A stretch of DNA of 64,000 bases from an uncultured Oscillospiraceae bacterium (GTDB lineage Bacteria; Bacillota; Clostridia; Oscillospirales; Oscillospiraceae), in the NCBI GenBank assembly GCA_944385405.1, contig CALWXB010000005.1:20288-84287 (forward strand). Direction: 5' to 3'. Shown here one piece after another: positions 1-64,000 of this stretch. The notes below the pieces were generated by a model. That model made no database searches, was not told where the DNA came from, and was given only the letters and a program-made list of their open reading frames with translations. The position numbers were made by a program, and so were the translations under genes. How positions within the stretch are numbered: the stretch's first letter is position 1; each line of letters begins with the position of its first letter.

Positions 1-277
1 AAGTGATCCGGATGCCGGAGCCCATCTCCTGGGCGATGATGCCCGCCAGGGTGGTCTTGCCCAGACCCGGAGGGCCGTGGAGCAGCACGTGATCCAGGGC
101 CTCCTGCCGCCGCTTGGCCGCCTCGATGAACACGGCCAGATTCTCCTTGGCCTTCTCCTGACCGATGTAATCAGCCAGCGTCCTGGGGCGCAGAGATCCC
201 TCTTGGGCATCCTCCTGCAGAAAGGTCTTGGCCACCAGGGGCTCTTCGTAAATATCGTTTCCAAAGTCGATGCTCAA
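1..277 (-). CDS. ruvB: Holliday junction helicase RuvB, N-terminal part only
   Basis: AAA+ motor that drives branch migration of Holliday junctions on the RuvA tetramer. Only the first ~92 codons are present; the gene runs off the left edge. The Walker A loop GPPGLGKTT and the family's typical start (SIDFGND...[12 protein letters not shown]) are clear. The start is TTG at 277, about 9 nt after AGAGGG; no ATG fits. It follows the unknown 200-aa gene by 15 nt, so its ribosome-binding site lies at that gene's stop. It is the last visible gene of a ruvC-ruvA-unknown-ruvB operon. The identification is secure; only the truncation by the window limits it. Confidence 0.96.
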
Positions 278-292
278 AGGCTCACTTCCCTC

Positions 293-895
293 TCACTCCA
301 GCTCCGCGCCGGTATCGTCATACTGGACCAGGGTCCGAGGCAGCTCGGTGGCCCCGTCCAGGATGTAGATGTCCAGGATGTAATCCGATTCCAGATCCTC
401 CCGGGCCACAGTCTCCCCGGCATCCGTCACAGCATAGGCGTTCACTTCCCCGCCCCGGTTGTCACCGTAGACAGTGATCTCACACTTGGAACCACCGAAG
501 CCGCCCTCGTTCCAACTTCCGGTGAGGTGCAGACCGTCGTCGGAAAAGCCGTTCATCCCGTCATAGGACCAGCGCAGGCCGAACAGGTGCTTCTGAAACA
601 AGGCGATGCAGCCGCCCAGGTCCTCCCGCTCATAGAGCACCGCCTTCACGCGGCCCTCCTGCGCCGTTTTCAGAAGTGTCACCTCTCTGGCCTGGGATTC
701 TTCCAGATAGGCCTCCAGTGCCTCGTCGGACCCACCGCAGGTATTGGCTGCAAAGGCCGACTGCAGTGTCAGCCCCGCCCAGAGGCCCACAAAGAGCATC
801 CCGATGCCCACGCCGGTGGTGAGGATTCGCTTCGTCTGGGCCGTTTTCTTTGCCTGAGCTTCTCTGCGGGCCTTGGCCTTTTTGTTGCTGTTCAC
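293..895 (-). CDS. Unknown membrane-anchored protein between ruvA and ruvB
   Basis: 200-aa protein that I do not recognise. It has a very basic N-terminus (NKKAKARREAQAKK), one hydrophobic segment at about residues 25-50 ending in an ALA-type sequence, then an acidic outside domain with two cysteines near residues 53 and 95. It is probably an inward-anchored or exported protein with its C-domain outside the membrane. The start is GTG at 895 with a weak GGGGAAA signal. It sits between ruvA (39 nt gap) and ruvB (15 nt gap) and must be transcribed with them, although nothing in it points to DNA repair. It may simply use the ruv promoter. Confidence 0.75.
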   Translation of the reverse strand: MNSNKKAKARREAQAKKTAQTKRILTTGVGIGMLFVGLWAGLTLQSAFAANTCGGSDEALEAYLEESQAREVTLLKTAQEGRVKAVLYEREDLGGCIALFQKHLFGLRWSYDGMNGFSDDGLHLTGSWNEGGFGGSKCEITVYGDNRGGEVNAYAVTDAGETVAREDLESDYILDIYILDGATELPRTLVQYDDTGAELE

Positions 896-934
896 GTTTT
901 TTCCCCGCTTTCCGTGCCGCTGAACGGCGGCCGA

Positions 935-1540
935 TTATTTCACCATCTTCTTCAGGCTCTGGCGGATGATCTCCTCCAGCGGCAGCGTCTCCACATCCAC
1001 ACCCTTCAGGGCCGCCGCCACCTCGGCGCTGGTATATCCCAGCACTGCCAAGGCCTGTGCAGCCTCGGTGGCCTTATTTGTAAAGGTTATAGCGTTCACA
1101 GATCCGCCAGCCGAGAAATCCAGTCCCGTGGCGGCGGATTCCTTGGCCATCTTGTCCTTGAGCTCCAGGATGATGCGCTGGGCGATCTTCTTGCCGATAC
1201 CAGGCGCCGCTGTCAGCGCCTTTTCGTCTCCGGTGACGATGGCCATGGCAAGAGACTCCGGCGTACCGGTGGAGAGGATGGCCAGCGCTGCCTTGGGTCC
1301 TACGCCGGAGACCCCGATGAGCAGCTTGAAGCTGCTAAGCTCATTCTGGGTGGCGAAGCCGTAGAGGTCGAAGATCCCCTCCGCCACATGGAGATAAGTA
1401 TAGAGCTTCCCCCTCTGTCCCTTTTTCAGTCGGGAGAGGGTGTTGTTGGTGGTCTTACAGGCATAGCCCACACCGCCGCAGTCGATCACTGCCAGAAACG
1501 GCGCGATCTCCGCCACGGTGCCGTCCAGATAATAAAACAT
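935..1540 (-). CDS. ruvA: Holliday junction DNA-binding protein RuvA
   Basis: 201 aa, usual length for RuvA. It forms the tetramer that holds a Holliday junction open for RuvB. Domain I (OB fold, residues ~1-65) begins MFYYLDGTVAEI. Domain II has the two helix-hairpin-helix signatures GVGPKAALAIL and APGIGKKIAQRII, and domain III (~150-200) is the RuvB-binding three-helix bundle. The start is preceded by AGGAGG at good distance. It lies 9 nt after ruvC in the same operon. Confidence 0.97.
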   Translation of the reverse strand: MFYYLDGTVAEIAPFLAVIDCGGVGYACKTTNNTLSRLKKGQRGKLYTYLHVAEGIFDLYGFATQNELSSFKLLIGVSGVGPKAALAILSTGTPESLAMAIVTGDEKALTAAPGIGKKIAQRIILELKDKMAKESAATGLDFSAGGSVNAITFTNKATEAAQALAVLGYTSAEVAAALKGVDVETLPLEEIIRQSLKKMVK

Positions 1541-1549
1541 GGCGTCCTC

Positions 1550-2059
1550 CTAAATGGTCTCCTTCACATCTCCCGGCCGCGGGAGCCTGGAGGTGAAGCT
1601 CCTTGCATGGCAAAGTGCCAGCGCCAGAGCGTCTGCCGCGTCGTCAGGCCGGGGCACGGTCTTAAGATGCAGCAGTCGCCTCGTCATATCCATCACCTGC
1701 CGCTTTTCCGCTTTGCCGTAGCCCGTCACCGCCAGCTTCACCTGGCCCGGGGTGTATTCATACAGGGGGATCCCGCATTTCTCCGCCGCACAGAGGATCA
1801 CGCCGCGGCCATGGGCTACGGCGATGCCGGTGGTGATATTGGTGTTGAAGAACAGCTCCTCGATGGAGATGACGTCCGGCCGAAGCTTGCCGATGAGTGC
1901 TTCCATATCCGTGCTGATCTGATACAGGCGACGGCTCAGCGGCAGCCCGGCAGGGGTGGTGATGGTGCCGTAGGTGACCATCTGTACCACTGCCCCCTGC
2001 GCCGCCACCAGCCCGAAACCGATGGTGGCGAAGCCGGGGTCGATACCCAAAATGCGCAT
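1550..2059 (-). CDS. ruvC: Crossover junction endodeoxyribonuclease RuvC
   Basis: 169-aa Holliday-junction resolvase. The catalytic acidic residues are visible: D7 in MRILGIDPG, the IEELFF glutamate, and the DDAADALALALCH motif near the C-terminus. A longer reading frame starts upstream, but ATG 2059 is preferred because GGAGGGAAAG lies just before it and the family begins exactly at this methionine. It is first in the ruvC-ruvA-unknown-ruvB operon and has its own promoter at 2090-2118. Confidence 0.97.
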   Translation of the reverse strand: MRILGIDPGFATIGFGLVAAQGAVVQMVTYGTITTPAGLPLSRRLYQISTDMEALIGKLRPDVISIEELFFNTNITTGIAVAHGRGVILCAAEKCGIPLYEYTPGQVKLAVTGYGKAEKRQVMDMTRRLLHLKTVPRPDDAADALALALCHARSFTSRLPRPGDVKETI

Positions 2060-2089
2060 GGCACTTTCCCTCCAGTTTACATATCTGTG

Positions 2090-2118
2090 AGTATACCAAA
2101 TTCCTGCCGCCGGTGCAA
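2090..2118 (-). promoter_or_regulatory. Sigma-A-type promoter of the ruv operon
   Basis: TTGCAC, 17-nt spacer, TATACT on the minus strand, 31 nt upstream of the ruvC ATG. It begins just after the terminator of the sigma/DUF4179 operon, so the ruv operon is transcribed separately. Confidence 0.7.
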
Positions 2119-2120
2119 CC

Positions 2121-2151
2121 AAAAAAACGCGCCCGCCTTCCTGGCGGGCGC
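2121..2151 (-). terminator. Intrinsic terminator of the ECF sigma/DUF4179 operon
   Basis: Perfect 9-bp stem GCGCCCGCC/GGCGGGCGC with a 5-nt loop, then seven Ts on the minus strand, 10 nt after the DUF4179 gene's stop. Confidence 0.9.
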
Positions 2152-2161
2152 TGCTGCGGCG

Positions 2162-3526
2162 TTATTTGATGGGGATCGTCACTGGCACGGAGAGCTGGGT
2201 ACTGTGAGAATAATAGGCCTCCAGCCACACCTCCCCTTCTCGGTAATCCGGCAGTGGCAGCATCAGTTCCCCGTCCTCATCATCTCCCAAGACCGACATG
2301 CCCATCTGCCCCATCTCATGGGCGGCACCGTCCGCATCAAAAAAGGTCATGGAGAAGGGGCTTCCCCGCAGGTCGGCATCCAGCCGGAAGCGCAGGAACC
2401 AGCCATCCTGCCGTAGCTGGGCGGAGGTCAGCGTCACACCCTCCGGCAGCCAGGGCGCCGTCCCGTGAGTGAGATCCACGTAGACCCGCTCGTGCGTCTT
2501 TTCCAGCCATTTGGCTCCGGTAATGTGCAGGGTCAGGCGGTCACTGTGACTGAAATAAGGGCTCTCAAGACGGTAGGACACCATAGCAGGAGTTTCAGGA
2601 TCTCCGCTGGCAGTAACGCCGTTGGAGATGGACTCGAACCGGTGACCGTCCTCATTTTCCAGATAGAAGTCCAGTCCCTTCAGCCAGGCGGTATTGGCTT
2701 CCGTGCCCTCCACGTTGATGCGGACATGGGTGGGATACACCTCCGCCTGGGTGACGGTAAAGGTCTGGCCGTCCATGGTGAAGGTCTGATCTACTGGAAT
2801 GATCTCGCCCTTGGCGGTAAACCGGGGATCGAACGTCAGTTCAAAGGTGAACTCCGCCAGGATCTCCTCGCCGGATTCCGGCACCGGAGAGAGCAGCTCA
2901 TCCTCATAGGCCTGCTCCGGTGCGGCCGGCGAGGAATCTTCCGATGCACCCTCCCGCTCACCTGTGACCGCAAAGGTCATGGTGAAACCCTCCGGCACAT
3001 CCTGGTCCCCGTAGTCCATAGTGACATCCAGCAGCGTCCCCGGCGGCTGGCGGAAGTCTGATCCCAGCACAGAGCACGCCTGTCTCGGCGTGAATTCCGG
3101 CAGCTCGGCGGAAAGACTTTCATAGCCCTCCCCCTCCAGCGTGAAGAAGATGTTCACCTGCTTCTGGTCCACGATCACATACTCCATAGTGGCAGTGATG
3201 CCGTTTTTCGTCTGAGAGAGGCCAATGGGCTGCACATACTCGTTCTCCACGGCAGCAGAGAGGCTGGGCGAGAAGGCTACCGCCTTGGCCAGCTCCCGCA
3301 GCACCGGCACACCCCCGCAGGCATAGGCAAAGGTGGGAAAGAGATTTACCAGCAGGACAAATCCAAGAAAGCACGCCGCCAGCGATCCGGCGGGAATGCC
3401 AAGGATCCTGCGCCGCCTGCTGGCGGCGCGGCTGCGCTGAAGGGCCCGGTCCACGCTGGTATCCAGTGATGCCGGCATCTGCTCCAATTCTGTCAGCAGC
3501 ATTCGATATTCCGCGTTCCGGTTCAT
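2162..3526 (-). CDS. DUF4179 domain protein, likely membrane partner (anti-sigma type) of the adjacent ECF sigma factor
   Basis: 454 aa. A short cytoplasmic N-terminus with a basic patch (RAASRRRR) is followed by one membrane segment at ~45-65 (IPAGSLAACFLGFVLLVNLF). Then comes a DUF4179-like region (~70-260) and a beta-rich C-terminal half that resembles DUF5643, all predicted outside. The start ATG 3526 overlaps the sigma stop by one base (TAATG), so the two are translationally coupled. By its layout it should hold or modulate the sigma factor at the membrane, as other ECF/DUF4179 pairs are thought to. The signal it senses is unknown. Proline/acid-rich stretches near residues 190-210 may be a linker. 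Confidence 0.85.
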   Translation of the reverse strand: MNRNAEYRMLLTELEQMPASLDTSVDRALQRSRAASRRRRILGIPAGSLAACFLGFVLLVNLFPTFAYACGGVPVLRELAKAVAFSPSLSAAVENEYVQPIGLSQTKNGITATMEYVIVDQKQVNIFFTLEGEGYESLSAELPEFTPRQACSVLGSDFRQPPGTLLDVTMDYGDQDVPEGFTMTFAVTGEREGASEDSSPAAPEQAYEDELLSPVPESGEEILAEFTFELTFDPRFTAKGEIIPVDQTFTMDGQTFTVTQAEVYPTHVRINVEGTEANTAWLKGLDFYLENEDGHRFESISNGVTASGDPETPAMVSYRLESPYFSHSDRLTLHITGAKWLEKTHERVYVDLTHGTAPWLPEGVTLTSAQLRQDGWFLRFRLDADLRGSPFSMTFFDADGAAHEMGQMGMSVLGDDEDGELMLPLPDYREGEVWLEAYYSHSTQLSVPVTIPIK

Positions 3527-4002
3527 TACGTCACCTCCTCGTCCAGTTCCAGGCGCAGCAGCTGCAGCGCCCGCCTCTGTCTGGTTGCCAGCGTCCCCTG
3601 AGGGATGTCCAGCGCTCTGGCCGCCTCCGCCTGGGTATAGCCCCCGAAGTACCGCAGGATCACCACGGCCCGCAGTTCCTCCGGCAGGCACCTCACCGCT
3701 TCCCGCAGCGGCAGTGCATCATAATCGTCTGGTCCGGCACACTCCGGCAGCGCCGCAGCTCCGTCCGGATGGAAGCGTTTGCGGCGCCGCAGCTCCCGGT
3801 GGCACTCATTGAGCAGGATCCGCGTCAGCCAGGTCTCGAAGAAAGCCGGTTCCCGGAGCTTCTTCAGGCTCCGCAGCGCCTGATATACCGCCTCGTCCAC
3901 AGCCTCCATGGCGTCGGCCTCACTGCCCAGATACAAATATGCGGTACGGTAGAGCCGCTGCCGCACCGACTGGGTCCTGACAGCAAATTCATTGCGATCC
4001 AC
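3526..4002 (-). CDS. ECF-type RNA polymerase sigma factor
   Basis: About 158 aa. Region 2 lies at ~15-75 (AVDEAVYQALRSLKKL...FETWLTRILLNE) and region 4 at ~95-150, with the helix-turn-helix YTQAEAARALDIPQGTLATRQRRAL; there is no region 3, as in the extracytoplasmic-function group. An ATG at 4029 opens the frame, but the strong AGGAGG at 4009-4014 sits 6 nt before GTG 4002 and directly abuts an ATG at 4008, so GTG 4002 is the best start. It is the first gene of a two-gene operon with the DUF4179 membrane protein. Confidence 0.9.
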   Translation of the reverse strand: MDRNEFAVRTQSVRQRLYRTAYLYLGSEADAMEAVDEAVYQALRSLKKLREPAFFETWLTRILLNECHRELRRRKRFHPDGAAALPECAGPDDYDALPLREAVRCLPEELRAVVILRYFGGYTQAEAARALDIPQGTLATRQRRALQLLRLELDEEVT

Positions 4003-4070
4003 GGGCATCCTCCTCTCGTCTGTTTTCATTTATTAGAGTCCCGATACAGGTGTTTTATTTGCATCCGGAC

Positions 4071-4106
4071 AAAAAAATTTCCGGCGCGGCTGCGCCGGAA
4101 ATTTTC
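4071..4106 (-). terminator. Intrinsic terminator of spoIIM-xerD
   Basis: Stem AAATTTCCGGCGC with its complement around a 4-nt loop, followed by a run of Ts on the minus strand, about 10 nt past the xerD stop. Confidence 0.9.
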
Positions 4107-4115
4107 TGTTTTGGA

Positions 4116-5003
4116 TCAGGCCCTGGGATGGGCTTTCTGATACACGTCCTTGAGCTGGCGCTTGATGACATGGGCATAGATCTGGGTGGAGGAGATATCC
4201 GCATGCCCCAGCATCTCTTGGATGGAACGCAGGTCCGCGCCGTTTTCCAACAGGTGGACGGCAAAGGAGTGGCGCAGGGTGTGCGGTGTGATGTCCTTTT
4301 CGATGCCTGCCCGCTCCTGATAGTACTTGATGATTTTCCAGAATCCCTGACGACTCATGCGCTCTCCGCTCATATTCACAAACAGTGCCGCTTCATCCCC
4401 AACGGCAATGAGCTGGGGGCGGATATTGCGTACATAATCCGAAAGTGCCTTTACCGCCGTGTGATAGAGCGGGATGATCCGCTCTTTCCCGCGGCTGGCA
4501 CAGCGGATAAAACCAGCAGCCAGGTTCAGATCCTCCACATTCAGCGCGATAAGCTCACTGACCCGGATACCGGTGGCATACAGCAGCTCCAGCATGGCAT
4601 GATCCCGGTAACCCTTGGCATCCACACACTGGGGCTGCTCCAAAAAAAGCTCCACTTCTTTATTGGTGAGGATCTCCGGGTATTTCCGCTCTACCTTTGC
4701 CGCTGCCACCCCTTTTGCGGGATTGGCATCCACGCCCCCCTCTGCCAGCAGGAAGTTATAGAAAGACTTTACAGACGCCAGAAAGCGAGTGGCAGAAGAT
4801 GCGGATTTTCCGTGTCCTGTCATCCAAGTCATATACGACTGGACCATGTCACCCTCCGCCTCCCGCAAACCACAGCCGTAAGTGCTCTGCAGATACCTGG
4901 CAAATTGGGTCACATCCCGCAGGTAAGAGCTGATTGTGTTCTGGGAGGCATGTTTTTCTTCCTCCAGATATGTACCATAGCGCCGGATATCATCTGTCTC
5001 CAG
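4116..5003 (-). CDS. xerD: Site-specific tyrosine recombinase XerD (CTG start)
   Basis: Resolves chromosome dimers at dif together with XerC. There is an N-terminal SAM-like domain (~1-85) and a catalytic domain with the tyrosine recombinase residues: R in ATGIRVSELI, K in SRGKERII, HTLRHSF (H and R), H of MLGHADIS and nucleophile Y in TQIYAHV. No ATG, GTG or TTG exists in frame at the right place. The CTG at 5003 follows AGAGGAGG by about 8 nt, begins LETDDIRRYGTYLEEEK and gives the usual 295 aa, so I take it as the start. It lies 19 nt after spoIIM, an arrangement related to the spoIIM-fur-ripX order in Bacillus. Confidence 0.93.
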   Translation of the reverse strand: METDDIRRYGTYLEEEKHASQNTISSYLRDVTQFARYLQSTYGCGLREAEGDMVQSYMTWMTGHGKSASSATRFLASVKSFYNFLLAEGGVDANPAKGVAAAKVERKYPEILTNKEVELFLEQPQCVDAKGYRDHAMLELLYATGIRVSELIALNVEDLNLAAGFIRCASRGKERIIPLYHTAVKALSDYVRNIRPQLIAVGDEAALFVNMSGERMSRQGFWKIIKYYQERAGIEKDITPHTLRHSFAVHLLENGADLRSIQEMLGHADISSTQIYAHVIKRQLKDVYQKAHPRA

Positions 5004-5022
5004 AGGGACCCCCTCCTCTCTT

Positions 5023-5658
5023 TCAAATCCCGATCTGTGCCAGTGCGAGCTCCAGCAGCCTGGAGGAAAGCAGCAGATCCAAACACACACCCAACAATAA
5101 AACGACCACTGCTGCACCGAAGCGCAACCACCAGTCCCGGCCATACACCACTGCCCGCAGACGCCGCCCACTCCCAAAGGATGCACCCGCCAAAGCTGCT
5201 GAAGTCTCCAGTGATGCGGCTGCCAGCACGAAAAAGCATGGCAGCGTCAACAGGCAACGCAAGCCGAATACCGCAAGGGTCAGAATCACCCCATGTGCTC
5301 CGAAGGTAGCGGTAAAACAGCAGACAGAAAAGGACAGGAAAAATCCAAACGCCAGCGCTGTGCATGGCAGCAGGATCACTCCTACAGAAGCAAAACCCAG
5401 GAAAAAAGCCAGCAGCGGATAACGCAGATACAGCACTGCCGTAGACAGCAGTGCTCCCAACGGACGCTGCCCAGCAGCGCCCAATTGTACATAATCCGTG
5501 AGATACTGCTTCAGCTCCGCTCCAGTCTCGTCGGGCACCCTGCCCATCAAAGCCTGTCCCAAAATCACGCCGCACAAAAAGAAAAGCGCCAGGAGCAGCA
5601 GCCGCGGCAGCGCAGAGGATGATCCCGGAGCGGAAGGATTTCGTCTTTTCCAGTTCAA
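5023..5658 (-). CDS. spoIIM: Stage II sporulation protein M
   Basis: 211-aa integral membrane protein with about five hydrophobic segments, typical of SpoIIM. SpoIIM works with SpoIID and SpoIIP in peptidoglycan degradation during forespore engulfment. The start is TTG at 5658 after GAGGTGAGG. Evidence is length, topology, the GxxxG-like first helix (FFLCGVILGQAL), position directly before xerD and a sigma-E-type promoter upstream; sequence identity to the Bacillus protein is low, so a generic SpoIIM-family label would be the cautious reading. Confidence 0.8.
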   Translation of the reverse strand: MNWKRRNPSAPGSSSALPRLLLLALFFLCGVILGQALMGRVPDETGAELKQYLTDYVQLGAAGQRPLGALLSTAVLYLRYPLLAFFLGFASVGVILLPCTALAFGFFLSFSVCCFTATFGAHGVILTLAVFGLRCLLTLPCFFVLAAASLETSAALAGASFGSGRRLRAVVYGRDWWLRFGAAVVVLLLGVCLDLLLSSRLLELALAQIGI

Positions 5659-5677
5659 ACCGCCTCACCTCATCACC

Positions 5678-5706
5678 ACTCTATGACGGGTACCGGCGTA
5701 TTATAC
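5678..5706 (-). promoter_or_regulatory. Candidate sigma-E promoter of spoIIM
   Basis: GTATAAT, 14-nt spacer, CATAGAGT on the minus strand, close to the mother-cell sigma-E consensus (KMATATT-N14-CATACAHT). It lies 20 nt before the TTG start. The GTATAAT could alternatively be a lone -10 for sigma-A, but no good -35 precedes it. Confidence 0.55.
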
Positions 5707-5872
5707 GAATCGGTTGACGTAAACCTTCTTTCTTTTAATATAGTGCAATTTACCAGATTTATCAAGGAATTTCCCGAAAAACTAAAGTTTTCAGCAGTTA
5801 TGCACAAATGTTATGTAAATAATATTATGTAAACACAGAAAACCGCATGCGGGATAAGCGTAAAAAAAGGAG
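5707..5872. other. AT-rich gene-free stretch upstream of spoIIM
   Basis: The gap between spoIIM and the next gene (5659-6008) holds the spoIIM promoter at its left, the terminator of the TIGR04086 gene at 5873-5921 and about 85 nt of that gene's 3' untranslated end. The rest is AT-rich with no convincing open frame on either strand. Confidence 0.6.
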
Positions 5873-5921
5873 AAAAAAACACAGATGTGGGGGTACTCCA
5901 AAATAGCCGCCCCCACATCTG
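5873..5921 (-). terminator. Intrinsic terminator after the TIGR04086 gene
   Basis: Perfect 12-bp stem CAGATGTGGGGG/CCCCCACATCTG with a 16-nt loop, then TG and seven Ts on the minus strand. Confidence 0.88.
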
Positions 5922-6008
5922 CGATGTCACCGCATGCAATCCGCTCCCTATAGGACCCCGCCCCATCCAGCGGGATCCCGGGCAAAATTTTGTGAAATTC
6001 TACAAATC

Positions 6009-6407
6009 TCAGCGACGACGGTGCTGGATCCCCCGCTTCCGTTTTCCGGCAGCAGGAACCGATGCCACACCGCCGCACAGCGCGCACAGCAATACCACAC
6101 CGTCCCGCCCGGTCCATTTAGCCCCAGTAGTAGACAAGCCGCAGCAGACCAGAATCGCCGCAAACAGTGCAGCTGTTCCTACAGCCGAAACAGGCTTTCC
6201 CGCCCGGCGTCCGGCTAGAACTCCACCGCCCGCTGCTGCCAGCAGGCAAAGCACCGCTGTGGCAGGGAATGCTGCCCCCTCCCCGATCGTTCCGCGCACA
6301 ACCAGCAGTGCAAGCAGCATGTGCCCCACCAGATATACCCCCAAGGTCAGCAGCAATCCCCCCAGATACGGAGCCCATGCTGGACGCTTCTTCTTTCCTC
6401 CGCCCAT
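6009..6407 (-). CDS. TIGR04086-type four-helix membrane protein
   Basis: 132 aa with a basic start (MGGGKKKRP) and about four hydrophobic segments (residues ~15-35, 45-65, 75-95, 98-115), ending in a basic tail. The TIGR04086 family of Clostridia has this size and topology and typically follows yajC, as here; function unknown. ATG 6407 is preferred over the longer frame because GGAGGAG lies 8-9 nt upstream. That signal is buried in the 3' arm of the yajC terminator hairpin, which may limit both its transcription and its translation. Confidence 0.75.
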   Translation of the reverse strand: MGGGKKKRPAWAPYLGGLLLTLGVYLVGHMLLALLVVRGTIGEGAAFPATAVLCLLAAAGGGVLAGRRAGKPVSAVGTAALFAAILVCCGLSTTGAKWTGRDGVVLLCALCGGVASVPAAGKRKRGIQHRRR

Positions 6408-6458
6408 AAAAAAACCTCCTCCGGAACACGCTCTTTGCAAAAGCATATTCCGGAGGAG
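6408..6458 (-). terminator. yajC terminator merged with the next gene's ribosome-binding site
   Basis: On the minus strand a 16-bp stem (arms 6443-6458 and 6416-6431, two G-U pairs) with an 11-nt loop runs into GTTTTTTT and then directly into ATG at 6407. The 3' arm ends in GGAGGAG, the Shine-Dalgarno of the TIGR04086 gene. It therefore looks like a full intrinsic terminator that also hides the start signal. Confidence 0.85.
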
Positions 6459-6473
6459 ATCCAGTTTATAACC

Positions 6474-6851
6474 TTATTCCTTGGGCTCTTCGGGAGCAGG
6501 GATCTCATCCACGGGATCCTCAGGCAGCTCTTCCGCCTTTTTTTTGCTCTCCTTGCTCTCTTTCTCCTTAGCAGGCTGCTCAGCTGTCTGAACGCCTACA
6601 GTAGAGACTGCCCACTTGGCAAATTCAACGCGGACACGGTCCTCACTGGTCTCAACGATGATGGTATCATTGTTGACCGCCACAATCTTGCCCACGATAC
6701 CGCCGATGGTGGTGATGACATCGCCTTTTTTCAGGCCATCACGCATCTCCTGAGCTTTCTTCTTCCGCTTGTTCTCCGGGCGGATCATCAGGAAATACAT
6801 GAGAGCGAACAGAATGACAAGCATCAAAATAGTCTGGGTTCCCTGATCCAT
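6474..6851 (-). CDS. yajC: Sec translocase accessory subunit YajC
   Basis: 125 aa: one N-terminal membrane helix (residues ~8-25, ILMLVILFALMYFLMIRP), the basic KRKKK stretch and the conserved GLKKGDVITTIGGIVGKIVAV core, then an acidic lysine-rich tail. YajC associates with SecDF at the Sec channel. It lies downstream of tgt, the queA-tgt-yajC order common in bacteria. The start has AAAGGAG upstream. Confidence 0.96.
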   Translation of the reverse strand: MDQGTQTILMLVILFALMYFLMIRPENKRKKKAQEMRDGLKKGDVITTIGGIVGKIVAVNNDTIIVETSEDRVRVEFAKWAVSTVGVQTAEQPAKEKESKESKKKAEELPEDPVDEIPAPEEPKE

Positions 6852-6950
6852 ATTACAAAATCTCCTTTATCGCTTGTAAATTGGCAATGAAGTTATTATA
6901 CCAAAGTCAACCGTTTTTGCAAGAGCTTTCTGGTTGTTTTTGCAGAGAAG

Positions 6951-8084
6951 TTATACCCGCTCCTCCAGCTTTCCGCTGTACTGGGCACGAAACGCGGCAA
7001 AAGCCCCGTTTTCCAGGCTCTCCCGAATGCGAGCCACAAGCTCATTATAAAAATAGAGGTTGTGCAGCACTGCAAACCGCAACGCCAGCACTTCGTCCGC
7101 CTTAAAGAGGTGGCGCAGGTAGCTTCGGGAGAAATTCCGGCAAACGGGACAGCCGCAGCTTTCGCTGATAGGCCGTTCATCCGTGGCATACTTTTCATTC
7201 AGGATGTTCACCGTGCCCTCCCAGGTAAAAAGCTTGCCGTGGCGCCCATTTCGGGAAGGCATCACGCAATCGAAGAAATCCACACCTCGGCTGACTGCCT
7301 CAATGATGTTGCTGGGAGTCCCGACCCCCATGAGGTACCGGGGCTTTTCCCGCGGCATAAAGGGCTCCACCACATCGATCATCTCATACATGACCTCTGC
7401 CGGCTCTCCCACCGCAAGGCCGCCGATGGCAAACCCATCACAGTCAATTTTTGCAATCTCCTGCATATGCCAAGCGCGCAGATCAGCAAAGGTCGCACCC
7501 TGGTTGATACCGAAGAGCATCTGCCGGGGATTCACCGTATCCGGCAGACTGTTGAGCCGGTCATGCTCGGCCTTGCACCGCTCCAGCCACCGCAGCGTCC
7601 GCTCGCAGCTGGCCTTGGCATACTCGTAGCGTGCCGGATTCTCCACGCACTCGTCAAAGGCCATGGCGATGTCGCTGCCCAGATTAGACTGGATGCGCAT
7701 GGACTCCTCCGGCCCCATGAAGATCTTCCGGCCGTCGATATGGGAGGAAAAGTAGACGCCCTCCTCACGGATCTTCCGCAGGGAGGCCAGGGAAAACACC
7801 TGAAAGCCGCCGGAATCCGTCAGGATGGGGCCGTCCCAGTGCATGAATCGATGCAGTCCTCCCATCTGCCGCACCAGCTGATCGCCCGGCCGCAAATGAA
7901 GATGGTAGGTATTGGACAGTTCGATCTGGCACCCCACCTCTTTCAGGTCCAGTGCGGAGACGCCGCCCTTGATGGCAGCCTGTGTGCCCACGTTCATGAA
8001 CACCGGCGTCTGTACTTCCCCGCCGTGGGCGCAGGAGAACACGCCGCGCCGGGCGCGGCCCTCTTGTTGGATGACTTTGAACAT
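6951..8084 (-). CDS. tgt: tRNA-guanine transglycosylase (queuine/preQ1)
   Basis: 377 aa, full length. It exchanges guanine 34 for preQ1 in GUN-anticodon tRNAs. The general acid/base D90 lies in ILTDSGGFQVFSL, the nucleophile D in FFDCVMPSRNGRHG, and the zinc site CGCPVC...H near residues 308-340. The start follows CGAGGAGC. The gene lies 31 nt after queA, the next enzyme of the same modification pathway. Confidence 0.97.
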   Translation of the reverse strand: MFKVIQQEGRARRGVFSCAHGGEVQTPVFMNVGTQAAIKGGVSALDLKEVGCQIELSNTYHLHLRPGDQLVRQMGGLHRFMHWDGPILTDSGGFQVFSLASLRKIREEGVYFSSHIDGRKIFMGPEESMRIQSNLGSDIAMAFDECVENPARYEYAKASCERTLRWLERCKAEHDRLNSLPDTVNPRQMLFGINQGATFADLRAWHMQEIAKIDCDGFAIGGLAVGEPAEVMYEMIDVVEPFMPREKPRYLMGVGTPSNIIEAVSRGVDFFDCVMPSRNGRHGKLFTWEGTVNILNEKYATDERPISESCGCPVCRNFSRSYLRHLFKADEVLALRFAVLHNLYFYNELVARIRESLENGAFAAFRAQYSGKLEERV

Positions 8085-8115
8085 TTATTCGCTCCTCGGT
8101 ATAGATTTCAGTTTC

Positions 8116-9141
8116 TCAGCTGATGAACATTGCGTCCCCGAAGCTGAAGAAACGGTATCGCTGCCACACGGCCTCCTTGTAAGCCGCCAGCACATGCTCC
8201 CGCCCCGCAAAGGCGGATACCAGCATAATGAGGGTGCTCTCCGGCAGGTGGAAGTTGGTGATGAGCGCATCCATCACCTTGAAGCGGTAGCCGGGATAGA
8301 TATAGATATCCGTCCACCCGGCGCTGGCTTTCATGGTGCCGTCCTCCGCCGCCCAGCTCTCCAGTGTGCGGCAGGAGGTGGTGCCCACACAGATGACCCG
8401 CCCGCCCCGCTGCCGGGTACGGTTGATGAGATCTGCCGTCTCCTGGGAGATGACGCAGTATTCGCTGTGCATCTCGTGCTCTGTGATCTCCTCCTCCTTC
8501 ACGGGCCGGAAGGTCCCCAGGCCCACATGGAGGGTCACATAGCCGATCTCCACGCCCATGGCGGCGATCTTGTCCAGCAGCTCCTTTGTAAAATGGAGCC
8601 CCGCCGTAGGAGCGGCGGCACTGCCCAGATTTTTGGAATACACGGTCTGATACCGCTCCCGGTCCTGCAGCTCCTCCTTGATGTAGGGCGGCAGGGGCAT
8701 CTTCCCCAGACGCTCCAGCACCTCCAGGAAGATCCCCTCGTATTCAAAGCGCACCAGACGGTTTCCGCCCTCCAGCTCTGCTGTCACCTGGGCAGTGAGC
8801 TGACCGTCGCCAAATGTGAGCCGGGTGCCCGGCTTCATCTTCCGTCCCGGCCGCACCAGACACTCCCAGGTCTGCTCTCCCCGATCGATGAGCAGCAGCA
8901 CCTCACAGGCGCCGCCGCCGGGCAGCCGCTGGCCCAGCAGGCGGGCAGGCAGCACCCTGGAATCATTCAAAATCAGGCAATCGCCCGGGCGCAGAAAATC
9001 CGGCAGTTCGTAAAAATGATGATGCCCCACTTGGCCGCTAGCCCGATCCAGGGTCATGAGACGGGACGCATCCCGCCTCTGGATAGGCGTCTGGGCAATA
9101 AGTTCCTGGGGAAGTTCATAAAAGAAATCACTTGTTTTCAT
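8116..9141 (-). CDS. queA: S-adenosylmethionine:tRNA ribosyltransferase-isomerase QueA
   Basis: 341 aa. It transfers the ribosyl part of SAM to preQ1-tRNA to give epoxyqueuosine. The family signatures are the start [35 protein letters not shown] and [10 protein letters not shown]. The start is preceded by GTGAGGACC. It sits 13 nt after the SpoIID-like gene, so it may share that promoter. Confidence 0.97.
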
Positions 9142-9154
9142 GCTGTCGCGGTCC

Positions 9155-10810
9155 TCACTCGATGGTTACACCTGTAAAATAAAATGTCAGAATGTCTCTG
9201 TAATTGTATCTTTGCTCTGCCATAGCTTTGGCGCCGTACTGGCTCATTCCCACATTGTGCCCGTTTCCGGTCCCGGAAATGACGAAATCCGAAGCAGCGG
9301 TGGTACCGGAGGCGCCGACACTGCTGCTGAGCGTGGAAGTTCCGGAGGAGGTAATCACGGAGACTGTGCTCCGGTCCAGCGTAGCCAACTGCCCGCTGCC
9401 GGTGATCACAGAGGCTCCCTCCAGCGAATCCAGACGTTGGCCGTCCCCTGCGATAAAGCCGCTGCCGGCCCCGCCGGTACCTCCGTTGATGGTAAAGCGC
9501 ATGCTGCGGACATTTTTCCCGTAAGTGGTACTGTAAAAGGCCATGCGGCAGGTCTCGCCCTTCACCGTGAGGGTGTGTCCGGAGCTGTCCTCAAAGGTCA
9601 CCTTATAGACGTTGCCCAACGGCGTATAAGCCGAAACATAGGCATTGGTCACATTCCCAATGTCATAGCCGCTCTTTTGCAGTACCCATGTCAATTCGTC
9701 CCGGGTATAGGTCACGGTATAGTGATAGTCCGGTATGGAGGTCTGGGCTTCATAGGGATCGCTCTTGCCGCGGAGATAGGGCACCTCCCCGCCCCAGACA
9801 TTGGCGGCATCCTCAGTGGCTCCGCCGTTCGAGGAGTGATACACGGTCTCCGCCAGCTGTCCGTCGTAGTAGACGCACTGTCCCGCTGTATTGTCCACCG
9901 CCGCGTCGCTTCGGCTGGAAGAGGTGTTGACACCGTTGTAGACCTGGCAGTCGGTGGTATTGCACACATCAAAGCCATAGGAGGACAAATGCTTGGTGGT
10001 GCGGCAGGCATATGTACGGGCACAGACCGCCTGGGCCTCCAGCGCCGCCAGCGGCCAGTCGCCGTTCATCTCATGAGGGATGACGCCCTTGACATAATCC
10101 TCCAGATCCACCACGTTGATAACGTTCAGGTCGCCGCCAGTGATCCGGGCATACTCAAAGCCGCCCCGGTAGCGGTAACCCTTGAACCAGGTGATCGGCT
10201 CATCTCCCCAGCCGTCCGGCTGGACACCCAGGTCCGTGATGCCCTGGTCATCGAACTCAAAGAGCACTTCTGTGGTACGGGTGACCGTCACCAGGACCCC
10301 GGTGTCAGAGGAGCACACCACATCACCGGAAATGCCCAGCGTATCCAGCATCTCCTGTGCCTCCCGGCGGGATGCGCAGGCCCCTGTGCGCACCACATAT
10401 TCTCCGGAGATCCAGGCAGGCCAGCCATCCACTTCGTTTGCCGCATCCAACGCTTCGTCAAAGGAGGAGAACCCATCCAGCTGCACATGCCAGGGCCCCA
10501 GATACCGATAGGTGCTGGAAGGCATGTTCCTGGTATAGGTACCGCTTTCGTTCATATAAATATCACCGGCGGCAGTCATGGAGATGGTGGTCTCTTCCGT
10601 CCATCCCAGCTCCTGAAACCGGCGCCTGTCATCAAAATAGCCGAAGGCATATCCTTCGCCCTCCGCATTCTCCAGATTTGCTGAAAACAGAGCGCCGGAG
10701 CCATACCGCAGACCCACTTTTACCGTGTCGTTCACGACAGCAGAAGCGGAAACCGCCGTACATACGAAAAATGTCACAACGAACATCGTGGTGAGAAGCA
10801 GTTTTTTCAT
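9155..10810 (-). CDS. Exported SpoIID/LytB-domain protein
   Basis: 551 aa. A signal peptide ([24 protein letters not shown]) is followed by a divergent N-terminal part with SPOR-like features (~100-200), then the SpoIID/LytB domain: [30 protein letters not shown], and the closing [19 protein letters not shown]. SpoIID proteins are lytic transglycosylases of cell-wall glycan. It is about 200 aa longer than true SpoIID and lacks that gene's usual neighbours, so it is probably a paralogue. A longer frame upstream exists but GGGAGG before ATG 10810 and the signal peptide settle the start. Its promoter is at 10916-10944. Confidence 0.88.
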
Positions 10811-10832
10811 GGAACCTCCCAATGGCACAGCC

Positions 10833-10861
10833 TTGACGGAGACGGAAAAGTATGCTAACAT
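10833..10861 (+). promoter_or_regulatory. Candidate promoter of asd
   Basis: TTGACG, 17-nt spacer, TAACAT on the plus strand, about 137 nt upstream of asd. The -10 lies inside a nested inverted repeat. Confidence 0.5.
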
Positions 10862-10880
10862 ACATACAAATGTCCGTCTC
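10839..10880. repeat. Nested inverted repeat in the spoIID-like/asd divergent region
   Basis: An outer pair GAGACGGA (10839-10846) and TCCGTCTC (10873-10880) encloses an inner pair GTATG (10850-10854) and CATAC (10859-10863). It covers the asd -10 and the 5' leader of the spoIID-like gene, so it could be an operator or an RNA hairpin. Confidence 0.55.
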
Positions 10881-10915
10881 ACAGATACACAAATACCCAG
10901 AACCCAATATCGTGT

Positions 10916-10944
10916 ATTATAATACAAAAGAGCGGCACATTCAA
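10916..10944 (-). promoter_or_regulatory. Candidate promoter of the SpoIID-like gene
   Basis: TTGAAT, 17-nt spacer, TATAAT on the minus strand. The -10 lies within the perfect 12-bp palindrome GTATTATAATAC (10914-10925). The leader would be about 100 nt. Confidence 0.55.
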
Positions 10945-10997
10945 CCAAAAATCCGCGGCAGGCCCACCCGGACCCGCCGCCGCAGGAGGAAGATTGT

Positions 10998-12089
10998 ATG
11001 AAAGAGTACAAGGTGGGCGTCATCGGCTGCACGGGCATGGTGGGACAGCGGTTCATTACCCTGATGGAGAACCACCCCTGGTTCCGCCTTACCGCTGTGG
11101 CCGCCAGCGCCCGCAGTGCCGGCAAAACCTATGCCCAGGCCGTGGAGGGCCGCTGGGCCCTGGACATCCCCATGCCGCAGGAAGCCGCCGGGCTGACGGT
11201 CCTGGACGCCGAGGCCGATGCGGAAATGCTGGCGGGAATGGTGGATTTCTGCTTCTGCGCCGTGGACATGAAGAAAGAGGAGATCCGGGCCCTGGAGGAA
11301 AAATACGCCAAGCTGGAGTGCCCCATCGTCTCCAACAACTCCGCTCACCGCTGGACGGATGACGTGCCCATGGTGGTGCCGGAGATCAATGCCGATCACA
11401 TCCAGATCATCGAGGCCCAGCGTAAGCGTCTAGGCACCAAGCGGGGCTTCATCGCCGTCAAGAGCAACTGCTCTCTCCAGAGCTATGTCCCTGCCCTGCA
11501 TCCCCTGAAGAAATACGGTCTGGAACGAGCCCTGGTGTGTACCTATCAGGCCATTTCCGGTGCCGGCAAGACCTTTGCCCGCTGGCCGGAGATGGTGGAT
11601 AACTGCATCCCCTACATCGGCGGCGAGGAGGAAAAGAGCGAGCAGGAACCGTTGAAGCTCTGGGGCCATATCGAAGACGGGAAGATCGTCAAGGCCCAGG
11701 GTCCCTCCATCACGGCCCAGTGCTTCCGGGTGGCCTGCCAGGACGGTCACATGGCCGCTGTGTTCATGAAGTTCGCCGACGGCAAGGCTCCCTCCATGGA
11801 GCAGATCAAGGCCGACTGGGCCACCTTCCGCGGACCTGCCCAGGAACTGGATCTTCCCTCCGCCCCCAAGCAGTTCCTCCACTATTTTGAGGAGGAGAAT
11901 CGTCCCCAGACCCGGCTGGACCGGAATCTGGAGCACGGCATGGCGGTATCCATCGGCCGCCTGCGGCCGGATACCCAGTATGATTACAAATTCGTCTGCC
12001 GCTCGCACAGCACCCTGCGGGCTGCCCCCGGCGGGGCCGTGCGGCTGGCCGAGCTGCTGTGTGCCAAGGGCTACATCGAGGCACGGTAA
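10998..12089 (+). CDS. asd: Aspartate-semialdehyde dehydrogenase
   Basis: 363 aa. NADPH-dependent reduction of aspartyl phosphate, the entry to lysine, threonine, methionine and diaminopimelate. The Rossmann start is VGVIGCTGMVGQRF. The catalytic cysteine is near residue 158 in VKSNCSLQS and the active-site histidine follows in the C-terminal half. The length and motif fit the longer fungal/archaeal-like class found in Clostridia. GGAGGAAG precedes the ATG. It ends in its own terminator before dapA, the next enzyme of the pathway. Confidence 0.95.
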   Translation: MKEYKVGVIGCTGMVGQRFITLMENHPWFRLTAVAASARSAGKTYAQAVEGRWALDIPMPQEAAGLTVLDAEADAEMLAGMVDFCFCAVDMKKEEIRALEEKYAKLECPIVSNNSAHRWTDDVPMVVPEINADHIQIIEAQRKRLGTKRGFIAVKSNCSLQSYVPALHPLKKYGLERALVCTYQAISGAGKTFARWPEMVDNCIPYIGGEEEKSEQEPLKLWGHIEDGKIVKAQGPSITAQCFRVACQDGHMAAVFMKFADGKAPSMEQIKADWATFRGPAQELDLPSAPKQFLHYFEEENRPQTRLDRNLEHGMAVSIGRLRPDTQYDYKFVCRSHSTLRAAPGGAVRLAELLCAKGYIEAR

Positions 12090-12110
12090 TCTGATTATAT
12101 GGCCACAAAA

Positions 12111-12150
12111 GAAAGCAGATACCCTGTGATTCAGGGTATCTGCTTCTTTT
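12111..12150 (+). terminator. Terminator between asd and dapA
   Basis: Stem GAAGCAGATACCCTG paired with its complement around TGATT, followed by TTTT, 20 nt after asd. It separates asd from dapA or acts as a partial attenuator, since no clear promoter for dapA is visible after it. Confidence 0.88.
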
Positions 12151-12177
12151 CATTTTTCATTTGAAGGAGGAGTATAT

Positions 12178-13068
12178 GTGAAGCTTCCGATCTTTACAGG
12201 CTCTGGTGTGGCAATTGTGACGCCGTTTTCCAATGGGACCGTGGACCTGGAGGCCATGGGACGGCTGCTGGACTTTCAGTTGGGCAACAGCACCGACGCC
12301 GTCATCGTCTGCGGCACCACCGGCGAAGCCTCCGCCATGACCTACCGGGAGCGGATGCGGGCCATCGAATTCTGCGCGGAGCATGTGGACGGCCGGGTCC
12401 CGGTCATCGCCGGATCAGGGTCCAACTCCACGGAGAACGCCATTGCCCTCAGCCGGGACGCAGAGCGTGCCGGCGCCGACGCGCTGCTGACCGTGACGCC
12501 TTACTACAATAAGGCCACCCAGGAAGGGCTGGTGCGGCACTTTACCGCCCTGGCCGACGCCGTGTCCTCCCCCATCATCCTCTACAACGTCCCTTCCCGC
12601 ACCGGCGTCTCCATCGCGCCGGAAACCTACGCCCGCCTGTCCGCCCACCCAAACATCCACGGCGTCAAGGAGGCATCCGGCAGTCTGGGCGCTGTCCAGC
12701 GCACCCGGGCACTGTGCCCGGAGGACTTTTACATCTGGTCCGGCAATGACGACGAGACGGTGCCCATCTGCGCACTGGGCGGCAAGGGCGTCATCTCCGT
12801 GGCGGCCAATCTGATCCCCGCTCAGATGCACCAGATGGTGTCGCTGTGCCTTGCCAACGATTTCGCCGCCGCCGGAGCGATGCAGATTCGACTCAAGGAC
12901 CTCATTGACACCCTGTTCTGCGAGGTAAACCCCATCCCGGTGAAAACCGCGCTGAACCTCATGGGCTGGCAGGCAGGGCCGCTGCGTCTGCCACTGTGCG
13001 AACCCAGCGAAGCGAACCTCCGGCGCATTCGGGATGCCCTGGTGCGGTACAGCCTGCTGGAGCAGTGA
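12178..13068 (+). CDS. dapA: 4-hydroxy-tetrahydrodipicolinate synthase
   Basis: 296-aa TIM-barrel aldolase. It condenses pyruvate with aspartate semialdehyde, the product of asd next door. The Schiff-base lysine is K164 in HGVKEASG, and Y136 (YNVPSRTG), GTTGE and TPYYNK are in place. The start is GTG 12178 after GAAGGAGG; the overlapping ATG is followed at once by a stop. Since dipicolinic acid is also made from this branch, the gene serves both wall and spore. Confidence 0.97.
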   Translation: MKLPIFTGSGVAIVTPFSNGTVDLEAMGRLLDFQLGNSTDAVIVCGTTGEASAMTYRERMRAIEFCAEHVDGRVPVIAGSGSNSTENAIALSRDAERAGADALLTVTPYYNKATQEGLVRHFTALADAVSSPIILYNVPSRTGVSIAPETYARLSAHPNIHGVKEASGSLGAVQRTRALCPEDFYIWSGNDDETVPICALGGKGVISVAANLIPAQMHQMVSLCLANDFAAAGAMQIRLKDLIDTLFCEVNPIPVKTALNLMGWQAGPLRLPLCEPSEANLRRIRDALVRYSLLEQ

Positions 13069-13172
13069 GGACCAGCCGTGCCTAACCAACCGGAGATACC
13101 TCACCTCCTCCCATAGGGGCGGCATAGAGGAGCGCCCCCCCGAAGGTCCAACTCCTTTACACTACGCTTTTC

Positions 13173-14014
13173 TCAATCCGTCAAAGCCGCCTCCGCCGCC
13201 CGGACTCGCTGGTACCAAGTGCCCGGGGTGTCGTAAAGCGTACCGGAGAGGTCGTCGCCCCGGAAATCCGCCCCGCTGCCGCCGGAGGCGTACACGCCGC
13301 CCTCCGTGGAAAGGAGCAGGGTGGCAGTATCCAGATAGCCGTGGACCTCCTCCAGAAAAGCGGCGATGGTGTCCGCGTCAAAGGAGTCGTGGCTGGGCGA
13401 ACCAAAGTTGACATCGAACTGCACACTTCCCTGCCGGAGAAGGGTCAGGCCCCCGCCCTCCAGGCTGAAAAACTCATAGGCATACCCAGCGCCGCCCTGG
13501 TACATGGCGGGATCATAGGTCAGCAGGCAGTCCGCGCCATCCACAGTGCAGGCGAAGAAGCTTCGCCAGCCTGCGTGAGACAGTCCCGCCGTGGCGGACC
13601 ACAGCGCCTCTCCGCCATCGGTCACCCGCAGCTCGTACCAGGCGGGAGGCGCCCCCGCCTCCGGGTCCAGCACCGTCACCACCTCCACGGTCTCCGACGC
13701 GCCGTCCCAGTCAAAGTCGTAGCTGCCCCGCAGGACCTCTGTGGTCTGCTCCAGAGCGGAGCCGGTGAGGGCACCATTTTCATCCGGCCAGAGAGAACAG
13801 CGGTAGGTATGCTGCTCCGCGCCGTCTCCGCCCGGAACCGTCCGTCGGGCGAAAGGACCTCCCCCTCCACCTGCGCCACTGGAAGCGTATCCAGATAAGC
13901 CTGGTACGCAGCCTCCTCCGCCTGCTGCGCAGCTTCGAACCGTCCGTTGACGGTGACCACCGCCGCCGCGGCAGCCAGCAGCAGTGTCACGCCCAAGATC
14001 CGCCGTTTGTCCAT
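13173..14014 (-). pseudogene. Frameshifted exported protein of unknown function
   Basis: The first ~65 codons (from ATG 14014) read a signal-anchor (MDKRRILGVTLLLAAAAAVV) and LPVAQVEGEVLSPDGRFRAE. The sensible protein then continues in another frame with EQHTYRCSLWPDENGAL and runs to the stop at 13173. Between 13815 and 13840 one base appears to be missing (or two added). Both halves look like real coding sequence: acidic, no stops, alanine-rich start joined to an aromatic outside domain. I see no slippery heptamer for programmed shifting. It is therefore a broken gene or a sequencing error. The Shine-Dalgarno is part of the ABC-F gene's terminator hairpin. Function not recognised. Confidence 0.7.
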
Positions 14015-14058
14015 AAAAGACCGCCCCCACACTGAAGATAGTTTCAGTGTAGGGGCGG
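14015..14058 (-). terminator. ABC-F gene terminator overlapping the next start signal
   Basis: Perfect 16-bp stem (arms 14043-14058 and 14021-14036, one G-U) with a 6-nt loop, then TCTTTT, directly followed by ATG 14014. The only Shine-Dalgarno-like sequence for that ATG (GGGGGCGG) is the 3' arm itself. Confidence 0.85.
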
Positions 14059-14093
14059 GATATCATTATGTCAACTACAAACCGGTTACAGCG

Positions 14094-15719
14094 TCACCCG
14101 TTCAGCCGGGCGAGCATCTCCTCCCGCTGACCGGCGATATACTCGTCATAGGTGCACATCTTGTCGATGAGACGGCCGTCGGTGAACTCCATGATGCGGT
14201 TGGCGATGGTCTGGACAAACTCATGGTCGTGGCTGGCAAAGAGCACCACGCCTTTGAAGTCGATGAGGCCGTTGTTGACGGCGGTGATGGACTCCAGATC
14301 CAGGTGGTTGGTGGGCTGGTCCAGCACCAGGACATTGGAGCCGAAGAGCATCATCCGGGAGAGCATGCACCGCACCTTCTCGCCGCCGGAGAGGACCTTC
14401 ACAGGCTTGAACACGTCGTCGCCGGAGAAGAGCATCCGGCCCAGGAAGGAACGCTTGAAGGACTCGGTGTTCTCGTCGGCGGTGTTGCCGGTGTACTGGC
14501 CCAGCCAGTCCACCAGGTTCAGATCGCAGTCGTTGAAGAAGGCAGAGTTGTCCAGGGGGAAATAGCTGGTGGTGATGGTAGTGCCCCACTTGTAGGTACC
14601 CCCATCCGGCTCCATCTCTCCCATGATGATCTTGAAGAGGGTAGTCTTGGCGATCTCGTCCTCCCCCACAAAGGCGATCTTGTCCCCCTTGTTCACCCTA
14701 AAGGACACATTGTCCAGCACTTTGCGGCCATCCACGGTCTTGGAAAGGCCCTCCACGGCCAGGATCTCCTTGCCGGGCTCCCGCTCCATGGTAAAGCCCA
14801 CAAAGGGATAGCGCCGGGAGGAGGCGGGCATCTCCTCCACCGTCAGCTTGTCCAGGAGCTTGCGGCGGGCGGTGGCCTGCTTGGACTTGGACTTGTTGGC
14901 GGAGAAGCGGGCGATGAAGGCCTGCAGTTCCTTGATCTTCTCTTCGTTCTTCCGGTTCTGGTCCCGGATCATCCGCTGGACCAGCTGGCTGGACTCATAC
15001 CAGAACTCGTAGTTGCCCACGTACATCTTGATCCCGCCGTAGTCCACGTCCACGATGCTGGTGCAGACGGTGTTGAGGAAGTGGCGGTCGTGGCTGACCA
15101 CGATGGTCAGCGCCTCGCAGTCCATCAGGAAGTCCTCCAGCCACTCGATGGCCTGGATGTCCAGATGGTTGGTGGGCTCGTCCAGGAGGATGATGTCCGG
15201 CTTTCCGAACAGTGCCTGGGCCAGCAGCACCTTCACCTTCTCCTTGGCGGTGAGGCTGGACATCTCGGAATAGAGGATGTCGTTGGAAAGGCCCAGGCCC
15301 TGGATCAGGCGGGAGACGTCGCTCTCAGCCTCCCAGCCGCCCATCTCGGCAAATTCCGCCTCCAGCTCGCTGGCCTTCACGCCGTCCTCATCGGTGAAGT
15401 CCTCCTTTTCGTAAAGGGCCTCCTTCTCCTTCATGACGTCGTAGAGGTGCTGATTGCCCATGATGACGGTATCCAGGACGGTGTAAGCGTCGTACTGGAA
15501 ATGGTCCTGCTTCAGGACGCTCATCCGTTCCTCCTTGGGGATGATGACCTCGCCGGTGGTAGGCTCCAGGTCCCCGGAGAGCACCCGGAGGAAGGTGGTC
15601 TTGCCCGCGCCGTTGGCGCCGATGATGCCGTAGCAGTTGCCGGGGGTAAATTTCAGATCCACATGCTTGAAGAGGGTCTGGCCGGAGAAGTTCACGCTGA
15701 CGTCGTTGACAGTGATCAT
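14094..15719 (-). CDS. ABC-F ATPase of the YbiT/YkpA type
   Basis: 541-aa soluble protein with two ABC domains and no membrane part. ABC-F proteins bind the ribosome E site and relieve stalled translation. The first domain has GANGAGKTT and LLDEPTNHLD, and the second LSGGEKVR and LDQPTNHLD. The inter-domain linker is rich in basic residues (SANKSKSKQATARRK). The second Walker A reads GEDEIAKTT instead of GxxGxGKS/T, a variant I believe is shared by the YkpA group. Overall similarity is closest to E. coli YbiT. ATG 15719 is chosen over a longer frame because of AAGAAGAGA and the family start MITVNDVSV. Confidence 0.93.
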   Translation of the reverse strand: MITVNDVSVNFSGQTLFKHVDLKFTPGNCYGIIGANGAGKTTFLRVLSGDLEPTTGEVIIPKEERMSVLKQDHFQYDAYTVLDTVIMGNQHLYDVMKEKEALYEKEDFTDEDGVKASELEAEFAEMGGWEAESDVSRLIQGLGLSNDILYSEMSSLTAKEKVKVLLAQALFGKPDIILLDEPTNHLDIQAIEWLEDFLMDCEALTIVVSHDRHFLNTVCTSIVDVDYGGIKMYVGNYEFWYESSQLVQRMIRDQNRKNEEKIKELQAFIARFSANKSKSKQATARRKLLDKLTVEEMPASSRRYPFVGFTMEREPGKEILAVEGLSKTVDGRKVLDNVSFRVNKGDKIAFVGEDEIAKTTLFKIIMGEMEPDGGTYKWGTTITTSYFPLDNSAFFNDCDLNLVDWLGQYTGNTADENTESFKRSFLGRMLFSGDDVFKPVKVLSGGEKVRCMLSRMMLFGSNVLVLDQPTNHLDLESITAVNNGLIDFKGVVLFASHDHEFVQTIANRIMEFTDGRLIDKMCTYDEYIAGQREEMLARLNG

Positions 15720-15763
15720 AGTCTCTTCTTGGTAATCCTTTCCTGTTTTCTGATAACGCACAG

Positions 15764-15792
15764 CAGGCGCGGCGCCTGAGGCGCCGCGTCTG
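15764..15792 (-). other. GC-rich stem-loop between tyrS and the ABC-F gene
   Basis: A 13-position stem with one mismatch around a 3-nt loop, 9 nt after the tyrS stop. No T-run follows, so it is not a standard intrinsic terminator; it may be a partial terminator or protect the tyrS mRNA 3' end. Confidence 0.6.
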
Positions 15793-15800
15793 CCGAACGG

Positions 15801-17033
15801 TTATTCTTCCAGCATGGCCTTGTGATAGACCTTCTTGCCCTTTTTGATGATGGCGCCCTCGCCGCAGCAGGCCTTGCAGCTGAACTTGGCCTCGATGTCG
15901 CCCACCTTCTGGCCGCAGACGCTGACGCCGCCCTGCTGCACCAGCCGCCGGGCCTCTCCCTTGGAGGCACACAGACCGCACTTGACCAGCAGCGTCAGGA
16001 TGTCGATCTCGCCCTCGGCGGAGAAGTCGTCCCGGCACAGCTTCGTGCAGGGCATGTTTGCGGAGTCGCCGCTGCCGCCGAAGAGAGCCCGGGCAGCCTC
16101 CTGGGCCTTGGCAGCTTCTTCCTCGCCGTGGACCAGCTTCGTCAGCTCAAAGGCCAGGATCTCCTTGGCAGTGTTGAGCTGGCTGCCCTCCCATTTGTCC
16201 ATCTCGTCGATCTGCTCCAGGGGCAGGAAGGTCAGCATGCGGATGCACTTGAGGACGTCGGCGTCCCCCACATTGCGCCAGTACTGATAGAAGTCGAATG
16301 GGCTGGTCTTGTTGGGGTCCAGCCACACCGCGCCGGAGGCGGTCTTGCCCATCTTCTTGCCCTCGGAGTTCAAAAGCAGCGTGATAGTCATGGCGTAGGC
16401 ATCCTTGCCCAGCTTGCGGCGGATCAGCTCCGTGCCGCCCAGCATGTTGGACCACTGGTCGTCGCCGCCGAACTGCATGTTGCAGCCCACGGTCTGGAAC
16501 ATGTGGTAGAAGTCGTAGGACTGCATGATCATATAGTTGAACTCCAGGAAGCTCAGGCCCTTCTCCATGCGCTGTTTGTAGCACTCGGCCCGCAGCATGT
16601 TGTTCACAGAGAAGCAGGCGCCCACCTCACGGAGGAGATCCACATAATTGAGCTTCAGCAGCCAGTCGGCGTTATTGAGCATCATGGCCTTGTCCTCACC
16701 GAACTCGATGAACCGCTCCATCTGCTTTTTGAAGCAGTCACAGTTGTGCTGGATGGTCTCGGGCGTCAGCATCTGGCGCATATCGGTACGGCCGGAGGGG
16801 TCGCCGATCATGCCGGTGCCGCCGCCGATGAGGGCGATGGGCCGGTTGCCGGCCATCTGCAGCCGCTTCATCAGGCACAGCGCCATGAAGTGGCCCACGT
16901 GGAGGGAGTCCGCTGTGGGATCGAAGCCGATATAAAACACGGCCTTGCCGTTGTTCACCAGCTCCCGGATCTCCTCTTCGTCGGTGACCTGGGCGATGAG
17001 GCCCCGGGCCTTGAGTTCTTCGTAGATCTGCAT
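15801..17033 (-). CDS. tyrS: Tyrosyl-tRNA synthetase
   Basis: 410 aa, class I synthetase. HIGH-type motif HVGHF in DSLHVGHFMAL, KMSKS-type motif KMGKT in EGKKMGKTASG, and a C-terminal S4-like RNA-binding domain (~345-410). ATG 17033 follows CAGGAGAG; the longer upstream frame runs through the T-box leader and is not coding. Expression is set by that leader. Confidence 0.97.
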   Translation of the reverse strand: MQIYEELKARGLIAQVTDEEEIRELVNNGKAVFYIGFDPTADSLHVGHFMALCLMKRLQMAGNRPIALIGGGTGMIGDPSGRTDMRQMLTPETIQHNCDCFKKQMERFIEFGEDKAMMLNNADWLLKLNYVDLLREVGACFSVNNMLRAECYKQRMEKGLSFLEFNYMIMQSYDFYHMFQTVGCNMQFGGDDQWSNMLGGTELIRRKLGKDAYAMTITLLLNSEGKKMGKTASGAVWLDPNKTSPFDFYQYWRNVGDADVLKCIRMLTFLPLEQIDEMDKWEGSQLNTAKEILAFELTKLVHGEEEAAKAQEAARALFGGSGDSANMPCTKLCRDDFSAEGEIDILTLLVKCGLCASKGEARRLVQQGGVSVCGQKVGDIEAKFSCKACCGEGAIIKKGKKVYHKAMLEE

Positions 17034-17078
17034 GTTCGTTCTCTCCTGTTCTTCAGATGAATTCAGTCGAAACGGGAT

Positions 17079-17351
17079 AAAAAACGCCCCCGTCCCGGCA
17101 GGGACAGAGGGCGAATCACTTCGCGGTACCACCTCTGGTTCACCGTCTCCTCGCGGAGAAGCGGCCTCGGGCCGTGCCATCACACGGCGGCGCGGTAACG
17201 GGCGCACCCGGAGCACGCCTACTGGGCCGCAGGGCCGTTGGGGTGCCAGCTCCAAGGGGTATTCGCCGCCGGGCCCTCTCCCCCTTCCACCAACCGGGGG
17301 TTCTCTTTGCAGCGCCGTGACGGGTACTCTTCCTCTTCCTCACTGTGTACG
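17079..17351 (-). promoter_or_regulatory. Tyrosine T-box riboswitch of tyrS
   Basis: Leader of ~270 nt between a consensus promoter and tyrS. The T-box sequence AGGTGGTACCGCG is at 17122-17134 (minus strand). Stem I shows the CGGTTGGTG apical element and a specifier UAC (Tyr) at 17259-17261 in GAATACCCC. The terminator is a GC stem from 17113 down to 17085 followed by six Ts (17079-17084). Uncharged tRNA-Tyr should stabilise the antiterminator and allow tyrS transcription. Confidence 0.93.
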
Positions 17352-17357
17352 GGTGGG

Positions 17358-17386
17358 ATTATATCGGATTCCGGGAGCGTTGTCAA
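17358..17386 (-). promoter_or_regulatory. Consensus promoter of the tyrS T-box leader
   Basis: TTGACA, 17-nt spacer, TATAAT: a perfect sigma-A promoter. Its -35 overlaps the stop codon of the 60-aa gene upstream. Confidence 0.93.
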
Positions 17387-17565
17387 GTCCTGTCCCCGTC
17401 TGCCTCCCCGGCGGAAAGATAGATCTCCTCCGCCCGCTGCAGCGCCTCGCCCAGCCTCGTACCGGCCCGGATCCCCTGGGGCGTCGGCTCCATCATGTCC
17501 GCTGCGTCCGCCGCTGCCGCCGCTACCACCAGATACATTTTCTTCCAGACTTCCCTTTCGTCCAT
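17383..17565 (-). CDS. Small acidic protein of unknown function
   Basis: 60 aa: MDEREVWKKMYLVVAAAAADA then an amphipathic, glutamate-rich C-half. Not recognised. Two ATGs follow AGGAGG; the second (17565) has the normal 6-nt spacing, while the first abuts the signal. A promoter (TTGATT-N17-TAGTAT) lies upstream. It is divergent from the ribbon-helix-helix gene, with which it shares a 107-nt regulatory region, so the two could be functionally linked. Confidence 0.7.
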   Translation of the reverse strand: MDEREVWKKMYLVVAAAAADAADMMEPTPQGIRAGTRLGEALQRAEEIYLSAGEADGDRT

Positions 17566-17585
17566 ATCCATCCTCCTCAAGATTT

Positions 17586-17660
17586 TTTGCACTAAACTTA
17601 GGTGCATTAAGAACATACTAATACGAAATGAACTTAAAATCAACTCATATTTAGTACAAA
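17586..17660. repeat. Spaced inverted repeat in the divergent region (possible operator)
   Basis: TTTGCACTAAA at 17586-17596 and TTTAGTACAAA at 17650-17660 are reverse complements with one mismatch, 53 nt apart, flanking the promoter at 17615-17643. They could be binding sites of the ribbon-helix-helix protein encoded 13 nt to the right. Confidence 0.5.
17615..17643 (-). promoter_or_regulatory. Promoter of the 60-aa gene
   Basis: TTGATT, 17-nt spacer, TAGTAT on the minus strand, about 50 nt before the start codon. Confidence 0.55.
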
Positions 17661-17672
17661 GAGTGAGGCGTC

Positions 17673-17864
17673 ATGAAAAAGGTCGAAGGAAAGGGAAAGC
17701 ATATCAGCATCCGCTTTGATACGGAGACACATGATAAGCTGTTTTATATCGCGGAATATGAGGGCCGCAGCGGCAGCGGTCAGATCATGTACCTTATCCG
17801 CCGCTGTATCGCCGATTTCGAGCGGGAACACGGTAAAATTGAACTGGACGGCAAAAACGGCTGA
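17673..17864 (+). CDS. Small ribbon-helix-helix DNA-binding protein (Arc/CopG type)
   Basis: 63 aa: a basic N-terminus, a beta-strand KHISIRFD, then two helices (TETHDKLFYIAEYE, SGSGQIMYLIRRCIADFEREH). This is the ribbon-helix-helix layout of Arc/Mnt-like repressors that bind DNA as dimers. GAGTGAGG precedes the ATG. It is not next to a recognisable toxin. It faces the 60-aa gene across a region with an inverted repeat that may be its operator. It ends at a bidirectional terminator. Confidence 0.82.
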   Translation: MKKVEGKGKHISIRFDTETHDKLFYIAEYEGRSGSGQIMYLIRRCIADFEREHGKIELDGKNG

Positions 17865-17889
17865 CGCCATGGCGTCAGCCGTTTTTTTG
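17854..17889. terminator. Bidirectional terminator between the RHH gene and recN
   Basis: Perfect palindromic stem ACGGCTGACGCC with its complement, Ts on the plus side (seven) and on the minus side (four to five), serving two convergent genes. Confidence 0.9.
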
Positions 17890-17890
17890 T

Positions 17891-19576
17891 TCATTTCAGC
17901 GTGGCCCGGTAGGCCTCCGCCTCGTCCAGCAGCTCCCCGGCGCTCTCCAGCAGCGCCGGCGTCACCTTGGCGCCGCCGGTGATCCGGGCCAGCTCCGCCT
18001 TGCGCCGCTCCCGGTCCAGCTGGACGACATGCGTGTAGGTGCGGCCGCTGCGCTCCCCCTTCTCTACGGAAAAGTGGGTGTCTGCCATGGCGGCCAGCTG
18101 CGGCAGATGGGTCACGCACAGCACCTGCTTGCGGCGGCTCACCTGGGCCAGCTTCTCCGCCACCTTCTGGGCCGCCCGCCCGGAGACGCCGGTGTCCACC
18201 TCGTCGAACACCAGTGTGCCCACGGACTCCTGCTCCGCCAGCACGTTCTTCAGCGCCAGCATGATCCGGGCCAGCTCGCCGCCGGAGGCGATCCGGGCGA
18301 TGGGCCGCAGGTCCTCTCCCACGTTGGCGGACATCAAAAAGCGGATCTCGTCGCAGCCGTCAGGGCCCGGCTCCCGGGGCGCGAAGTCGATGGCAAAGCG
18401 GACCTTGCGCATATCCAGATCCCGCAGCTCCGACTGCACCCGTTCCTCCAGCACGGAGGCGGCGGCCTTCCTGGCCTCCGTCAGTGCCGCGCCGGCGGAC
18501 CGGACGGCCTCCGTGGCTTTTTGAAGCTGCCGTTCCAGCAGTGCCAGAGTGTCGTCCGCCGTCTCGATGGCCGACAGCTCCTCCCGGCAGCGGTCCAGAT
18601 AGGCCAGCATCTCCTCCGTGGTGGCGCCGTACTTCTTGCGCAGCCGGTACAAAAGGTCCGACCGGCTCTCCACCGCGTCCAATTCACCGGGCGAGAAGTC
18701 GAACTCCTCCCGCTTTTCCCGGATGATCTCGGCAAGGTCATACGCTTCACAGCGAAGCGATTCCAGCCGCTGATACAGCTCCGCCATGTCGTCTCCCAGG
18801 GTACGGATGCCGTAGAGGGCCTCCTCCGCCTCCCGGATGGCAGACACGGCGCCGCCGCTTTCGTCCCCGCCGCTGAGGCAGTAGTCCGCGCCGCTGAGGG
18901 CGGAGAGATACTTCTCCCCGTTGCGCAGCAGCTCCCGGCGGCGGGCCAGCTCCGTCTCCTCGCCGGGCACCAGCTCCGCTCGCTCCAGCTCACCGATCTG
19001 GAACTGCAAGCTGTCCACCCGGCGGGCCTTCTCTGCCTCGTCCATCTGCAGCGCCCGGATGCGGCTGCGCAGGTCCGTCATGGCCTCATAGGCCTGCCGG
19101 TAGGCCGCCAGCGGCGCGTCCGTCCGGCCGAACCGGTCCAGGTACGCGCCGTGCTGCTCCTCGTCCAAAAGCTGCGCGCCGTCGTGCTGGCCGTGGATGT
19201 TCAAAAGCTCGCTGCCGATGCGGCGCATCTGCGCCACCGTCACCGGACGGCCGTTGACCCGGCAGGCGTTTTTGCCGTCACCGTAGATCTCCCGCTGCAG
19301 CAGCAGCGCACCGTCCTCGTCCGGCGCGGCCCCTACCTCCAAAAGCCCAGGCAGCTCCGGCGAAACGCCGGAGAACTCCGCACTGACAAAGGCCCGGTCC
19401 GCACCGGTGCGGATCAGCTCCCGGGAGGTCCGGCCCCCCAGCACCGCACCCATGGCGTCGATGACGATGGACTTTCCGGCGCCGGTCTCACCGGTGAGGG
19501 CGTTGAACCCCGGGAAAAACCGGATATCCGCCTCCTCGATCACCGCGATATTCTCAATGTGCAGCAATTCCAGCAT
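17891..19576 (-). CDS. recN: DNA repair protein RecN
   Basis: 561-aa SMC-like ATPase for double-strand break repair. Walker A GETGAGKS at the N-terminus, long coiled-coil middle (~150-400), C-terminal signature ASGGELARIMLALK and Walker B TLVFDEVDTGVSG. ATG 19576 is chosen for AGGGAG and the family start MLELLHIENIAVI. It is the last gene of the dxs-tlyA-nadK-argR-recN group, an order well known in Gram-positive bacteria. Confidence 0.97.
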   Translation of the reverse strand: MLELLHIENIAVIEEADIRFFPGFNALTGETGAGKSIVIDAMGAVLGGRTSRELIRTGADRAFVSAEFSGVSPELPGLLEVGAAPDEDGALLLQREIYGDGKNACRVNGRPVTVAQMRRIGSELLNIHGQHDGAQLLDEEQHGAYLDRFGRTDAPLAAYRQAYEAMTDLRSRIRALQMDEAEKARRVDSLQFQIGELERAELVPGEETELARRRELLRNGEKYLSALSGADYCLSGGDESGGAVSAIREAEEALYGIRTLGDDMAELYQRLESLRCEAYDLAEIIREKREEFDFSPGELDAVESRSDLLYRLRKKYGATTEEMLAYLDRCREELSAIETADDTLALLERQLQKATEAVRSAGAALTEARKAAASVLEERVQSELRDLDMRKVRFAIDFAPREPGPDGCDEIRFLMSANVGEDLRPIARIASGGELARIMLALKNVLAEQESVGTLVFDEVDTGVSGRAAQKVAEKLAQVSRRKQVLCVTHLPQLAAMADTHFSVEKGERSGRTYTHVVQLDRERRKAELARITGGAKVTPALLESAGELLDEAEAYRATLK

Positions 19577-19609
19577 GGTGTCAGCTCCCTTTGGCAAGAT
19601 CCGCGGCGG

Positions 19610-20059
19610 TCAGAGCATCTCCTTGATCTCTTCGCAGAAGGAGGCTGCGGACTCCGCGTCCCGCATCAGCAAAAAGGCGGTGTCGTCCCCTGCCAGAGAC
19701 CCCACCATGTAGGTGATGTCCATGTTGTCCAAAGCGGAACAGGCGGCACTGGCCAGACCCGGCATGGTCTTGAGCACCACGATGTTCTGGGCGCTGGCCA
19801 CGCTGGTGATGCTCTCCCGGAAGATGGTCCGCAGCTTCTCGGCAAAGTTCAGCCGGGTGCGGTTGCCGGAAACGGCGTACTTGTAGACGCCTTGTCCAAC
19901 CGGCTCTTTGATGAGGTGCATCTGCTTGATGTCCCGGGAAATAGTGGCCTGGGTGCTGGTGATGCCCCTTGCCTGCAGCCGGGAGAGCAGCTGCTCCTGG
20001 GTCTCGATGTTTTCCTGGGAAATGATCTCCAGAATCATGGATTGACGGTCATTTTTCAT
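19610..20059 (-). CDS. argR: Arginine repressor ArgR/AhrC
   Basis: 149 aa. The N-terminal winged helix has the signature ATISRDIKQMHLIK; the C-terminal oligomerisation and arginine-binding domain carries GSLAGDDTAFLL (GDDT). ATG 20059 follows GGGAGGGC, two bases after the nadK stop. Binds ARG boxes and represses arginine synthesis; in this gene order it is a standard neighbour of recN. Confidence 0.96.
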   Translation of the reverse strand: MKNDRQSMILEIISQENIETQEQLLSRLQARGITSTQATISRDIKQMHLIKEPVGQGVYKYAVSGNRTRLNFAEKLRTIFRESITSVASAQNIVVLKTMPGLASAACSALDNMDITYMVGSLAGDDTAFLLMRDAESAASFCEEIKEML

Positions 20060-20060
20060 C

Positions 20061-20933
20061 TCAAAGCCCTCCCGGAAGCATTTTTTTCGCAAAAATCTCA
20101 CAAAAGCTCTTTTCCGTCAGCCGCACCAGCTTCATCACATGCTTGCTCCGCCGGACCTGCACCTTGTCGTCGGCCCGCAGGGAGAACGCCCGGCTCTCAT
20201 CCACGCACAGATACACCGGCTTGCGGCCGTTGCGTTCCAGCTCCACCGTCAGCACATGCTCCGGCGAGAGGACATAGGAGGAAAAGCGCATGTTGTGGGT
20301 GCAGATGGGACAGACGATCATGGTCTGCGCCACCGGCTCCACCACCGGACCGCCGGCAGACAGGGAGTACGCCGTGGAGCCAGTGGGTGTGGAGACGATG
20401 ACACCGTCGCCCGCGATGTCCGCCAGATGGCGGCCGTCAGAGGATATCTTCAGATGGATCACATGGGAGATAGGGCCTTCACGGATCACCGCATCATTTA
20501 GTCCGAGGTTCGTGTAAACCTGTTTTCCTTCACGGATTACCGAGACATCCAGCATCATGCGCTGCTCCGTTTTGAAGTCCCAGTCCCGCAGTTTGCGCAG
20601 TGCCTCCAGCTCTCCGGCCTCCAGCTCCGCGATGAAGCCCAGGCCGCCCATGTTGATACCCAGCACGGGGATCTTGTTCAAGGCCGCCAGCTTGGCAAGA
20701 TGCAGGATCGTGCCGTCGCCGCCGAAGGTGATGAGCAGGTCCGCGCCCCGCAGTTCCTGAGGCAGCGGGCGGACGTCAAAATCGGCAAAGGCCCCGGACT
20801 TTTGGTCCTTGAAGGGAGAACACACCACGGTGCGGAATCCCAGCTCCCGCAAAATGGCGTCTGCGGCCCGGGTGGCCTGCATCCCCTGGTCCCGGTTGGG
20901 ATTGGGGCAGAGAATGATCTTTTTTCCGCTCAC
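20061..20933 (-). CDS. nadK: NAD kinase
   Basis: 290 aa; phosphorylates NAD to NADP. The GGDGT motif (residues ~70-74), NMGGLGF and TPTGSTAYSLSAGGP are present. The start is GTG 20933, overlapping the tlyA stop in GTGA. It is in the OLE-dxs operon. Confidence 0.97.
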   Translation of the reverse strand: MSGKKIILCPNPNRDQGMQATRAADAILRELGFRTVVCSPFKDQKSGAFADFDVRPLPQELRGADLLITFGGDGTILHLAKLAALNKIPVLGINMGGLGFIAELEAGELEALRKLRDWDFKTEQRMMLDVSVIREGKQVYTNLGLNDAVIREGPISHVIHLKISSDGRHLADIAGDGVIVSTPTGSTAYSLSAGGPVVEPVAQTMIVCPICTHNMRFSSYVLSPEHVLTVELERNGRKPVYLCVDESRAFSLRADDKVQVRRSKHVMKLVRLTEKSFCEIFAKKMLPGGL

Positions 20934-21754
20934 ACGCCGCTCTCCTCTCCATGCTCCCGCAGCTCCCGATGGGATTCCTCCACCAGTCCCCGCAGGTCGA
21001 AGGTGCCGGCTGCGCCGGCCTCCGTTTTTTCCAGATATCCCAGGTACTCAATATTCCCCTCAGGTCCGCGTACCGGGGAATATGTAAGCCCAAGGACTGT
21101 AAAGTTTGATTCCTTTGCATGCTCCAGAAAATGCTCCAACACCTCCAGATGCACGGCGGGGTCTCGGACCACGCCCTTTTTCCCCACCTTTTCTTTCCCG
21201 GCCTCAAACTGCGGCTTCACCAGGCAGGCCACGTGGCCGCCTGGCTTCAAAAGGCCCCACACGGCGGGCAAAATCAGCTTCAGGGAGATAAAGCTGACGT
21301 CAATGGAGGCAAAATCCAGCTCCTGGGGGATCTGCTCATGGGTGAGGTAACGGGCATTGGTGCGTTCCATGCACACCACCCGCGGATCGCTGCGCAGGCT
21401 CCAGGCCAGTTGGCCGTAGCCCACGTCCACGGCATAGACCTTCCCTGCGCCGTTTTGCAGCATGCAGTCGGTAAAACCGCCGGTGGAGGCGCCGATATCG
21501 GCGCAGACGGCGCCCTCCAGCTGGATGGGAAATGTTGCCATGGCCTTTTCCAGCTTCAGTCCGCCGCGGCTGACGTATTTCAAAGCATTGCCCCGCACCT
21601 CGACCTCGGCGTCCTCCGCCACGGCAGTGCCGGGCTTGTCCACCCGCTGACCCTTGACAAACACCAATCCGCTCATGATGGTAGCCTGGGCCTTCTGGCG
21701 GCTCTCCTGGAGACCCCGCTCCACCAGCAGCACATCCAATCTCTTTTTAGCCAT
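20930..21754 (-). CDS. tlyA: TlyA-family rRNA 2'-O-methyltransferase
   Basis: 274 aa. N-terminal S4 RNA-binding domain (~5-65) followed by an FtsJ-like methyltransferase with ADIGASTGGFTDCML as the SAM site and KPQFEAG near residue 187. Members methylate rRNA ribose or act as hemolysin-like proteins; rRNA methylation is the better-supported role. ATG 21754 overlaps the dxs end by 8 nt. Confidence 0.93.
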   Translation of the reverse strand: MAKKRLDVLLVERGLQESRQKAQATIMSGLVFVKGQRVDKPGTAVAEDAEVEVRGNALKYVSRGGLKLEKAMATFPIQLEGAVCADIGASTGGFTDCMLQNGAGKVYAVDVGYGQLAWSLRSDPRVVCMERTNARYLTHEQIPQELDFASIDVSFISLKLILPAVWGLLKPGGHVACLVKPQFEAGKEKVGKKGVVRDPAVHLEVLEHFLEHAKESNFTVLGLTYSPVRGPEGNIEYLGYLEKTEAGAAGTFDLRGLVEESHRELREHGEESGV

Positions 21755-23603
21755 CCTGCATCGCCTCCCGCACCGCTGCCGCAACAGCGGCGCCGTCCAA
21801 TCCAAAGCAGTGTTCCAACTGGGAAACACTGCCCTCCGGGGCAAAGGTTTTGCCCAAGTTCTTTAAAATCAGCTTCTGCGGAGCAAGCCCTGCTTCCGCC
21901 AGGATCGCAGCGATCCGCTGGCCCACACAGCCGGCACCAAAGGAGTCCTCCAGTACCAGCAGCCGCCGCGTTCTTCCGATGGCCTCACATACCGGAGGAT
22001 GTTCCAGCGGCGAGATCCGATTGAGCTTTACAATACCGGCCCGGATCCCCTCTTGTGCCAACAGCTCCGACGCCTCCAGCAGATGGTTCACCATAATGCC
22101 GTAGCCCACTAGAGTAACGTCCTCGCCCTGCCGCAGTCGAACGAAGGGAGCATCCGCCGTATCCTCCCGGAAACGGCCCTCCCCGCCCCGGGGATACCGC
22201 ACCGCCACAGGCCCGTCCAGCTCAAAGATCGCCTGGCGCAGCATATGCCGCAGTTCGGCGAAGGAGGAAGGACACAACACCGTATATCCCGGGATCTCCG
22301 AGAGAAACAGCGCGTCAAAACAACCGTGGTGGGTCTCGCCGTCGGCGCCCACCAACCCGGCCCGGTCCACGCCCAGCACCACATGGAGCCGCTCCAGCGC
22401 CACATCGTGGATCAGCTGGTCATAGCCCCGCTGCAGGAAGGTGGAATAGACGCCGAACACCGGGATCATTCCCTGAGCCGCCAGACCGGCCGCCATGGAC
22501 ACACCGTGTCCCTCCGCAATGGCCACGTCGAAAAACCGCTCCGGAAATTCCCGAGCAAAGCCGCTCAGCCCTGTTCCGTCGGCCATGGCGGCGGTGATGG
22601 CACATACCCGTCCGTCCTCTGCTGCACAGGCAGAGAGGGTCTTTCCGAATACCGCGGAGAAGTTCTCTCCTCCCTGAGTACGTACGATGCCGGTAACAGG
22701 GTCGAAGGGACCGATACCGTGGAACTTCCCGGGGTCTTTCTCTGCAAAGGAATACCCCTTGCCCTTGATGGTATTCACATGGACTACCACCGGCCGGTTC
22801 AGCTCCCGTGCCCACTGCAGCACATCGCACAGCCGAGGCAGATCGTGGCCGTCGATTGGCCCCAGGTAGGTAAAACCCATATCCTCAAACAGCGTGCTCC
22901 CGGGCCACAGGGTCTTTTTTAAGGAGGACTTGAGCCAGTGATTGAACCGATACAGCGCATTGTCCGTGGGATGCTTGCCAAACAGGCTGCGGTACCACTT
23001 CTTAAAATGATAATAAGCCGGCTTGGAGCGCAGGCGGTTCAGATGAGAGGGCATTGCTCCTACATTTGGGTTGATGGACATGCCGTTGTCGTTCAGAATC
23101 ACGATCAGCGGCTCACCGGAGGCTCCGGCGTTGTTCAGTCCCTCATAGGCCAATCCGCCGGTAAGGGCGCCATCGCCGATGAGGGCCAGCACGCTGTAAT
23201 CCTGGTGGAGCAGCGTCCTGGCCCTGGCCATGCCCAGGGCCACCGAGACGGAATTGGAGGCGTGTCCCGCGATAAAAGCGTCGTGGATGCTCTCATACGG
23301 CTTGGGAAAGCCGGATAAGCCCCCCAACTGCCGCAGGGTCGGAAACGCCTCCTGCCGCCCGGTGAGGATCTTATGGACGTAGCACTGATGTCCCACGTCG
23401 AACACCAGCCGATCCCGGCTGGTGTCAAACACCCGGTGGATTGCGACCGTCAGTTCCACAGCTCCCAGGTTGGATGCCAGATGTCCGCCGGTCTCCGCCA
23501 CATGCTCCACCAAAAAAGAGCGGATCTCATCACACAGCTGCGGCAAGGCGCTGCGGTCCAGGGCCTTGACATCACTCGGGGAATGGATCGATTCCAGAAT
23601 CAA
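21747..23603 (-). CDS. dxs: 1-deoxy-D-xylulose-5-phosphate synthase
   Basis: 618-aa thiamine-diphosphate enzyme that condenses pyruvate and glyceraldehyde 3-phosphate, the first step of the MEP isoprenoid pathway. GHQCYVHKILTGR, GDGALTGGLAYE (Mg/ThDP site) and the C-terminal transketolase domain are present. The start is TTG 23603, 8 nt after GGGAGG. It directly follows the OapA-like gene, as dxs does in the OLE loci of Bacillus halodurans. Confidence 0.97.
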   Translation of the reverse strand: MILESIHSPSDVKALDRSALPQLCDEIRSFLVEHVAETGGHLASNLGAVELTVAIHRVFDTSRDRLVFDVGHQCYVHKILTGRQEAFPTLRQLGGLSGFPKPYESIHDAFIAGHASNSVSVALGMARARTLLHQDYSVLALIGDGALTGGLAYEGLNNAGASGEPLIVILNDNGMSINPNVGAMPSHLNRLRSKPAYYHFKKWYRSLFGKHPTDNALYRFNHWLKSSLKKTLWPGSTLFEDMGFTYLGPIDGHDLPRLCDVLQWARELNRPVVVHVNTIKGKGYSFAEKDPGKFHGIGPFDPVTGIVRTQGGENFSAVFGKTLSACAAEDGRVCAITAAMADGTGLSGFAREFPERFFDVAIAEGHGVSMAAGLAAQGMIPVFGVYSTFLQRGYDQLIHDVALERLHVVLGVDRAGLVGADGETHHGCFDALFLSEIPGYTVLCPSSFAELRHMLRQAIFELDGPVAVRYPRGGEGRFREDTADAPFVRLRQGEDVTLVGYGIMVNHLLEASELLAQEGIRAGIVKLNRISPLEHPPVCEAIGRTRRLLVLEDSFGAGCVGQRIAAILAEAGLAPQKLILKNLGKTFAPEGSVSQLEHCFGLDGAAVAAAVREAMQDG

Positions 23604-23618
23604 GCCAAACGCCTCCCA

Positions 23619-24176
23619 TCAACGGTGAAACACATGTAAAAACCGCCCCGCCAGATAGACCACTTTCGTGCTCTGCTTCATGGCAAAAGTCTTGGAAAGG
23701 GCCTTTCCTCCAATGGTCAGGCCGGAAATCAGCGCTGTAATACCGACTGAGATCAAAACCGTCCGTGTGTTGAAGGCCTGCTGCAGCTGGGCAACGATGA
23801 CTGCGCCGGTGGCACCGCTGACGATGCCGCAGATATCGCCTACCACGTCATTGCAGACGCTGGAGACCCGGGAGGCATTGCGCAGCAAGGCCAAAGCCTC
23901 CTTTGCTCCCTTCTCCTTGTGTGCGGCCATGGAGTGAAAGGGCCGGGCATCCGCCGCCGTTACCGCCACGCCGATCACATCAAAAATGATGCCCAATCCG
24001 ATGAACATGGCCAGAATCAAAACGGCGACCGCCGTGCCCGCGCCGTCGAGCATCGACTCCGACGCAAGACTCAACGCCGCAGACAATGCGACCGCCATGC
24101 AAAAGACCGTCAAGGCCCAGCGGTACTGGGCGCTGGCACCGTTCTTTTTCTCCTTGGTGCGTTTTTCTCGTTTCAA
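23619..24176 (-). CDS. oapA: OapA-like membrane protein (OLE RNA-associated protein A)
   Basis: About 185 aa. A very basic N-terminus (KREKRTKEKKNG) is followed by hydrophobic segments at ~20-45, 48-75, 112-135 and 140-160; the end GGKALSKTFAMKQSTKVVYL resembles the GEVTPK..A region of CNNM/DUF21 exporters. OapA in known OLE loci is a small membrane protein of this kind, lying between the ole RNA gene and dxs, exactly the order here. It binds OLE RNA and anchors it to the membrane. Two TTGs are possible; 24176 has proper spacing (9 nt) from GGGAGG. Identification rests on topology and position. Confidence 0.78.
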   Translation of the reverse strand: MKREKRTKEKKNGASAQYRWALTVFCMAVALSAALSLASESMLDGAGTAVAVLILAMFIGLGIIFDVIGVAVTAADARPFHSMAAHKEKGAKEALALLRNASRVSSVCNDVVGDICGIVSGATGAVIVAQLQQAFNTRTVLISVGITALISGLTIGGKALSKTFAMKQSTKVVYLAGRFLHVFHR

Positions 24177-24213
24177 ATATGACAACCTCCCAAATGGGAA
24201 ATACAGACAGATT

Positions 24214-24873
24214 CGCTAAGCAAGCGGCAGCAAAAAAGGTAAATCTTACGGCTTAGGTACGGGTTGGTTTTCCCCGCGGCGCACCTCTCGTTGCCGATGG
24301 AGGCGGTTCCCCCTTCGGCGCCGCGGCGCGGCGTTGCCAGTCCGCGCTACCCGATTGCCACTTAGTCCGCACTGCAATCCCTTTTCTGCCTCGCAAGAAC
24401 AGCCTAGGTGATTTCCACCGCAGTCTGTCCGCTTCTTTAGCCTCTTTTGCAGGCATGGTTTCAAAGAGCAGGGGGCCGCCGAGCTCCGGCCGGGAGCGAT
24501 GACGGCCTGACCTCCCATCCACCATACCCACGCAAGGCAGGCTACAGCTGCACACAGCGTTACGACTCAGCAACGGAGCCGATGCACCGCATTGCAGGTT
24601 CACAATCTGCTTCGTACACAGGCCGGAAATACCGCGATGGGAGTACGTCTGTGCACAAGAACAGGTCTCCACGGAAACAGGGTCGGGTTGACCATGCCAT
24701 TGGAAATCGCCCTGAGTCCGCAAGCACGCGCAGCGCGCTTCCCCCCAGCACCCACCCAAAACTGGGCGTATCAAGCAGGCACCAGAGGTTTCATCGATGT
24801 GCCCTTCAGAGGATTTTTAGGCCCTCCCTAGGAAGCGGAAGATCTGACTAGAATACTGCGCCGCCGCTTAGCA
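24214..24873 (-). ncRNA. ole: OLE RNA (ornate large extremophilic RNA)
   Basis: About 660 nt with no credible coding frame but with its own promoter (24880-24908). It lies directly upstream of the oapA-like gene and dxs, the conserved locus of OLE RNA, whose usual size is ~600 nt. The ends pair: GCTAAGC at 24866-24872 (5') with GCTTAGC at 24215-24221 (3'), continued by GGCGGC against GCTGCC, giving a closing stem. Inside are many GC-rich complementary arms. OLE RNA forms a membrane ribonucleoprotein with OapA that is linked to Mg2+ and stress tolerance. No covariance search could be run; the case is synteny, size, lack of coding and closing stem. Confidence 0.82.
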
Positions 24874-24879
24874 AGGCAT

Positions 24880-24908
24880 AGTATACCACGTCCTTGATAA
24901 ATATACAA
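24880..24908 (-). promoter_or_regulatory. Promoter of OLE RNA
   Basis: TTGTAT, 17-nt spacer, TATACT on the minus strand, about 7 nt before the predicted 5' end. The -35 is one arm of a perfect palindrome. Confidence 0.75.
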
Positions 24909-24926
24909 TATTCATTGTATATACAA
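24901..24926. repeat. Operator-like palindrome over the OLE -35 element
   Basis: Arms ATATACAAT (24901-24909) and ATTGTATAT (24914-24922) are perfect reverse complements around ATTC. A second perfect 12-bp palindrome TTGTATATACAA (24915-24926) overlaps it, giving three copies of the TTGTAT/ATACAA unit. Confidence 0.7.
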
Positions 24927-24984
24927 AGTGTGAATTTTTTGAGCCCTGCCTGTGCTTTTTGTCTGAACCCGGCATCACCGCATC

Positions 24985-25018
24985 CTTAACATCGCCTTAA
25001 CGCTTTTTCCGCTATAAT
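24985..25018 (+). promoter_or_regulatory. Promoter of the CNNM exporter with Pho-box-like repeat
   Basis: Two CTTAAC repeats 11 nt apart (24985-24990 and 24996-25001) end about 11 nt before TATAAT (25013-25018). No normal -35 is present. This is the arrangement of promoters activated by PhoP/PhoB-type response regulators. Confidence 0.5.
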
Positions 25019-25086
25019 GTTGAGAAAGCTTCCGGGAGTTTTCACTCAAATTGATGACGGACAGCCAAAGAAAGGATGCTACATTC

Positions 25087-26316
25087 ATGACAAGCGACGC
25101 CATAGGCAAACTACTGCTCATCGTCTTTTTCCTCCTTTGTTCCGCCTATTTCTCTGCCACGGAAACGGCCTTTTCCTCGCTCAGCCGCACCCGCGTCCAG
25201 ATGATGGCCGATCACGGAAGCCGCGGAGCCAAGCTGGCGCTGAAGCTCTCCGAGCGGTATGACGATCTGCTCTCCACCATTCTGGTGGGAAACAACATCG
25301 TCAACATCGCCATCGCGTCTATCGGTACGATCCTCTTTGTCCGCCGATTCGGCGAAGATCTGGGGTCTTCCCTTTCCACAGTGGTGGTCACAGTGGTGGT
25401 GCTCTTCTGCGGAGAAGTCACACCCAAGAGCATGGCAAAGGAGGCTCCGGAAAAGGTGGCCATTGCCTCCGCCCCGCTTCTGCGGCTTTTGATGACGATC
25501 CTCCTTCCGGTGACCTGGATCTTTGCCAAGTGGAAAGCGCTGCTGGCCCGGATCCTGGTGGTGCAGGATGACCGCAAGCTGACCCAGGAGGAGCTTTTGA
25601 TCCTGGTGGATGAAGTGGAGCGGGACGGCGGCATCGACAGTCAGGAACGGGAGCTGGTACGCAACGCCATCGAATTCAATGACCTCACCGCCGAGGACGT
25701 CCTCACTCCCCGGGTCTCCGTGGTAGGCGTTCCCGTTGAGGCAGACCGGGCAGAGGCGGCGGAAGTATTTGCCAGCAGCGGTTACACACGCCTGCCCGTC
25801 TACAAGGGCACGATCGACTGCATCGTCGGCGTCTTACATCTGAAAGATCTCTATGCGCCGGAAAACAAGGGGCTTTCCGTCAGCAGCCTGGTCAAGCCTG
25901 TGCTGAGCGTGGCCCCTGTCTCTCCCATCGGAACACTGCTGCGCCAGCTCCAGCGCACCAAAAATCACATGGCCGTGGTGGCTGATGAGCACGGCGGCAC
26001 ACTGGGCATCGTCACCATGGAGGACATCCTGGAAGAGCTGGTGGGCGAGATCTGGGATGAACATGACGAGGTGCTGGAACCCATCCGGGCGCTGGGGGAA
26101 AACCGCTATCAGCTGGCGGGTGATCTGGCCCCCCAGAAGGCCTTCAGCCTCTTTGGCATCCGGGAGGAGACAGACGCCCCTACCCTGAGCAGCTGGATGA
26201 TGGACGGACTGGAACGCATCCCCGCAAAGGGCGATCAGTTCTCTTGTCAGGATGTGACTTTCACAGTGGAGGAAACAGAACTGAACCGGGTCACCCGTAT
26301 TTTGGCGGAAAAATAA
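25087..26316 (+). CDS. CNNM/CorC-family ion exporter with CBS pair (Mg2+ export type)
   Basis: 409 aa. N-terminal DUF21/CNNM membrane domain (~1-185, three to four helices, with FCGEVTPKSMAKEAPEK), two CBS domains (~205-325; LTPRVSVVGVPV, MAVVADEHGGTLGIVTMEDILEELVG) and a C-terminal CorC/HlyC domain. Relatives such as MpfA and CorC protect against high Mg2+ or Co2+. ATG 25087 is chosen; the longer frame lacks a signal. The gene is divergent from OLE-oapA, which itself codes for a CNNM-like protein, so a shared role in Mg2+ balance is plausible. Confidence 0.9.
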   Translation: MTSDAIGKLLLIVFFLLCSAYFSATETAFSSLSRTRVQMMADHGSRGAKLALKLSERYDDLLSTILVGNNIVNIAIASIGTILFVRRFGEDLGSSLSTVVVTVVVLFCGEVTPKSMAKEAPEKVAIASAPLLRLLMTILLPVTWIFAKWKALLARILVVQDDRKLTQEELLILVDEVERDGGIDSQERELVRNAIEFNDLTAEDVLTPRVSVVGVPVEADRAEAAEVFASSGYTRLPVYKGTIDCIVGVLHLKDLYAPENKGLSVSSLVKPVLSVAPVSPIGTLLRQLQRTKNHMAVVADEHGGTLGIVTMEDILEELVGEIWDEHDEVLEPIRALGENRYQLAGDLAPQKAFSLFGIREETDAPTLSSWMMDGLERIPAKGDQFSCQDVTFTVEETELNRVTRILAEK

Positions 26317-26357
26317 AAAACGGACCGCCTGCGTATTCCGCAGGCGGTCCGTTCCTT
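26314..26357 (-). terminator. Terminator between the CNNM gene and coaX
   Basis: Perfect 13-bp stem CGGACCGCCTGCG/CGCAGGCGGTCCG with a 5-nt loop. Six Ts follow on the minus strand (after coaX); the plus side has only CGTTCCTTCTT, so it works mainly for coaX. Confidence 0.9.
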
Positions 26358-26362
26358 CTTGT

Positions 26363-27133
26363 TCAGCGATTCTTCTGGTAGATGGTCCACAGGCCGTCCA
26401 TCAAGAGATACTTGTCGTAGATAATGGGATTGCGGCAATAGCGGACGATCACCGGCGCATTTCCGCCGGTGGCCACCACACTCACCGTCTTGCCGGGGAA
26501 CTCTGCCCGGATGCGGTCGATGACGCCGTCCAGCATCCCGGCAGTGCCGTAGACGATACCGGCACGCATGCACTCCTCGGTGTTCTTCCCAATGAGCACC
26601 TTGGGATGCTGGAGGGAAATGGCGGGCAGCTGGGCGGCCCGGCGGCTCAGTGCCTCCAAGGACACGTTCACGCCCGGCAGCAACAGTCCGCCCTCGTAGT
26701 TGCGTCCCTCGGAGATCACACCGATGGTGGTGGCAGTGCCCATGTCGATGGTGACGATGGGGGGCTGAAACTTCTCCAGTGCCGCCACGGCGTCGGCCAC
26801 GATATCCGCTCCCACCTGAGTCTGCACGGAAAGGCGGATGTTGAGCCCCGTCCGGACACCGGGTCCCACCACCATGGGGGGCTTACCCAAAAGACGGGTC
26901 AGCGCCTTTTCCATCATAAAGTTCAGCGGCGGGACCACGCTGCACAAAATGGCGCCGGTCACATCGGTGTAGCTGAAATGATACAGCGCGAACAGGTTCA
27001 TCAGATCGATGCTGATCTGGTCCGCGGTCTTCCGGCTGTCGGTATCCAGCGAAGCCAGGAACCGCAGGTTCTTCTCCCGGTCAAAAAGCCCCACCGAGGT
27101 ATTGGAATTGCCTACGTCTATGGCAAGCAGCAT
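26363..27133 (-). CDS. coaX: Type III pantothenate kinase
   Basis: 256 aa, ASKHA fold. The phosphate-binding motif DVGNSNTSVGLF opens the protein, TRLLGKPPMVVGPGVRTG and TIDMGTATTIG follow, and GGLLLPGV is in place. Catalyses the first step of coenzyme A synthesis from pantothenate and needs a monovalent cation. AAGGAAGGAG precedes the ATG. It stands alone; the coaBC gene often found near priA is missing from its usual place in this window. Confidence 0.96.
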   Translation of the reverse strand: MLLAIDVGNSNTSVGLFDREKNLRFLASLDTDSRKTADQISIDLMNLFALYHFSYTDVTGAILCSVVPPLNFMMEKALTRLLGKPPMVVGPGVRTGLNIRLSVQTQVGADIVADAVAALEKFQPPIVTIDMGTATTIGVISEGRNYEGGLLLPGVNVSLEALSRRAAQLPAISLQHPKVLIGKNTEECMRAGIVYGTAGMLDGVIDRIRAEFPGKTVSVVATGGNAPVIVRYCRNPIIYDKYLLMDGLWTIYQKNR

Positions 27134-27259
27134 GGCACATCGCTCCTTCCTTCTTGTCTGCTTTGAGTCTCTCCTATCCTAGCACGACTTTCCCTCCCTT
27201 GCAAGTCCTGCCGGGGGCTGATATACTGTCAGAAAGATCCGAACAAGGAGCGTTCTGCC

Positions 27260-27754
27260 ATGACCGGACTGAAAACCGTTTCCTCTCCCCTGGGACCGCT
27301 GCTGCTGGCCTCCGACGGGGAAGCTCTCACCGGCCTCTGGCTGAAGGGCCAGAGGTATTTTGCCGTCGGGGTGCCGACGGATGCTGCACAGCGACCGGAA
27401 CTTCCGGCATTCCTCCAAGCGGAGGCCTGGCTCGCCGCCTACTTTTCCAAAGCCCCGCTGCCGCCCATGCCCCCATTGGCTCCCAGGGGCACTGCCTTCC
27501 AGTGCGCCGTATGGCAGCAGCTCACTCACATCCCCTATGGCACCACCACCACCTACGGAGCACTGGCCCATGCATTGGGCGTATCCTCTCCCCGGGCCGT
27601 GGGCAGTGCCGTGGGCCGCAATCCCATCTCCATTCTGATCCCCTGCCACCGGGTCCTGGGATCGGACGGCAGTCTCACCGGCTACGCCGGCGGGCTGGAG
27701 CGGAAGCGCTTCCTGCTGGAGCTGGAGGGAGCAGCCGCTGCCCTCCGCACATGA
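27260..27754 (+). CDS. ogt: Methylated-DNA-protein-cysteine methyltransferase
   Basis: 164 aa. Takes the alkyl group from O6-methylguanine in DNA onto its own cysteine in IPCHRVLGSDGSLTGYAGGLERKRFLL; the helix-turn-helix part GTTTTYGALAHALG precedes it. The protein has the Ogt/MGMT length without an AdaA domain. AAGGAG lies 9 nt before the ATG. It is a one-gene unit, convergent with spoIVA. Confidence 0.95.
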   Translation: MTGLKTVSSPLGPLLLASDGEALTGLWLKGQRYFAVGVPTDAAQRPELPAFLQAEAWLAAYFSKAPLPPMPPLAPRGTAFQCAVWQQLTHIPYGTTTTYGALAHALGVSSPRAVGSAVGRNPISILIPCHRVLGSDGSLTGYAGGLERKRFLLELEGAAAALRT

Positions 27755-27787
27755 AAAAGGCGCCGGATGTTCCGGCGCCCTTTTTTT
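27752..27787. terminator. Bidirectional terminator between ogt and spoIVA
   Basis: Stem GGCGCCGG/CCGGCGCC extended by A/T pairs; seven Ts on the plus side and five on the minus side. It overlaps both stop codons closely. Confidence 0.9.
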
Positions 27788-29261
27788 ACAGGATGATGCA
27801 GATCAGCCCGCCGCTGCCCTCGTTGATGATGCGGGTCAGCGTCTCCTGGAGCTTCTTTCGGGCATCCTCCGGCATCCGCTTGAGCTTTGCCTGAAGGTCC
27901 TCGCTGACCAGCTCATGGAAGCTGCGGCCGAAGATGTTGGACTGCCAGATCTTGCTGGTGTCACCTTCGAATTCCTGGAGCAGGTAATTCACCATGTCCT
28001 CAGACTGCTTTTCGTTGCCCACGATGGGGCTCACCGCCGTCTCGATGTCCGCCCGGATCATATGGATGCTGGGAGCGCTGGCCTTCAGCCGCACCCCATA
28101 GCGGCCGCCCTGCTTCATGATCTCCGGCTCCTCCAGCTTCAGCTCGTCGATGCCGGGCACCACGATGCCGTACCCCTTTTCCCGCACATCCTGCAGTGCC
28201 CCGGCCACCTTGTCATATTCCGCCTTTACTGTGGCCAGCCGGGTCAGCAGGCTCATAAGGTCCCCGTCATCCGACACGGAGAATCCGGACTGCTGGGAGA
28301 GCGTGTGATAGAACAGCTCCCGGGGCAGCTGCAGCGCGGCGGCGGCCACACCGGTGCCCAGATCGATGGCAGTGATCTTCGCCTCGCTGATATTTTCACA
28401 GCTTCCCAGCGCGGCGATGACGCCCTCCACCTCCCGGATGTGACGGAGCTGGGCCGTCCCCTGGCGCACCGCTTCGTAAAGCCCCGCTTTGATGGGATGA
28501 TCCGCTGGCAGCGCGTCCACCCAGGGCGGCAGGAAGAGATCCAGCTCCTGCATGGGAAACTCGTAGAGCACCGCCTTGAGGATATCGCTCACTGCATCCT
28601 CATCCAGCTCCAGGCAGTTCACCGCGATACAGTTCACCTCGTACCGGGAGGCGATGTCCCGGACGATGGCCGCAGCCCGATCCCCCTTGGGATCTGCGGA
28701 GTTCAGCAGCACGATGAAGGGCTTTCCCAACTCCTGCAGCTCCCGGATCACCCGCTCCTCCGCCTCCAGATAGTCCTCTCTGGGGATCTCGGAGATGGAA
28801 CCATCTGTGGTCACCACCACGCCGATGGTGGAATGCTCCGCGATGACCTTGCGGGTACCGATCTCTGCCGCCTCCGTCATGGGGATCTCGTGGTCGTACC
28901 AGGGGGTAGTGACCATGCGTGGCGCGTCGTCCTCATACTGGCCGATGGCCCCCCGGACCATGTATCCCACACAGTCGATGAGCCGCACGGAAAAGGCGGC
29001 GCCGCCCTCCAGCTGGATCTGCGCTGCTTCCTCGGGAACAAATTTGGGCTCCGCCGTCATAATGGTCCGCCCGGAGCCGCTCTGAGGCAGCTCATCCCGG
29101 GCCCGCTCCTTGCGGTAGACATTTTCAATGTTGGGGATCACCTGCGTCTCCATGAACCGCTTGATGAAGGTGGATTTCCCGGTACGCACCGGCCCCACCA
29201 CCCCAATGTAGATATCTCCCGCGGTGCGGGTGGCAATATTCTGGTAGATCGTGGTATTCAT
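27786..29261 (-). CDS. spoIVA: Stage IV sporulation protein A (spore coat basement ATPase)
   Basis: 491 aa, the size of the Bacillus protein. SpoIVA polymerises with ATP on the forespore surface as the platform for coat and cortex assembly. The Walker A GPVRTGKST, the switch-like TTDGSI and the conserved C-terminus ending GLICIIL are visible. ATG 29261 matches the family start (MNTTIYQNIATRT). A sigma-E-type promoter lies at 29299-29327. Its partners SpoVM and SipL are encoded 3-6 kb away in this window. Confidence 0.97.
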   Translation of the reverse strand: MNTTIYQNIATRTAGDIYIGVVGPVRTGKSTFIKRFMETQVIPNIENVYRKERARDELPQSGSGRTIMTAEPKFVPEEAAQIQLEGGAAFSVRLIDCVGYMVRGAIGQYEDDAPRMVTTPWYDHEIPMTEAAEIGTRKVIAEHSTIGVVVTTDGSISEIPREDYLEAEERVIRELQELGKPFIVLLNSADPKGDRAAAIVRDIASRYEVNCIAVNCLELDEDAVSDILKAVLYEFPMQELDLFLPPWVDALPADHPIKAGLYEAVRQGTAQLRHIREVEGVIAALGSCENISEAKITAIDLGTGVAAAALQLPRELFYHTLSQQSGFSVSDDGDLMSLLTRLATVKAEYDKVAGALQDVREKGYGIVVPGIDELKLEEPEIMKQGGRYGVRLKASAPSIHMIRADIETAVSPIVGNEKQSEDMVNYLLQEFEGDTSKIWQSNIFGRSFHELVSEDLQAKLKRMPEDARKKLQETLTRIINEGSGGLICIIL

Positions 29262-29298
29262 AGCATCCCGTCCTTTTTCCGCTCCATAGTCATGTTCC

Positions 29299-29327
29299 AC
29301 TGTATGTCTGCCTCTGTAAAAGTATGA
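29299..29327 (-). promoter_or_regulatory. Candidate sigma-E promoter of spoIVA
   Basis: TCATACT, 14-nt spacer, CATACAGT on the minus strand, 38 nt upstream of the ATG. Six of seven -35 and seven of eight -10 positions fit the sigma-E consensus. Confidence 0.65.
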
Positions 29328-29399
29328 CGGCCCGTCTTTATTTGTCTATTTTTAACAATATCAGCAGATGTGAAAACGTTTTTTTAGTTGAAATTTGCA

Positions 29400-29428
29400 T
29401 TTACAGAAAAAATTTAGCATGGTAAACT
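29400..29428 (+). promoter_or_regulatory. Promoter of the amino-acid ABC transporter operon
   Basis: TTTACA, 17-nt spacer, TAAACT on the plus strand, about 50 nt before the binding-protein gene. Confidence 0.6.
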
Positions 29429-29479
29429 ACTAATGAATTAAATGTGCGGGCAGAACCCGCCGGTTTGGAGGATACATAC

Positions 29480-30358
29480 ATGAAACGGATGAAAACCATT
29501 TTTGCTCTGCTTCTGGCCCTGACCATGACGGCTTCCCTGGCCGCCTGCGGCGGCAGCGATCCCGCGGAGGAGGAAACACCTGCCGACAACACCAACGTGG
29601 AAGAACCTGCCGATAACACCGAGACCTCCGAGAGTGATCTCGCCTATGTCCAGGACAAGGGCACCCTGGTGGTCGGCATTACCTACTTTGCCCCCATGGA
29701 CTACAAGGCCGAGGGCAGCGACGAGTGGATCGGCTTTGACGCCGACATGGCCAAGGCCTTCGCCGAAAGCTTGGGCGTCAGCGTTGAATTCCAGGAGATC
29801 ACCTGGGACTACAAGGTGGAGGAGCTGAACTCCAAGGCCATCGACTGCGTGTGGAACGGCATGACTTTGGGCGAGGACGTTCTGGCCGCCATGGGCACCT
29901 CCGTCCCCTACTGCACCAACTATCAGACGCTGATCTATCTGGCAGACAGAGCCGCTGACTTTGAGGGCCTGACCTCCCTGGAGGGCCTGAACATCGCCGT
30001 GGAGTCCGGCTCCGCCGGCGAGGACGCCGCGGTAGCCCTGGGCGCCACTACCGTGCCTGTCCAGGCCCAGGCCAACGCGCTGATGGAGGTCTCCGCCGGC
30101 ACCTCCGACGCCGCCGTCATCGACGTGCTGATGGCCGCCGAGATGACCGGCGAGGGCACCAGCTACGCCGACCTTGCTTACAGCCTCAACCTCAACGACA
30201 CCCAGGGCCTACCCTCTGAGGAGTATGGCGTGGGCTTCCGTCAGGGCTCCGATCTGGTGGACGCCTTCAACACCTTCTGGGCGGAAAAGGTAGCCGACGG
30301 CACCGTGCTGGAGACTGCTACCACCTACGGCCTGCAGGACGCCGTGATCCTGGAGTGA
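29480..30358 (+). CDS. Amino-acid ABC transporter substrate-binding lipoprotein
   Basis: 292 aa. Signal peptide with lipobox LAAC (C at ~24), an acidic linker rich in D, E, N and T (to ~55), then the periplasmic-type binding fold of the polar amino-acid family (LVVGITYFAPMDYK, DADMAKAFAESLGV, YQTLIYLADRA). Probably binds a polar amino acid; the exact ligand cannot be told. GGAGG precedes the ATG. It heads a binding protein-permease-ATPase operon and is likely made in excess because an attenuator follows it. Confidence 0.93.
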   Translation: MKRMKTIFALLLALTMTASLAACGGSDPAEEETPADNTNVEEPADNTETSESDLAYVQDKGTLVVGITYFAPMDYKAEGSDEWIGFDADMAKAFAESLGVSVEFQEITWDYKVEELNSKAIDCVWNGMTLGEDVLAAMGTSVPYCTNYQTLIYLADRAADFEGLTSLEGLNIAVESGSAGEDAAVALGATTVPVQAQANALMEVSAGTSDAAVIDVLMAAEMTGEGTSYADLAYSLNLNDTQGLPSEEYGVGFRQGSDLVDAFNTFWAEKVADGTVLETATTYGLQDAVILE

Positions 30359-30378
30359 TCCCTTCCCTGTAATTCCCC

Positions 30379-30407
30379 AAGGCAGAGCGCACGCGCGCTC
30401 TGCCTTT
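30379..30407 (+). terminator. Attenuator-like hairpin between binding protein and permease genes
   Basis: Stem AAGGCAGAGCGC with its complement around a 4-nt loop, then only three Ts. Such hairpins usually lower expression of the downstream transporter genes relative to the binding protein. Confidence 0.7.
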
Positions 30408-30451
30408 CGGCGGCTTTTGCCCCACCATCATCACCCGGAGAGGACGATACC

Positions 30452-31204
30452 ATGATCGAGTTTTTCACCTCCAGTACGTTTCAAACGGTGCTCTCAGCGC
30501 TCAACAGCGGCTTTCTCAAGACGCTGCAGCTGTTTTTCATCACCCTCATCGGCGCGCTTCCCCTGGGCCTCATCATCAGCTTCGGCTCCATGAACCGCTG
30601 GGCGCCTCTCGGATTCCTCCGCAACCCCGGCAGGCCCCCCCTGCTCAACCGGCTGCTGGGGCTCCGGCCCATCAGTCTGGTGTGCCGGCTGCTGGTGTGG
30701 ATCATCCGGGGCACCCCCCTGGTGCTGCAGATCATCGCGCTGTTCTACATCCCCGGCACGAAAAAATGGTTCTACTGGCCCAGCGGGGAATCCGGCCGGA
30801 TGATCGCCGTGTGCGTGGCCTTCATCATCAACTACGCCTGCTACTTCTCTGAGATCTACCGGGGCGGCATCCAGGGCGTGCCCCGGGGCCAGCAGGAAGC
30901 GGGCCAGGTGCTGGGCATGACCAAGGGCCAGATCTTCCGGCACATCACCCTCCTGCAGATGATCAAGCGCATCGTGCCCCCCATGTCCAACGAAGTCATC
31001 ACCTTGGTGAAGGACACCTCTCTGGCCCGAGTCATCGCGCTGCAGGAGGTCATCTGGATGGGCGAATCCTTCATGAAGGGCAACTCCGGCATCGCGGGCC
31101 TGGTCTGGCCCCTGTTCTTCACCGCAGTATACTACCTGATCTTCAGCGGCATCGTCACCGTGCTCTTAGGCAAGCTGGAAAAGAAGCTGGCCTTCTTTCA
31201 GTGA
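30452..31204 (+). CDS. Amino-acid ABC transporter permease
   Basis: 250 aa, HisM/GlnP type with about five membrane segments. The EAA loop that docks the ATPase is at ~145-170 (GQQEAGQVLGMTKGQIFRHI). An insertion of ~20 aa rich in R and P at ~45-70 enlarges the first loop relative to short relatives. AGAGGACG precedes the ATG. It pairs with the ATPase 12 nt downstream. Confidence 0.93.
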   Translation: MIEFFTSSTFQTVLSALNSGFLKTLQLFFITLIGALPLGLIISFGSMNRWAPLGFLRNPGRPPLLNRLLGLRPISLVCRLLVWIIRGTPLVLQIIALFYIPGTKKWFYWPSGESGRMIAVCVAFIINYACYFSEIYRGGIQGVPRGQQEAGQVLGMTKGQIFRHITLLQMIKRIVPPMSNEVITLVKDTSLARVIALQEVIWMGESFMKGNSGIAGLVWPLFFTAVYYLIFSGIVTVLLGKLEKKLAFFQ

Positions 31205-31216
31205 GGAGGACTCCAT

Positions 31217-32002
31217 ATGGCAGTTTTGGAAGTACATCACATTGAAAAGCATTTCGGATCCACCCGGGTGCTGGAGGATATCAGCTTCAATCTGGAGCAG
31301 GGGCAGGCCCTGGCCATCATCGGCTCTTCCGGCTCCGGCAAGACCACACTGCTGCGGTGCCTGAACTTTCTGGAAAAGCCCAATCAGGGCACCATCGCCG
31401 TCAACGGCTCCGTGATCTTCGACGCCGCCGATCCCGCCACCCAGCGGGAGAGCGAGGTGCGCAAGAAGCGGCTCCACTTCGGCATGGTATTCCAGTCCTT
31501 CAATCTCTTCCCCCAGTACACCGCGCTGAAAAACGTCACGCTGGCCAAGGAACTGCTGAGCCAGGAGCGGCCCGACTTCAAGGAGAAGAAAAAGGCCATT
31601 CTGGAGGAGATCCAGGCAGAAGGTCTGGAGCTGCTGGCCAAAATGGGCCTTTCCGACCGGGCGAACCACTATCCCAGCCAGCTCTCCGGCGGACAGCAGC
31701 AGCGGGTAGCCATCGCCCGGGCCCTTGCCCTCCATCCGGACATCCTCTGTTTTGACGAACCCACCTCCGCTCTGGACCCGGAGCTCACCGGTGAGGTGCT
31801 GAAAGTGATTCGGTCCTTGGCAGAACAGAAAACCACCATGATCATCGTCACCCACGAAATGGCGTTCGCCCGGGATGTGGCAGACCATGTGATCTTCATG
31901 GACGGCGGCGTCATCGTGGAACAGGGCGACGCCCACCAGGTCATTGAGCACCCCCGGGAGGAGCGGACCCGTCAGTTTCTGTCCCGGTACGCGGAAAATT
32001 GA
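31217..32002 (+). CDS. Amino-acid ABC transporter ATP-binding protein
   Basis: 261 aa. Walker A GSSGSGKTT, Q-loop VFQSFNLFP, signature LSGGQQQRVAIARAL, Walker B ILCFDEPTSALD and H-loop VTHEMAFA; GlnQ/HisP type. An insertion of about 15 aa (SQERPDFKEKKKAILEE) follows the Q-loop. GTGAGGAGG lies before the ATG. Last gene of the transporter operon. Confidence 0.95.
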   Translation: MAVLEVHHIEKHFGSTRVLEDISFNLEQGQALAIIGSSGSGKTTLLRCLNFLEKPNQGTIAVNGSVIFDAADPATQRESEVRKKRLHFGMVFQSFNLFPQYTALKNVTLAKELLSQERPDFKEKKKAILEEIQAEGLELLAKMGLSDRANHYPSQLSGGQQQRVAIARALALHPDILCFDEPTSALDPELTGEVLKVIRSLAEQKTTMIIVTHEMAFARDVADHVIFMDGGVIVEQGDAHQVIEHPREERTRQFLSRYAEN

Positions 32003-32039
32003 AAAACAGCGGACGGATTTCTTCCGTCCGCTGTTTTTT
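32002..32039. terminator. Bidirectional terminator between the ABC operon and sipL
   Basis: Stem ACAGCGGACGGA/TCCGTCCGCTGT, loop TTTCT, six Ts on the plus side and a shorter T run on the minus side. Confidence 0.9.
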
Positions 32040-33576
32040 ATGCCCGCTTTCTGGGGATCAGCAGCAGCTGCTCCGGAGGGATCTCCCCGGCTTCTCCCAG
32101 CTCATTGGCGGTGAGGATGTCTGCAATGGTGGTGTTGTGGGCCTTGGCCAGATCCCAAATACTCTCCTGCCGTCCCAGGCACCGCAGCACCAGAGAGGGC
32201 TTTCCCGTGAGATCCTTTGGAGAGTCCGGGTCCAGCCTGGCTGTGGAAACACACACCCGCTTTTCCGTGGCCGCCGCCTCGATGAAGAAGTCCACCGGGA
32301 ACCGGACCTCGATGCCCCGGTCCCCCAGACTGCACTGCACCTCCTCCGGACACAGCGCCCTGGCCGCCACTCCGCACCCCTCCGGAAGCTCCACCTGACA
32401 CGCAACATCCATGCTGCGCTCCGCCATCAGCGGTACGCCTCCCTCGTCCAGATACAGCGCCCGGACGGCGGCATCTGTCCGAAGCTTGACACCCCCGCCT
32501 TCCCGGCTCACCTGCACGCTGCCGCAGCGGACCTCCACTGTCAAAACAGAATCCGCCACCATGCCGATCTCCAGGATCTCCCGCACCGTCTGCCGCCGGG
32601 TCATGGTCTCCCGCAATGTGGTAAGGCTCAGCGGCGCAGCGTCATAGGTCATCTCGTAGGCAGTGGAGTAGAGGTCGCTGAGCAGCGTCAGCTCCTGCTG
32701 CTCCCGCAGCAGCGCGGCGGCATGGAAATACAGCGTCACCGCCATCTGCCGCCCCTCCGGGTCGTCTCCGTCGATCTGGATATCGGTGCCGGTGAGCTGA
32801 AGGCGGATATCCGCCTCGGCCTGCTCCGCAGCGCCTTCCACCTCCATGATCTGAGAAAAGGGAAGCTGGGCGCTGGATGCGCCGCATTGGCCCTGGGCAG
32901 TCCGGTAAAGCAAACTCACCGTGAACATACCCTTGAAGATCAGCTTGCTGCCTACGATCTTGCTCTCTGTCACCGTGCCCCAGGCCCGGCTGGTCAGGAT
33001 CTCCACGGCCCCCTCCCGGCCCGGCGAGAGCATCATCTCCTCCGAAAATGTGTAGTCCTTTTCCGCGATGTGGGTCAGCAGCACCGCCCTCTGCTTCTCC
33101 TGCCGCTTCTCCACACCCAGAGACGGCTCTGCCGCCGTATCGGAGCAAACCTGCAGCGGAGTGCGCCGGTAGCCTGTCAGCACCGTCACCAGCTTGCAGT
33201 GGGTGAACACCTTTCGGGGATTCAGCATCCGTGTCTCCAAAAATTCTGCTTCCGTGCGGGCAAAGAGGTATTGGCACTCCGGCAGCGCACGGCTGTCGCT
33301 TTCGGCGGTAAACGGGATGGAGAACTCCAGCATCCGGATGCCGGTCTCTCCGTCCGGGGTATACAGCACGTTCACCCGCACCGTGCCGGAGACCTCCGCT
33401 CTGCCGTCCCGCAGCTCCCGGCTGTGCAGGAAAATGCTGCCGTCCGTGCGAATGATCCGCGCGATGTCGGGGCAGTAGTCCGGCACGATCGTCTCCGCGG
33501 TCTCCTCCTGGGTCAATGTCAGTTCTCCCCCCGCCTCATAGGCGCCCAGGCTTGTGGTTTTCATTTCCAGTTCCAT
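32038..33576 (-). CDS. sipL: SipL-like spore coat morphogenesis protein (DUF3794 + LysM)
   Basis: 512 aa. DUF3794-type beta repeats fill the first 450 residues (PDYCPDIARIIRTDG near the start is typical), and a LysM domain ends the protein (~462-508, ESIWDLAKAHNTTIADILTANEL...LLLIP). In Clostridioides difficile this architecture is SipL, the functional counterpart of SpoVID, whose LysM domain binds SpoIVA. spoIVA is 2.7 kb away and spoVM lies immediately upstream, which supports the name. A sigma-E-like promoter is at 33612-33640. Confidence 0.9.
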   Translation of the reverse strand: MELEMKTTSLGAYEAGGELTLTQEETAETIVPDYCPDIARIIRTDGSIFLHSRELRDGRAEVSGTVRVNVLYTPDGETGIRMLEFSIPFTAESDSRALPECQYLFARTEAEFLETRMLNPRKVFTHCKLVTVLTGYRRTPLQVCSDTAAEPSLGVEKRQEKQRAVLLTHIAEKDYTFSEEMMLSPGREGAVEILTSRAWGTVTESKIVGSKLIFKGMFTVSLLYRTAQGQCGASSAQLPFSQIMEVEGAAEQAEADIRLQLTGTDIQIDGDDPEGRQMAVTLYFHAAALLREQQELTLLSDLYSTAYEMTYDAAPLSLTTLRETMTRRQTVREILEIGMVADSVLTVEVRCGSVQVSREGGGVKLRTDAAVRALYLDEGGVPLMAERSMDVACQVELPEGCGVAARALCPEEVQCSLGDRGIEVRFPVDFFIEAAATEKRVCVSTARLDPDSPKDLTGKPSLVLRCLGRQESIWDLAKAHNTTIADILTANELGEAGEIPPEQLLLIPRKRA

Positions 33577-33611
33577 GCAAAGGCCCTTCCTTTCCGGCTG
33601 TCCTTGCTCCC

Positions 33612-33640
33612 ACTCTATGCCGGAACGGCGCCGCTTATGT
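33612..33640 (-). promoter_or_regulatory. Candidate sigma-E promoter of sipL
   Basis: ACATAAG, 14-nt spacer, CATAGAGT on the minus strand, 36 nt upstream of sipL. The -35 is a weak match, but the spacing and -10 equal those before spoIIM. Confidence 0.45.
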
Positions 33641-33651
33641 ATAGATCGCTT

Positions 33652-33732
33652 TCAGCTCTCAGCCTTCACGCCGAACAGCCGACGCAGGATCCCCCGCAGA
33701 GCCTTGGGGGACTTCCACACCACGATGTTCAT
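33652..33732 (-). CDS. spoVM: Stage V sporulation protein M (26-aa membrane-curvature peptide)
   Basis: Exactly 26 aa, the length of Bacillus SpoVM, and aligned without gaps: M1, K7, P9, K10, L12, G14, I15, R17 and G21 are identical. SpoVM is an amphipathic helix that recognises the positively curved outer forespore membrane and anchors SpoIVA there. AGGAGG lies 6 nt before the ATG. It follows the 51-aa membrane-protein gene by 13 nt and precedes sipL. In Bacillus spoVM also lies close to prpC-prkC-rsgA, as here. P9, essential in Bacillus, is kept. Confidence 0.92.
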   Translation of the reverse strand: MNIVVWKSPKALRGILRRLFGVKAES

Positions 33733-33745
33733 CGGACCCCTCCTT

Positions 33746-33901
33746 TCATCGCCTGCAGCAGGCGCAGCCGCACGCGATCAGCAAAAACGCCACCAGGAAC
33801 AACAGCGCACCCACCGGAAAAATCGCTGCGATCAAAATGCCGGCCCCCAGCGCCACCGAAATGACCCCCAGGACCCAGCATCCACCGCCGCCACGAAACA
33901 T
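33746..33901 (-). CDS. 51-aa membrane protein next to spoVM
   Basis: MFRGGGGCW followed by one or two tightly packed hydrophobic helices (VLGVISVALGAGILIAAI, FPVGALLFLVAFLLIA) and the tail CGCACCRR with four cysteines. Unknown function. GGAGGCG lies 10 nt upstream. It lies between the rsgA terminator and spoVM and is probably transcribed with spoVM, so a sporulation role is possible but unproven. Confidence 0.72.
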   Translation of the reverse strand: MFRGGGGCWVLGVISVALGAGILIAAIFPVGALLFLVAFLLIACGCACCRR

Positions 33902-33958
33902 GCGTCCCACGCCTCCTTTCTCTGCCACAGTATACGCGCCCCGGCCCGTCCCGGGTGC

Positions 33959-33992
33959 AAAAAAGCCGCCGGACGCAGATCCGTCCGGCGGC
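33959..33992 (-). terminator. Terminator at the end of the cdaA-rsgA gene run
   Basis: 11-bp stem GCCGCCGGACG/CGTCCGGCGGC, 6-nt loop, then six Ts on the minus strand directly after rsgA. Confidence 0.92.
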
Positions 33993-33996
33993 AGCG

Positions 33997-34884
33997 TTAT
34001 TTTTTCCGTTCCTGCCAATCCCGCAGAGGCTTGAGTTCCTCGTAAAGCCGCAGATAGCTCTCGTGGCGGCTCTTCTGGATCTCTCCCCGGCGCACCGCCT
34101 CCAGCACGGCACAGCCCTTCTCACGGGTATGGCTGCACCCCACGAAGCGGCACTGGTCCAGATAGGGAGCGAACTCCCGGAAGGTCTCCGGCAGGCGGTG
34201 CTTGAGCTCCAGGTTCAGTTCCTCCGTCTCAAAGGAGGAAAATCCGGGAGAATCCACCACTTCTCCGCCGCAGGCAAGACGATAGAGCTCTACATGCCGG
34301 GTGGTGTGGCGTCCCCGGCCAAGGGCGTCGCTGACCTCACCCACCTTCAGCTGAAACTCCGGGTCTAAAGCGTTGAGAATGCTGGATTTTCCAACTCCGG
34401 AGTTCCCTGTAAAGGCAGATAGCTTCCCATTGATCAGGGGCTTGAGCTCTTCCAGCCCCTCTCCAGTCTCCGCGCTGACGCGGACTGTCGGAAAGCCTGC
34501 GGTGCGGTAGATGCGGTAGAGATCCTCCGCGCTGTCCAGATCGCATTTGTTCAGCACGATCACCACATCGCAGCTCTTCAGGGCCGCAATGGCGGCCACC
34601 CGATCGATGAGGAAGGGATCGGTCCGGGGCACCGCGCCGGAGGCAATGACCACCAGCTGGTCAATATTGGCCACGGCGGGCCGGGAAAAGGCGTTGCGCC
34701 GGGGCAGGACCTTCTCCACGAAGCCCTCGCCATTTCCCAGCTCCCGGACCTCCACCCGGTCCCCTACCAGTGGGGAGATCCCTTCCTTGCGGAATTTTCC
34801 CCGGGCCCGGCAGGTGAGGAGCTCTTCCCCGGTATCCACATAGTAGAAGCCGCTGAGGGCCTTTTGGATCCGGCCCTCCATCAT
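33997..34884 (-). CDS. rsgA: Ribosome small-subunit GTPase RsgA
   Basis: 295 aa. OB-fold start, then a circularly permuted GTPase: NKCD (G4) comes before GNSGVGKSS (G1), followed by DSPGF (G3). The C-terminal zinc site is C..CSHTREKGC. It matures the 30S subunit. The start overlaps the prkC stop (ATGA). The prpC-prkC-rsgA order is conserved in Firmicutes. It is the last gene before the 33959 terminator. Confidence 0.97.
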   Translation of the reverse strand: MMEGRIQKALSGFYYVDTGEELLTCRARGKFRKEGISPLVGDRVEVRELGNGEGFVEKVLPRRNAFSRPAVANIDQLVVIASGAVPRTDPFLIDRVAAIAALKSCDVVIVLNKCDLDSAEDLYRIYRTAGFPTVRVSAETGEGLEELKPLINGKLSAFTGNSGVGKSSILNALDPEFQLKVGEVSDALGRGRHTTRHVELYRLACGGEVVDSPGFSSFETEELNLELKHRLPETFREFAPYLDQCRFVGCSHTREKGCAVLEAVRRGEIQKSRHESYLRLYEELKPLRDWQERKK

Positions 34885-36863
34885 TCAAACACCGTGGGGC
34901 CACCCTGGCCCTGATCCAGTGTACCGTCAAAGTAAACCCGTACGTTCTGGGTCCCGCTGCCGGTGAGCAGTACCTTTACATGTCCCTCGGAGGCGTCCAC
35001 CGTATTGTCATACTGAGGCGTATCCTCACTGCCCACATAGACCTGGACACGGATGCTCTCCCGTCCGTCCTGGGGCAGATCGTAGAACTGTACGATGGTG
35101 ACGCTGGCCAGACCGGAGCTGACCTGGAACTTGATGGTATCCCCTTCCTGATAGATATCATTGAGCGCCAGACTCTGCCAGATGATGGTGCCGCCTGGTT
35201 CATTGCTGTCCACCAGCGTCACATCGGTGGCGGGGTCGCACTTGAGGCCAAGGCTGTCCAGCTGCGCCAGCACACTGTCCAGCGACTGACCAACGAACTG
35301 GGGCACGGGATACTCCTGGATCTCCTTGCCCTTGCTCACCACCACGGAGATGGTGTCGCCCTTCTTCAGCGCCTCACCCTCCGCGGGATCCGAGGAGATG
35401 ATGAAGCCGGCCTCCACCGTATCGTTGTAGACCCACTCCTCCTCAGGGGGCTCCTCCAGCTGCGGGATGTCATATTCCTTCAGAAGTGATTTGAGCTTGG
35501 CGTTGGCCTGGGCCACGGTCATGTTGGTGATGTCCAGCATCTCCCCCACTTCCTCACCGGCACTGACCCACACCTTGATGACAGTGTTGTCGCCCTTGCG
35601 GTACTCTCCGGCGGCGGGCTCCTGCTTGGCGATAGAACCCTCCGGATACTCGTCGCTGTATATGGTCCCCATATCCTGAAGCTCGAAGATCCCGGATACC
35701 TCCGGCATGGCAGATGCCTCGGTGATAGTCTTATCCAAGACGCTGGGCACCACAAAAGAGTCCTGCGCAGGTGCGTTGAACGAGGCCAGGATGGACTTGA
35801 ACAGCACCACCACCAACAGCAGCGCCGCCACTACGCCCGCCACTACCAACAGCGTCCGCTGGGTCTGGTTTTTTCCGCGGCGGGGCGGTTCTTCATACGC
35901 CTCGTACTCCCGGCGGCGCTCCCGGGAAGGAGCCGGCCGGCTGGAAGCGGAGTGGACCGCCTGAGGCCGCAGCAGCTGGGTGGGTTCATCCGGCTCCTGC
36001 GGACGCAGGTCGGAGAGCTCAAAGTCCAGATTCACACCGGGATTCTTGCGAAACGCCTCCAGATCGGCAATCATGGCGTCCGCAGACGGATAGCGCCGGT
36101 CCAGATCCGGAGACATGGCCTTCATGCAGATCAGTTCCAGCTGCTCCGGAATGTCGGGGTTGATCTCCCGAGGGGCCAGCGGGATGGAGCTCAGGTGCTG
36201 AATGGCCACAGACACGGCGGAATCCCCTTCAAAGGGCAGCCGTCCGGCCAGCATCTCATAGAGCACCACACCGGCGGAGTAGATGTCGCTGCGGGCGTCC
36301 GTGCGGTCGCCCCTGGCCTGCTCCGGAGAAATATAGTGCACGGAACCCAGGGCTTCCTGGGTCAGGGTCTGGGAGGCATTTTCCAGACAGGCAATGCCGA
36401 AATCGGCCACTTTCACGCTGCCATCCCGCAGGACCATGATATTTTGGGGCTTGATGTCCCGGTGCACGATGCCCCGGCTGTGGGCGTGAGAGAGGCCCCG
36501 CATGATCTGGGTGATGAAGTGCAGGGACTCCCGCCAGTTCAGCTGGCCCCGCTTTTCCATGTACTGCTTCAGTGTGATGCCGTCGATGAGCTCCATGACG
36601 ATATACTCGGTGTCGCCGCCCCGGGAGACGTCGTATACCGAGACGATATTGGGATGGGAAAGCTGCGCCACCGCCTGGGATTCCGCGTTGAATCGGCGGC
36701 GGAAATCCGCATCCTGGGCCAGATCCGCCTTCAGGATCTTGATGGCCACCAGTCGGTTGAGACGATGGCACTTGGCCTTGTAGACCACCGCCATGCCGCC
36801 GGTGCCGATGCGCTCCAGGATCTCATAGCGGTTATCCAGCATTTTGCCGATATAGGGGTCCAT
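34881..36863 (-). CDS. prkC: PASTA-domain serine/threonine kinase PrkC
   Basis: 660 aa. Cytoplasmic kinase domain (~10-270) with [32 protein letters not shown] and the activation segment [15 protein letters not shown] basic proline-rich linker is followed by one membrane helix (~335-360) and then three PASTA repeats (~375-580) that sense muropeptides or lipid II, with an extra beta-rich C-terminal domain (~590-660). Opposed by the phosphatase encoded just upstream. Confidence 0.96.
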
Positions 36864-36875
36864 ACGTCTCCTCCT

Positions 36876-37610
36876 TTACACGTTTTTCATAAGCACGGCC
36901 GTGACATTGTCCGGCGCGCCCCGGCTCTTGGACAGCTCCAGCAGCCGGTCCAGACAGGTGTCCGGCTCCCCGCCGTGAATGACCTCGAAGAGCATCTCCT
37001 GATCCGTCACCGTGTCGATGAGACCGTCGGTGCAAAGGAGCAGGTACTCCCCCGGCAGCAGTGCGCAGAGATAGCCGTCGCACTGGACCTCAGCATCCGG
37101 CCCCAGAGCCCGGGTGATGAGGTTGCGGTTGGGATGGCGGCGGGCCTCCTCCGCCGTGATGTCTCCACGGTCCACCATGCTCTCCACCAGGGAGTGATCC
37201 TTGGTGATGCGGGTGATCCCGGCAGGCGTGATATGATAAGCACGGCTGTCGCCCACATTGATGACGGCGGCGCCGTCGTCGTAAGTAACAGCGGAGACCA
37301 GGGTGGTGCCCATGTTGGCATACTCCTCCGTGGCGCCCGCCGCCTCCCGAATGGCCTTATTGGCCAGGGCCGCCGCCCAGGAGGAAGCCTCCCGCAGCTG
37401 CTCGCCCCGCATCTCCGGCGTCAGCACGCCCTCCAGCGACGAGACGAAGGTGTCCACCGCAATGCGGCTGGCCATGCGTCCGCCCGCCGGACCGCCCATG
37501 CCGTCGCACACCACACAGATGGTGTGCCCCGCATGCTCCCGGACCGCATAGGCATCCTGATTTTCCTTCCGGCAAAGACCCACATCGGTCATGCCCCACA
37601 CTTGGATCAT
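36876..37610 (-). CDS. prpC: PP2C-type protein phosphatase PrpC
   Basis: 244 aa. Metal ligands are seen in KENQDAY, CDGMGGPAGG, GDSRAY, LCTDGLID and DNVTAVLM. Dephosphorylates PrkC and its targets. The start overlaps the rlmN stop in ATGA; prkC follows by 12 nt. Confidence 0.96.
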   Translation of the reverse strand: MIQVWGMTDVGLCRKENQDAYAVREHAGHTICVVCDGMGGPAGGRMASRIAVDTFVSSLEGVLTPEMRGEQLREASSWAAALANKAIREAAGATEEYANMGTTLVSAVTYDDGAAVINVGDSRAYHITPAGITRITKDHSLVESMVDRGDITAEEARRHPNRNLITRALGPDAEVQCDGYLCALLPGEYLLLCTDGLIDTVTDQEMLFEVIHGGEPDTCLDRLLELSKSRGAPDNVTAVLMKNV

Positions 37611-38650
37611 TGGGAATCCTCCCCTTTCTGTGCCTCCTCCATGGCCTTGCGCCGCAGCTGCCCGCAGGAGGCGTCGATATCTCCGCCCAGGCTTCGCCGG
37701 ACGGTGGCGGTGATCCCGTGGGACTCCAGCCGTTTCTGGAAGGCGGCAATTCTGCGGGAGGGCTTGAAGGGGCTCTCCACCACGTCGTTGAGCGGGATCA
37801 GGTTCACATGACCCGGCATCCCCCGCAGCTTGCGGGCGATGAGGTCCGCCTGCTGGTCGGAGTCGTTGACGCCGTCGATCATGGCATATTCAAAGGAAAT
37901 GCGCCGCCCGGTCTTTTGGAAATAGTCGTGACAGGCAGCGAACAGCTCCTCCACATCGTAGGCCCGGTTTACCGGCATGATCCGGGATCGGGTAGCACTG
38001 TCCGGCGCGTGGAGGGAGACCGACAGCGTCAGCTGCAGCTCCAGATCTGCCAGGCGGCGGATCCCCGGCACCAGACCGCAGGTGGAAAGGGAGATGTGCC
38101 GCATCCCGATGTTCATGCCGTCGGGACTGTTCACCAGCTCCAGGAATTTCAGCACCGCGTCCAGGTTATCCAGCGGCTCACCGATGCCCATAAGCACGAT
38201 GTTGGACACCGGCAGTCCGGAGTCCAGCTGGGTGAAGAGCACCTGATCCAACATCTCTGCCGGGGTCAGGTTCCGGACCTTTCCGGCGATGGTGGACGCG
38301 CAGAAGGCGCAGCCCATCCGGCACCCCACCTGGGAGGAAATGCACACGGTGTTGCCGTGGTGATAGCGCATCAGCACGGACTCGATACAGTTGCCGTCCG
38401 ACAGCTCCCAGAGATATTTGATGGTGCCGTCCAGGCGGGATTCCTGCTTCCGGGCCACCACCGGCGGCGCCAGAAGGCAGGTCTCCTTCAGCGTTTCACG
38501 CAGATCCTTGGGAAGATTCGTCATCTCCTCGAAGCTGCGCACGCCCCGGTGCAGCCAGGTGAACACCTGCTTGCCCCGGAAGGCAGGCTGTCCCAGGCCG
38601 CGCATCCACTCAGTGACCTCCGGCAGGGACATGGATTTCAAATCGATCAT
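37607..38650 (-). CDS. rlmN: 23S rRNA (A2503-C2)/tRNA (A37) methyltransferase RlmN
   Basis: 347-aa radical SAM enzyme. The cluster motif CxxxCxxC reads CRMGCAFC, the second catalytic cysteine lies in the C-terminal part (ASCGQLR), and GEPLDN marks the SAM site. It modifies A2503 of 23S rRNA. Part of the rsmB-rlmN-prpC-prkC order. Confidence 0.97.
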   Translation of the reverse strand: MIDLKSMSLPEVTEWMRGLGQPAFRGKQVFTWLHRGVRSFEEMTNLPKDLRETLKETCLLAPPVVARKQESRLDGTIKYLWELSDGNCIESVLMRYHHGNTVCISSQVGCRMGCAFCASTIAGKVRNLTPAEMLDQVLFTQLDSGLPVSNIVLMGIGEPLDNLDAVLKFLELVNSPDGMNIGMRHISLSTCGLVPGIRRLADLELQLTLSVSLHAPDSATRSRIMPVNRAYDVEELFAACHDYFQKTGRRISFEYAMIDGVNDSDQQADLIARKLRGMPGHVNLIPLNDVVESPFKPSRRIAAFQKRLESHGITATVRRSLGGDIDASCGQLRRKAMEEAQKGEDSQ

Positions 38651-38660
38651 AAGGGTCCTC

Positions 38661-39989
38661 TCATGCTTGCCGCCGCATGCGGCAGATGTAAAAGCCGTCG
38701 GTGTGATGCCGCTGTGGCCAGAGGGTCACATCCCCCTCCGTCCGTCCCACCGGCTCCGGCAGTGCAAACGGTTCCATGGAAAATGCCGGATGTTCCGCCA
38801 GGAACGCCGTGCAGACCTGCTCGTTCTCCTCCGGCAGGACCGTACAGGTGGAGTACACCAAAAGGCCGCCGGGCCGTACATAGGAGGCGGCATTTTCCAG
38901 GATGGCGGTCTGCGTCACCGGCAGCATGGCCAGTGCGTCCGGATTTTTGTAGCGGGTATCCGGCTTTTTGCGGATGATGCCCAGCCCCGAGCAGGGAGCA
39001 TCCACCAGCACCGCATCAAAGGCTTCCGCCCACTCCGGATGGAACGTGCGGCCATCGGCGGCCTGTGTCTGAATGCAGGAAAGCCCCAGCCGCCGGGCGC
39101 CCTCCTGAATCCGGGAGAGCTTGTTGGCATGCAGGTCGCAGGAGAGGATCTCTCCCCGGTCCTCCATGGCGAAGGCGGCGGAAAAGGACTTTCCGCCCGG
39201 CGCCGCGCACACATCCAGCACCCGCTGTCCCGGCTCCACGCCGGCGGCCAGGGTGACCAGCCGGGCGGCGGGGTCCTGCACCAGGAACTTCCCTTCCTGG
39301 AACTCCGGCAGGGCCGTCAGATCGCCGGTGCCGGAGAGCTCCAGGCATCCGGGCACCCAGGGGTGCGGGGCGGCGGAGATCCCCCGGGCCGTCAGCCCAG
39401 CCGTCAGCGCCTGCGCTGTGGTCCTGGCCGGGTTCACCTGTACCGTCAGCGGCGGGATCTCGTTGTTCTCCCGCAGGAAGGCCTCTGCCTCCTCTCGCCC
39501 CAGCAGCGCCAGCAGACGCTTCACCAGCCACTTGGGATGGCTGTACCGGATGGAGAGGGCTTCCGCCTCCGTCCGCTCCGGGATAGGCGGCAGCTGAGCC
39601 TTGTTCCGGGAGAGCTTCCGGAGCACGGCGTTCACCAGTCCGGCAGCCTGTCCCCGGCCGGACAGCTTTGCAAGCTCCACGGCCTCATTCACTGCGGCGC
39701 TGTCCGGCACTTTTTCCAAAAACAGGATCTGGTAGGCGCCCATCCGCAGAATCTCCGCCAGCGGGGGCTGCAGATGGGAGATCTTCTGCGTACAGAACGC
39801 CCCCAGGTAAAAATCCAGCAGCAGCTGATTCTGCATCACGCCGTAGACGATGCGGCTGCAAAGCGCCGCATCCTGAGGCGAAAGCGCGTCCCGGCTCAGC
39901 TGGGCCTTCCGCGCCGCATCCGCCCAGGCGCCGTTGGTCCGGCAGCTGCGCAGCACCCGCAGCGCAGATCCACGAGCAGGCGTGATCAT
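38661..39989 (-). CDS. rsmB: 16S rRNA (C967-C5) methyltransferase RsmB
   Basis: 442 aa. N-terminal NusB-like domain (~1-135), then a NOL1/NOP2/Sun SAM methyltransferase with VCAAPGGKSFSAAF, DAPCSGLG and the catalytic cysteine in VYSTCTVLPEENE. The start overlaps the yugP stop by one codon (AATGA). Confidence 0.96.
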   Translation of the reverse strand: MITPARGSALRVLRSCRTNGAWADAARKAQLSRDALSPQDAALCSRIVYGVMQNQLLLDFYLGAFCTQKISHLQPPLAEILRMGAYQILFLEKVPDSAAVNEAVELAKLSGRGQAAGLVNAVLRKLSRNKAQLPPIPERTEAEALSIRYSHPKWLVKRLLALLGREEAEAFLRENNEIPPLTVQVNPARTTAQALTAGLTARGISAAPHPWVPGCLELSGTGDLTALPEFQEGKFLVQDPAARLVTLAAGVEPGQRVLDVCAAPGGKSFSAAFAMEDRGEILSCDLHANKLSRIQEGARRLGLSCIQTQAADGRTFHPEWAEAFDAVLVDAPCSGLGIIRKKPDTRYKNPDALAMLPVTQTAILENAASYVRPGGLLVYSTCTVLPEENEQVCTAFLAEHPAFSMEPFALPEPVGRTEGDVTLWPQRHHTDGFYICRMRRQA

Positions 39990-40738
39990 TCTCCGTTCCC
40001 TCCCCGGCGGCCGCCCCGGCCCAGGAAGATCAGCACAAAGCGCAGCAGCTGCAGCGCAGACATCAGCAGGGCCGCCACATAGGTCATGGCCGCCGCCCGC
40101 AGCACCTTCCGGGCGCCGTCGGCCTCTTCGTCATCCAGCAATCCGCGGCCCCGGATGGTCTCCATGGCCCGGGAGGAGGCGTTGAACTCCACCGGCAGCG
40201 TCACCAGCTGGAAAAACGTGGTGACGGAAAACAACAGGATGCCTGCCAGCAGCAGCGTCTGGCTGTAGAGCAGGATGCCGATGAGCAGCAGAATAAAGGA
40301 GAACTTGGATCCGATCTGGGTGGCAGGCACGATGGCGCTGCGCAGCCGGATGGGGCCATACCCCTCCGCGTACTGCACCGCGTGGCCCGCCTCGTGGGCC
40401 GCCACGCCCACCGCCGCGATGGTGGCGGACTGGTAGACGGAATCGGACAGGTAGATCGTATTGTCCCGGGGATCATAGTGATCCGTGAGATTGCCGCGGC
40501 AGGGCCGGATGGGGACGTTGTAGACGCCGTGGGCCCGCAGGACCTCCTCAGCCGCCTGCGCCCCAGTCAGACGGCGGCGGTTGGTGACCCGGCTGTACTT
40601 CTGGAAACTGCTGCTCACCTGGATCTGCGCCCAAAATGAGAGCAACAGGATGGGGATCAGCAGCAGGATATAGATATTGTTGGCCAGAAAATCTCCGTAA
40701 CCGCCGTACCCGTAACCATAGCCATAATAGTTCAGCAT
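39986..40738 (-). CDS. YugP-family membrane zinc metallopeptidase
   Basis: 250 aa. The N-terminus is rich in tyrosine and glycine (YYGYGYGYGGYG), followed by a membrane helix (~22-42), the zinc motif HEAGH in VGVAAHEAGHAVQYAEGY, a conserved DHYDPRDNTIYLSDSVY, and two to three more helices. Substrate unknown. It lies between fmt and rsmB, a place often taken by this family in Clostridia. ATG 40738 follows AGAAGGAGC. Confidence 0.92.
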   Translation of the reverse strand: MLNYYGYGYGYGGYGDFLANNIYILLLIPILLLSFWAQIQVSSSFQKYSRVTNRRRLTGAQAAEEVLRAHGVYNVPIRPCRGNLTDHYDPRDNTIYLSDSVYQSATIAAVGVAAHEAGHAVQYAEGYGPIRLRSAIVPATQIGSKFSFILLLIGILLYSQTLLLAGILLFSVTTFFQLVTLPVEFNASSRAMETIRGRGLLDDEEADGARKVLRAAAMTYVAALLMSALQLLRFVLIFLGRGGRRGGNGE

Positions 40739-40751
40739 AAATGCTCCTTCT

Positions 40752-41666
40752 TCAGATGGAAATGGGATGCCCCAGCAGATAGGCACCGGCGGCCATGCGC
40801 TTGCCGCCTTCGGCCTGCAGCTCTGTGATCAGCAGGCTCCGCCCGTCTCCGCAGGATACCTCGATGCCCGCCTTTCCGGCGGAGAGGATCGTTCCCGGGG
40901 CAACCGTGCAGGCCTTGCCCGGGGCGGTGCGGTACACCTTGAACCGGCTTCCCGCCAGCTCCGTCACAGCACAGGGCCAGGGGATCAGTCCCCGGACCTG
41001 GCAGGAAATCTCTCGGGCAGAGCGGTTCCAGTCGATGGGCGACATCTCCCGGGAGAGCATGGAGGCGTAGGTCATGGCCGACTCATCCTGGGGCATCCGG
41101 GAGGCAGTCCCATCCGCCAGCGACTGCACCGCCTGGGAAAGGGCCTCCGCTCCCAGCTCTGCAAGTCGGGCGGTGAGAGACTGGGCGTCCTCATCCTCCC
41201 CGATGGGCGTGGTCCGCTGCAAAATCACGTCGCCGGCGTCCAGCTCCTTGGCCATATACATGATGGACACGCCTGTCTCCGTCTCTCCGTTCAGGATGGC
41301 CCAGTTGATGGGGGCCGCGCCCCGGTACTTGGGCAGCAGGGACGAATGGACATTGATGGACCCCAGCGGCGGAGCGTTCAGGATCTCCTCCGGCAGGATC
41401 TTGCCGTAGGCCGCCACCACGATCAGCTCCGGCGCCAGCTGCTCCACCAGGGCCTGCGCTTCCCCGTCCCGCATCTTCAGCGGCTGATAGACTGGGATAT
41501 TCTGTGTGATGGCATATTCCTTTACAGGAGAGAAAGCAAGCTTGTGTCCCCGGTTTTTCGGCTTATCCGGCTGGGTGAACACGCCGCAGACGGTGTGTCC
41601 ATCCGCCACCAGCCTCCGCAGCGAGGCCACGGCGAATTCCGGGGTGCCCATAAACAGGATGCGCAT
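40752..41666 (-). CDS. fmt: Methionyl-tRNA formyltransferase
   Basis: 304 aa. MRILFMGTPEFAVASL start, the formyl-transfer signature NVHSSLLPKYRGAAPINWAI with catalytic N, H and D, and a C-terminal OB-like domain (~205-304). Formylates initiator Met-tRNA; the matching deformylase is one base upstream. ATG 41666 is chosen by family start. Confidence 0.97.
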   Translation of the reverse strand: MRILFMGTPEFAVASLRRLVADGHTVCGVFTQPDKPKNRGHKLAFSPVKEYAITQNIPVYQPLKMRDGEAQALVEQLAPELIVVAAYGKILPEEILNAPPLGSINVHSSLLPKYRGAAPINWAILNGETETGVSIMYMAKELDAGDVILQRTTPIGEDEDAQSLTARLAELGAEALSQAVQSLADGTASRMPQDESAMTYASMLSREMSPIDWNRSAREISCQVRGLIPWPCAVTELAGSRFKVYRTAPGKACTVAPGTILSAGKAGIEVSCGDGRSLLITELQAEGGKRMAAGAYLLGHPISI

Positions 41667-41667
41667 G

Positions 41668-42180
41668 TCATTCCCCTTCCTTTTCTTCCTGCTCTTCCCG
41701 CTCCAGATACTCCCGCAGTTCCTCGTCGGTGAGGAAGCGGTCGATATGTTCGGTGTAGAGGTGGCCGTCCAGGTGCTCCAGCTCATGGCAGAAGCAGCGG
41801 GCGTTGAGCCCCTCTCCTTCCGCTTCGAACCAGTCGCCGTTCCGGTCCTGAGCCCGGACCCGGACCCACGCCGGACGGGTGACGATGCCCCACTTGCCGG
41901 GCACGCTGAGGCAGCCCTCCAGGCCGGTCTGTTCTCCCTTCTGGTCCACGATCACCGGATTCACCAACTCCAGGTACTCGCCGCTGTCCTCATCCATCAC
42001 CACACACACCCGGCGCAACACCCCTACCTGAGGGGCGGCCAGGCCGGCGCCGTTGGCATCTGCCAGCGTTTCCGTCATGTCGTCCAGCAGCGTATGGAGC
42101 CGCCGGTTGAAGTCCGTCACAGGACGGCACACCTTGTTCAGGCACTCATCGCCCTGCTCCACGATTTTTCTCAATGCCAT
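41668..42180 (-). CDS. def: Peptide deformylase (HELEH variant)
   Basis: 170 aa. Motif 1 GAGLAAPQVG, motif 2 EGCLSVPG (metal cysteine) and motif 3 CHELEHLDGHLY. The usual motif 3 is HExDH; here the aspartate is glutamate, while the catalytic E and both metal histidines are kept. A charged tail of ~20 aa (LEREEQEEKEGE) ends the protein. In operon with fmt and priA. Confidence 0.96.
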   Translation of the reverse strand: MALRKIVEQGDECLNKVCRPVTDFNRRLHTLLDDMTETLADANGAGLAAPQVGVLRRVCVVMDEDSGEYLELVNPVIVDQKGEQTGLEGCLSVPGKWGIVTRPAWVRVRAQDRNGDWFEAEGEGLNARCFCHELEHLDGHLYTEHIDRFLTDEELREYLEREEQEEKEGE

Positions 42181-42203
42181 GGCTCAAAACCTCCCTGACC
42201 ACA

Positions 42204-44648
42204 TCACTCTAAGGTGTTGCAGTCCACAAAAAGATTCAATCCGCGATTTGCGCGGTCATTTGCAAATTCTTTCAGGACACCGCTCACCCGTTCCCGGGTC
42301 TCCCGATCGTTTCGCCCTACCAGCACGCAGCGGTAGCGGTAGCGGTTGTTCACCTTCAGCACCGGCGCAGGTGCCGGCCCCAGGACCCCAGGCTGTGCCG
42401 CCGGGATCTCTCTGACCAAGCGCAAAAGCCTCTCCCGCACGGCTGCGGCAGCCCGCAGCACCCGCCCTTCCTCCGCTCCGGATACTGTGAAGGTGAAAAG
42501 GTCGGCAAATGGCGGATACCGGCGCAGGCGGCGCAGGCGGATCTCCCCTTCATAAAACGAGTCGTAATCCTGCCGGGCGGCACACTGGATCACGTCGTTG
42601 TCCGGTGTGTACGTCTGGATCACCGCGCGGCCGGCACGGCCGCCGCGACCGGCACGGCCCACCACCTGGGTCAGCAGGCTGAAGGTCCGCTCGGCAGCGC
42701 GGTAGTGGTCTACATACAGGGAAATATCCGCCGCCAGGACCCCTACCAGCGTCACATTCTCAAAATCCAAGCCCTTGGCCACCATCTGTGTCCCCAGCAA
42801 AATGGGAATACGCCGGCTCCGGAACCGCTCCAGCAGCTCCGCGTGGCCGCCGCCGGCGGTATCGGCATCCATCCGCAGGATCTCCGTATCGGGAAACAGC
42901 TCCTGCAGCTCCTCCTCCACCTTCTGCGTACCGGCACCGATGTGCTTCATGATGCCCCCGCAGACGGGACAACGCTCAACAGCCCGCTGGGAATATCCGC
43001 AGTAGTGACACATCAGCCTGCCGTTGGCAGAGTGGTAGGTCATGGGAACACTGCATCGGGGGCACTCCGGCACGTGGCCGCACTCGCCGCACAGCACATA
43101 ACGGCTGCTGCCCCGCCGGTTGAGGAAGAGGATGCTCTGCTCCCCCCGGGCAAGGTTCTGCTCCAGCTCCCGCCGGAGCACACTGCCGATCAGCCCGCTG
43201 TTGCCTGCCCGCACCTCCTCGCGGAGATCCGCCACCAACACCCGGGGCAGCGGGCGGTCATTGTAGCGGTGCCGCAGCATCACATGATGGTAAAGGCCCT
43301 CCCGGGCCGCCCAAGCCGTCTCCATCGACGGTGTGGCGGACCCCAGCACCAGTGTGGCTCCGTCCCGGGCGCAGAGGAATTTGGCAATGTCCCGGGTATG
43401 ATAGCGGGGCGGATTCTCCGACTGATAGCTGCTCTCCTGCTCCTCATCCAAAATCACCAATCCAAGCCCCTCCAGCGGCGCAAAGATGGCGGATCGGGTG
43501 CCCAGCACCACACGCACTTCGCCTCTCCGGATGCGCTTCCACTGGTCATATCGCTCCGACAGACGGAGGGAGCTGTGAAGCATGGCCGTCTCACTGCCGA
43601 AATAAGAGGAAAACAGCCGCATCATCTGGGGTGTCAACACGATTTCCGGCACTAGGACCATGGCCTGTCTGCCCTGCCTCAGTATTTCCTGAACCAGACG
43701 AAGATAGACCTGGGTCTTGCCGCTGCCGGTAACCCCCTGGAGCAAAACTGCCTCCGGGGCATGGCGGCGTATCAGCTCCGAAATGGCATCAAAGGCTGCC
43801 TGCTGCTCGTCATTGAGACAAATTGGCGGCCCCGGCTCCACCGGGACCTCCGCCGGCAGGCGGAGCACCTCCTCCTCGCAGAAGGTGATGAGCCCCTTCT
43901 TCTCCATGCCCCGCAGGGTCTGCATGGATGCACCGGTGTAATAGCAAAGATCTGCCGCGGAGACCCGTCCCAGGGCAGAGAGCATCTGCACCACCTCATA
44001 TCGCTGCGGTGCAGAGCGGCGCCGGGGCTCGGTGATGGCCCGGGCCTCTTCGGCGCTGACAGCCAGCTCCGCCATCCGGCGGGTCTTGTCACCCAGCTTT
44101 CGCTTGGCCAGCGTATCCAACGTCACGGCTCCCGCCTTTTTCAAGGCCCGGAGTACCGTTTCCGCCTCCTCCCCGCAGCGCTGCCGCAGGTCCTCCACTT
44201 CGGCGCTCCCGCCCAGGTCACGCAGCGCCTCCAGCACCGGAGCGGCCCCCCGGATCTCCGGGACCTCCCCAGGAGGCGGATCGACCAGACGCCACACCTC
44301 CCGGAACCGGTACCAGAGTCCCGCCGGAAGGATGGTTTTGACTGCCTCGAAAAGCGTACAGAAATATCGCTGACGCATCCAAAGCGCCAAACGAACTCCA
44401 TCCGCAGAGAGGACCGGCTCCCGATCCAGTACCAGTGCCACCGGCTTGAGCCCCGGTATCTTTTCTCCCTCTGCTGCGGCCAGAATGAGTCCCTCGCTCT
44501 CTCGGTTTCCCCGGCCAAAGGGCACCATCACCCGGACGCCGGGCACTGCGGCTTCCCGCAGCGCTTCCGGGACCAGATAGTCATAGGGCCTGTCAATGGA
44601 ATAGGGCGCGGCGCTGACCGCAACTTTGACAATCCATGCGGTCTCCAT
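42204..44648 (-). CDS. priA: Primosomal replication restart helicase PriA
   Basis: 814 aa. N-terminal DNA-binding domain (~1-200), helicase core with GVTGSGKTQVY (Walker A), DEEQ (Walker B) and GSATPSMET, and the zinc-binding CGECGHVPECPRCSVPM...CHYCG...CPVCG block (~515-570). Reloads replisomes at stalled forks. In the operon between rpoZ and def; the coaBC gene commonly found before priA is absent. Confidence 0.97.
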   Translation of the reverse strand: METAWIVKVAVSAAPYSIDRPYDYLVPEALREAAVPGVRVMVPFGRGNRESEGLILAAAEGEKIPGLKPVALVLDREPVLSADGVRLALWMRQRYFCTLFEAVKTILPAGLWYRFREVWRLVDPPPGEVPEIRGAAPVLEALRDLGGSAEVEDLRQRCGEEAETVLRALKKAGAVTLDTLAKRKLGDKTRRMAELAVSAEEARAITEPRRRSAPQRYEVVQMLSALGRVSAADLCYYTGASMQTLRGMEKKGLITFCEEEVLRLPAEVPVEPGPPICLNDEQQAAFDAISELIRRHAPEAVLLQGVTGSGKTQVYLRLVQEILRQGRQAMVLVPEIVLTPQMMRLFSSYFGSETAMLHSSLRLSERYDQWKRIRRGEVRVVLGTRSAIFAPLEGLGLVILDEEQESSYQSENPPRYHTRDIAKFLCARDGATLVLGSATPSMETAWAAREGLYHHVMLRHRYNDRPLPRVLVADLREEVRAGNSGLIGSVLRRELEQNLARGEQSILFLNRRGSSRYVLCGECGHVPECPRCSVPMTYHSANGRLMCHYCGYSQRAVERCPVCGGIMKHIGAGTQKVEEELQELFPDTEILRMDADTAGGGHAELLERFRSRRIPILLGTQMVAKGLDFENVTLVGVLAADISLYVDHYRAAERTFSLLTQVVGRAGRGGRAGRAVIQTYTPDNDVIQCAARQDYDSFYEGEIRLRRLRRYPPFADLFTFTVSGAEEGRVLRAAAAVRERLLRLVREIPAAQPGVLGPAPAPVLKVNNRYRYRCVLVGRNDRETRERVSGVLKEFANDRANRGLNLFVDCNTLE

Positions 44649-44671
44649 GCCTCGCCCTCCTCCAACGGTTT

Positions 44672-44893
44672 TTACGCGTTGCCCTCTTCGATGGTCAGAT
44701 CCATCTCTCTGGCGTCCAGCTTGCCGTCCGCCACCTCATGAATGGCCAGCGTCACCGGTTTTTCTTCCAGGTGCTCGCCCTCCATTTCCGCGGCCTCGGC
44801 GATCTGACGGGCCCGGCGGGCCACCACATTGACCAGCATATAACGGTTGGGAATATAGCTGGTGAGCTTGTTCATTGCAGGATACAGCATCAT
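44672..44893 (-). CDS. rpoZ: RNA polymerase omega subunit
   Basis: 73 aa. LTSYIPNRYMLVNVVARRARQIAE is the conserved core that wraps the beta-prime C-terminus; the tail is acidic. It follows gmk by 55 nt in the remA-gmk-rpoZ order standard in Firmicutes. The start has only a modest signal (TTGGAAG). Confidence 0.92.
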   Translation of the reverse strand: MMLYPAMNKLTSYIPNRYMLVNVVARRARQIAEAAEMEGEHLEEKPVTLAIHEVADGKLDAREMDLTIEEGNA

Positions 44894-44948
44894 AATGAAT
44901 CGACTTCCAATCTGCCTTTTCGGCGATAAATTTGATACAAGCAGCCCT

Positions 44949-45545
44949 TTACCGGCCGCTGATGATCTCCATACGCTCTTTGGGCTTGCAGTGCTCCGCC
45001 GTCATGATGGCTTCCAGCTCCCGGACGGCGTTTTCCACGGTGTCATTGATGACGAAATAGTCATAGGTATGGGCCGTCTGGAACTCCACCTTGGCCCGCA
45101 GCAGCCGCTTTTGGATCTTCTCCTGACTGTCGGTGCCGCGCTCAGTGAGGCGCCGTTCCAGTTCAGCCCAGCTGGGCGGAGCGATGAAGATCCGCACCGT
45201 GTCCGGCCGCTTGCTGGTCACCTGGATGGCGCCCTGGACCTCAATGTCCAGGATCACATCCTTGCCGCTGTTCATGGCGGCATCCACATACTTCTTCGGT
45301 GTGCCGTAGAAATTGCCCACGTACTCCGCATACTCCAGAAACTCATCGTTGACGATCCAGCTCCGGAAGGTGTCAACATCCAAGAAATGGTAGTGCACAC
45401 CGTCCTCCTCGCCTGGACGGGGGTCCCGGGTAGTGGCGGAAACGGAAAAATACACGTTGCTTCGACGCTCCAGCAGGGCATTGAGCACCGTGCTCTTGCC
45501 TACGCCGGAGGGCCCGGAAACAATGAACGTCTTGCCTCGTTTCAT
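44949..45545 (-). CDS. gmk: Guanylate kinase
   Basis: 198 aa. P-loop [12 protein letters not shown]-binding [19 protein letters not shown], and IQGAIQ-like segment [14 protein letters not shown] 45545 overlaps the remA stop in ATGA; the longer upstream frame overlaps remA and is not used. Converts GMP to GDP. Confidence 0.97.
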
Positions 45546-45796
45546 ACCTCTTCTTTCTCCTCTGTATCTTTCCCGCCGGCTCCGAACTTCTCCGGAGGCA
45601 GCGCCGATAAAATGACATGATCGCTGTCCATAATGAAGATGGAGGCAGTCTTGCGGCCATAGGTGGCGTCGATCAGCATCCCCCGCTCCCGTGTCTCCTG
45701 GACCATGCGCTTGATGGGCGCGGAATCCGGACTGACGATGGCCACCAGGCGCTCCGCGTTTACCAGATTGCCAAATCCGATCTGAATCAGTTTCAT
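45542..45796 (-). CDS. remA: RemA-family (DUF370) regulator
   Basis: 84 aa, [30 protein letters not shown]...[33 protein letters not shown] is highly typical. RemA binds DNA in Bacillus and activates matrix and osmoprotection genes. It lies between yicC and gmk as in Bacillus subtilis. A short acidic tail (KDTEEKEEV) is added. Confidence 0.95.
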
Positions 45797-45799
45797 GGC

Positions 45800-46681
45800 T
45801 CACTCCACATTCTGGACCTGTTCGCGCATCTTCTCTACCTCGGCCTTCAGGCCCACCACCACCTGGGCGATGGCAATGTCATTGCACTTGGAACCGATGG
45901 TATTGGACTCCCGGTTCACCTCCTGGATCAGGAAGTCCATCTTCCGGCCCATGGGCTCGTCGGACTGCAGCATGGTCCGCAGCTGGCTGACATGGCTGCG
46001 CAGCCGGACGGTCTCTTCATCCACAGCCACCTTGTCCGCATAGATGGCAGCCTCCGTCAGGATCCGCTGAGGATCGATGGTGGTGCTCTGCAGCACCTCC
46101 TGCATCCGCTCCGTCAGCTTGCGGCGGTATTCCGCCACAGTCTCGGGCGAGCGTGCCTCCACCTGGGCGGTATACCGCTCGATCTGATCCAGCCGGCCGG
46201 CGATATCCGACGCCAGCTTCTCTCCCTCCACAGCCCGCATGCTGTTGTATGCAGCCAGGGCCTCATCCAGTACCGTGCACAGATCTGCACTGACCGTCTC
46301 CAGATCCTCATCCGCCTTGGTGACGGTCAGCACATCCGGGAACCGGGCCAAGGTCTCAGGTGTCAGGTTAAATGCATTGACACCGCACAGCGGCGCCAGC
46401 TGCCGCAGGGCGGCGGCATACTGGGCCGCCAGCTCCTGGTTTACCGAGACTTTTGCTACGTCGGCAGCGGAGGCGTCCACTGTGATGAACACGTCCACCT
46501 TTCCCCGGGAAACGGCCTTCTGGACCCGCTGCTTCACGGCGTCCTCGGCAAAGGCGTACATCCGGGGCATCTTCACGCCGCACTCCAGATAACGGTTATT
46601 AACGGAGCGCACCTCCACGGTGATGTCCCGCAGATGCAGCATCTCTCTGGCCCGGCCGTAACCGGTCATGCTCTTGATCAT
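45800..46681 (-). CDS. yicC: YicC/YloC-family endoribonuclease
   Basis: 293 aa. Starts MIKSMTGYGRA, the family hallmark, and ends with the DUF1732 part (EPMGRKMDFLIQEVNRESNTIGSKCND). E. coli YicC cleaves RNA. ATG 46681 follows GGGAGGG. It begins the conserved yicC-remA-gmk-rpoZ block. Confidence 0.94.
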   Translation of the reverse strand: MIKSMTGYGRAREMLHLRDITVEVRSVNNRYLECGVKMPRMYAFAEDAVKQRVQKAVSRGKVDVFITVDASAADVAKVSVNQELAAQYAAALRQLAPLCGVNAFNLTPETLARFPDVLTVTKADEDLETVSADLCTVLDEALAAYNSMRAVEGEKLASDIAGRLDQIERYTAQVEARSPETVAEYRRKLTERMQEVLQSTTIDPQRILTEAAIYADKVAVDEETVRLRSHVSQLRTMLQSDEPMGRKMDFLIQEVNRESNTIGSKCNDIAIAQVVVGLKAEVEKMREQVQNVE

Positions 46682-46699
46682 ATGTGTCCCTCCCACTGT

Positions 46700-47356
46700 T
46701 CAGCAGCAAAGCAGATAGCCGCCGCCATTGCAAAGCGAATACAGACAGCAAAGCGTCAGACAGGGATTCCCCACGCACACATCGGTGCCGAAGGGCGTCC
46801 CGTTGGGACTGTACGCCGTACGGGTGCCGTTTTCCATGAACTCCAATGCCCTTCGGTATTCCGGGTTTCCAGGATCCATCTGGCAAGCCGTCTGATAGTA
46901 TCGCCGCGCCTCGTCCATCCAGCCCCGGCGATAGCATACTGCGCCCCGGAGAAAATTCCACTCGGCGTTGTGATCGCTGTAATTGGCCAGCAGCGCCTCC
47001 GCCCGGGTGAGATCACCGGTGTTGATGGCAATGCGCACCTGCTGGAGCACGGAGCTGGAGCTTCCGCCGTATTGCCGGGCACTGCCCTGATAGCCTCCAT
47101 AGCCGGAAGCCCCGCCATATCCGGAACCGTAGCCGCCGTAACCGGAAGTGCTCCCGTGGCTGCCGCCGCTGCGCATCTTGGTGATCTGTTCGTAGGCGGC
47201 ATTGATCTCCTTCATCTTCTCCTGGGCAAGATCTGCCAGGGGATTGTCATGGTAGTTATCGGGATGATATTTTCTGGCAAGTTCCCGGTACGCGCGCTTG
47301 ACTTCTTCATCTGTTGCGGTCTCCGGGACACCCAGGACCTGATAGGGATCGTTCAT
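46700..47356 (-). CDS. J-domain protein with Gly/Tyr linker and cysteine-rich tail
   Basis: 218 aa. J domain (~3-65) with the DnaK-activating HPD in YRELARKYHPDNYHDN. A Gly/Ser/Tyr repeat linker (GYGGYGSGYGGASGYGGYQG) covers ~68-100, a TPR-like segment ~105-175, and the last 25 residues are hydrophobic with seven cysteines (CVGNPCLTLCCLYSLC...LLCC). It lacks the DnaJ zinc domain, so it is a specialised co-chaperone. The tail could bind metal or associate with the membrane. It is in the cdaA-rsgA gene run, right before yicC. Confidence 0.88.
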   Translation of the reverse strand: MNDPYQVLGVPETATDEEVKRAYRELARKYHPDNYHDNPLADLAQEKMKEINAAYEQITKMRSGGSHGSTSGYGGYGSGYGGASGYGGYQGSARQYGGSSSSVLQQVRIAINTGDLTRAEALLANYSDHNAEWNFLRGAVCYRRGWMDEARRYYQTACQMDPGNPEYRRALEFMENGTRTAYSPNGTPFGTDVCVGNPCLTLCCLYSLCNGGGYLLCC

Positions 47357-47365
47357 GCGGATTCC

Positions 47366-48253
47366 TCACTCTTGCAGTTCTTTCTCTCTTCCGCGCCGGA
47401 TAGACCGGTAGGTCCCATCCAGCACAGCTTTGCCCACGTGGAACAGGCCGGTATAAAAGGTGGCCTCCAAAACAGGCCGCCACACACCGAAATCCCACAG
47501 TTCAAAGGCCGTGGTCATCATATGGACGGAGTGGTCCAGCGTAACGGCGAAGGCCTGCCGGCTCTCCGGGGTCCAGACGCCGTCTGAAAGGCCGTAGCGC
47601 AGAGCCACGGGATTATAGCCGCCGGAAGCCGCGTCCTTTTTCAGATCGTCCGCCGCGTCCACCAGGTACACCCAGCGTCCCAGGTGATAGAGCAGCTGCC
47701 CCAGCACTCGCTGCTGAACGGGATCCACCACCTCCCCGGCGGCAGCGCCCAGCAGAGCGGCAAAGGCATCCGCCGCCTGATCCAGCGATGGACACCGCGC
47801 CTCCTCCAGCTCCCGCAGCAGCGCCAGCTGCTGCCGGGCGGCGGCGTCAAAGGCAGGCCGGAAGGACACCGCCTTCCGGTACGCCGGCTCCAATACGGCG
47901 GAAAGGCTCCGGTACGGCAGGCCGTGGAGCCAGTCATGGTCCGCCACGCCGTCCCGCAGCTGCCAATAGGCCAGGATGACGCTCTCATCCGCCGCCAGCG
48001 CCAGAGCGTCCGTCCCCCGCAAAAAGGGCTTGGAACGGATGGGACTCATGGGGCAGCGTCCGCTGTCCCGCTCTCCCTCCTCCCGATCCGAGAGAAGGAT
48101 GGCCAGATAGGTAAAATCGTAGTTGAGGATGAAACGGGAAGCAAGCCCATAGCGCCTGCCAAGCGTGTGACACAAGCCGCAGTACATGCGCCGGAACCGC
48201 TCTGTCTCCTCCTCTTTCAATATGCCCAGGGGCGGGCGTACATAACCGTACAT
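47366..48253 (-). CDS. DUF5685 family protein
   Basis: 295 aa. MYGYVRP start and the MYCGLCHTLGRRYG motif, with two cysteines and a histidine, mark DUF5685; a further helical domain with DAADDLKKD follows. It resembles helical isoprenoid-type folds by its DD-rich motif, but that is speculation. Function unknown. Adjacent to the J-domain gene, a pair seen in other Clostridia. Confidence 0.82.
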   Translation of the reverse strand: MYGYVRPPLGILKEEETERFRRMYCGLCHTLGRRYGLASRFILNYDFTYLAILLSDREEGERDSGRCPMSPIRSKPFLRGTDALALAADESVILAYWQLRDGVADHDWLHGLPYRSLSAVLEPAYRKAVSFRPAFDAAARQQLALLRELEEARCPSLDQAADAFAALLGAAAGEVVDPVQQRVLGQLLYHLGRWVYLVDAADDLKKDAASGGYNPVALRYGLSDGVWTPESRQAFAVTLDHSVHMMTTAFELWDFGVWRPVLEATFYTGLFHVGKAVLDGTYRSIRRGREKELQE

Positions 48254-48262
48254 ACGGCGGTG

Positions 48263-48673
48263 TCAGAACAGCCGCACGATGGTGAAGGACACGCCTCCTC
48301 TGGCCCGCAGCTTCCGGTCATAGGCAATGGCAGCAACGATACCTGCCGCAAATCCAGCCACCGCCGCGGCATACTGCACGCCCACTGCGGCGCCCAAAGC
48401 GGTGGCCAGCAGGTAGCCCAGCAGAAACAGCACCACCGGGGTCAGATACACCAGTGCCACGATACGCAGCATCTTCTTGGTGTCGCTCTGCACCACCACC
48501 TTCTGCCCGGGGCGGGCGTCAATGGGATTGGCCGCCTTGGCCCGCACTGCGGCGCCGGTAACGCCGCAGCCGGCGCACTCCTCACAGTCGTGGCCGCAGG
48601 CGGACTTACGGGGCACAGAGATCACCGCATAACGAGCATCCAGGATCCGTTCAACAGTTGCGATCTGGGTCAT
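48263..48673 (-). CDS. RseC/MucC-family membrane protein
   Basis: 136 aa. N-terminal cysteine cluster (CGHDCEECAGCG, a possible metal or Fe-S site) is followed by two membrane helices (~70-90 and 95-115). RseC proteins are linked to the reducing system of SoxR and to Rnf electron transport. Two ATGs exist; 48673 has the better 7-nt spacing to GGAG. It lies after cdaR. Confidence 0.88.
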   Translation of the reverse strand: MTQIATVERILDARYAVISVPRKSACGHDCEECAGCGVTGAAVRAKAANPIDARPGQKVVVQSDTKKMLRIVALVYLTPVVLFLLGYLLATALGAAVGVQYAAAVAGFAAGIVAAIAYDRKLRARGGVSFTIVRLF

Positions 48674-48688
48674 AGTCATTCTCCTGTA

Positions 48689-49987
48689 TCAATCTGCCGG
48701 GGTCTCCTCGGGAACGGCAGTGTCTTGGTCATCCGGCTCCCGGATGGTGATCCGGACCTCATAGGTCCCGGAAACACCAACATCCGAACCGGAAGAAGTT
48801 TCCACAGTAGCGGGCACCGTATAAGTCCCCAGAGCGGAAGCGTAATCACTCAGATCCACCACCACTGTAAGGTCCGAACCGTCAATGGCCGCCACATTGG
48901 CCGCAGTACCGTAGATCCGAATATTGATCTCCTCCGTCAGCACCTCCACAGACTTGCCTTCCGGCAGATTCTCATACCGGAAGCGGTCGGTGGTCACGTC
49001 TGCAAAGGTCAGATCCTTGAAGGAGATCTGCAGCGTGGCCCGGGTGACGCCGCTGAGGTTCTGACATCCCTCCGGCACCGTGATGGGATAGGAATAGGAG
49101 CTGATGCCGCTATTTACCAGGTCCTCCAGGCGGAAGGTATCCAGCGTGATGCTGTCCACATCCTTGAGGACGCTGGCGTCTCCGGAAACCGTGATGGTAC
49201 CGGGACGGATCTCATAGCTGAGATTTCCCTCCCGGGCGCCGGGCGCACTGATGAAGTTCATCCGCAGCTGCAGTTCCTTGGTGACAAACACCGGGAGCGT
49301 GGCCTGAACAGTATCCACTTCCGGATGGATGCCGCTGCTGCTGAGCTCATTGCCGTGCTCATCGTAGTAGCGGATGGTCAGATCCTGCGTCACTGTCTCC
49401 ACAGCATCGTCTCCGATGTCAAAGACCACCTTGGCATACGCCACGGAGTCAATGTCCTCCGCCTGCCCCTCGATATCCAGCTCCGTGTGGGACAGCTCCA
49501 CCTGTCCGGCGGAATAGCCATCGGCCACATTGCCCACCAGCTCGCAGCGGACCTCCACCGTCCGGCTGTACAGCTCGCTGATGTTGACGGTTGCATTATA
49601 AATGCTGGCGTTGGTGCGGATGATGGCATTGTTGGAAAAGCGGCGGTCCGTATAGCTGAGCAGATAGCTCACCGTCTGCGTGCCAGCGCTGTCCACATTG
49701 GAAAGATCCACCGTCACCCGGATATCGGAGCGGTCCACATTGGAGATCAGCCAGCGGGTGCCCTCCAGCGTCAGGTCCAGAGAGGTATCGCTCCCCTCCT
49801 CCACCAGCATCAGTCCACGGTCTGTAAGACTGCTTTCATTGATGTATTCAATGGGGATGTCCGTGATGGTACGCTCCACTGTGCGATCGTTGGTCACATC
49901 CACAAACAGCCATACGCCGGCCGCCACAAAAATGGCCAGCGCAATGTAAAAGGCCTTGATGCGGCTCATCTTCTTCTCACTGTTCAT
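48689..49987 (-). CDS. cdaR: YbbR-domain regulator of diadenylate cyclase (CdaR)
   Basis: 432 aa. One N-terminal membrane helix (~12-32, FYIALAIFVAAGVWLFV), then four extracellular YbbR beta-domains (~35-410) and an acidic tail. CdaR controls CdaA activity in Bacillus and Listeria. ATG 49987 lies inside the cdaA end (11-nt overlap) after GGAGGTG; glmM, often the third gene, is not here. Confidence 0.93.
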   Translation of the reverse strand: MNSEKKMSRIKAFYIALAIFVAAGVWLFVDVTNDRTVERTITDIPIEYINESSLTDRGLMLVEEGSDTSLDLTLEGTRWLISNVDRSDIRVTVDLSNVDSAGTQTVSYLLSYTDRRFSNNAIIRTNASIYNATVNISELYSRTVEVRCELVGNVADGYSAGQVELSHTELDIEGQAEDIDSVAYAKVVFDIGDDAVETVTQDLTIRYYDEHGNELSSSGIHPEVDTVQATLPVFVTKELQLRMNFISAPGAREGNLSYEIRPGTITVSGDASVLKDVDSITLDTFRLEDLVNSGISSYSYPITVPEGCQNLSGVTRATLQISFKDLTFADVTTDRFRYENLPEGKSVEVLTEEINIRIYGTAANVAAIDGSDLTVVVDLSDYASALGTYTVPATVETSSGSDVGVSGTYEVRITIREPDDQDTAVPEETPAD

Positions 49988-50861
49988 CGTCCGCACCTCC
50001 GCTCTTCTTGGAGCGCAGCAGGCTCAGCAGCGGGAAGCGCTGCTTGTCCACATCGGAATCCTCCTGCGGGAGCAGTTCGTTCCGCAGGAGGTTTTCCAGA
50101 GTTTCCGGCTTGAGATGCCGCTTGAGCATCCCGCCGATGGCCACAGAGATGGAGCCGGTCTCCTCCGAGACGATGACCACCACCGCATCGGAATTCTCGC
50201 TCATGCCGATACCGGCCCGATGGCGCATGCCCAGGTCCCGGGAGAGATTCACGTTCTTGCTCAGTGGCAGCATGCAGCCTGCACCCAGCACCCGCCCTTT
50301 GCGGATGATGACAGCCCCGTCATGCATGGGCGCTTTCACGAAGAAGATGTTTTTCAGCAGCTCGCTGGAGACAGAAGCGTCCAGCACCGTGCCGCTGCGG
50401 ACCATATCGTCCAGCAGGATCTCCCGCTCAAACACGATCAGGGCGCCGGTACGGCTCTGGGACATCTCCGTGCAAGCCAGCACGGTCTGCCCAATGGTCT
50501 GCTCCAGGGCGCTGCCGGTCTCTGTGTGGGTAAAAAAGGCGATGAAACGCCGGCTGCCCATCTGCTCCAGCACCCGGCGGATCTCCGGCTGGAACAGGAT
50601 GATAAGGGCCAGCACGCCCCACTCCACCATCTTGTTCATAATATAATTGATGCCGTTGAGGTGGAAGATATAGGACAGCACCAGCGCCGCCAAAAAGACC
50701 AGCAGTCCCTTGAGAAGACTTGCCGCCTTTGTGCTCTGCACCAGAATGAACACCTTGTACATCACAAGGGCCATAATGGCGATATCCAAAACGTCAGCCA
50801 CCTGGATCGTCAGCAGATATCTGCCGATGACTACCGGCAGCTCCGTGAGGTTCAGTTCCAT
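49977..50861 (-). CDS. cdaA: Membrane diadenylate cyclase CdaA
   Basis: 294 aa. Three membrane helices (~12-35, 48-68, 80-92), a coiled-coil link, then the DAC domain with the DGA motif at 181-183 (MHDGAV) and RHR at 213-215 (MRHRAGIG). Makes the essential second messenger c-di-AMP from two ATP. It heads an uninterrupted 18-gene run and has a good promoter at 50900-50928. Confidence 0.97.
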   Translation of the reverse strand: MELNLTELPVVIGRYLLTIQVADVLDIAIMALVMYKVFILVQSTKAASLLKGLLVFLAALVLSYIFHLNGINYIMNKMVEWGVLALIILFQPEIRRVLEQMGSRRFIAFFTHTETGSALEQTIGQTVLACTEMSQSRTGALIVFEREILLDDMVRSGTVLDASVSSELLKNIFFVKAPMHDGAVIIRKGRVLGAGCMLPLSKNVNLSRDLGMRHRAGIGMSENSDAVVVIVSEETGSISVAIGGMLKRHLKPETLENLLRNELLPQEDSDVDKQRFPLLSLLRSKKSGGADDEQ

Positions 50862-50899
50862 TTTGACGTCATCATCCCTTTCAGGCCATGAATAAATTG

Positions 50900-50928
50900 A
50901 TTATATAAAATCTGCCACGGGATTGCAA
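50900..50928 (-). promoter_or_regulatory. Promoter in front of cdaA
   Basis: TTGCAA, 17-nt spacer, TATAAT on the minus strand, 39 nt upstream of cdaA. Confidence 0.8.
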
Positions 50929-50966
50929 GGCAAACCCACCGAAAATTCACGGACTGTTCAGAAAAA

Positions 50967-52091
50967 TCAAGGGGTTAGGGCCCGCATTGCCTCCAAAAAG
51001 CGGAAAATCTCCTCCCGGGTATTGAAATCCGACACGCTCAGGCGCAGCGTGCCGGTCTCCAGCGTCCCGGCGCTTTTATGGGCCAGCGGCGCACAATGGA
51101 GTCCGGCCCGCAGGGCAATGTCTTGCTCCGCCAGCGCCGCACCGATCTCCTCGGGATCCCGGCCCTCCACAGTAAAGGACACCACGCCGGTCTGGCTCCG
51201 CAGCCCCGGCGCGGCATAGACCCGCACACCGGGCAGCATCCGCAGGCCTTCTGCCGCCAACAGCGCCAGCTGCCGCTCCTTCCGGCAGATCGCCAGGGGC
51301 CCCCGCTGCCGCACGAACCGCACACCCGCCAGCAACCCTGCGATGCCGGGCATATTGTGGGTCCCGGCCTCCAGCCGGTCCGGCAGGAAATCCGGCATCT
51401 CCTGCTGCAAAGAGGCACTCCCGGTTCCGCCTTCCAGCAGTGTCCGCACCGGAACGCCCTCCCGGCACAGCAGTACACCGGTCCCTTGGGGGCCGTAAAG
51501 CCCCTTATGCCCCGGCATCGCCACAAAGGCCGCTCCCAGAGCGGTCATGTCCAGCGGCAGCACCCCCGCAGATTGGGAGGCGTCTATGATGAAGGGCACG
51601 CCTCTTGTCCGGCAGAGCCTGGAGATCTCCTCCACCGGCTGGGCAAAGCCGAACACATTGGACACATGGCTGCAGATCACTGCGTCCACTCCCGGACGGA
51701 TGCACCGGGCAAAGGCCTCCGTCACCGCCCGGGGCTGAAACAGCGGAGCCGCCGCGACTTCCACCTCAGCGCCCAGGGCCGCCAGCGGCCGTGTAACAGC
51801 ATTGTGTTCATAGCCGGAGATCACCGCCCGCCCTCCCGGCGGCACCAGAGACTTGATGGCGATATTCAGCGCGTGGGTGGCATTGCTGGTCAGGACCACC
51901 TGTTCCGGATTTCCCAGTCCAAACAGCTCCGACAGCTCCTGACGGCAGTTGAAGGCCGTCTCCGCAGCCCGCATGGCGGCGCGGTAGCCGCCCCGGCCAG
52001 AGCTTGCCATCTCTGTCATGGCCTCCTGCATGGCAGCGGCCACGGTGGGCGGCTTTTGGAAGGTGGTCGCCGCGCTGTCCAGATAGATCAT
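50967..52091 (-). CDS. Cysteine desulfurase-like class V aminotransferase (EF2568 type)
   Basis: 374 aa. PLP lysine in MPGHKGLYGPQGTG, YLDSAATTFQKP start, SNATHALN and the active-site cysteine in GLHCAPLAH. This subgroup occurs in the gene set linked to selenium-dependent molybdenum hydroxylases, next to DUF3343, as it does here by an ATGA overlap. It is likely to mobilise S or Se from cysteine or selenocysteine. No hydroxylase genes are in the window. Confidence 0.9.
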   Translation of the reverse strand: MIYLDSAATTFQKPPTVAAAMQEAMTEMASSGRGGYRAAMRAAETAFNCRQELSELFGLGNPEQVVLTSNATHALNIAIKSLVPPGGRAVISGYEHNAVTRPLAALGAEVEVAAAPLFQPRAVTEAFARCIRPGVDAVICSHVSNVFGFAQPVEEISRLCRTRGVPFIIDASQSAGVLPLDMTALGAAFVAMPGHKGLYGPQGTGVLLCREGVPVRTLLEGGTGSASLQQEMPDFLPDRLEAGTHNMPGIAGLLAGVRFVRQRGPLAICRKERQLALLAAEGLRMLPGVRVYAAPGLRSQTGVVSFTVEGRDPEEIGAALAEQDIALRAGLHCAPLAHKSAGTLETGTLRLSVSDFNTREEIFRFLEAMRALTP

Positions 52092-52339
52092 GGACTCACC
52101 TCCCGATATACGCCGCGTTGAAACAAAAAAATACGAACGGGGTCCAAGGACGCCCGGTGAAGTGCAGGCAGGGCTGGCGCCAGGTCTCCGGCAGCCAGAC
52201 GCACGGCATACGCACAGCCCAGATCGGTGAGGTCTCTGGGCGCGCGGAAGATCGCACAGCGGATGCCCGCCCGTTCCAGAGTGCTCTGCATCCGCTGGGC
52301 ATAGGTAACAGAACGGGCCAGGATCAAATAGTGTTCCAC
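52088..52339 (-). CDS. DUF3343 putative sulfur/selenium carrier
   Basis: About 83 aa: HYLILARSVTYAQRMQSTLERAGI...RAPRDLTDLGCAYAVRLAAGDL. The single conserved cysteine (GCAYAV) is the proposed carrier site. Two GTGs follow GAGGAGG; the second (52339) has 7-nt spacing. Translationally coupled to the cysteine desulfurase, which suggests the pair passes S or Se from enzyme to carrier. Confidence 0.83.
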   Translation of the reverse strand: MEHYLILARSVTYAQRMQSTLERAGIRCAIFRAPRDLTDLGCAYAVRLAAGDLAPALPALHRASLDPVRIFLFQRGVYREVSP

Positions 52340-52390
52340 AAACACGCCTCCTCTCTATATCCATCCTATGAGAGGCGTGCAGACGGGTGC

Positions 52391-52418
52391 AAAAAAACGA
52401 GGGCGCCGCGCGCCCTCA
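52391..52418 (-). terminator. Terminator after ispF
   Basis: 8-bp stem GAGGGCGC/GCGCCCTC with a 3-nt loop and seven Ts; the 5' arm overlaps the ispF stop codon. Confidence 0.85.
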
Positions 52419-52901
52419 TCCATTCTTTTCCAGCAGCACCACCGCATGAGCCGCCATACCGGAGCCGTCTCCGGTAAAGCCCAGTCCCTCCTCGGTGGTG
52501 GCCTTCACATTCACCTGCTCCGGTACAATGCCCAGCGCTGCGGCCAGATTGCTTGCCATCTCTCCGCGGTACGGCCCGATCTTCGGCGCCTGTGCCAGCA
52601 GTACAGCGTCGATGTTCACTACGGAATATCCCGTGTCCTGCAGCATCTTCCCCACCTGGGCCAACAGGCCGATGCTGGAGGCTCCGGCGTAAGCCGGGTC
52701 CGTGTCGGGAAACAGCTTGCCGATGTCTCCCAGGCCGGAGGCGCCGGTAAGGGCATCCATGACGGCGTGGGTCAGAACATCCGCGTCGGAGTGGCCCAAG
52801 AGCCCCCGTTCCCACGGGATCTCCACGCCGCCCAGAATCAATCTCCGCCCCTGGGTCAGGCGGTGCACATCATATCCATGTCCAATCCGCAGATTCGTCA
52901 T
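52416..52901 (-). CDS. ispF: 2-C-methyl-D-erythritol 2,4-cyclodiphosphate synthase
   Basis: 161 aa. Zinc ligands in GYDVHR and [12 protein letters not shown], and [11 protein letters not shown]. Fifth MEP-pathway enzyme. The ATG overlaps the ispD stop by 4 nt. Third gene of carD-ispD-ispF, an order common in Firmicutes. Confidence 0.97.
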
Positions 52902-53623
52902 GTGCGTCCCTCCCGGGAGGCCAGGATGGCCTCCGCCAGAATCAGATCCACCGGCGTGGTGATCTTCAGGTTCTCCTCGCTGCCCTCCACCAGAAAGACC
53001 ACCTTCCCCAACCGCTCCACCGCGGAACAATCGTCGGTAACGGCAGCCTGCTGCTCCAGGGCATCCTGCAGCGCCGCCTTCAGAAGCGACGCCTGGAACA
53101 CCTGGGGCGTCTGCACTGCCCGCAGCTGGGACCGGTCCGGCGTGCCGGTGACGGCACCGTCCTTTCCCACAGTCTTGATGGTATCCTTCACCGCCACGGC
53201 GGGAGCTGCTGCCCCACAGCGGGCAGCAGCCTCGATGGTACGGTCAATGAGCTCCGGTGTCACCAGCGGCCGGGCACCATCTTGCACCGCCAGCAGCTCC
53301 GTATCAGCCGAGGCCTCCAGCGCCGCCAGCAGTACAGAGTGGACCCGGCTCTCGCCGCCCCGCACCACCTTCGTGCATTTGCCGATGCCATAGGTCCGGC
53401 AGAGACGGGAGATCTCCACCAGATCCTCCTCCCGAGTGGCCACCACGATCTCGTCCACCCGGTCTGCCCGCTGCAGCGCCGTCAGGGTCCGGACCAGCAC
53501 CGGCACTCCGTCCAAGGGCTCCAGCAGCTTATTCACGCCGCCCATCCGGGAGGAACTGCCCGCCGCAGCCACCAGCGCGGTGCACCGGGGATGCTCCCGC
53601 ATTTTCTTCAACCATGCAAGCAT
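52898..53623 (-). CDS. ispD: 2-C-methyl-D-erythritol 4-phosphate cytidylyltransferase
   Basis: About 241 aa. Nucleotide-binding [29 protein letters not shown] and TPQVFQ. Third MEP enzyme. Of two close ATGs, 53623 has the better 8-nt spacing from AGAAAGG; 53632 directly abuts it. Confidence 0.96.
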
Positions 53624-53638
53624 CTGGGTCATCCTTTC

Positions 53639-54130
53639 TCAGGAAACGGGAAGCTGCATCATGGCCCGGTCCACCCGGTCCTCTACCTCACCGTATTCCG
53701 CATGTTCCGTCAAAACGATCTCGGAGATCAGGATCTGCTTGGCATTGTGGAGCATCTTCCGCTCCCCGGTAGAGAGGCCCCGAAGATTTTCCCGGTGCAT
53801 CAGCGCCTTCACCACACGGGCCACCTCGTAAAGGTCTCCGCTCTTGAGCCGCATCATGTTCTCCTGATACCGCTTGTTCCAATTGGAGTTGACCTCCACT
53901 GTCAGATTGGGGATATCGGACAGCAGCGCCTCGGCCTCCTCCGGGGAGATGATGCCCCGCACGCCGATGGCTCCGCTGTTGGCCACAGGGATCTTCAAGA
54001 GCAGCCCGCCCATGGGCATTTTGAAGACATAGTACTCCTGGGTGGTACCCGCCACCCGTTCCTGGACGATGTTGTCAATAACGCCGGCGCCGTGCATGGG
54101 ATGCACGACAAGATCCCCGATCCTGAACAT
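53639..54130 (-). CDS. CarD-family RNA polymerase-binding regulator
   Basis: 163 aa. N-terminal Tudor-like RNAP-interaction domain (FRIGDLVVHPMHGAGVI) and helical C-terminal DNA-binding domain (RYQENMMRLKSGDLYEVARVVKAL). CarD stabilises open complexes. The start ATG 54130 follows AAAGGGC. Own promoter at 54219-54247; it leads ispD-ispF. Confidence 0.95.
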   Translation of the reverse strand: MFRIGDLVVHPMHGAGVIDNIVQERVAGTTQEYYVFKMPMGGLLLKIPVANSGAIGVRGIISPEEAEALLSDIPNLTVEVNSNWNKRYQENMMRLKSGDLYEVARVVKALMHRENLRGLSTGERKMLHNAKQILISEIVLTEHAEYGEVEDRVDRAMMQLPVS

Positions 54131-54218
54131 GACAAGCCCTTTTCCTTTCCGGTCCGCGTGGAGCCTGTGCTCCGCTCCCCGCAGCCATACCGCCTCCACC
54201 ACATATCTGTATAATTTT

Positions 54219-54247
54219 ATTATAGGCTGTCCAATTCTGTTTTACAA
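54219..54247 (-). promoter_or_regulatory. Promoter of carD-ispD-ispF
   Basis: TTGTAA, 17-nt spacer, TATAAT on the minus strand; leader about 80 nt. Confidence 0.75.
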
Positions 54248-54292
54248 GCGAATTTTTTCAAAATATGCAACATTTTCCTATAAAATCATAGG

Positions 54293-54324
54293 AAAAATGG
54301 CGGACAGCACAAAGCTGCCCGCCA
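54293..54324 (-). terminator. Terminator after the CoA-transferase gene
   Basis: 11-bp stem TGGCGGGCAGC paired with GCTGTCCGCCA (one G-U), 5-nt loop, five Ts. Confidence 0.88.
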
Positions 54325-54341
54325 AAATCAGTGCGTTATGC

Positions 54342-55688
54342 TTACTTTTTATTGGAGCGGCGCCAGATGTGCATCTTCTCCGCCTCTGCGATGAGCTCTT
54401 CCCGGAACTGGGGATGTGCGATGGAGATCAGACCTTCCGCCCGCTCCCACACAGACTTGCCCTTGACGTTGAACTTGCCGTATTCCGTCACCAGCCACTG
54501 CAGATTGGTGCGGGTGGCGGTGACCACACTGCCCTCCACCAAAGTGGGCCGGATGCGGGAATGCAGCTCGCCGGTCTTCTTGTCCTTGACGGTGGAAGAG
54601 CAGCAGATAAAGCTCTTGCCGCCCTTGGCGAGATACGCACCCATAACGAAGTCCTGCTGGCCGCCGGCGCCGGAGATGTGATGGATACCGGAGGACTCGG
54701 AGGACACCTGACCGAAAAGGTCGATGTCCACAGCCCCGTTGATGGAGATGAAATTATCAATCAGAGAGACCCGATGGATATCGTTGACATAGTCCACAGG
54801 GGCCGCCATGCACTCAGGATTGTTGTTCAGGAAGTCATAGAGCTTCTGGGAACCTGCCGCAAAGGCATAGGTCTGCCGATAGCGGTCAAAGGGCTTGCAG
54901 GCACCGGTGATCTTGCCCGCCTCAGACATAGCCACGAAGGCATCCACGTACATCTCGGAGTGCACGCCCAGATCCTTCAGATCGCTTTCGGCGATCATCT
55001 TGCCGATGGCGTTGGGCATGGAGCCGATACCCAGCTGCAGGCAGGCGCCGTTGGGGATCTCCGGCACCACCAGATTGGCCACCGCCAGATCCACCTCGGA
55101 GGGCTCGCCGGCGCCGCCCAGAGTCTCCATGGGCGGGTTCTCCCCTTCCACGATCATGTCCACATCGCTAATATGGACACAGTTCTCAAAACCGCCCAGG
55201 CACACGGGGATGTTCCGGTTGACCTCCACGATCACCGTCTTGGCACACTCGCAGACGGCCTTCAGATGAGAGCCGCCGGGGCCGAAGTTGAAATAGCCGT
55301 GCTCATCCATGGGAGCAACCTGGAACATGGCCACATCCAGAGTCTTGATGCAGTCGCGGTAATAGGAGGGCAGCTCGGAGTAGCGCAGCGGAATATAGAA
55401 AGCAAACCCTTCCTTGATGGCCTTACGCTCGATACCGCTCATGTGCCAGGAGTTCCACGCGAAATGATCAGCGGCGTTGGGCACATCAAAAATCGCCGGA
55501 CGGCGGGTCAGGATACCGCCGCGGATATTGATGTCCGTCAGTTCCTCCATTCTGGCAGCCAGCGCCTTGTCCAGAGCGTTGGCGGTGCAGGCACACCAGC
55601 CGTAATCCAGCCACATGCCGGACTGTACGGCCTTGACAGCCTCGCCGGCAGAGGTCAGCTTCTGCCGATACTCTTCCTGATAGCTCAT
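54342..55688 (-). CDS. Butyryl-CoA:acetate / 4-hydroxybutyrate-type CoA-transferase
   Basis: 448 aa of the acetyl-CoA hydrolase/transferase family. The protein closely follows the gut butyryl-CoA:acetate CoA-transferase pattern: [42 protein letters not shown], the catalytic-glutamate loop [10 protein letters not shown], and [10 protein letters not shown]. It moves CoA between butyryl-CoA (or 4-hydroxybutyryl-CoA) and acetate, the last step of butyrate fermentation. Acyl specificity cannot be fixed from sequence. Single-gene unit with promoter and terminator. Confidence 0.88.
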
Positions 55689-55707
55689 GTTGCTTCCTCC
55701 CCAAAAT

Positions 55708-55727
55708 CTTATGATCTCTTATGATCT
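55708..55727. repeat. Perfect 10-bp tandem repeat upstream of the CoA-transferase gene
   Basis: CTTATGATCT twice without gap (AGATCATAAG on the coding strand), in the leader just before the GGGGAGGAAG start signal. Confidence 0.8.
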
Positions 55728-55774
55728 TTTCAGACGGCGACAGCGCCGGATGGTTCAACGGGATCCTGTGGGTC

Positions 55775-55803
55775 AGTATACCACGGGGCCGTCAGAAATA
55801 CAA
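55775..55803 (-). promoter_or_regulatory. Promoter of the CoA-transferase gene
   Basis: TTGTAT, 17-nt spacer, TATACT on the minus strand; the same two hexamers as the OLE RNA promoter. Leader about 80 nt. Confidence 0.7.
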
Positions 55804-55834
55804 TGGAATACGTGAAAAAAATCACAAAATTTCC

Positions 55835-55866
55835 AAAAAATGAGGCAGACCGCAGGGTCTGCCTCA
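55835..55866 (-). terminator. Terminator of the cmk-plsC-ispH/rpsA group
   Basis: 11-bp stem TGAGGCAGACC/GGTCTGCCTCA, 4-nt loop, six Ts on the minus strand. Confidence 0.92.
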
Positions 55867-55887
55867 TCATTTGCATGCAGCGCGGAA

Positions 55888-57846
55888 TTACTCCTCCACG
55901 GGAGCCTCGTCCTCGTCGTTGGAGCCCAGCAGAGCGCGGATGGACAGGGAGATCTTCTTCTTCTCCTCGTCAATGGCGGTGATCTTGGCATCCACGATCT
56001 GGCCCTCAGAGAGCACGTCCTCGGGCTTGTCGATGCGGCGGTCGGCGATCTGAGAAATGTGAATCAGACCGTCCACGCCGGGCACGACCTCGGCGAAGGC
56101 GCCGAAGGTCATCAGCTTGACGATACGCACGGAGGCCACATCGCCCACACCGTACTTGTTCATGAACACATCCCAGGGATCGATGCTGCGGTCCTTGACG
56201 CCCAGAGAGATCTTGCGCTTCTCGGGATCGAAGGCAATGACATAGACCTCCAGGGTGTCGCCCACCTTGCAGACCTCAGAGGGGGTCTTGATACGGCTCC
56301 AGCTCAGCTCGGAGATATGTACCATGCCGTCCACACCGCCGATGTCCACGAACACGCCGTAGGAGGTCATGGACTTCACGGTGCCGGTATAGTGCTTGCC
56401 CACCTCGATGGAAGCCCACACCTGCTCCTGCGCGGCCTTGCGGGCCTCGTCGGTAACGGAGCGGATGGAGCCCACCACACGGCGGCGGGGACGGTTGACC
56501 TCGGTGATGCGCAGCTGGACCTTCTGCTTGACCATGGAGCTCAGGTCCGCACCGCGGGGCTGGCCGCTCTGGGAAGCGGGAACGAACACCCGCACGCCCT
56601 TGACGGAGACCACGATGCCGCCCTTGTTCTCCTCGGTGACCACGCCCTCCAGCACAGTCTTGTCCTCCACGGCCTGTTCGATGTTCTCCCAGACCTTCAC
56701 GGAGTCCAGACGCTTCTTGCTCAGCTCGGCGTAACCCTCCACATCGTTGACGCGGACCACAACGGTCTCGATCTCGTCATTGACGTGGACGATGTCCTCC
56801 GGCTTGACGCTGGGGTCGTCGGTCAGCTCACTGAGCTTGATGTAGGCGGCCTGCTTGGCGCCCACATCCACCTGGACCTCGGTGGGGGTGATGGCGGTGA
56901 CGATGCCGGTCACCCGGTCACCGGTATTTAAAGTTTTGAAAGACTGATTCAGTAATTCCTCGAAGGACTCCTCTTTGCCCTCGGCCGCTCTGATTTCTTC
57001 GCTCATCGTTGCATATACCTCCTTAATGATGCCCGCAGGCGTGGAGGCACCGGCCGTAAGGCCCGCAACAGAACAACCTTCGAAAAACTCCGGCGAGAGC
57101 TCCGACGCGTTTTCGATCTGAAACACGCGGGGACATCTCATCATGCAAATTTCCGTCAAGTGTTTGGTGTTGGCGCTTTTCCGGTCTCCAACCACGACCA
57201 TCACGTCCACTTTGCCGGCAATTTCTGCCGCCTCCGTCTGACGTTTACGCGTAGCATTGCATATTGTATCAAAGATTTTTACGTTTGTACACTGTTTTTT
57301 TAGAATTTTCCAAGAAGTTTCAAAAAGTTCACGAATACAGGTGGTCTGGGCCACAACCGTCAGCGGTAAATTCTGGTTTTCCGGATCTGCGGAAAGCCAT
57401 GCGCTGACGGCCTCCGGCCCGCTGAACACCAGCGGATGCAGGCACCAGCTGGCCACTCCCACCACCTCCGGATGATTGGGTTCTCCGATGATGACGGGCT
57501 GCCTTCCCTCCGCTTCCGCCTGGGCCACCAGCCCCTGGATGCGGCAGACATTGGGACAGGTGGCGTTAACGCACACCGCGCCCCGATCCTCCAGCCCATC
57601 CAGCACAGACTTGAGCTCTCCGTGGGAACGGATCACCACAGTATCCCCTTTCCCCAGCGCCGCCGGATCGGCCGTTTTCCGCACACCGCAGCGCTCCAGC
57701 TCTTCCACCACATGGGAGTTGTGGATGAGATCTCCCAACATCCAGCAGCCGCCGGTCTCCCCGGCGGTGCTGCGGGCCAGCTCCACCGCCCGCTGCACGC
57801 CGTAGCAAAAGCCGGCGCTTTTGGCTAAAATCACGTTTCCCTGCAC
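55888..57846 (-). CDS. ispH: IspH-ribosomal protein S1 fusion
   Basis: 652 aa. Residues 1-285 are IspH (HMBPP reductase, last MEP step) with the three Fe-S cysteines in GFCYGVQRA (C14), ATCPNV and TICNATRKRQ. Residues ~305-640 hold four S1 RNA-binding repeats (e.g. YGVFVDIGGVDGMVHISELSW, FGAFAEVVPGVDGLIHIS), ending in an acidic tail. This fusion is known in many Clostridia, where it supplies the S1-like ribosomal protein. The start is GTG 57846 after GGAGGAG, 16 nt inside plsC. No frameshift separates the halves. Confidence 0.96.
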   Translation of the reverse strand: MQGNVILAKSAGFCYGVQRAVELARSTAGETGGCWMLGDLIHNSHVVEELERCGVRKTADPAALGKGDTVVIRSHGELKSVLDGLEDRGAVCVNATCPNVCRIQGLVAQAEAEGRQPVIIGEPNHPEVVGVASWCLHPLVFSGPEAVSAWLSADPENQNLPLTVVAQTTCIRELFETSWKILKKQCTNVKIFDTICNATRKRQTEAAEIAGKVDVMVVVGDRKSANTKHLTEICMMRCPRVFQIENASELSPEFFEGCSVAGLTAGASTPAGIIKEVYATMSEEIRAAEGKEESFEELLNQSFKTLNTGDRVTGIVTAITPTEVQVDVGAKQAAYIKLSELTDDPSVKPEDIVHVNDEIETVVVRVNDVEGYAELSKKRLDSVKVWENIEQAVEDKTVLEGVVTEENKGGIVVSVKGVRVFVPASQSGQPRGADLSSMVKQKVQLRITEVNRPRRRVVGSIRSVTDEARKAAQEQVWASIEVGKHYTGTVKSMTSYGVFVDIGGVDGMVHISELSWSRIKTPSEVCKVGDTLEVYVIAFDPEKRKISLGVKDRSIDPWDVFMNKYGVGDVASVRIVKLMTFGAFAEVVPGVDGLIHISQIADRRIDKPEDVLSEGQIVDAKITAIDEEKKKISLSIRALLGSNDEDEAPVEE

Positions 57847-58478
57847 AGCGGCGCTCCTCCCACAGCCTGCCCTCCCAGGGCATAGGCGGCCTCCAGAATG
57901 TCATCGGCGATCTTCTGCATCTCCTCCGCCGTACCGTGACGGCCGGTGTATACCGGCTGATAGGGCTTGCCGAAGATGATGCGGGTGCGATGGAAAAGAC
58001 GCTTCTCCCCGTCCACGAACACCGGCACCATGATGGCCCCCGTCCGCACGCCGATCATGGCCACACCGCCCTTGGCATGGGCAGGCAGGCCATCGATATA
58101 GCCGATGCCGTTGCGGATCACGGTCCCCTCCGGAAAGACCAGCAGATTGTCGCCGGATTTGATGGCCTGGATGGCCGTCTTGACGGATTGGATGTCGTTG
58201 CTGCCGCGGCTGACAGGGAACGCTCCCACTTTACTCAGCAGCCACCCCAGGCCCGGATACTGAAAGAGCTCCTCCTTGGCCATGATGTGCAGGCGGTAGT
58301 TGATGGGCAGACGCAGCGCCACCAGTATGGGGTCCCAGTTGCTGGAGTGATTGGGACACAGCAGCACTCCGCTGCGCGGCAGATCCTCCAGCCCCTCCAC
58401 CGTGGTGGGATGCAGGATCCGGGCCACCAGGCCCACGATATGGTAGACGACTACGAAAATGGCGTTGAAGGGCTTCAT
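57831..58478 (-). CDS. plsC: 1-acyl-sn-glycerol-3-phosphate acyltransferase
   Basis: 215 aa. Catalytic NHSSNWDP (HX4D), FPEGTVIR and a first hydrophobic helix. Makes phosphatidic acid. The start overlaps the cmk stop by 4 nt. In the cmk-plsC-ispH/S1 order typical of Clostridia. Confidence 0.95.
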   Translation of the reverse strand: MKPFNAIFVVVYHIVGLVARILHPTTVEGLEDLPRSGVLLCPNHSSNWDPILVALRLPINYRLHIMAKEELFQYPGLGWLLSKVGAFPVSRGSNDIQSVKTAIQAIKSGDNLLVFPEGTVIRNGIGYIDGLPAHAKGGVAMIGVRTGAIMVPVFVDGEKRLFHRTRIIFGKPYQPVYTGRHGTAEEMQKIADDILEAAYALGGQAVGGAPLCRET

Positions 58479-59152
58479 CCTCTCATCCTCTCTTCGATGA
58501 GACGCGCCAGCGCCTCCTCGCTCTCTTCAAAATTCAGCTGTGTGGTATCCAGCAGCACGGCGTCCTCCGCCTGCCGGAGAGGCGCCACCGCCCGGTGCAT
58601 ATCGTTCCAGTCCCGCTGACGGATATCCTCCAGGATCTCCTCATAGGGCTGGGGCGTTCCCCGCTGCTCCAGCTCCAGCATCCGCCGCCGGGCCCGCTCC
58701 TCCGCCTGCGCGGTGAGATAGATCTTCACCGTGGCGTCGGGCAGCACCACCGTGCCGATGTCCCGCCCGTCCATCACCACACTGTGCTCCGCCGCGATGC
58801 GCCGCTGCATCTCCAGAAGGAAGGACCGCACTCCGGGATAGGCGGAGACCACAGAGGCACACATGGAGACCTCCGGCAAGCGGATCGCATCCGTCACATC
58901 CTCCCCGTTGCGCAGCATATGCTGCAGCCCGTCCGCCCCGTGGGACAGCTCCAGCTCCAGCTGCGGCAGGCTTTCCAGCACGGCGGCCTCGTCTCCGGGA
59001 TCAATGCCCCGCTGCAGCACATCATAGGCGATGGTGCGGTAAATGGCGCCGGTATCCACATAGAGAAAGCCCAGCCTTGCGGCTACGCTCCGGGCCAGTG
59101 TGCTCTTCCCGGCTCCCGAAGGGCCGTCGATGGCGATGCTGATGGGTTTCAT
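58475..59152 (-). CDS. cmk: Cytidylate kinase
   Basis: 225 aa. P-loop IDGPSGAGKST, YVDTGAIYRT, MDGRDIGTVVLPDA and RRRMLELEQRG lid. Phosphorylates CMP and dCMP. Follows the flavoprotein gene by 16 nt. Confidence 0.96.
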   Translation of the reverse strand: MKPISIAIDGPSGAGKSTLARSVAARLGFLYVDTGAIYRTIAYDVLQRGIDPGDEAAVLESLPQLELELSHGADGLQHMLRNGEDVTDAIRLPEVSMCASVVSAYPGVRSFLLEMQRRIAAEHSVVMDGRDIGTVVLPDATVKIYLTAQAEERARRRMLELEQRGTPQPYEEILEDIRQRDWNDMHRAVAPLRQAEDAVLLDTTQLNFEESEEALARLIEERMRG

Positions 59153-59168
59153 ACGCGATTCTCTCTCC

Positions 59169-60422
59169 TCAATTCATTTGCTGCAATTCAATTGCTGCGG
59201 CCATGCCCGCAGCCCGGCCTGTGGCCCAAGCGATCTGCAGGTTGAAGCCGCCGGTATAGGCGTCCACATCCAGCAGCTCACCCGCAAAGTATAATCCCTT
59301 TACAATCTTTGATTCCATCGTAGTGGGATTGACTTCGCTGATCTTCACACCGCCGGAGGTGACGATGGCCTCGGTCACCGGGCGCGGTCCCGCCACCGGG
59401 ATGGGAAAGGCCTTGAGCAATGCCAGCAGTCCCCGGCGCTGCTCCCGGGTGATCTCATGGACCTTCTGATGCGGCGGGATGCCGCTGAGCTCCACCACCA
59501 CAGGGATCATCTTCTGTGGCAGCAGGTCCTGCAGAGCATTGCAGAAATCATGATTGGCATACTTTTCGAAGTCCGACAGGAGCCGCCGGTCCAAAGTCAC
59601 CTCATCCAGAGCCGGCTTCAGATCGATCTCCAGCCGGTATTCCTTCTCATCAAACCGGCGCATATGGGCAGAGGCAGAGAGCACCAGAGGCCCGCTGACG
59701 CCGAAATGCGTGAACACCAGCTCCCCGAAATCCGTATAGATCTTTTTGTTTCCTTCCAGCACCCGCAGCGACACGTTCCGCAGGCTCAGGCCCTGCATCC
59801 GGGCACAGAGGTTCCCCTTCTCCCGCAGTGGCACGAGAGATCCCCGAAGGGGCGTGATGGTATGGCCTGCAGCCGCAGCCATCCGATGACCCTCGCCGGT
59901 TGAACCGGTGGCAGGATAGGAAACACCGCCGGTAGCCAGGATCACCGCCCGGGCCGGATAGGTCCCCCGCTCCCCTGCCACACCTGCCACAGCACCATCC
60001 GCCAGCACCAGTTCCACAGCCCGGTCCCGGACCATCGTCACCCGCAGAGCCCGAAGCCGGCGCTCCAGCGCGGCACTGACGTCAAAGGCCCTGTCGCTGA
60101 CGGGAAACACCCGGTTCCCCCGCTCCGTTTTCAGCGGTACGCCCAACTCCTCAAAAAACGCCATAGCCGCCGGACCGTCAAAGCGCGAAAAGCAACTGTA
60201 AAGGAATTTTCCATTACGTGGCACATTGGCCAGCAGGGTCTCCCGATCCGCATGATTGGTGACATTGCAGCGTCCCTTGCCGGTGATATTCAGTTTTTTG
60301 CCCAATCGTTCGTTGGGCTCCAGCAGCGTTACCGGAACGCCCTGCCCCGCAGCGGTGATGGCGGCCATCATTCCTGCGGCACCGCCGCCCACCACCACGC
60401 AGCTTCCCGTCACATCATTCAT
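59169..60422 (-). CDS. HI0933/BaiN-type flavoprotein
   Basis: About 417 aa, NAD(P)/FAD-dependent oxidoreductase. FAD-binding VVGGGAAGMMAAITAA, the family motif KLNITGKGRCNVTN, ATGGVSYPATGSTG and the C-terminal GLYFAGELLDVDAYTGGFNLQ. Family members are of unclear function, some called BaiN or YtfP-like. Several ATGs overlap the RpiR stop; 60422 has 7-nt spacing to GGGAAG. Coupled to the RpiR gene upstream. Confidence 0.9.
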   Translation of the reverse strand: MNDVTGSCVVVGGGAAGMMAAITAAGQGVPVTLLEPNERLGKKLNITGKGRCNVTNHADRETLLANVPRNGKFLYSCFSRFDGPAAMAFFEELGVPLKTERGNRVFPVSDRAFDVSAALERRLRALRVTMVRDRAVELVLADGAVAGVAGERGTYPARAVILATGGVSYPATGSTGEGHRMAAAAGHTITPLRGSLVPLREKGNLCARMQGLSLRNVSLRVLEGNKKIYTDFGELVFTHFGVSGPLVLSASAHMRRFDEKEYRLEIDLKPALDEVTLDRRLLSDFEKYANHDFCNALQDLLPQKMIPVVVELSGIPPHQKVHEITREQRRGLLALLKAFPIPVAGPRPVTEAIVTSGGVKISEVNPTTMESKIVKGLYFAGELLDVDAYTGGFNLQIAWATGRAAGMAAAIELQQMN

Positions 60423-61281
60423 CATCCATCTTCCCAAACACACCGTATTCGTTCCAGATATCCTCCAGTTCCGCGAAGGTCGCGGAGAGGTCCGTCCCGA
60501 TCCGGGAGGCCAGCGCTACCAGCAGCGCGTTCATCAGCGACAGCGGGGCCACCATGGAGTCCACAAAGGAGATCATCTCACAGGGCGCCAGCAGCGCCGC
60601 GTCGGACATCTGATAGACCGGGGAGAGCTCGTTGTCCGTCACCGCGATGATGGACGCCCCCCGGTCCTGGGCAAACTTCACTGTGTTCATGGTGACCTTG
60701 GAGTAGCGGGGAAAGCTGATGGCGATCATCACATCCTCCGGCCCGATGCGGAACAGCTGCTCGAAGATCTCGCCGGCAGCGCTGGTCTGTACCAGCGTCA
60801 CATTCTCAAAGAGCAGGTGCATGTAGAAATTCAGGTATCCCGCCACGAAGGTGGAGGAGCGGACGCCCAGGATGTAGATATGCCGGGCACCGCGGATGCG
60901 TTCTACCACGTCGTCAAAGGCCTTCCGGTCCGCGTCGGCAGCTACCTCCCGCAGTTTTTCGATATCAGAGTGGAGCACCGTGCCCAGAACGTCCTGCCCG
61001 CCGAAGAGCTCCCCTGCCGCCTTGATGCGCTGCGTGGAAGTCAGGCGGCTGCGGATCATCTCCTGCAGGGCCCGCTGCATGCTGGGATAGCCGTCGTAGC
61101 CCAGTTCTGAGGCAAAGCGCACCACTGTGGATTCGCTCACCCCCACCAGTTTGCCCAGCTTGCTGGCAGTCATGAAGGCCGCCTTGTCGTAATTTTCCAA
61201 AATGTAGGCGGCGATCCGCTTTTGTCCCTTGGAAAAGCCGCTCATACTGCTCTCAATGCTATGTAAGATGCTCTTTGCCAC
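60415..61281 (-). CDS. MurR/RpiR-family transcriptional regulator
   Basis: 288 aa. N-terminal helix-turn-helix (~5-80: SKGQKRIAAYILENYDKAAFMTASKLGKLVGVSESTVVRFASELGY) and a C-terminal SIS sugar-phosphate domain (~125-255, YILGVRSSTFVAG, ISFPRYSK). It probably senses a phosphosugar; the target is unknown. GTG 61281 has GGAGGG 7 nt upstream, while the longer frame starts inside the promoter. Overlaps the flavoprotein gene. Confidence 0.92.
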   Translation of the reverse strand: MAKSILHSIESSMSGFSKGQKRIAAYILENYDKAAFMTASKLGKLVGVSESTVVRFASELGYDGYPSMQRALQEMIRSRLTSTQRIKAAGELFGGQDVLGTVLHSDIEKLREVAADADRKAFDDVVERIRGARHIYILGVRSSTFVAGYLNFYMHLLFENVTLVQTSAAGEIFEQLFRIGPEDVMIAISFPRYSKVTMNTVKFAQDRGASIIAVTDNELSPVYQMSDAALLAPCEMISFVDSMVAPLSLMNALLVALASRIGTDLSATFAELEDIWNEYGVFGKMDDE

Positions 61282-61340
61282 GGTCGTTCCCTCCGCGCTC
61301 AGATTCCGGACCGATGCGGCACACCAGCCCATTCTGTCGT

Positions 61341-61369
61341 ATTGTACCACAGCCGCCGTCATTTTGGAA
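61341..61369 (-). promoter_or_regulatory. Promoter of the RpiR regulator gene
   Basis: TTCCAA, 17-nt spacer, TACAAT on the minus strand, about 60 nt before GTG 61281. Confidence 0.5.
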
Positions 61370-61400
61370 CCATTTTTGCAGGATTTTTCAGAAATCTTGC

Positions 61401-61431
61401 AAAAAGAAAGCGCGGCATCACTGCTCCGCGC
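61401..61431 (-). terminator. Terminator after rluB
   Basis: Short 6-bp GCGCGG/CCGCGC stem with a 10-nt loop, followed by TTTCTTTTT on the minus strand. Confidence 0.7.
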
Positions 61432-61437
61432 TCCTTC

Positions 61438-62145
61438 TCATGTATGTTTCAGCGCCGCGATCTCGGCTTCCGTGAGATAACGCCACTTTCCCAGGGGAAG
61501 ATCTCTCAGTTCCAATGTATGCTCCCGCACCCGGCGCAGCCGCTTCACGGTCAGGCCGCAGGCGGCGCACATCCGCCGGATCTGACGGTTCTTCCCCTCG
61601 TGGATGGTAACAGACAGCAACGCCGTCCGCCCGCTTTGCCGCAGCATCTCCACCTGCGCGGGGCGGATGGCCTCCCCGTCCAGATCCCGGATCCGGGACA
61701 GGCGCTCCGCAGCCCCCTCCACCGGTCCGTAAACGCTGACGTGATAGGTCTTATCCACCTGGCCGGAGGGGTGCAGCAGTCTCTGCATCAGCGCTCCGTC
61801 ATTGGTCATCAGCAGCAATCCCTCGGAATCCAGGTCCAGCCGCCCCACGGGATAGACCCGCACGCCGCAGTCCGCCGTCAGCTCTGCCACCGTCCTCCGC
61901 CCCTTCTCATCAGAGAGCGTGGTGACCACGCCCCTGGGCTTGTTGAGCATCAGGCAGACCCATGGATCCCGCCGGCGCAGCGGCTTTCCGTCCACCGTGA
62001 TCTCGTCCCGCTCCGGGTCCGCCCGCTGGCCCAGCACGGCAGGAGTGCCGTTGACCGTCACCCGTCCGGCAGTGATATAATCCTCTGCCGCCCGGCGGGA
62101 ACAGACCCCGGCGGCAGAAAGCAATTTTTGCAGGCGTTCTTCCAT
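61438..62145 (-). CDS. rluB: 23S rRNA pseudouridine synthase RluB type
   Basis: 235 aa. S4 domain (~2-60), then the RsuA/RluB catalytic domain with VGRLDLDSEGLLLMTNDG (catalytic D), NKPRGVVTT and HEGKNRQIRRM. ATG 62145 is chosen for AAGGATGAGG; the longer frame overlaps the carboxypeptidase gene. Confidence 0.94.
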   Translation of the reverse strand: MEERLQKLLSAAGVCSRRAAEDYITAGRVTVNGTPAVLGQRADPERDEITVDGKPLRRRDPWVCLMLNKPRGVVTTLSDEKGRRTVAELTADCGVRVYPVGRLDLDSEGLLLMTNDGALMQRLLHPSGQVDKTYHVSVYGPVEGAAERLSRIRDLDGEAIRPAQVEMLRQSGRTALLSVTIHEGKNRQIRRMCAACGLTVKRLRRVREHTLELRDLPLGKWRYLTEAEIAALKHT

Positions 62146-62156
62146 ATCCTCATCCT

Positions 62157-63239
62157 TTAAAAAAGGCCCCGCTTGAGCGTTTCCAGTGCCGTTCCAGACA
62201 GCGGCAGCACCGTCCGGCTGCACAGCAGCGTCACCCGCCCCACCTCGGTACCGTCCACGAAAAAGACCGCTTCTCCGGCCTCCGTACCGGCCAGCACCGG
62301 CGCCTCCAGAGGCTGGAGCTCCAAACGCATGGAGAAGGACTCCTCCTCTGCCACCGGCCATGAAAAGCTCTTAGCCGCTACCAGAGGCACGGATCCGCCG
62401 CTCCCGGCCACCGAGGCCCGGGCCGTCTCCTGTCCCAGCACAGCGCCCTTCCGGGCAGGATAAGTGGAAAAGCCGTAATCATAGAGGCTCTGGTGATCGG
62501 CCCAGTCATTGCCGTCCTGCAGCGTCACCGCCACCAGGCGCTGTCCGTTCCGCTCCGCGCAGGTCACCAGCGTCCGGCCGGCCGCCCGGGTATATCCGGT
62601 CTTGAGGCCGATGCAGCCTTCCTCCATGCTCAAAAGCTTATTGTGATTGGTCATGGTACGTCCGCCGATGGTAACGCTCTTGGTGGAAGCGATGCGCACC
62701 AGGGTCTCGTTCCGGACCGCCGCGCAGGCCAGCACCGCCATGTCCCGGGCGGTAGAATAGTGCTCCTCATCATCCAGCCCGTTGGGGTTTGCAAAGGAGG
62801 AGTTCTCCATGCCCAGCTCTGCAGCATAGGCATTCATCCGCTCCACAAATCCCGCCACGCTTCCGCCCACATGCTCCGCAATAGCCACCGCGGCGTCGTT
62901 CCCGGAACACAGCAGCAGTCCGTAAAGCAGCGTCTCCAGCGTCAGCTCCTCCCCAGCCCGGAGATACATGGAAGACCCCTCCGTGCCGGCAGCCTGGGCG
63001 GACACTGTCACCACATCCTCCAGATCACCGTCCCGGAGGGCCACCAAGGCCGTCAGGATCTTGGTGGTGCTGGCGATGAGCATTTGAGCGTCGGCGTTGT
63101 GCTGATAGAGCACCCTCCCGCTGTCCACGTCCATCAGGATGGCGGATGTGGCAGAGGTCCCTACCGCCCGGCAGTGGACAGGCAATCCCCCCAAAAGCAG
63201 CATCACAGCTGCCAGGCAGGCGCAGACTCGTCTGTGCAA
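62157..63239 (-). CDS. D-alanyl-D-alanine carboxypeptidase (DacA/DacF type)
   Basis: 360 aa. Signal peptide (residues 1-25), SxxK as STTK, SGN as the second motif, KTG as GLKTGYT, then the PBP5-type C-terminal domain (~265-360). Trims the pentapeptide of peptidoglycan. The start is TTG 63239 after GAGGTG; an out-of-frame ATG lies just upstream. DacF is the sporulation paralogue in Bacillus; which paralogue this is cannot be told, though gerW lies next door. Confidence 0.94.
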   Translation of the reverse strand: MHRRVCACLAAVMLLLGGLPVHCRAVGTSATSAILMDVDSGRVLYQHNADAQMLIASTTKILTALVALRDGDLEDVVTVSAQAAGTEGSSMYLRAGEELTLETLLYGLLLCSGNDAAVAIAEHVGGSVAGFVERMNAYAAELGMENSSFANPNGLDDEEHYSTARDMAVLACAAVRNETLVRIASTKSVTIGGRTMTNHNKLLSMEEGCIGLKTGYTRAAGRTLVTCAERNGQRLVAVTLQDGNDWADHQSLYDYGFSTYPARKGAVLGQETARASVAGSGGSVPLVAAKSFSWPVAEEESFSMRLELQPLEAPVLAGTEAGEAVFFVDGTEVGRVTLLCSRTVLPLSGTALETLKRGLF

Positions 63240-63284
63240 ATACCATCACCTCAGTTTTGAAACGATGATGGTAGTATACCCCCG

Positions 63285-63683
63285 TTACAGCGGTTCTTTT
63301 TCTTCCTTTTTGTCGAAATATTTTTCCACTTTGTCCATGAGGTCCGGCACCATCTCCACCACCCGGTCCAGCGTGGACACCGGCGGCACCGCCACCGGCA
63401 GCACCCGGGTGGTTCCATCCTTGATCACCAGAAAAGCCACCGGATCGATCTTGACGCCGGCGCCTACCGCTCCGCCCAGGCTCCTGGGCTGGACTTTGCC
63501 GTAATCCCCGCCCCCGCTGCCGAAGCCGAAGCTGACCTTGGAGATGGGGATCAGCGTCACACCGTCGGGCGTATGGATGGGCTGGCCCACGATGGTGTTG
63601 CTGTCCACCATCTCCCGCACCTTCTCCATCGCACCGCAGAGCATGTCCTGCAGCGGGTTTTTCTTCTCCATGGGATTTTCCAT
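63285..63683 (-). CDS. gerW: GerW/YtfJ-family spore protein
   Basis: About 132 aa. The family core NTIVGQPIHTPDGVTLIPISKVSFGFGSGGGDYG and GAGVKIDPVAFLVI is plain. YtfJ/GerW is found in spores and helps germination. Three in-frame ATGs (63704, 63692, 63683) are possible; 63683 has the right 8-nt spacing from AGAAAGG. It follows a DUF2953 gene, the same ytfI-ytfJ order as in Bacillus. Confidence 0.93.
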   Translation of the reverse strand: MENPMEKKNPLQDMLCGAMEKVREMVDSNTIVGQPIHTPDGVTLIPISKVSFGFGSGGGDYGKVQPRSLGGAVGAGVKIDPVAFLVIKDGTTRVLPVAVPPVSTLDRVVEMVPDLMDKVEKYFDKKEEKEPL

Positions 63684-63700
63684 TTCGTCCATCCTTTCTC

Positions 63701-64000
63701 TCATGCGGCCGGACGGGCGTCCTGACCAGGCGTCCCGGCTTTCCGGTCACGGTTGCGTTTTTCCATCTGTGAAAGCCAGCGCAAAACGGGAACGGCCACG
63801 CCGAGTCCTGCTGTCAGAAGCGTTCCCACTCTTGCTCGAATACCCACACTTCCCTCCAGACGGGGCTCGGGGGAGTCAAAGTCCATCCCGATATGGATCC
63901 TGGGATCCGGGATCACCAGGAGCTGCTCCAGAACCGGCATCCCGCCCCAGACCGCTCCGTGGAGCCATCCGTAGAGCTCCGCGGTTTCCGCCGGGTCCCG
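63701..64000 (-). CDS. DUF2953 domain protein, C-terminal part
   Basis: Enters from the right edge; about 99 codons are present. Ends with PRIHIGMDFDSPEPRLEGSVGIRARVGTLLTAGLGVAVPVLRWL and a basic tail. DUF2953 (YtfI type) proteins have an N-terminal membrane anchor that is outside this window and are usually next to gerW. The stop overlaps the first possible gerW ATG. Confidence 0.8.
   Translation of the reverse strand, partial: RDPAETAELYGWLHGAVWGGMPVLEQLLVIPDPRIHIGMDFDSPEPRLEGSVGIRARVGTLLTAGLGVAVPVLRWLSQMEKRNRDRKAGTPGQDARPAA

Follow-up and report, generated by a model that had tools for sequence, protein, structure and literature searches.

A full-length OLE RNA gene standing head to head with an mpfA-family gene in an uncultured Oscillospiraceae bacterium

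Does a stretch of approximately 660 nt, lying between a promoter and an oapA-like gene in the DNA of an uncultured Oscillospiraceae bacterium, specify OLE RNA, and what is to be made of the mpfA-family gene placed head to head with it at a distance of about 0.2 kb? These questions were examined in a window comprising the whole 64,000-nt stretch of DNA analysed here, for which a sequence-only reading had proposed an untranslated, structured OLE RNA. The OLE literature describes a membrane-located OLE-OapA complex in H. halodurans that is tied to Mg2+ and other stresses (PMC11332333, PMC12265935, PMC9723947, PMC12286853, PMC10898510, PMC12054373). The same literature reports MpfA as the protein most strongly anticorrelated with OLE.

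Scanning the whole window against Rfam (cmscan) returned OLE (RF01071) as the sole match above cut-off, covering the complete model (positions 1-616 of 616) with 390.1 bits (E 4.2e-111; cut-off 50 bits). This copy is the single OLE match in the bacterium's own genome (88% complete), and RF01071 matched none of 14 control genomes. Based on the covariance model, the partner gene and the synteny, it is virtually certain that the structure at this locus is OLE RNA. The overwhelming minus-strand match to the full Rfam model bears out the earlier identification of a structured RNA of about 660 nt as OLE. Within the genus, the OLE match reaches about 741-746 nt in four genomes (G003, G009, G019, G027), approximately 75 nt above most others.

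The alternative that the region is a protein gene, its GC-rich repeats mimicking structure, would have to rely on a 173-aa minus-strand frame (24253-24774) or a 134-aa plus-strand frame. The 173-aa frame is open in the window and in five of 82 distinct relatives (loci with nearly full OLE only), and a comparable frame of 175 aa occurs in another Oscillospiraceae locus (L004). Against this, substitutions across the 82 relatives fall evenly on codon positions 1, 2 and 3 (2747/2622/2750; a test of the minus-strand frame only) and a stop interrupts the frame in 77 of them, indels counted, which rules out the 173-aa frame as a gene. A Pfam search of three overlapping frames gave no match at E 0.1, and the OLE match spans the whole model. 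We therefore regard the chance of a protein gene at this position as negligible. The substitution pattern indicates that the RNA of about 660 nt is untranslated, as had been supposed, the overlapping frame evolving as noncoding DNA in the relatives.

The promoter upstream (TTGTAT, a 17-nt spacer, TATACT) is conserved in relatives and predicts a transcription start near 24873, the end point given by the sequence-only reading, which had also called the promoter a good one. As the -10 box occupies 24885-24880, the interval 24214-24873, whose limits follow from the closing stem, probably fits the RNA ends better than the limits of the model match do, and the RNA would run from about 24873 to about 24214. 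Its two ends are joined by a covarying terminal stem (24873-24859 with 24230-24214), left unpaired by the Rfam model, which the stem could extend. Among 93 locus rows, pairing was complete (7/7) in 60, 6/7 in 28 and 5/7 in five, with compensatory forms GCTAAGC/GCTTAGC (35 rows), ACTGAAC/GTTCAGT (10) and GCTGAAT/ATTCGGC (one). These counts are generous, since loci with partial OLE or without the anchor motif were excluded, one contig may be represented by several rows, and pairing was scored in the most favourable register. The covariation supports the previously suggested stem between the RNA ends, which together with size and synteny agrees with OLE. Single-sequence folding was modestly more favourable than in shuffles (z -1.9), one of 20 shuffles being equally good, so that folding energy alone is no proof of a structured RNA.

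A simple sigma-70 scan listed two other weak pairs and not the ole promoter, because TTGTAT agrees with TTGACA in just three of six letters. Overlapping the -35 is a two-box element, GTATATAC-N10-GTATAT, present with at most two mismatches in 42 of 79 distinct relatives and with three to six in 37, counts that are inflated by relatedness and by the -35 hexamer lying inside the box. When the same 90-base stretch was letter-shuffled, at most two mismatches were reached in <0.1% of cases. A search of eight genomes with at most one mismatch gave 12 rows, seven of them upstream of ole (all genomes except G050) and five at four other places, compared to two matches for a reversed control pattern; the box is thus enriched at ole and not unique to it. 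On the same counts its use as the operator of a wide regulon was rejected. Being equally present in loci without mpfA, the box belongs to ole and did not arise for mpfA. We consider it a candidate operator for a regulator that has yet to be named, and as such a handle on what turns OLE on; it may resemble GntR/HutC operators. No named regulator of ole was found in the portion of the open-licence OLE literature covered. Coordinates of all features are collected in Table 1.

Table 1 Features of the ole locus, with positions in the window, strand and basis of assignment
Feature	Position	Strand	Basis
mpfA-family gene diverging from ole, with CNNM, CorC_HlyC and two stretches of CBS	25087..26316	+	Pfam, PDB
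Two-box candidate operator (GTATATAC-N10-GTATAT), which overlaps the ole -35 box	24901..24924	-	Conservation in relatives
ole promoter (-35 TTGTAT 24908-24903, 17-nt spacer, -10 TATACT 24885-24880)	24880..24908	-	Sequence, conserved in relatives
OLE RNA gene, full-length	24208..24880	-	cmscan, noncoding substitutions, compensatory changes in the closing stem
oapA, OLE-associated membrane protein A (start uncertain, TTG 24185 or 24176)	23619..24185	-	CNNM below cut-off, DVVGD, model
dxs, directly after oapA	21747..23603	-	Pfam DXP synthase
tlyA-like S4/FtsJ methyltransferase gene	20930..21844	-	Pfam

Downstream of OLE the order is oapA-dxs-tlyA-nadK-argR-recN, in agreement with the earlier assignment of an oapA-like gene and its followers (ORFs and Pfam; nadK and recN were recognised from ORF reading and not by family search). 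The Pfam CNNM match of OapA scores 24.2 bits, under the cut-off of 28.4, and a profile search against PDB sequences found no CNNM. The DxxxD motif, described for OapA in the OLE literature, reads DVVGD and is invariant across 34 aligned sequences of 37 first chosen. A moderately confident predicted model (mean pLDDT 75.9) was compared to the PDB using Foldseek, and the six best matches were all CNNM/CorB/CorC transmembrane domains with a probability of 1.00 and weak E-values (0.037-0.33, none <0.001). The model thus suggests a CNNM-like fold, repeating the CNNM likeness published for the H. halodurans protein (Fernando and Breaker 2024, PMC11332333). In one other locus (L045, 4205-10501), approximately 5 kb holding a 751-aa frame and an opposite-strand 897-aa frame part OLE from oapA, a break in a usually tight pair.

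An L7Ae (OapC-type) match was detected in 19 of 20 OLE genomes tested, some matches being weak or containing a stop, and the sole exception is the bacterium's own genome. Not every L7Ae protein is OapC. A KOW search for OapB recovered just NusG- and L24-sized frames or matches that are too weak; a KOW match of about 109-149 aa was seen in four other genomes and is absent from the own genome. With this KOW match missing too and an assembly completeness of 88%, a gap in the assembly is likely to account for the absent L7Ae. In a published survey, OapB occurs in about 60% of OLE genomes and OapC in about 45% (PMC11332333).

The closest public loci belong to Oscillospiraceae, Oscillibacter and Dysosmobacter, several of them from animal guts according to their titles. 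Of 61 genus genomes sampled, the own one among them, 54 carry OLE (30 of the 31 good ones), as do 71 of 250 from the family and 284 of 398 from the phylum, under stricter filters by which some weak OLE matches were lost. A GTDB survey reports 2,822 OLE hits in Bacillota and OLE in the uncultured gut clades TANB77 and RF39 (PMC11332333). Given this wide occurrence in genus, family, phylum and published gut clades, a gut copy is not new, and the suggestion that a gut commensal would provide a useful new context for OLE is not supported. No text naming both "OLE RNA" and "Oscillibacter" was found among open-licence main texts, which says little given that scope. The published anticorrelation is repeated in the family, with a strong mpfA match (E < 1e-20) in 16 of 71 OLE-positive versus 166 of 179 OLE-negative genomes (Fisher p 3e-28, the genomes' relatedness being ignored); two further OLE-positive genomes have weak matches only.

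The unusual point of the locus is its mpfA-family neighbour, which makes this a new OLE copy in an interesting context. The product of this gene matches PF01595 (169.5 bits), PF00571 (55.9 bits, two stretches) and PF03471 (42.4 bits), all above cut-off, as well as CorB in the PDB (7m1t, E 1.9e-54), and is predicted to be a magnesium-exporter-like MpfA-family protein. An orthologue survey of the 61 genus genomes gave matches to it in 17. In four of these (G000, G032, G013 and G044) the match is an orthologue of 76-100% identity, and in all four it faces ole head to head; the contig that holds mpfA in G032 starts inside ole, and L002, the G032 contig among the OapA loci, ends at ole. The other 13 carry homologues of 28-51% identity that are not beside ole: three genomes have no OLE match (G004, G021, G059), nine have mpfA and ole on separate contigs, and in G038 the two are approximately 2 Mb apart. 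Of 80 OapA loci compared, one (L003) includes mpfA. Independent ole-mpfA linkages were sought in 80 other OLE genomes taken among the listed matches of the 284 OLE-positive phylum genomes; none has mpfA beside ole, and 40 have some MpfA match. A strong match shares a contig with ole in six of the 80, at a distance of at least 380 kb, and G519 has a weak CBS-only match approximately 6.5 kb from ole. Not counting the own genome, 15 OLE-positive members of the family have strong mpfA, seven of which are among the matches listed, with none of the seven beside ole. No mention of an ole-mpfA linkage was found in the parts of the OLE literature covered.

In G044 (locus L003) and G013, mpfA lies inverted between ispA and ole, and L004-like relatives show the canonical order xseA-ispA-ole-oapA-dxs with ispA directly before ole. 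No ispA or xseA match was found in the window, although a nusB-like match (39600-39893, minus strand, 30% identical) is present. Unrelated frames of up to 1,627 aa, some secreted-looking, occupy the ispA-ole interval in L007 (4343-9159), L081 (3314-9169) and L020 (7387-9059), so this interval seems to take insertions repeatedly.

It is likely that mpfA adjoins ole by chance, through a single neutral insertion at a permissive site that carries no regulatory or functional meaning; this would be compatible with the OLE identity of the RNA. Such an origin accords with the other occupants of the ispA-ole interval, with the confinement of the arrangement to one clade (4/61 genus genomes, 0/80 elsewhere) and with an ole promoter box equally present in relatives that lack mpfA. 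The adjacency looks like one insertion event and therefore may mean nothing. Three observations pull the other way: what was inserted encodes the protein-only counterpart proposed for OLE-OapA, the two genes have stayed linked during the divergence of MpfA to 76% identity, and the window retains mpfA although the ispA and xseA matches are gone. A bolder reading, in which the OLE RNP and MpfA form one divergent metal-homeostasis module, balanced via the shared upstream region with GTATATAC-N10-GTATAT as the operator of an OLE regulator, we consider improbable. Another account, in which OLE is present here while decaying since MpfA now does its work, would draw on the proximity of the two genes, on their anticorrelation in the family and on a score of 390 bits that is lower than many in the phylum (up to 582.9). 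The window match is full-length, however, the ole promoter and oapA are conserved, and the OLE scores beside mpfA (387.7 in G013, 400 in G044 and 390.1 here) fall within the 323-411 of full-length genus OLE without an adjacent mpfA, making decay a very unlikely explanation.

The reading that we prefer, and regard as highly probable, is that a full-length OLE RNA gene is transcribed leftward from a promoter of its own, with oapA and dxs behind it. By analogy with H. halodurans and cryo-EM work, OLE RNA would dimerise and bind OapA, a membrane protein of CNNM-like fold, most likely forming the membrane complex, and this RNP may aid the cell under divalent-metal and other stresses, doing with the help of an RNA what the MpfA/CorC Mg2+ exporters do; for this Mg2+/stress mechanism as such, drawn from the analogy, we put the chances at about even. 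Counting against the reading are the missing L7Ae match in the own genome, a KOW search that pointed to no OapB, and the OapA fold, whose structural matches have weak E-values and for which the profile search found no CNNM. In this lineage an mpfA-family gene has come in, in reverse, between ispA and ole, leaving a short shared upstream stretch, and the cell keeps both devices, each probably expressed from its own promoter. The leading published idea is that OLE and OapA do part of the work of MpfA-family exporters, and genomes with ole and mpfA head to head provide a natural test of redundant versus alternative versus cooperating roles.

Compared to the OLE loci of H. halodurans and C. acetobutylicum, the window shares the full-length match, an oapA with the DxxxD motif and dxs-tlyA-argR-recN downstream, and a GGCC is kept at the Rfam position that we infer to be the L9.3 dimer loop of known OLE. 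Its OLE is longer (about 660 nt versus 577 nt in C. acetobutylicum) through insertions visible in the model alignment, and mpfA, not ispA, adjoins ole. Other full-length Oscillospiraceae OLE loci, such as L004, have the same promoter box and the same order of OLE, oapA and dxs, but in L004 ispA is located upstream of ole and mpfA is absent, unlike in the window. With the MpfA, CorB and CorC exporters the window gene shares the CNNM, CBS and CorC_HlyC domains and the match to 7m1t. Elsewhere, genomes with OLE usually lack mpfA or have it at an unlinked place, whereas in the window the two genes stand head to head.
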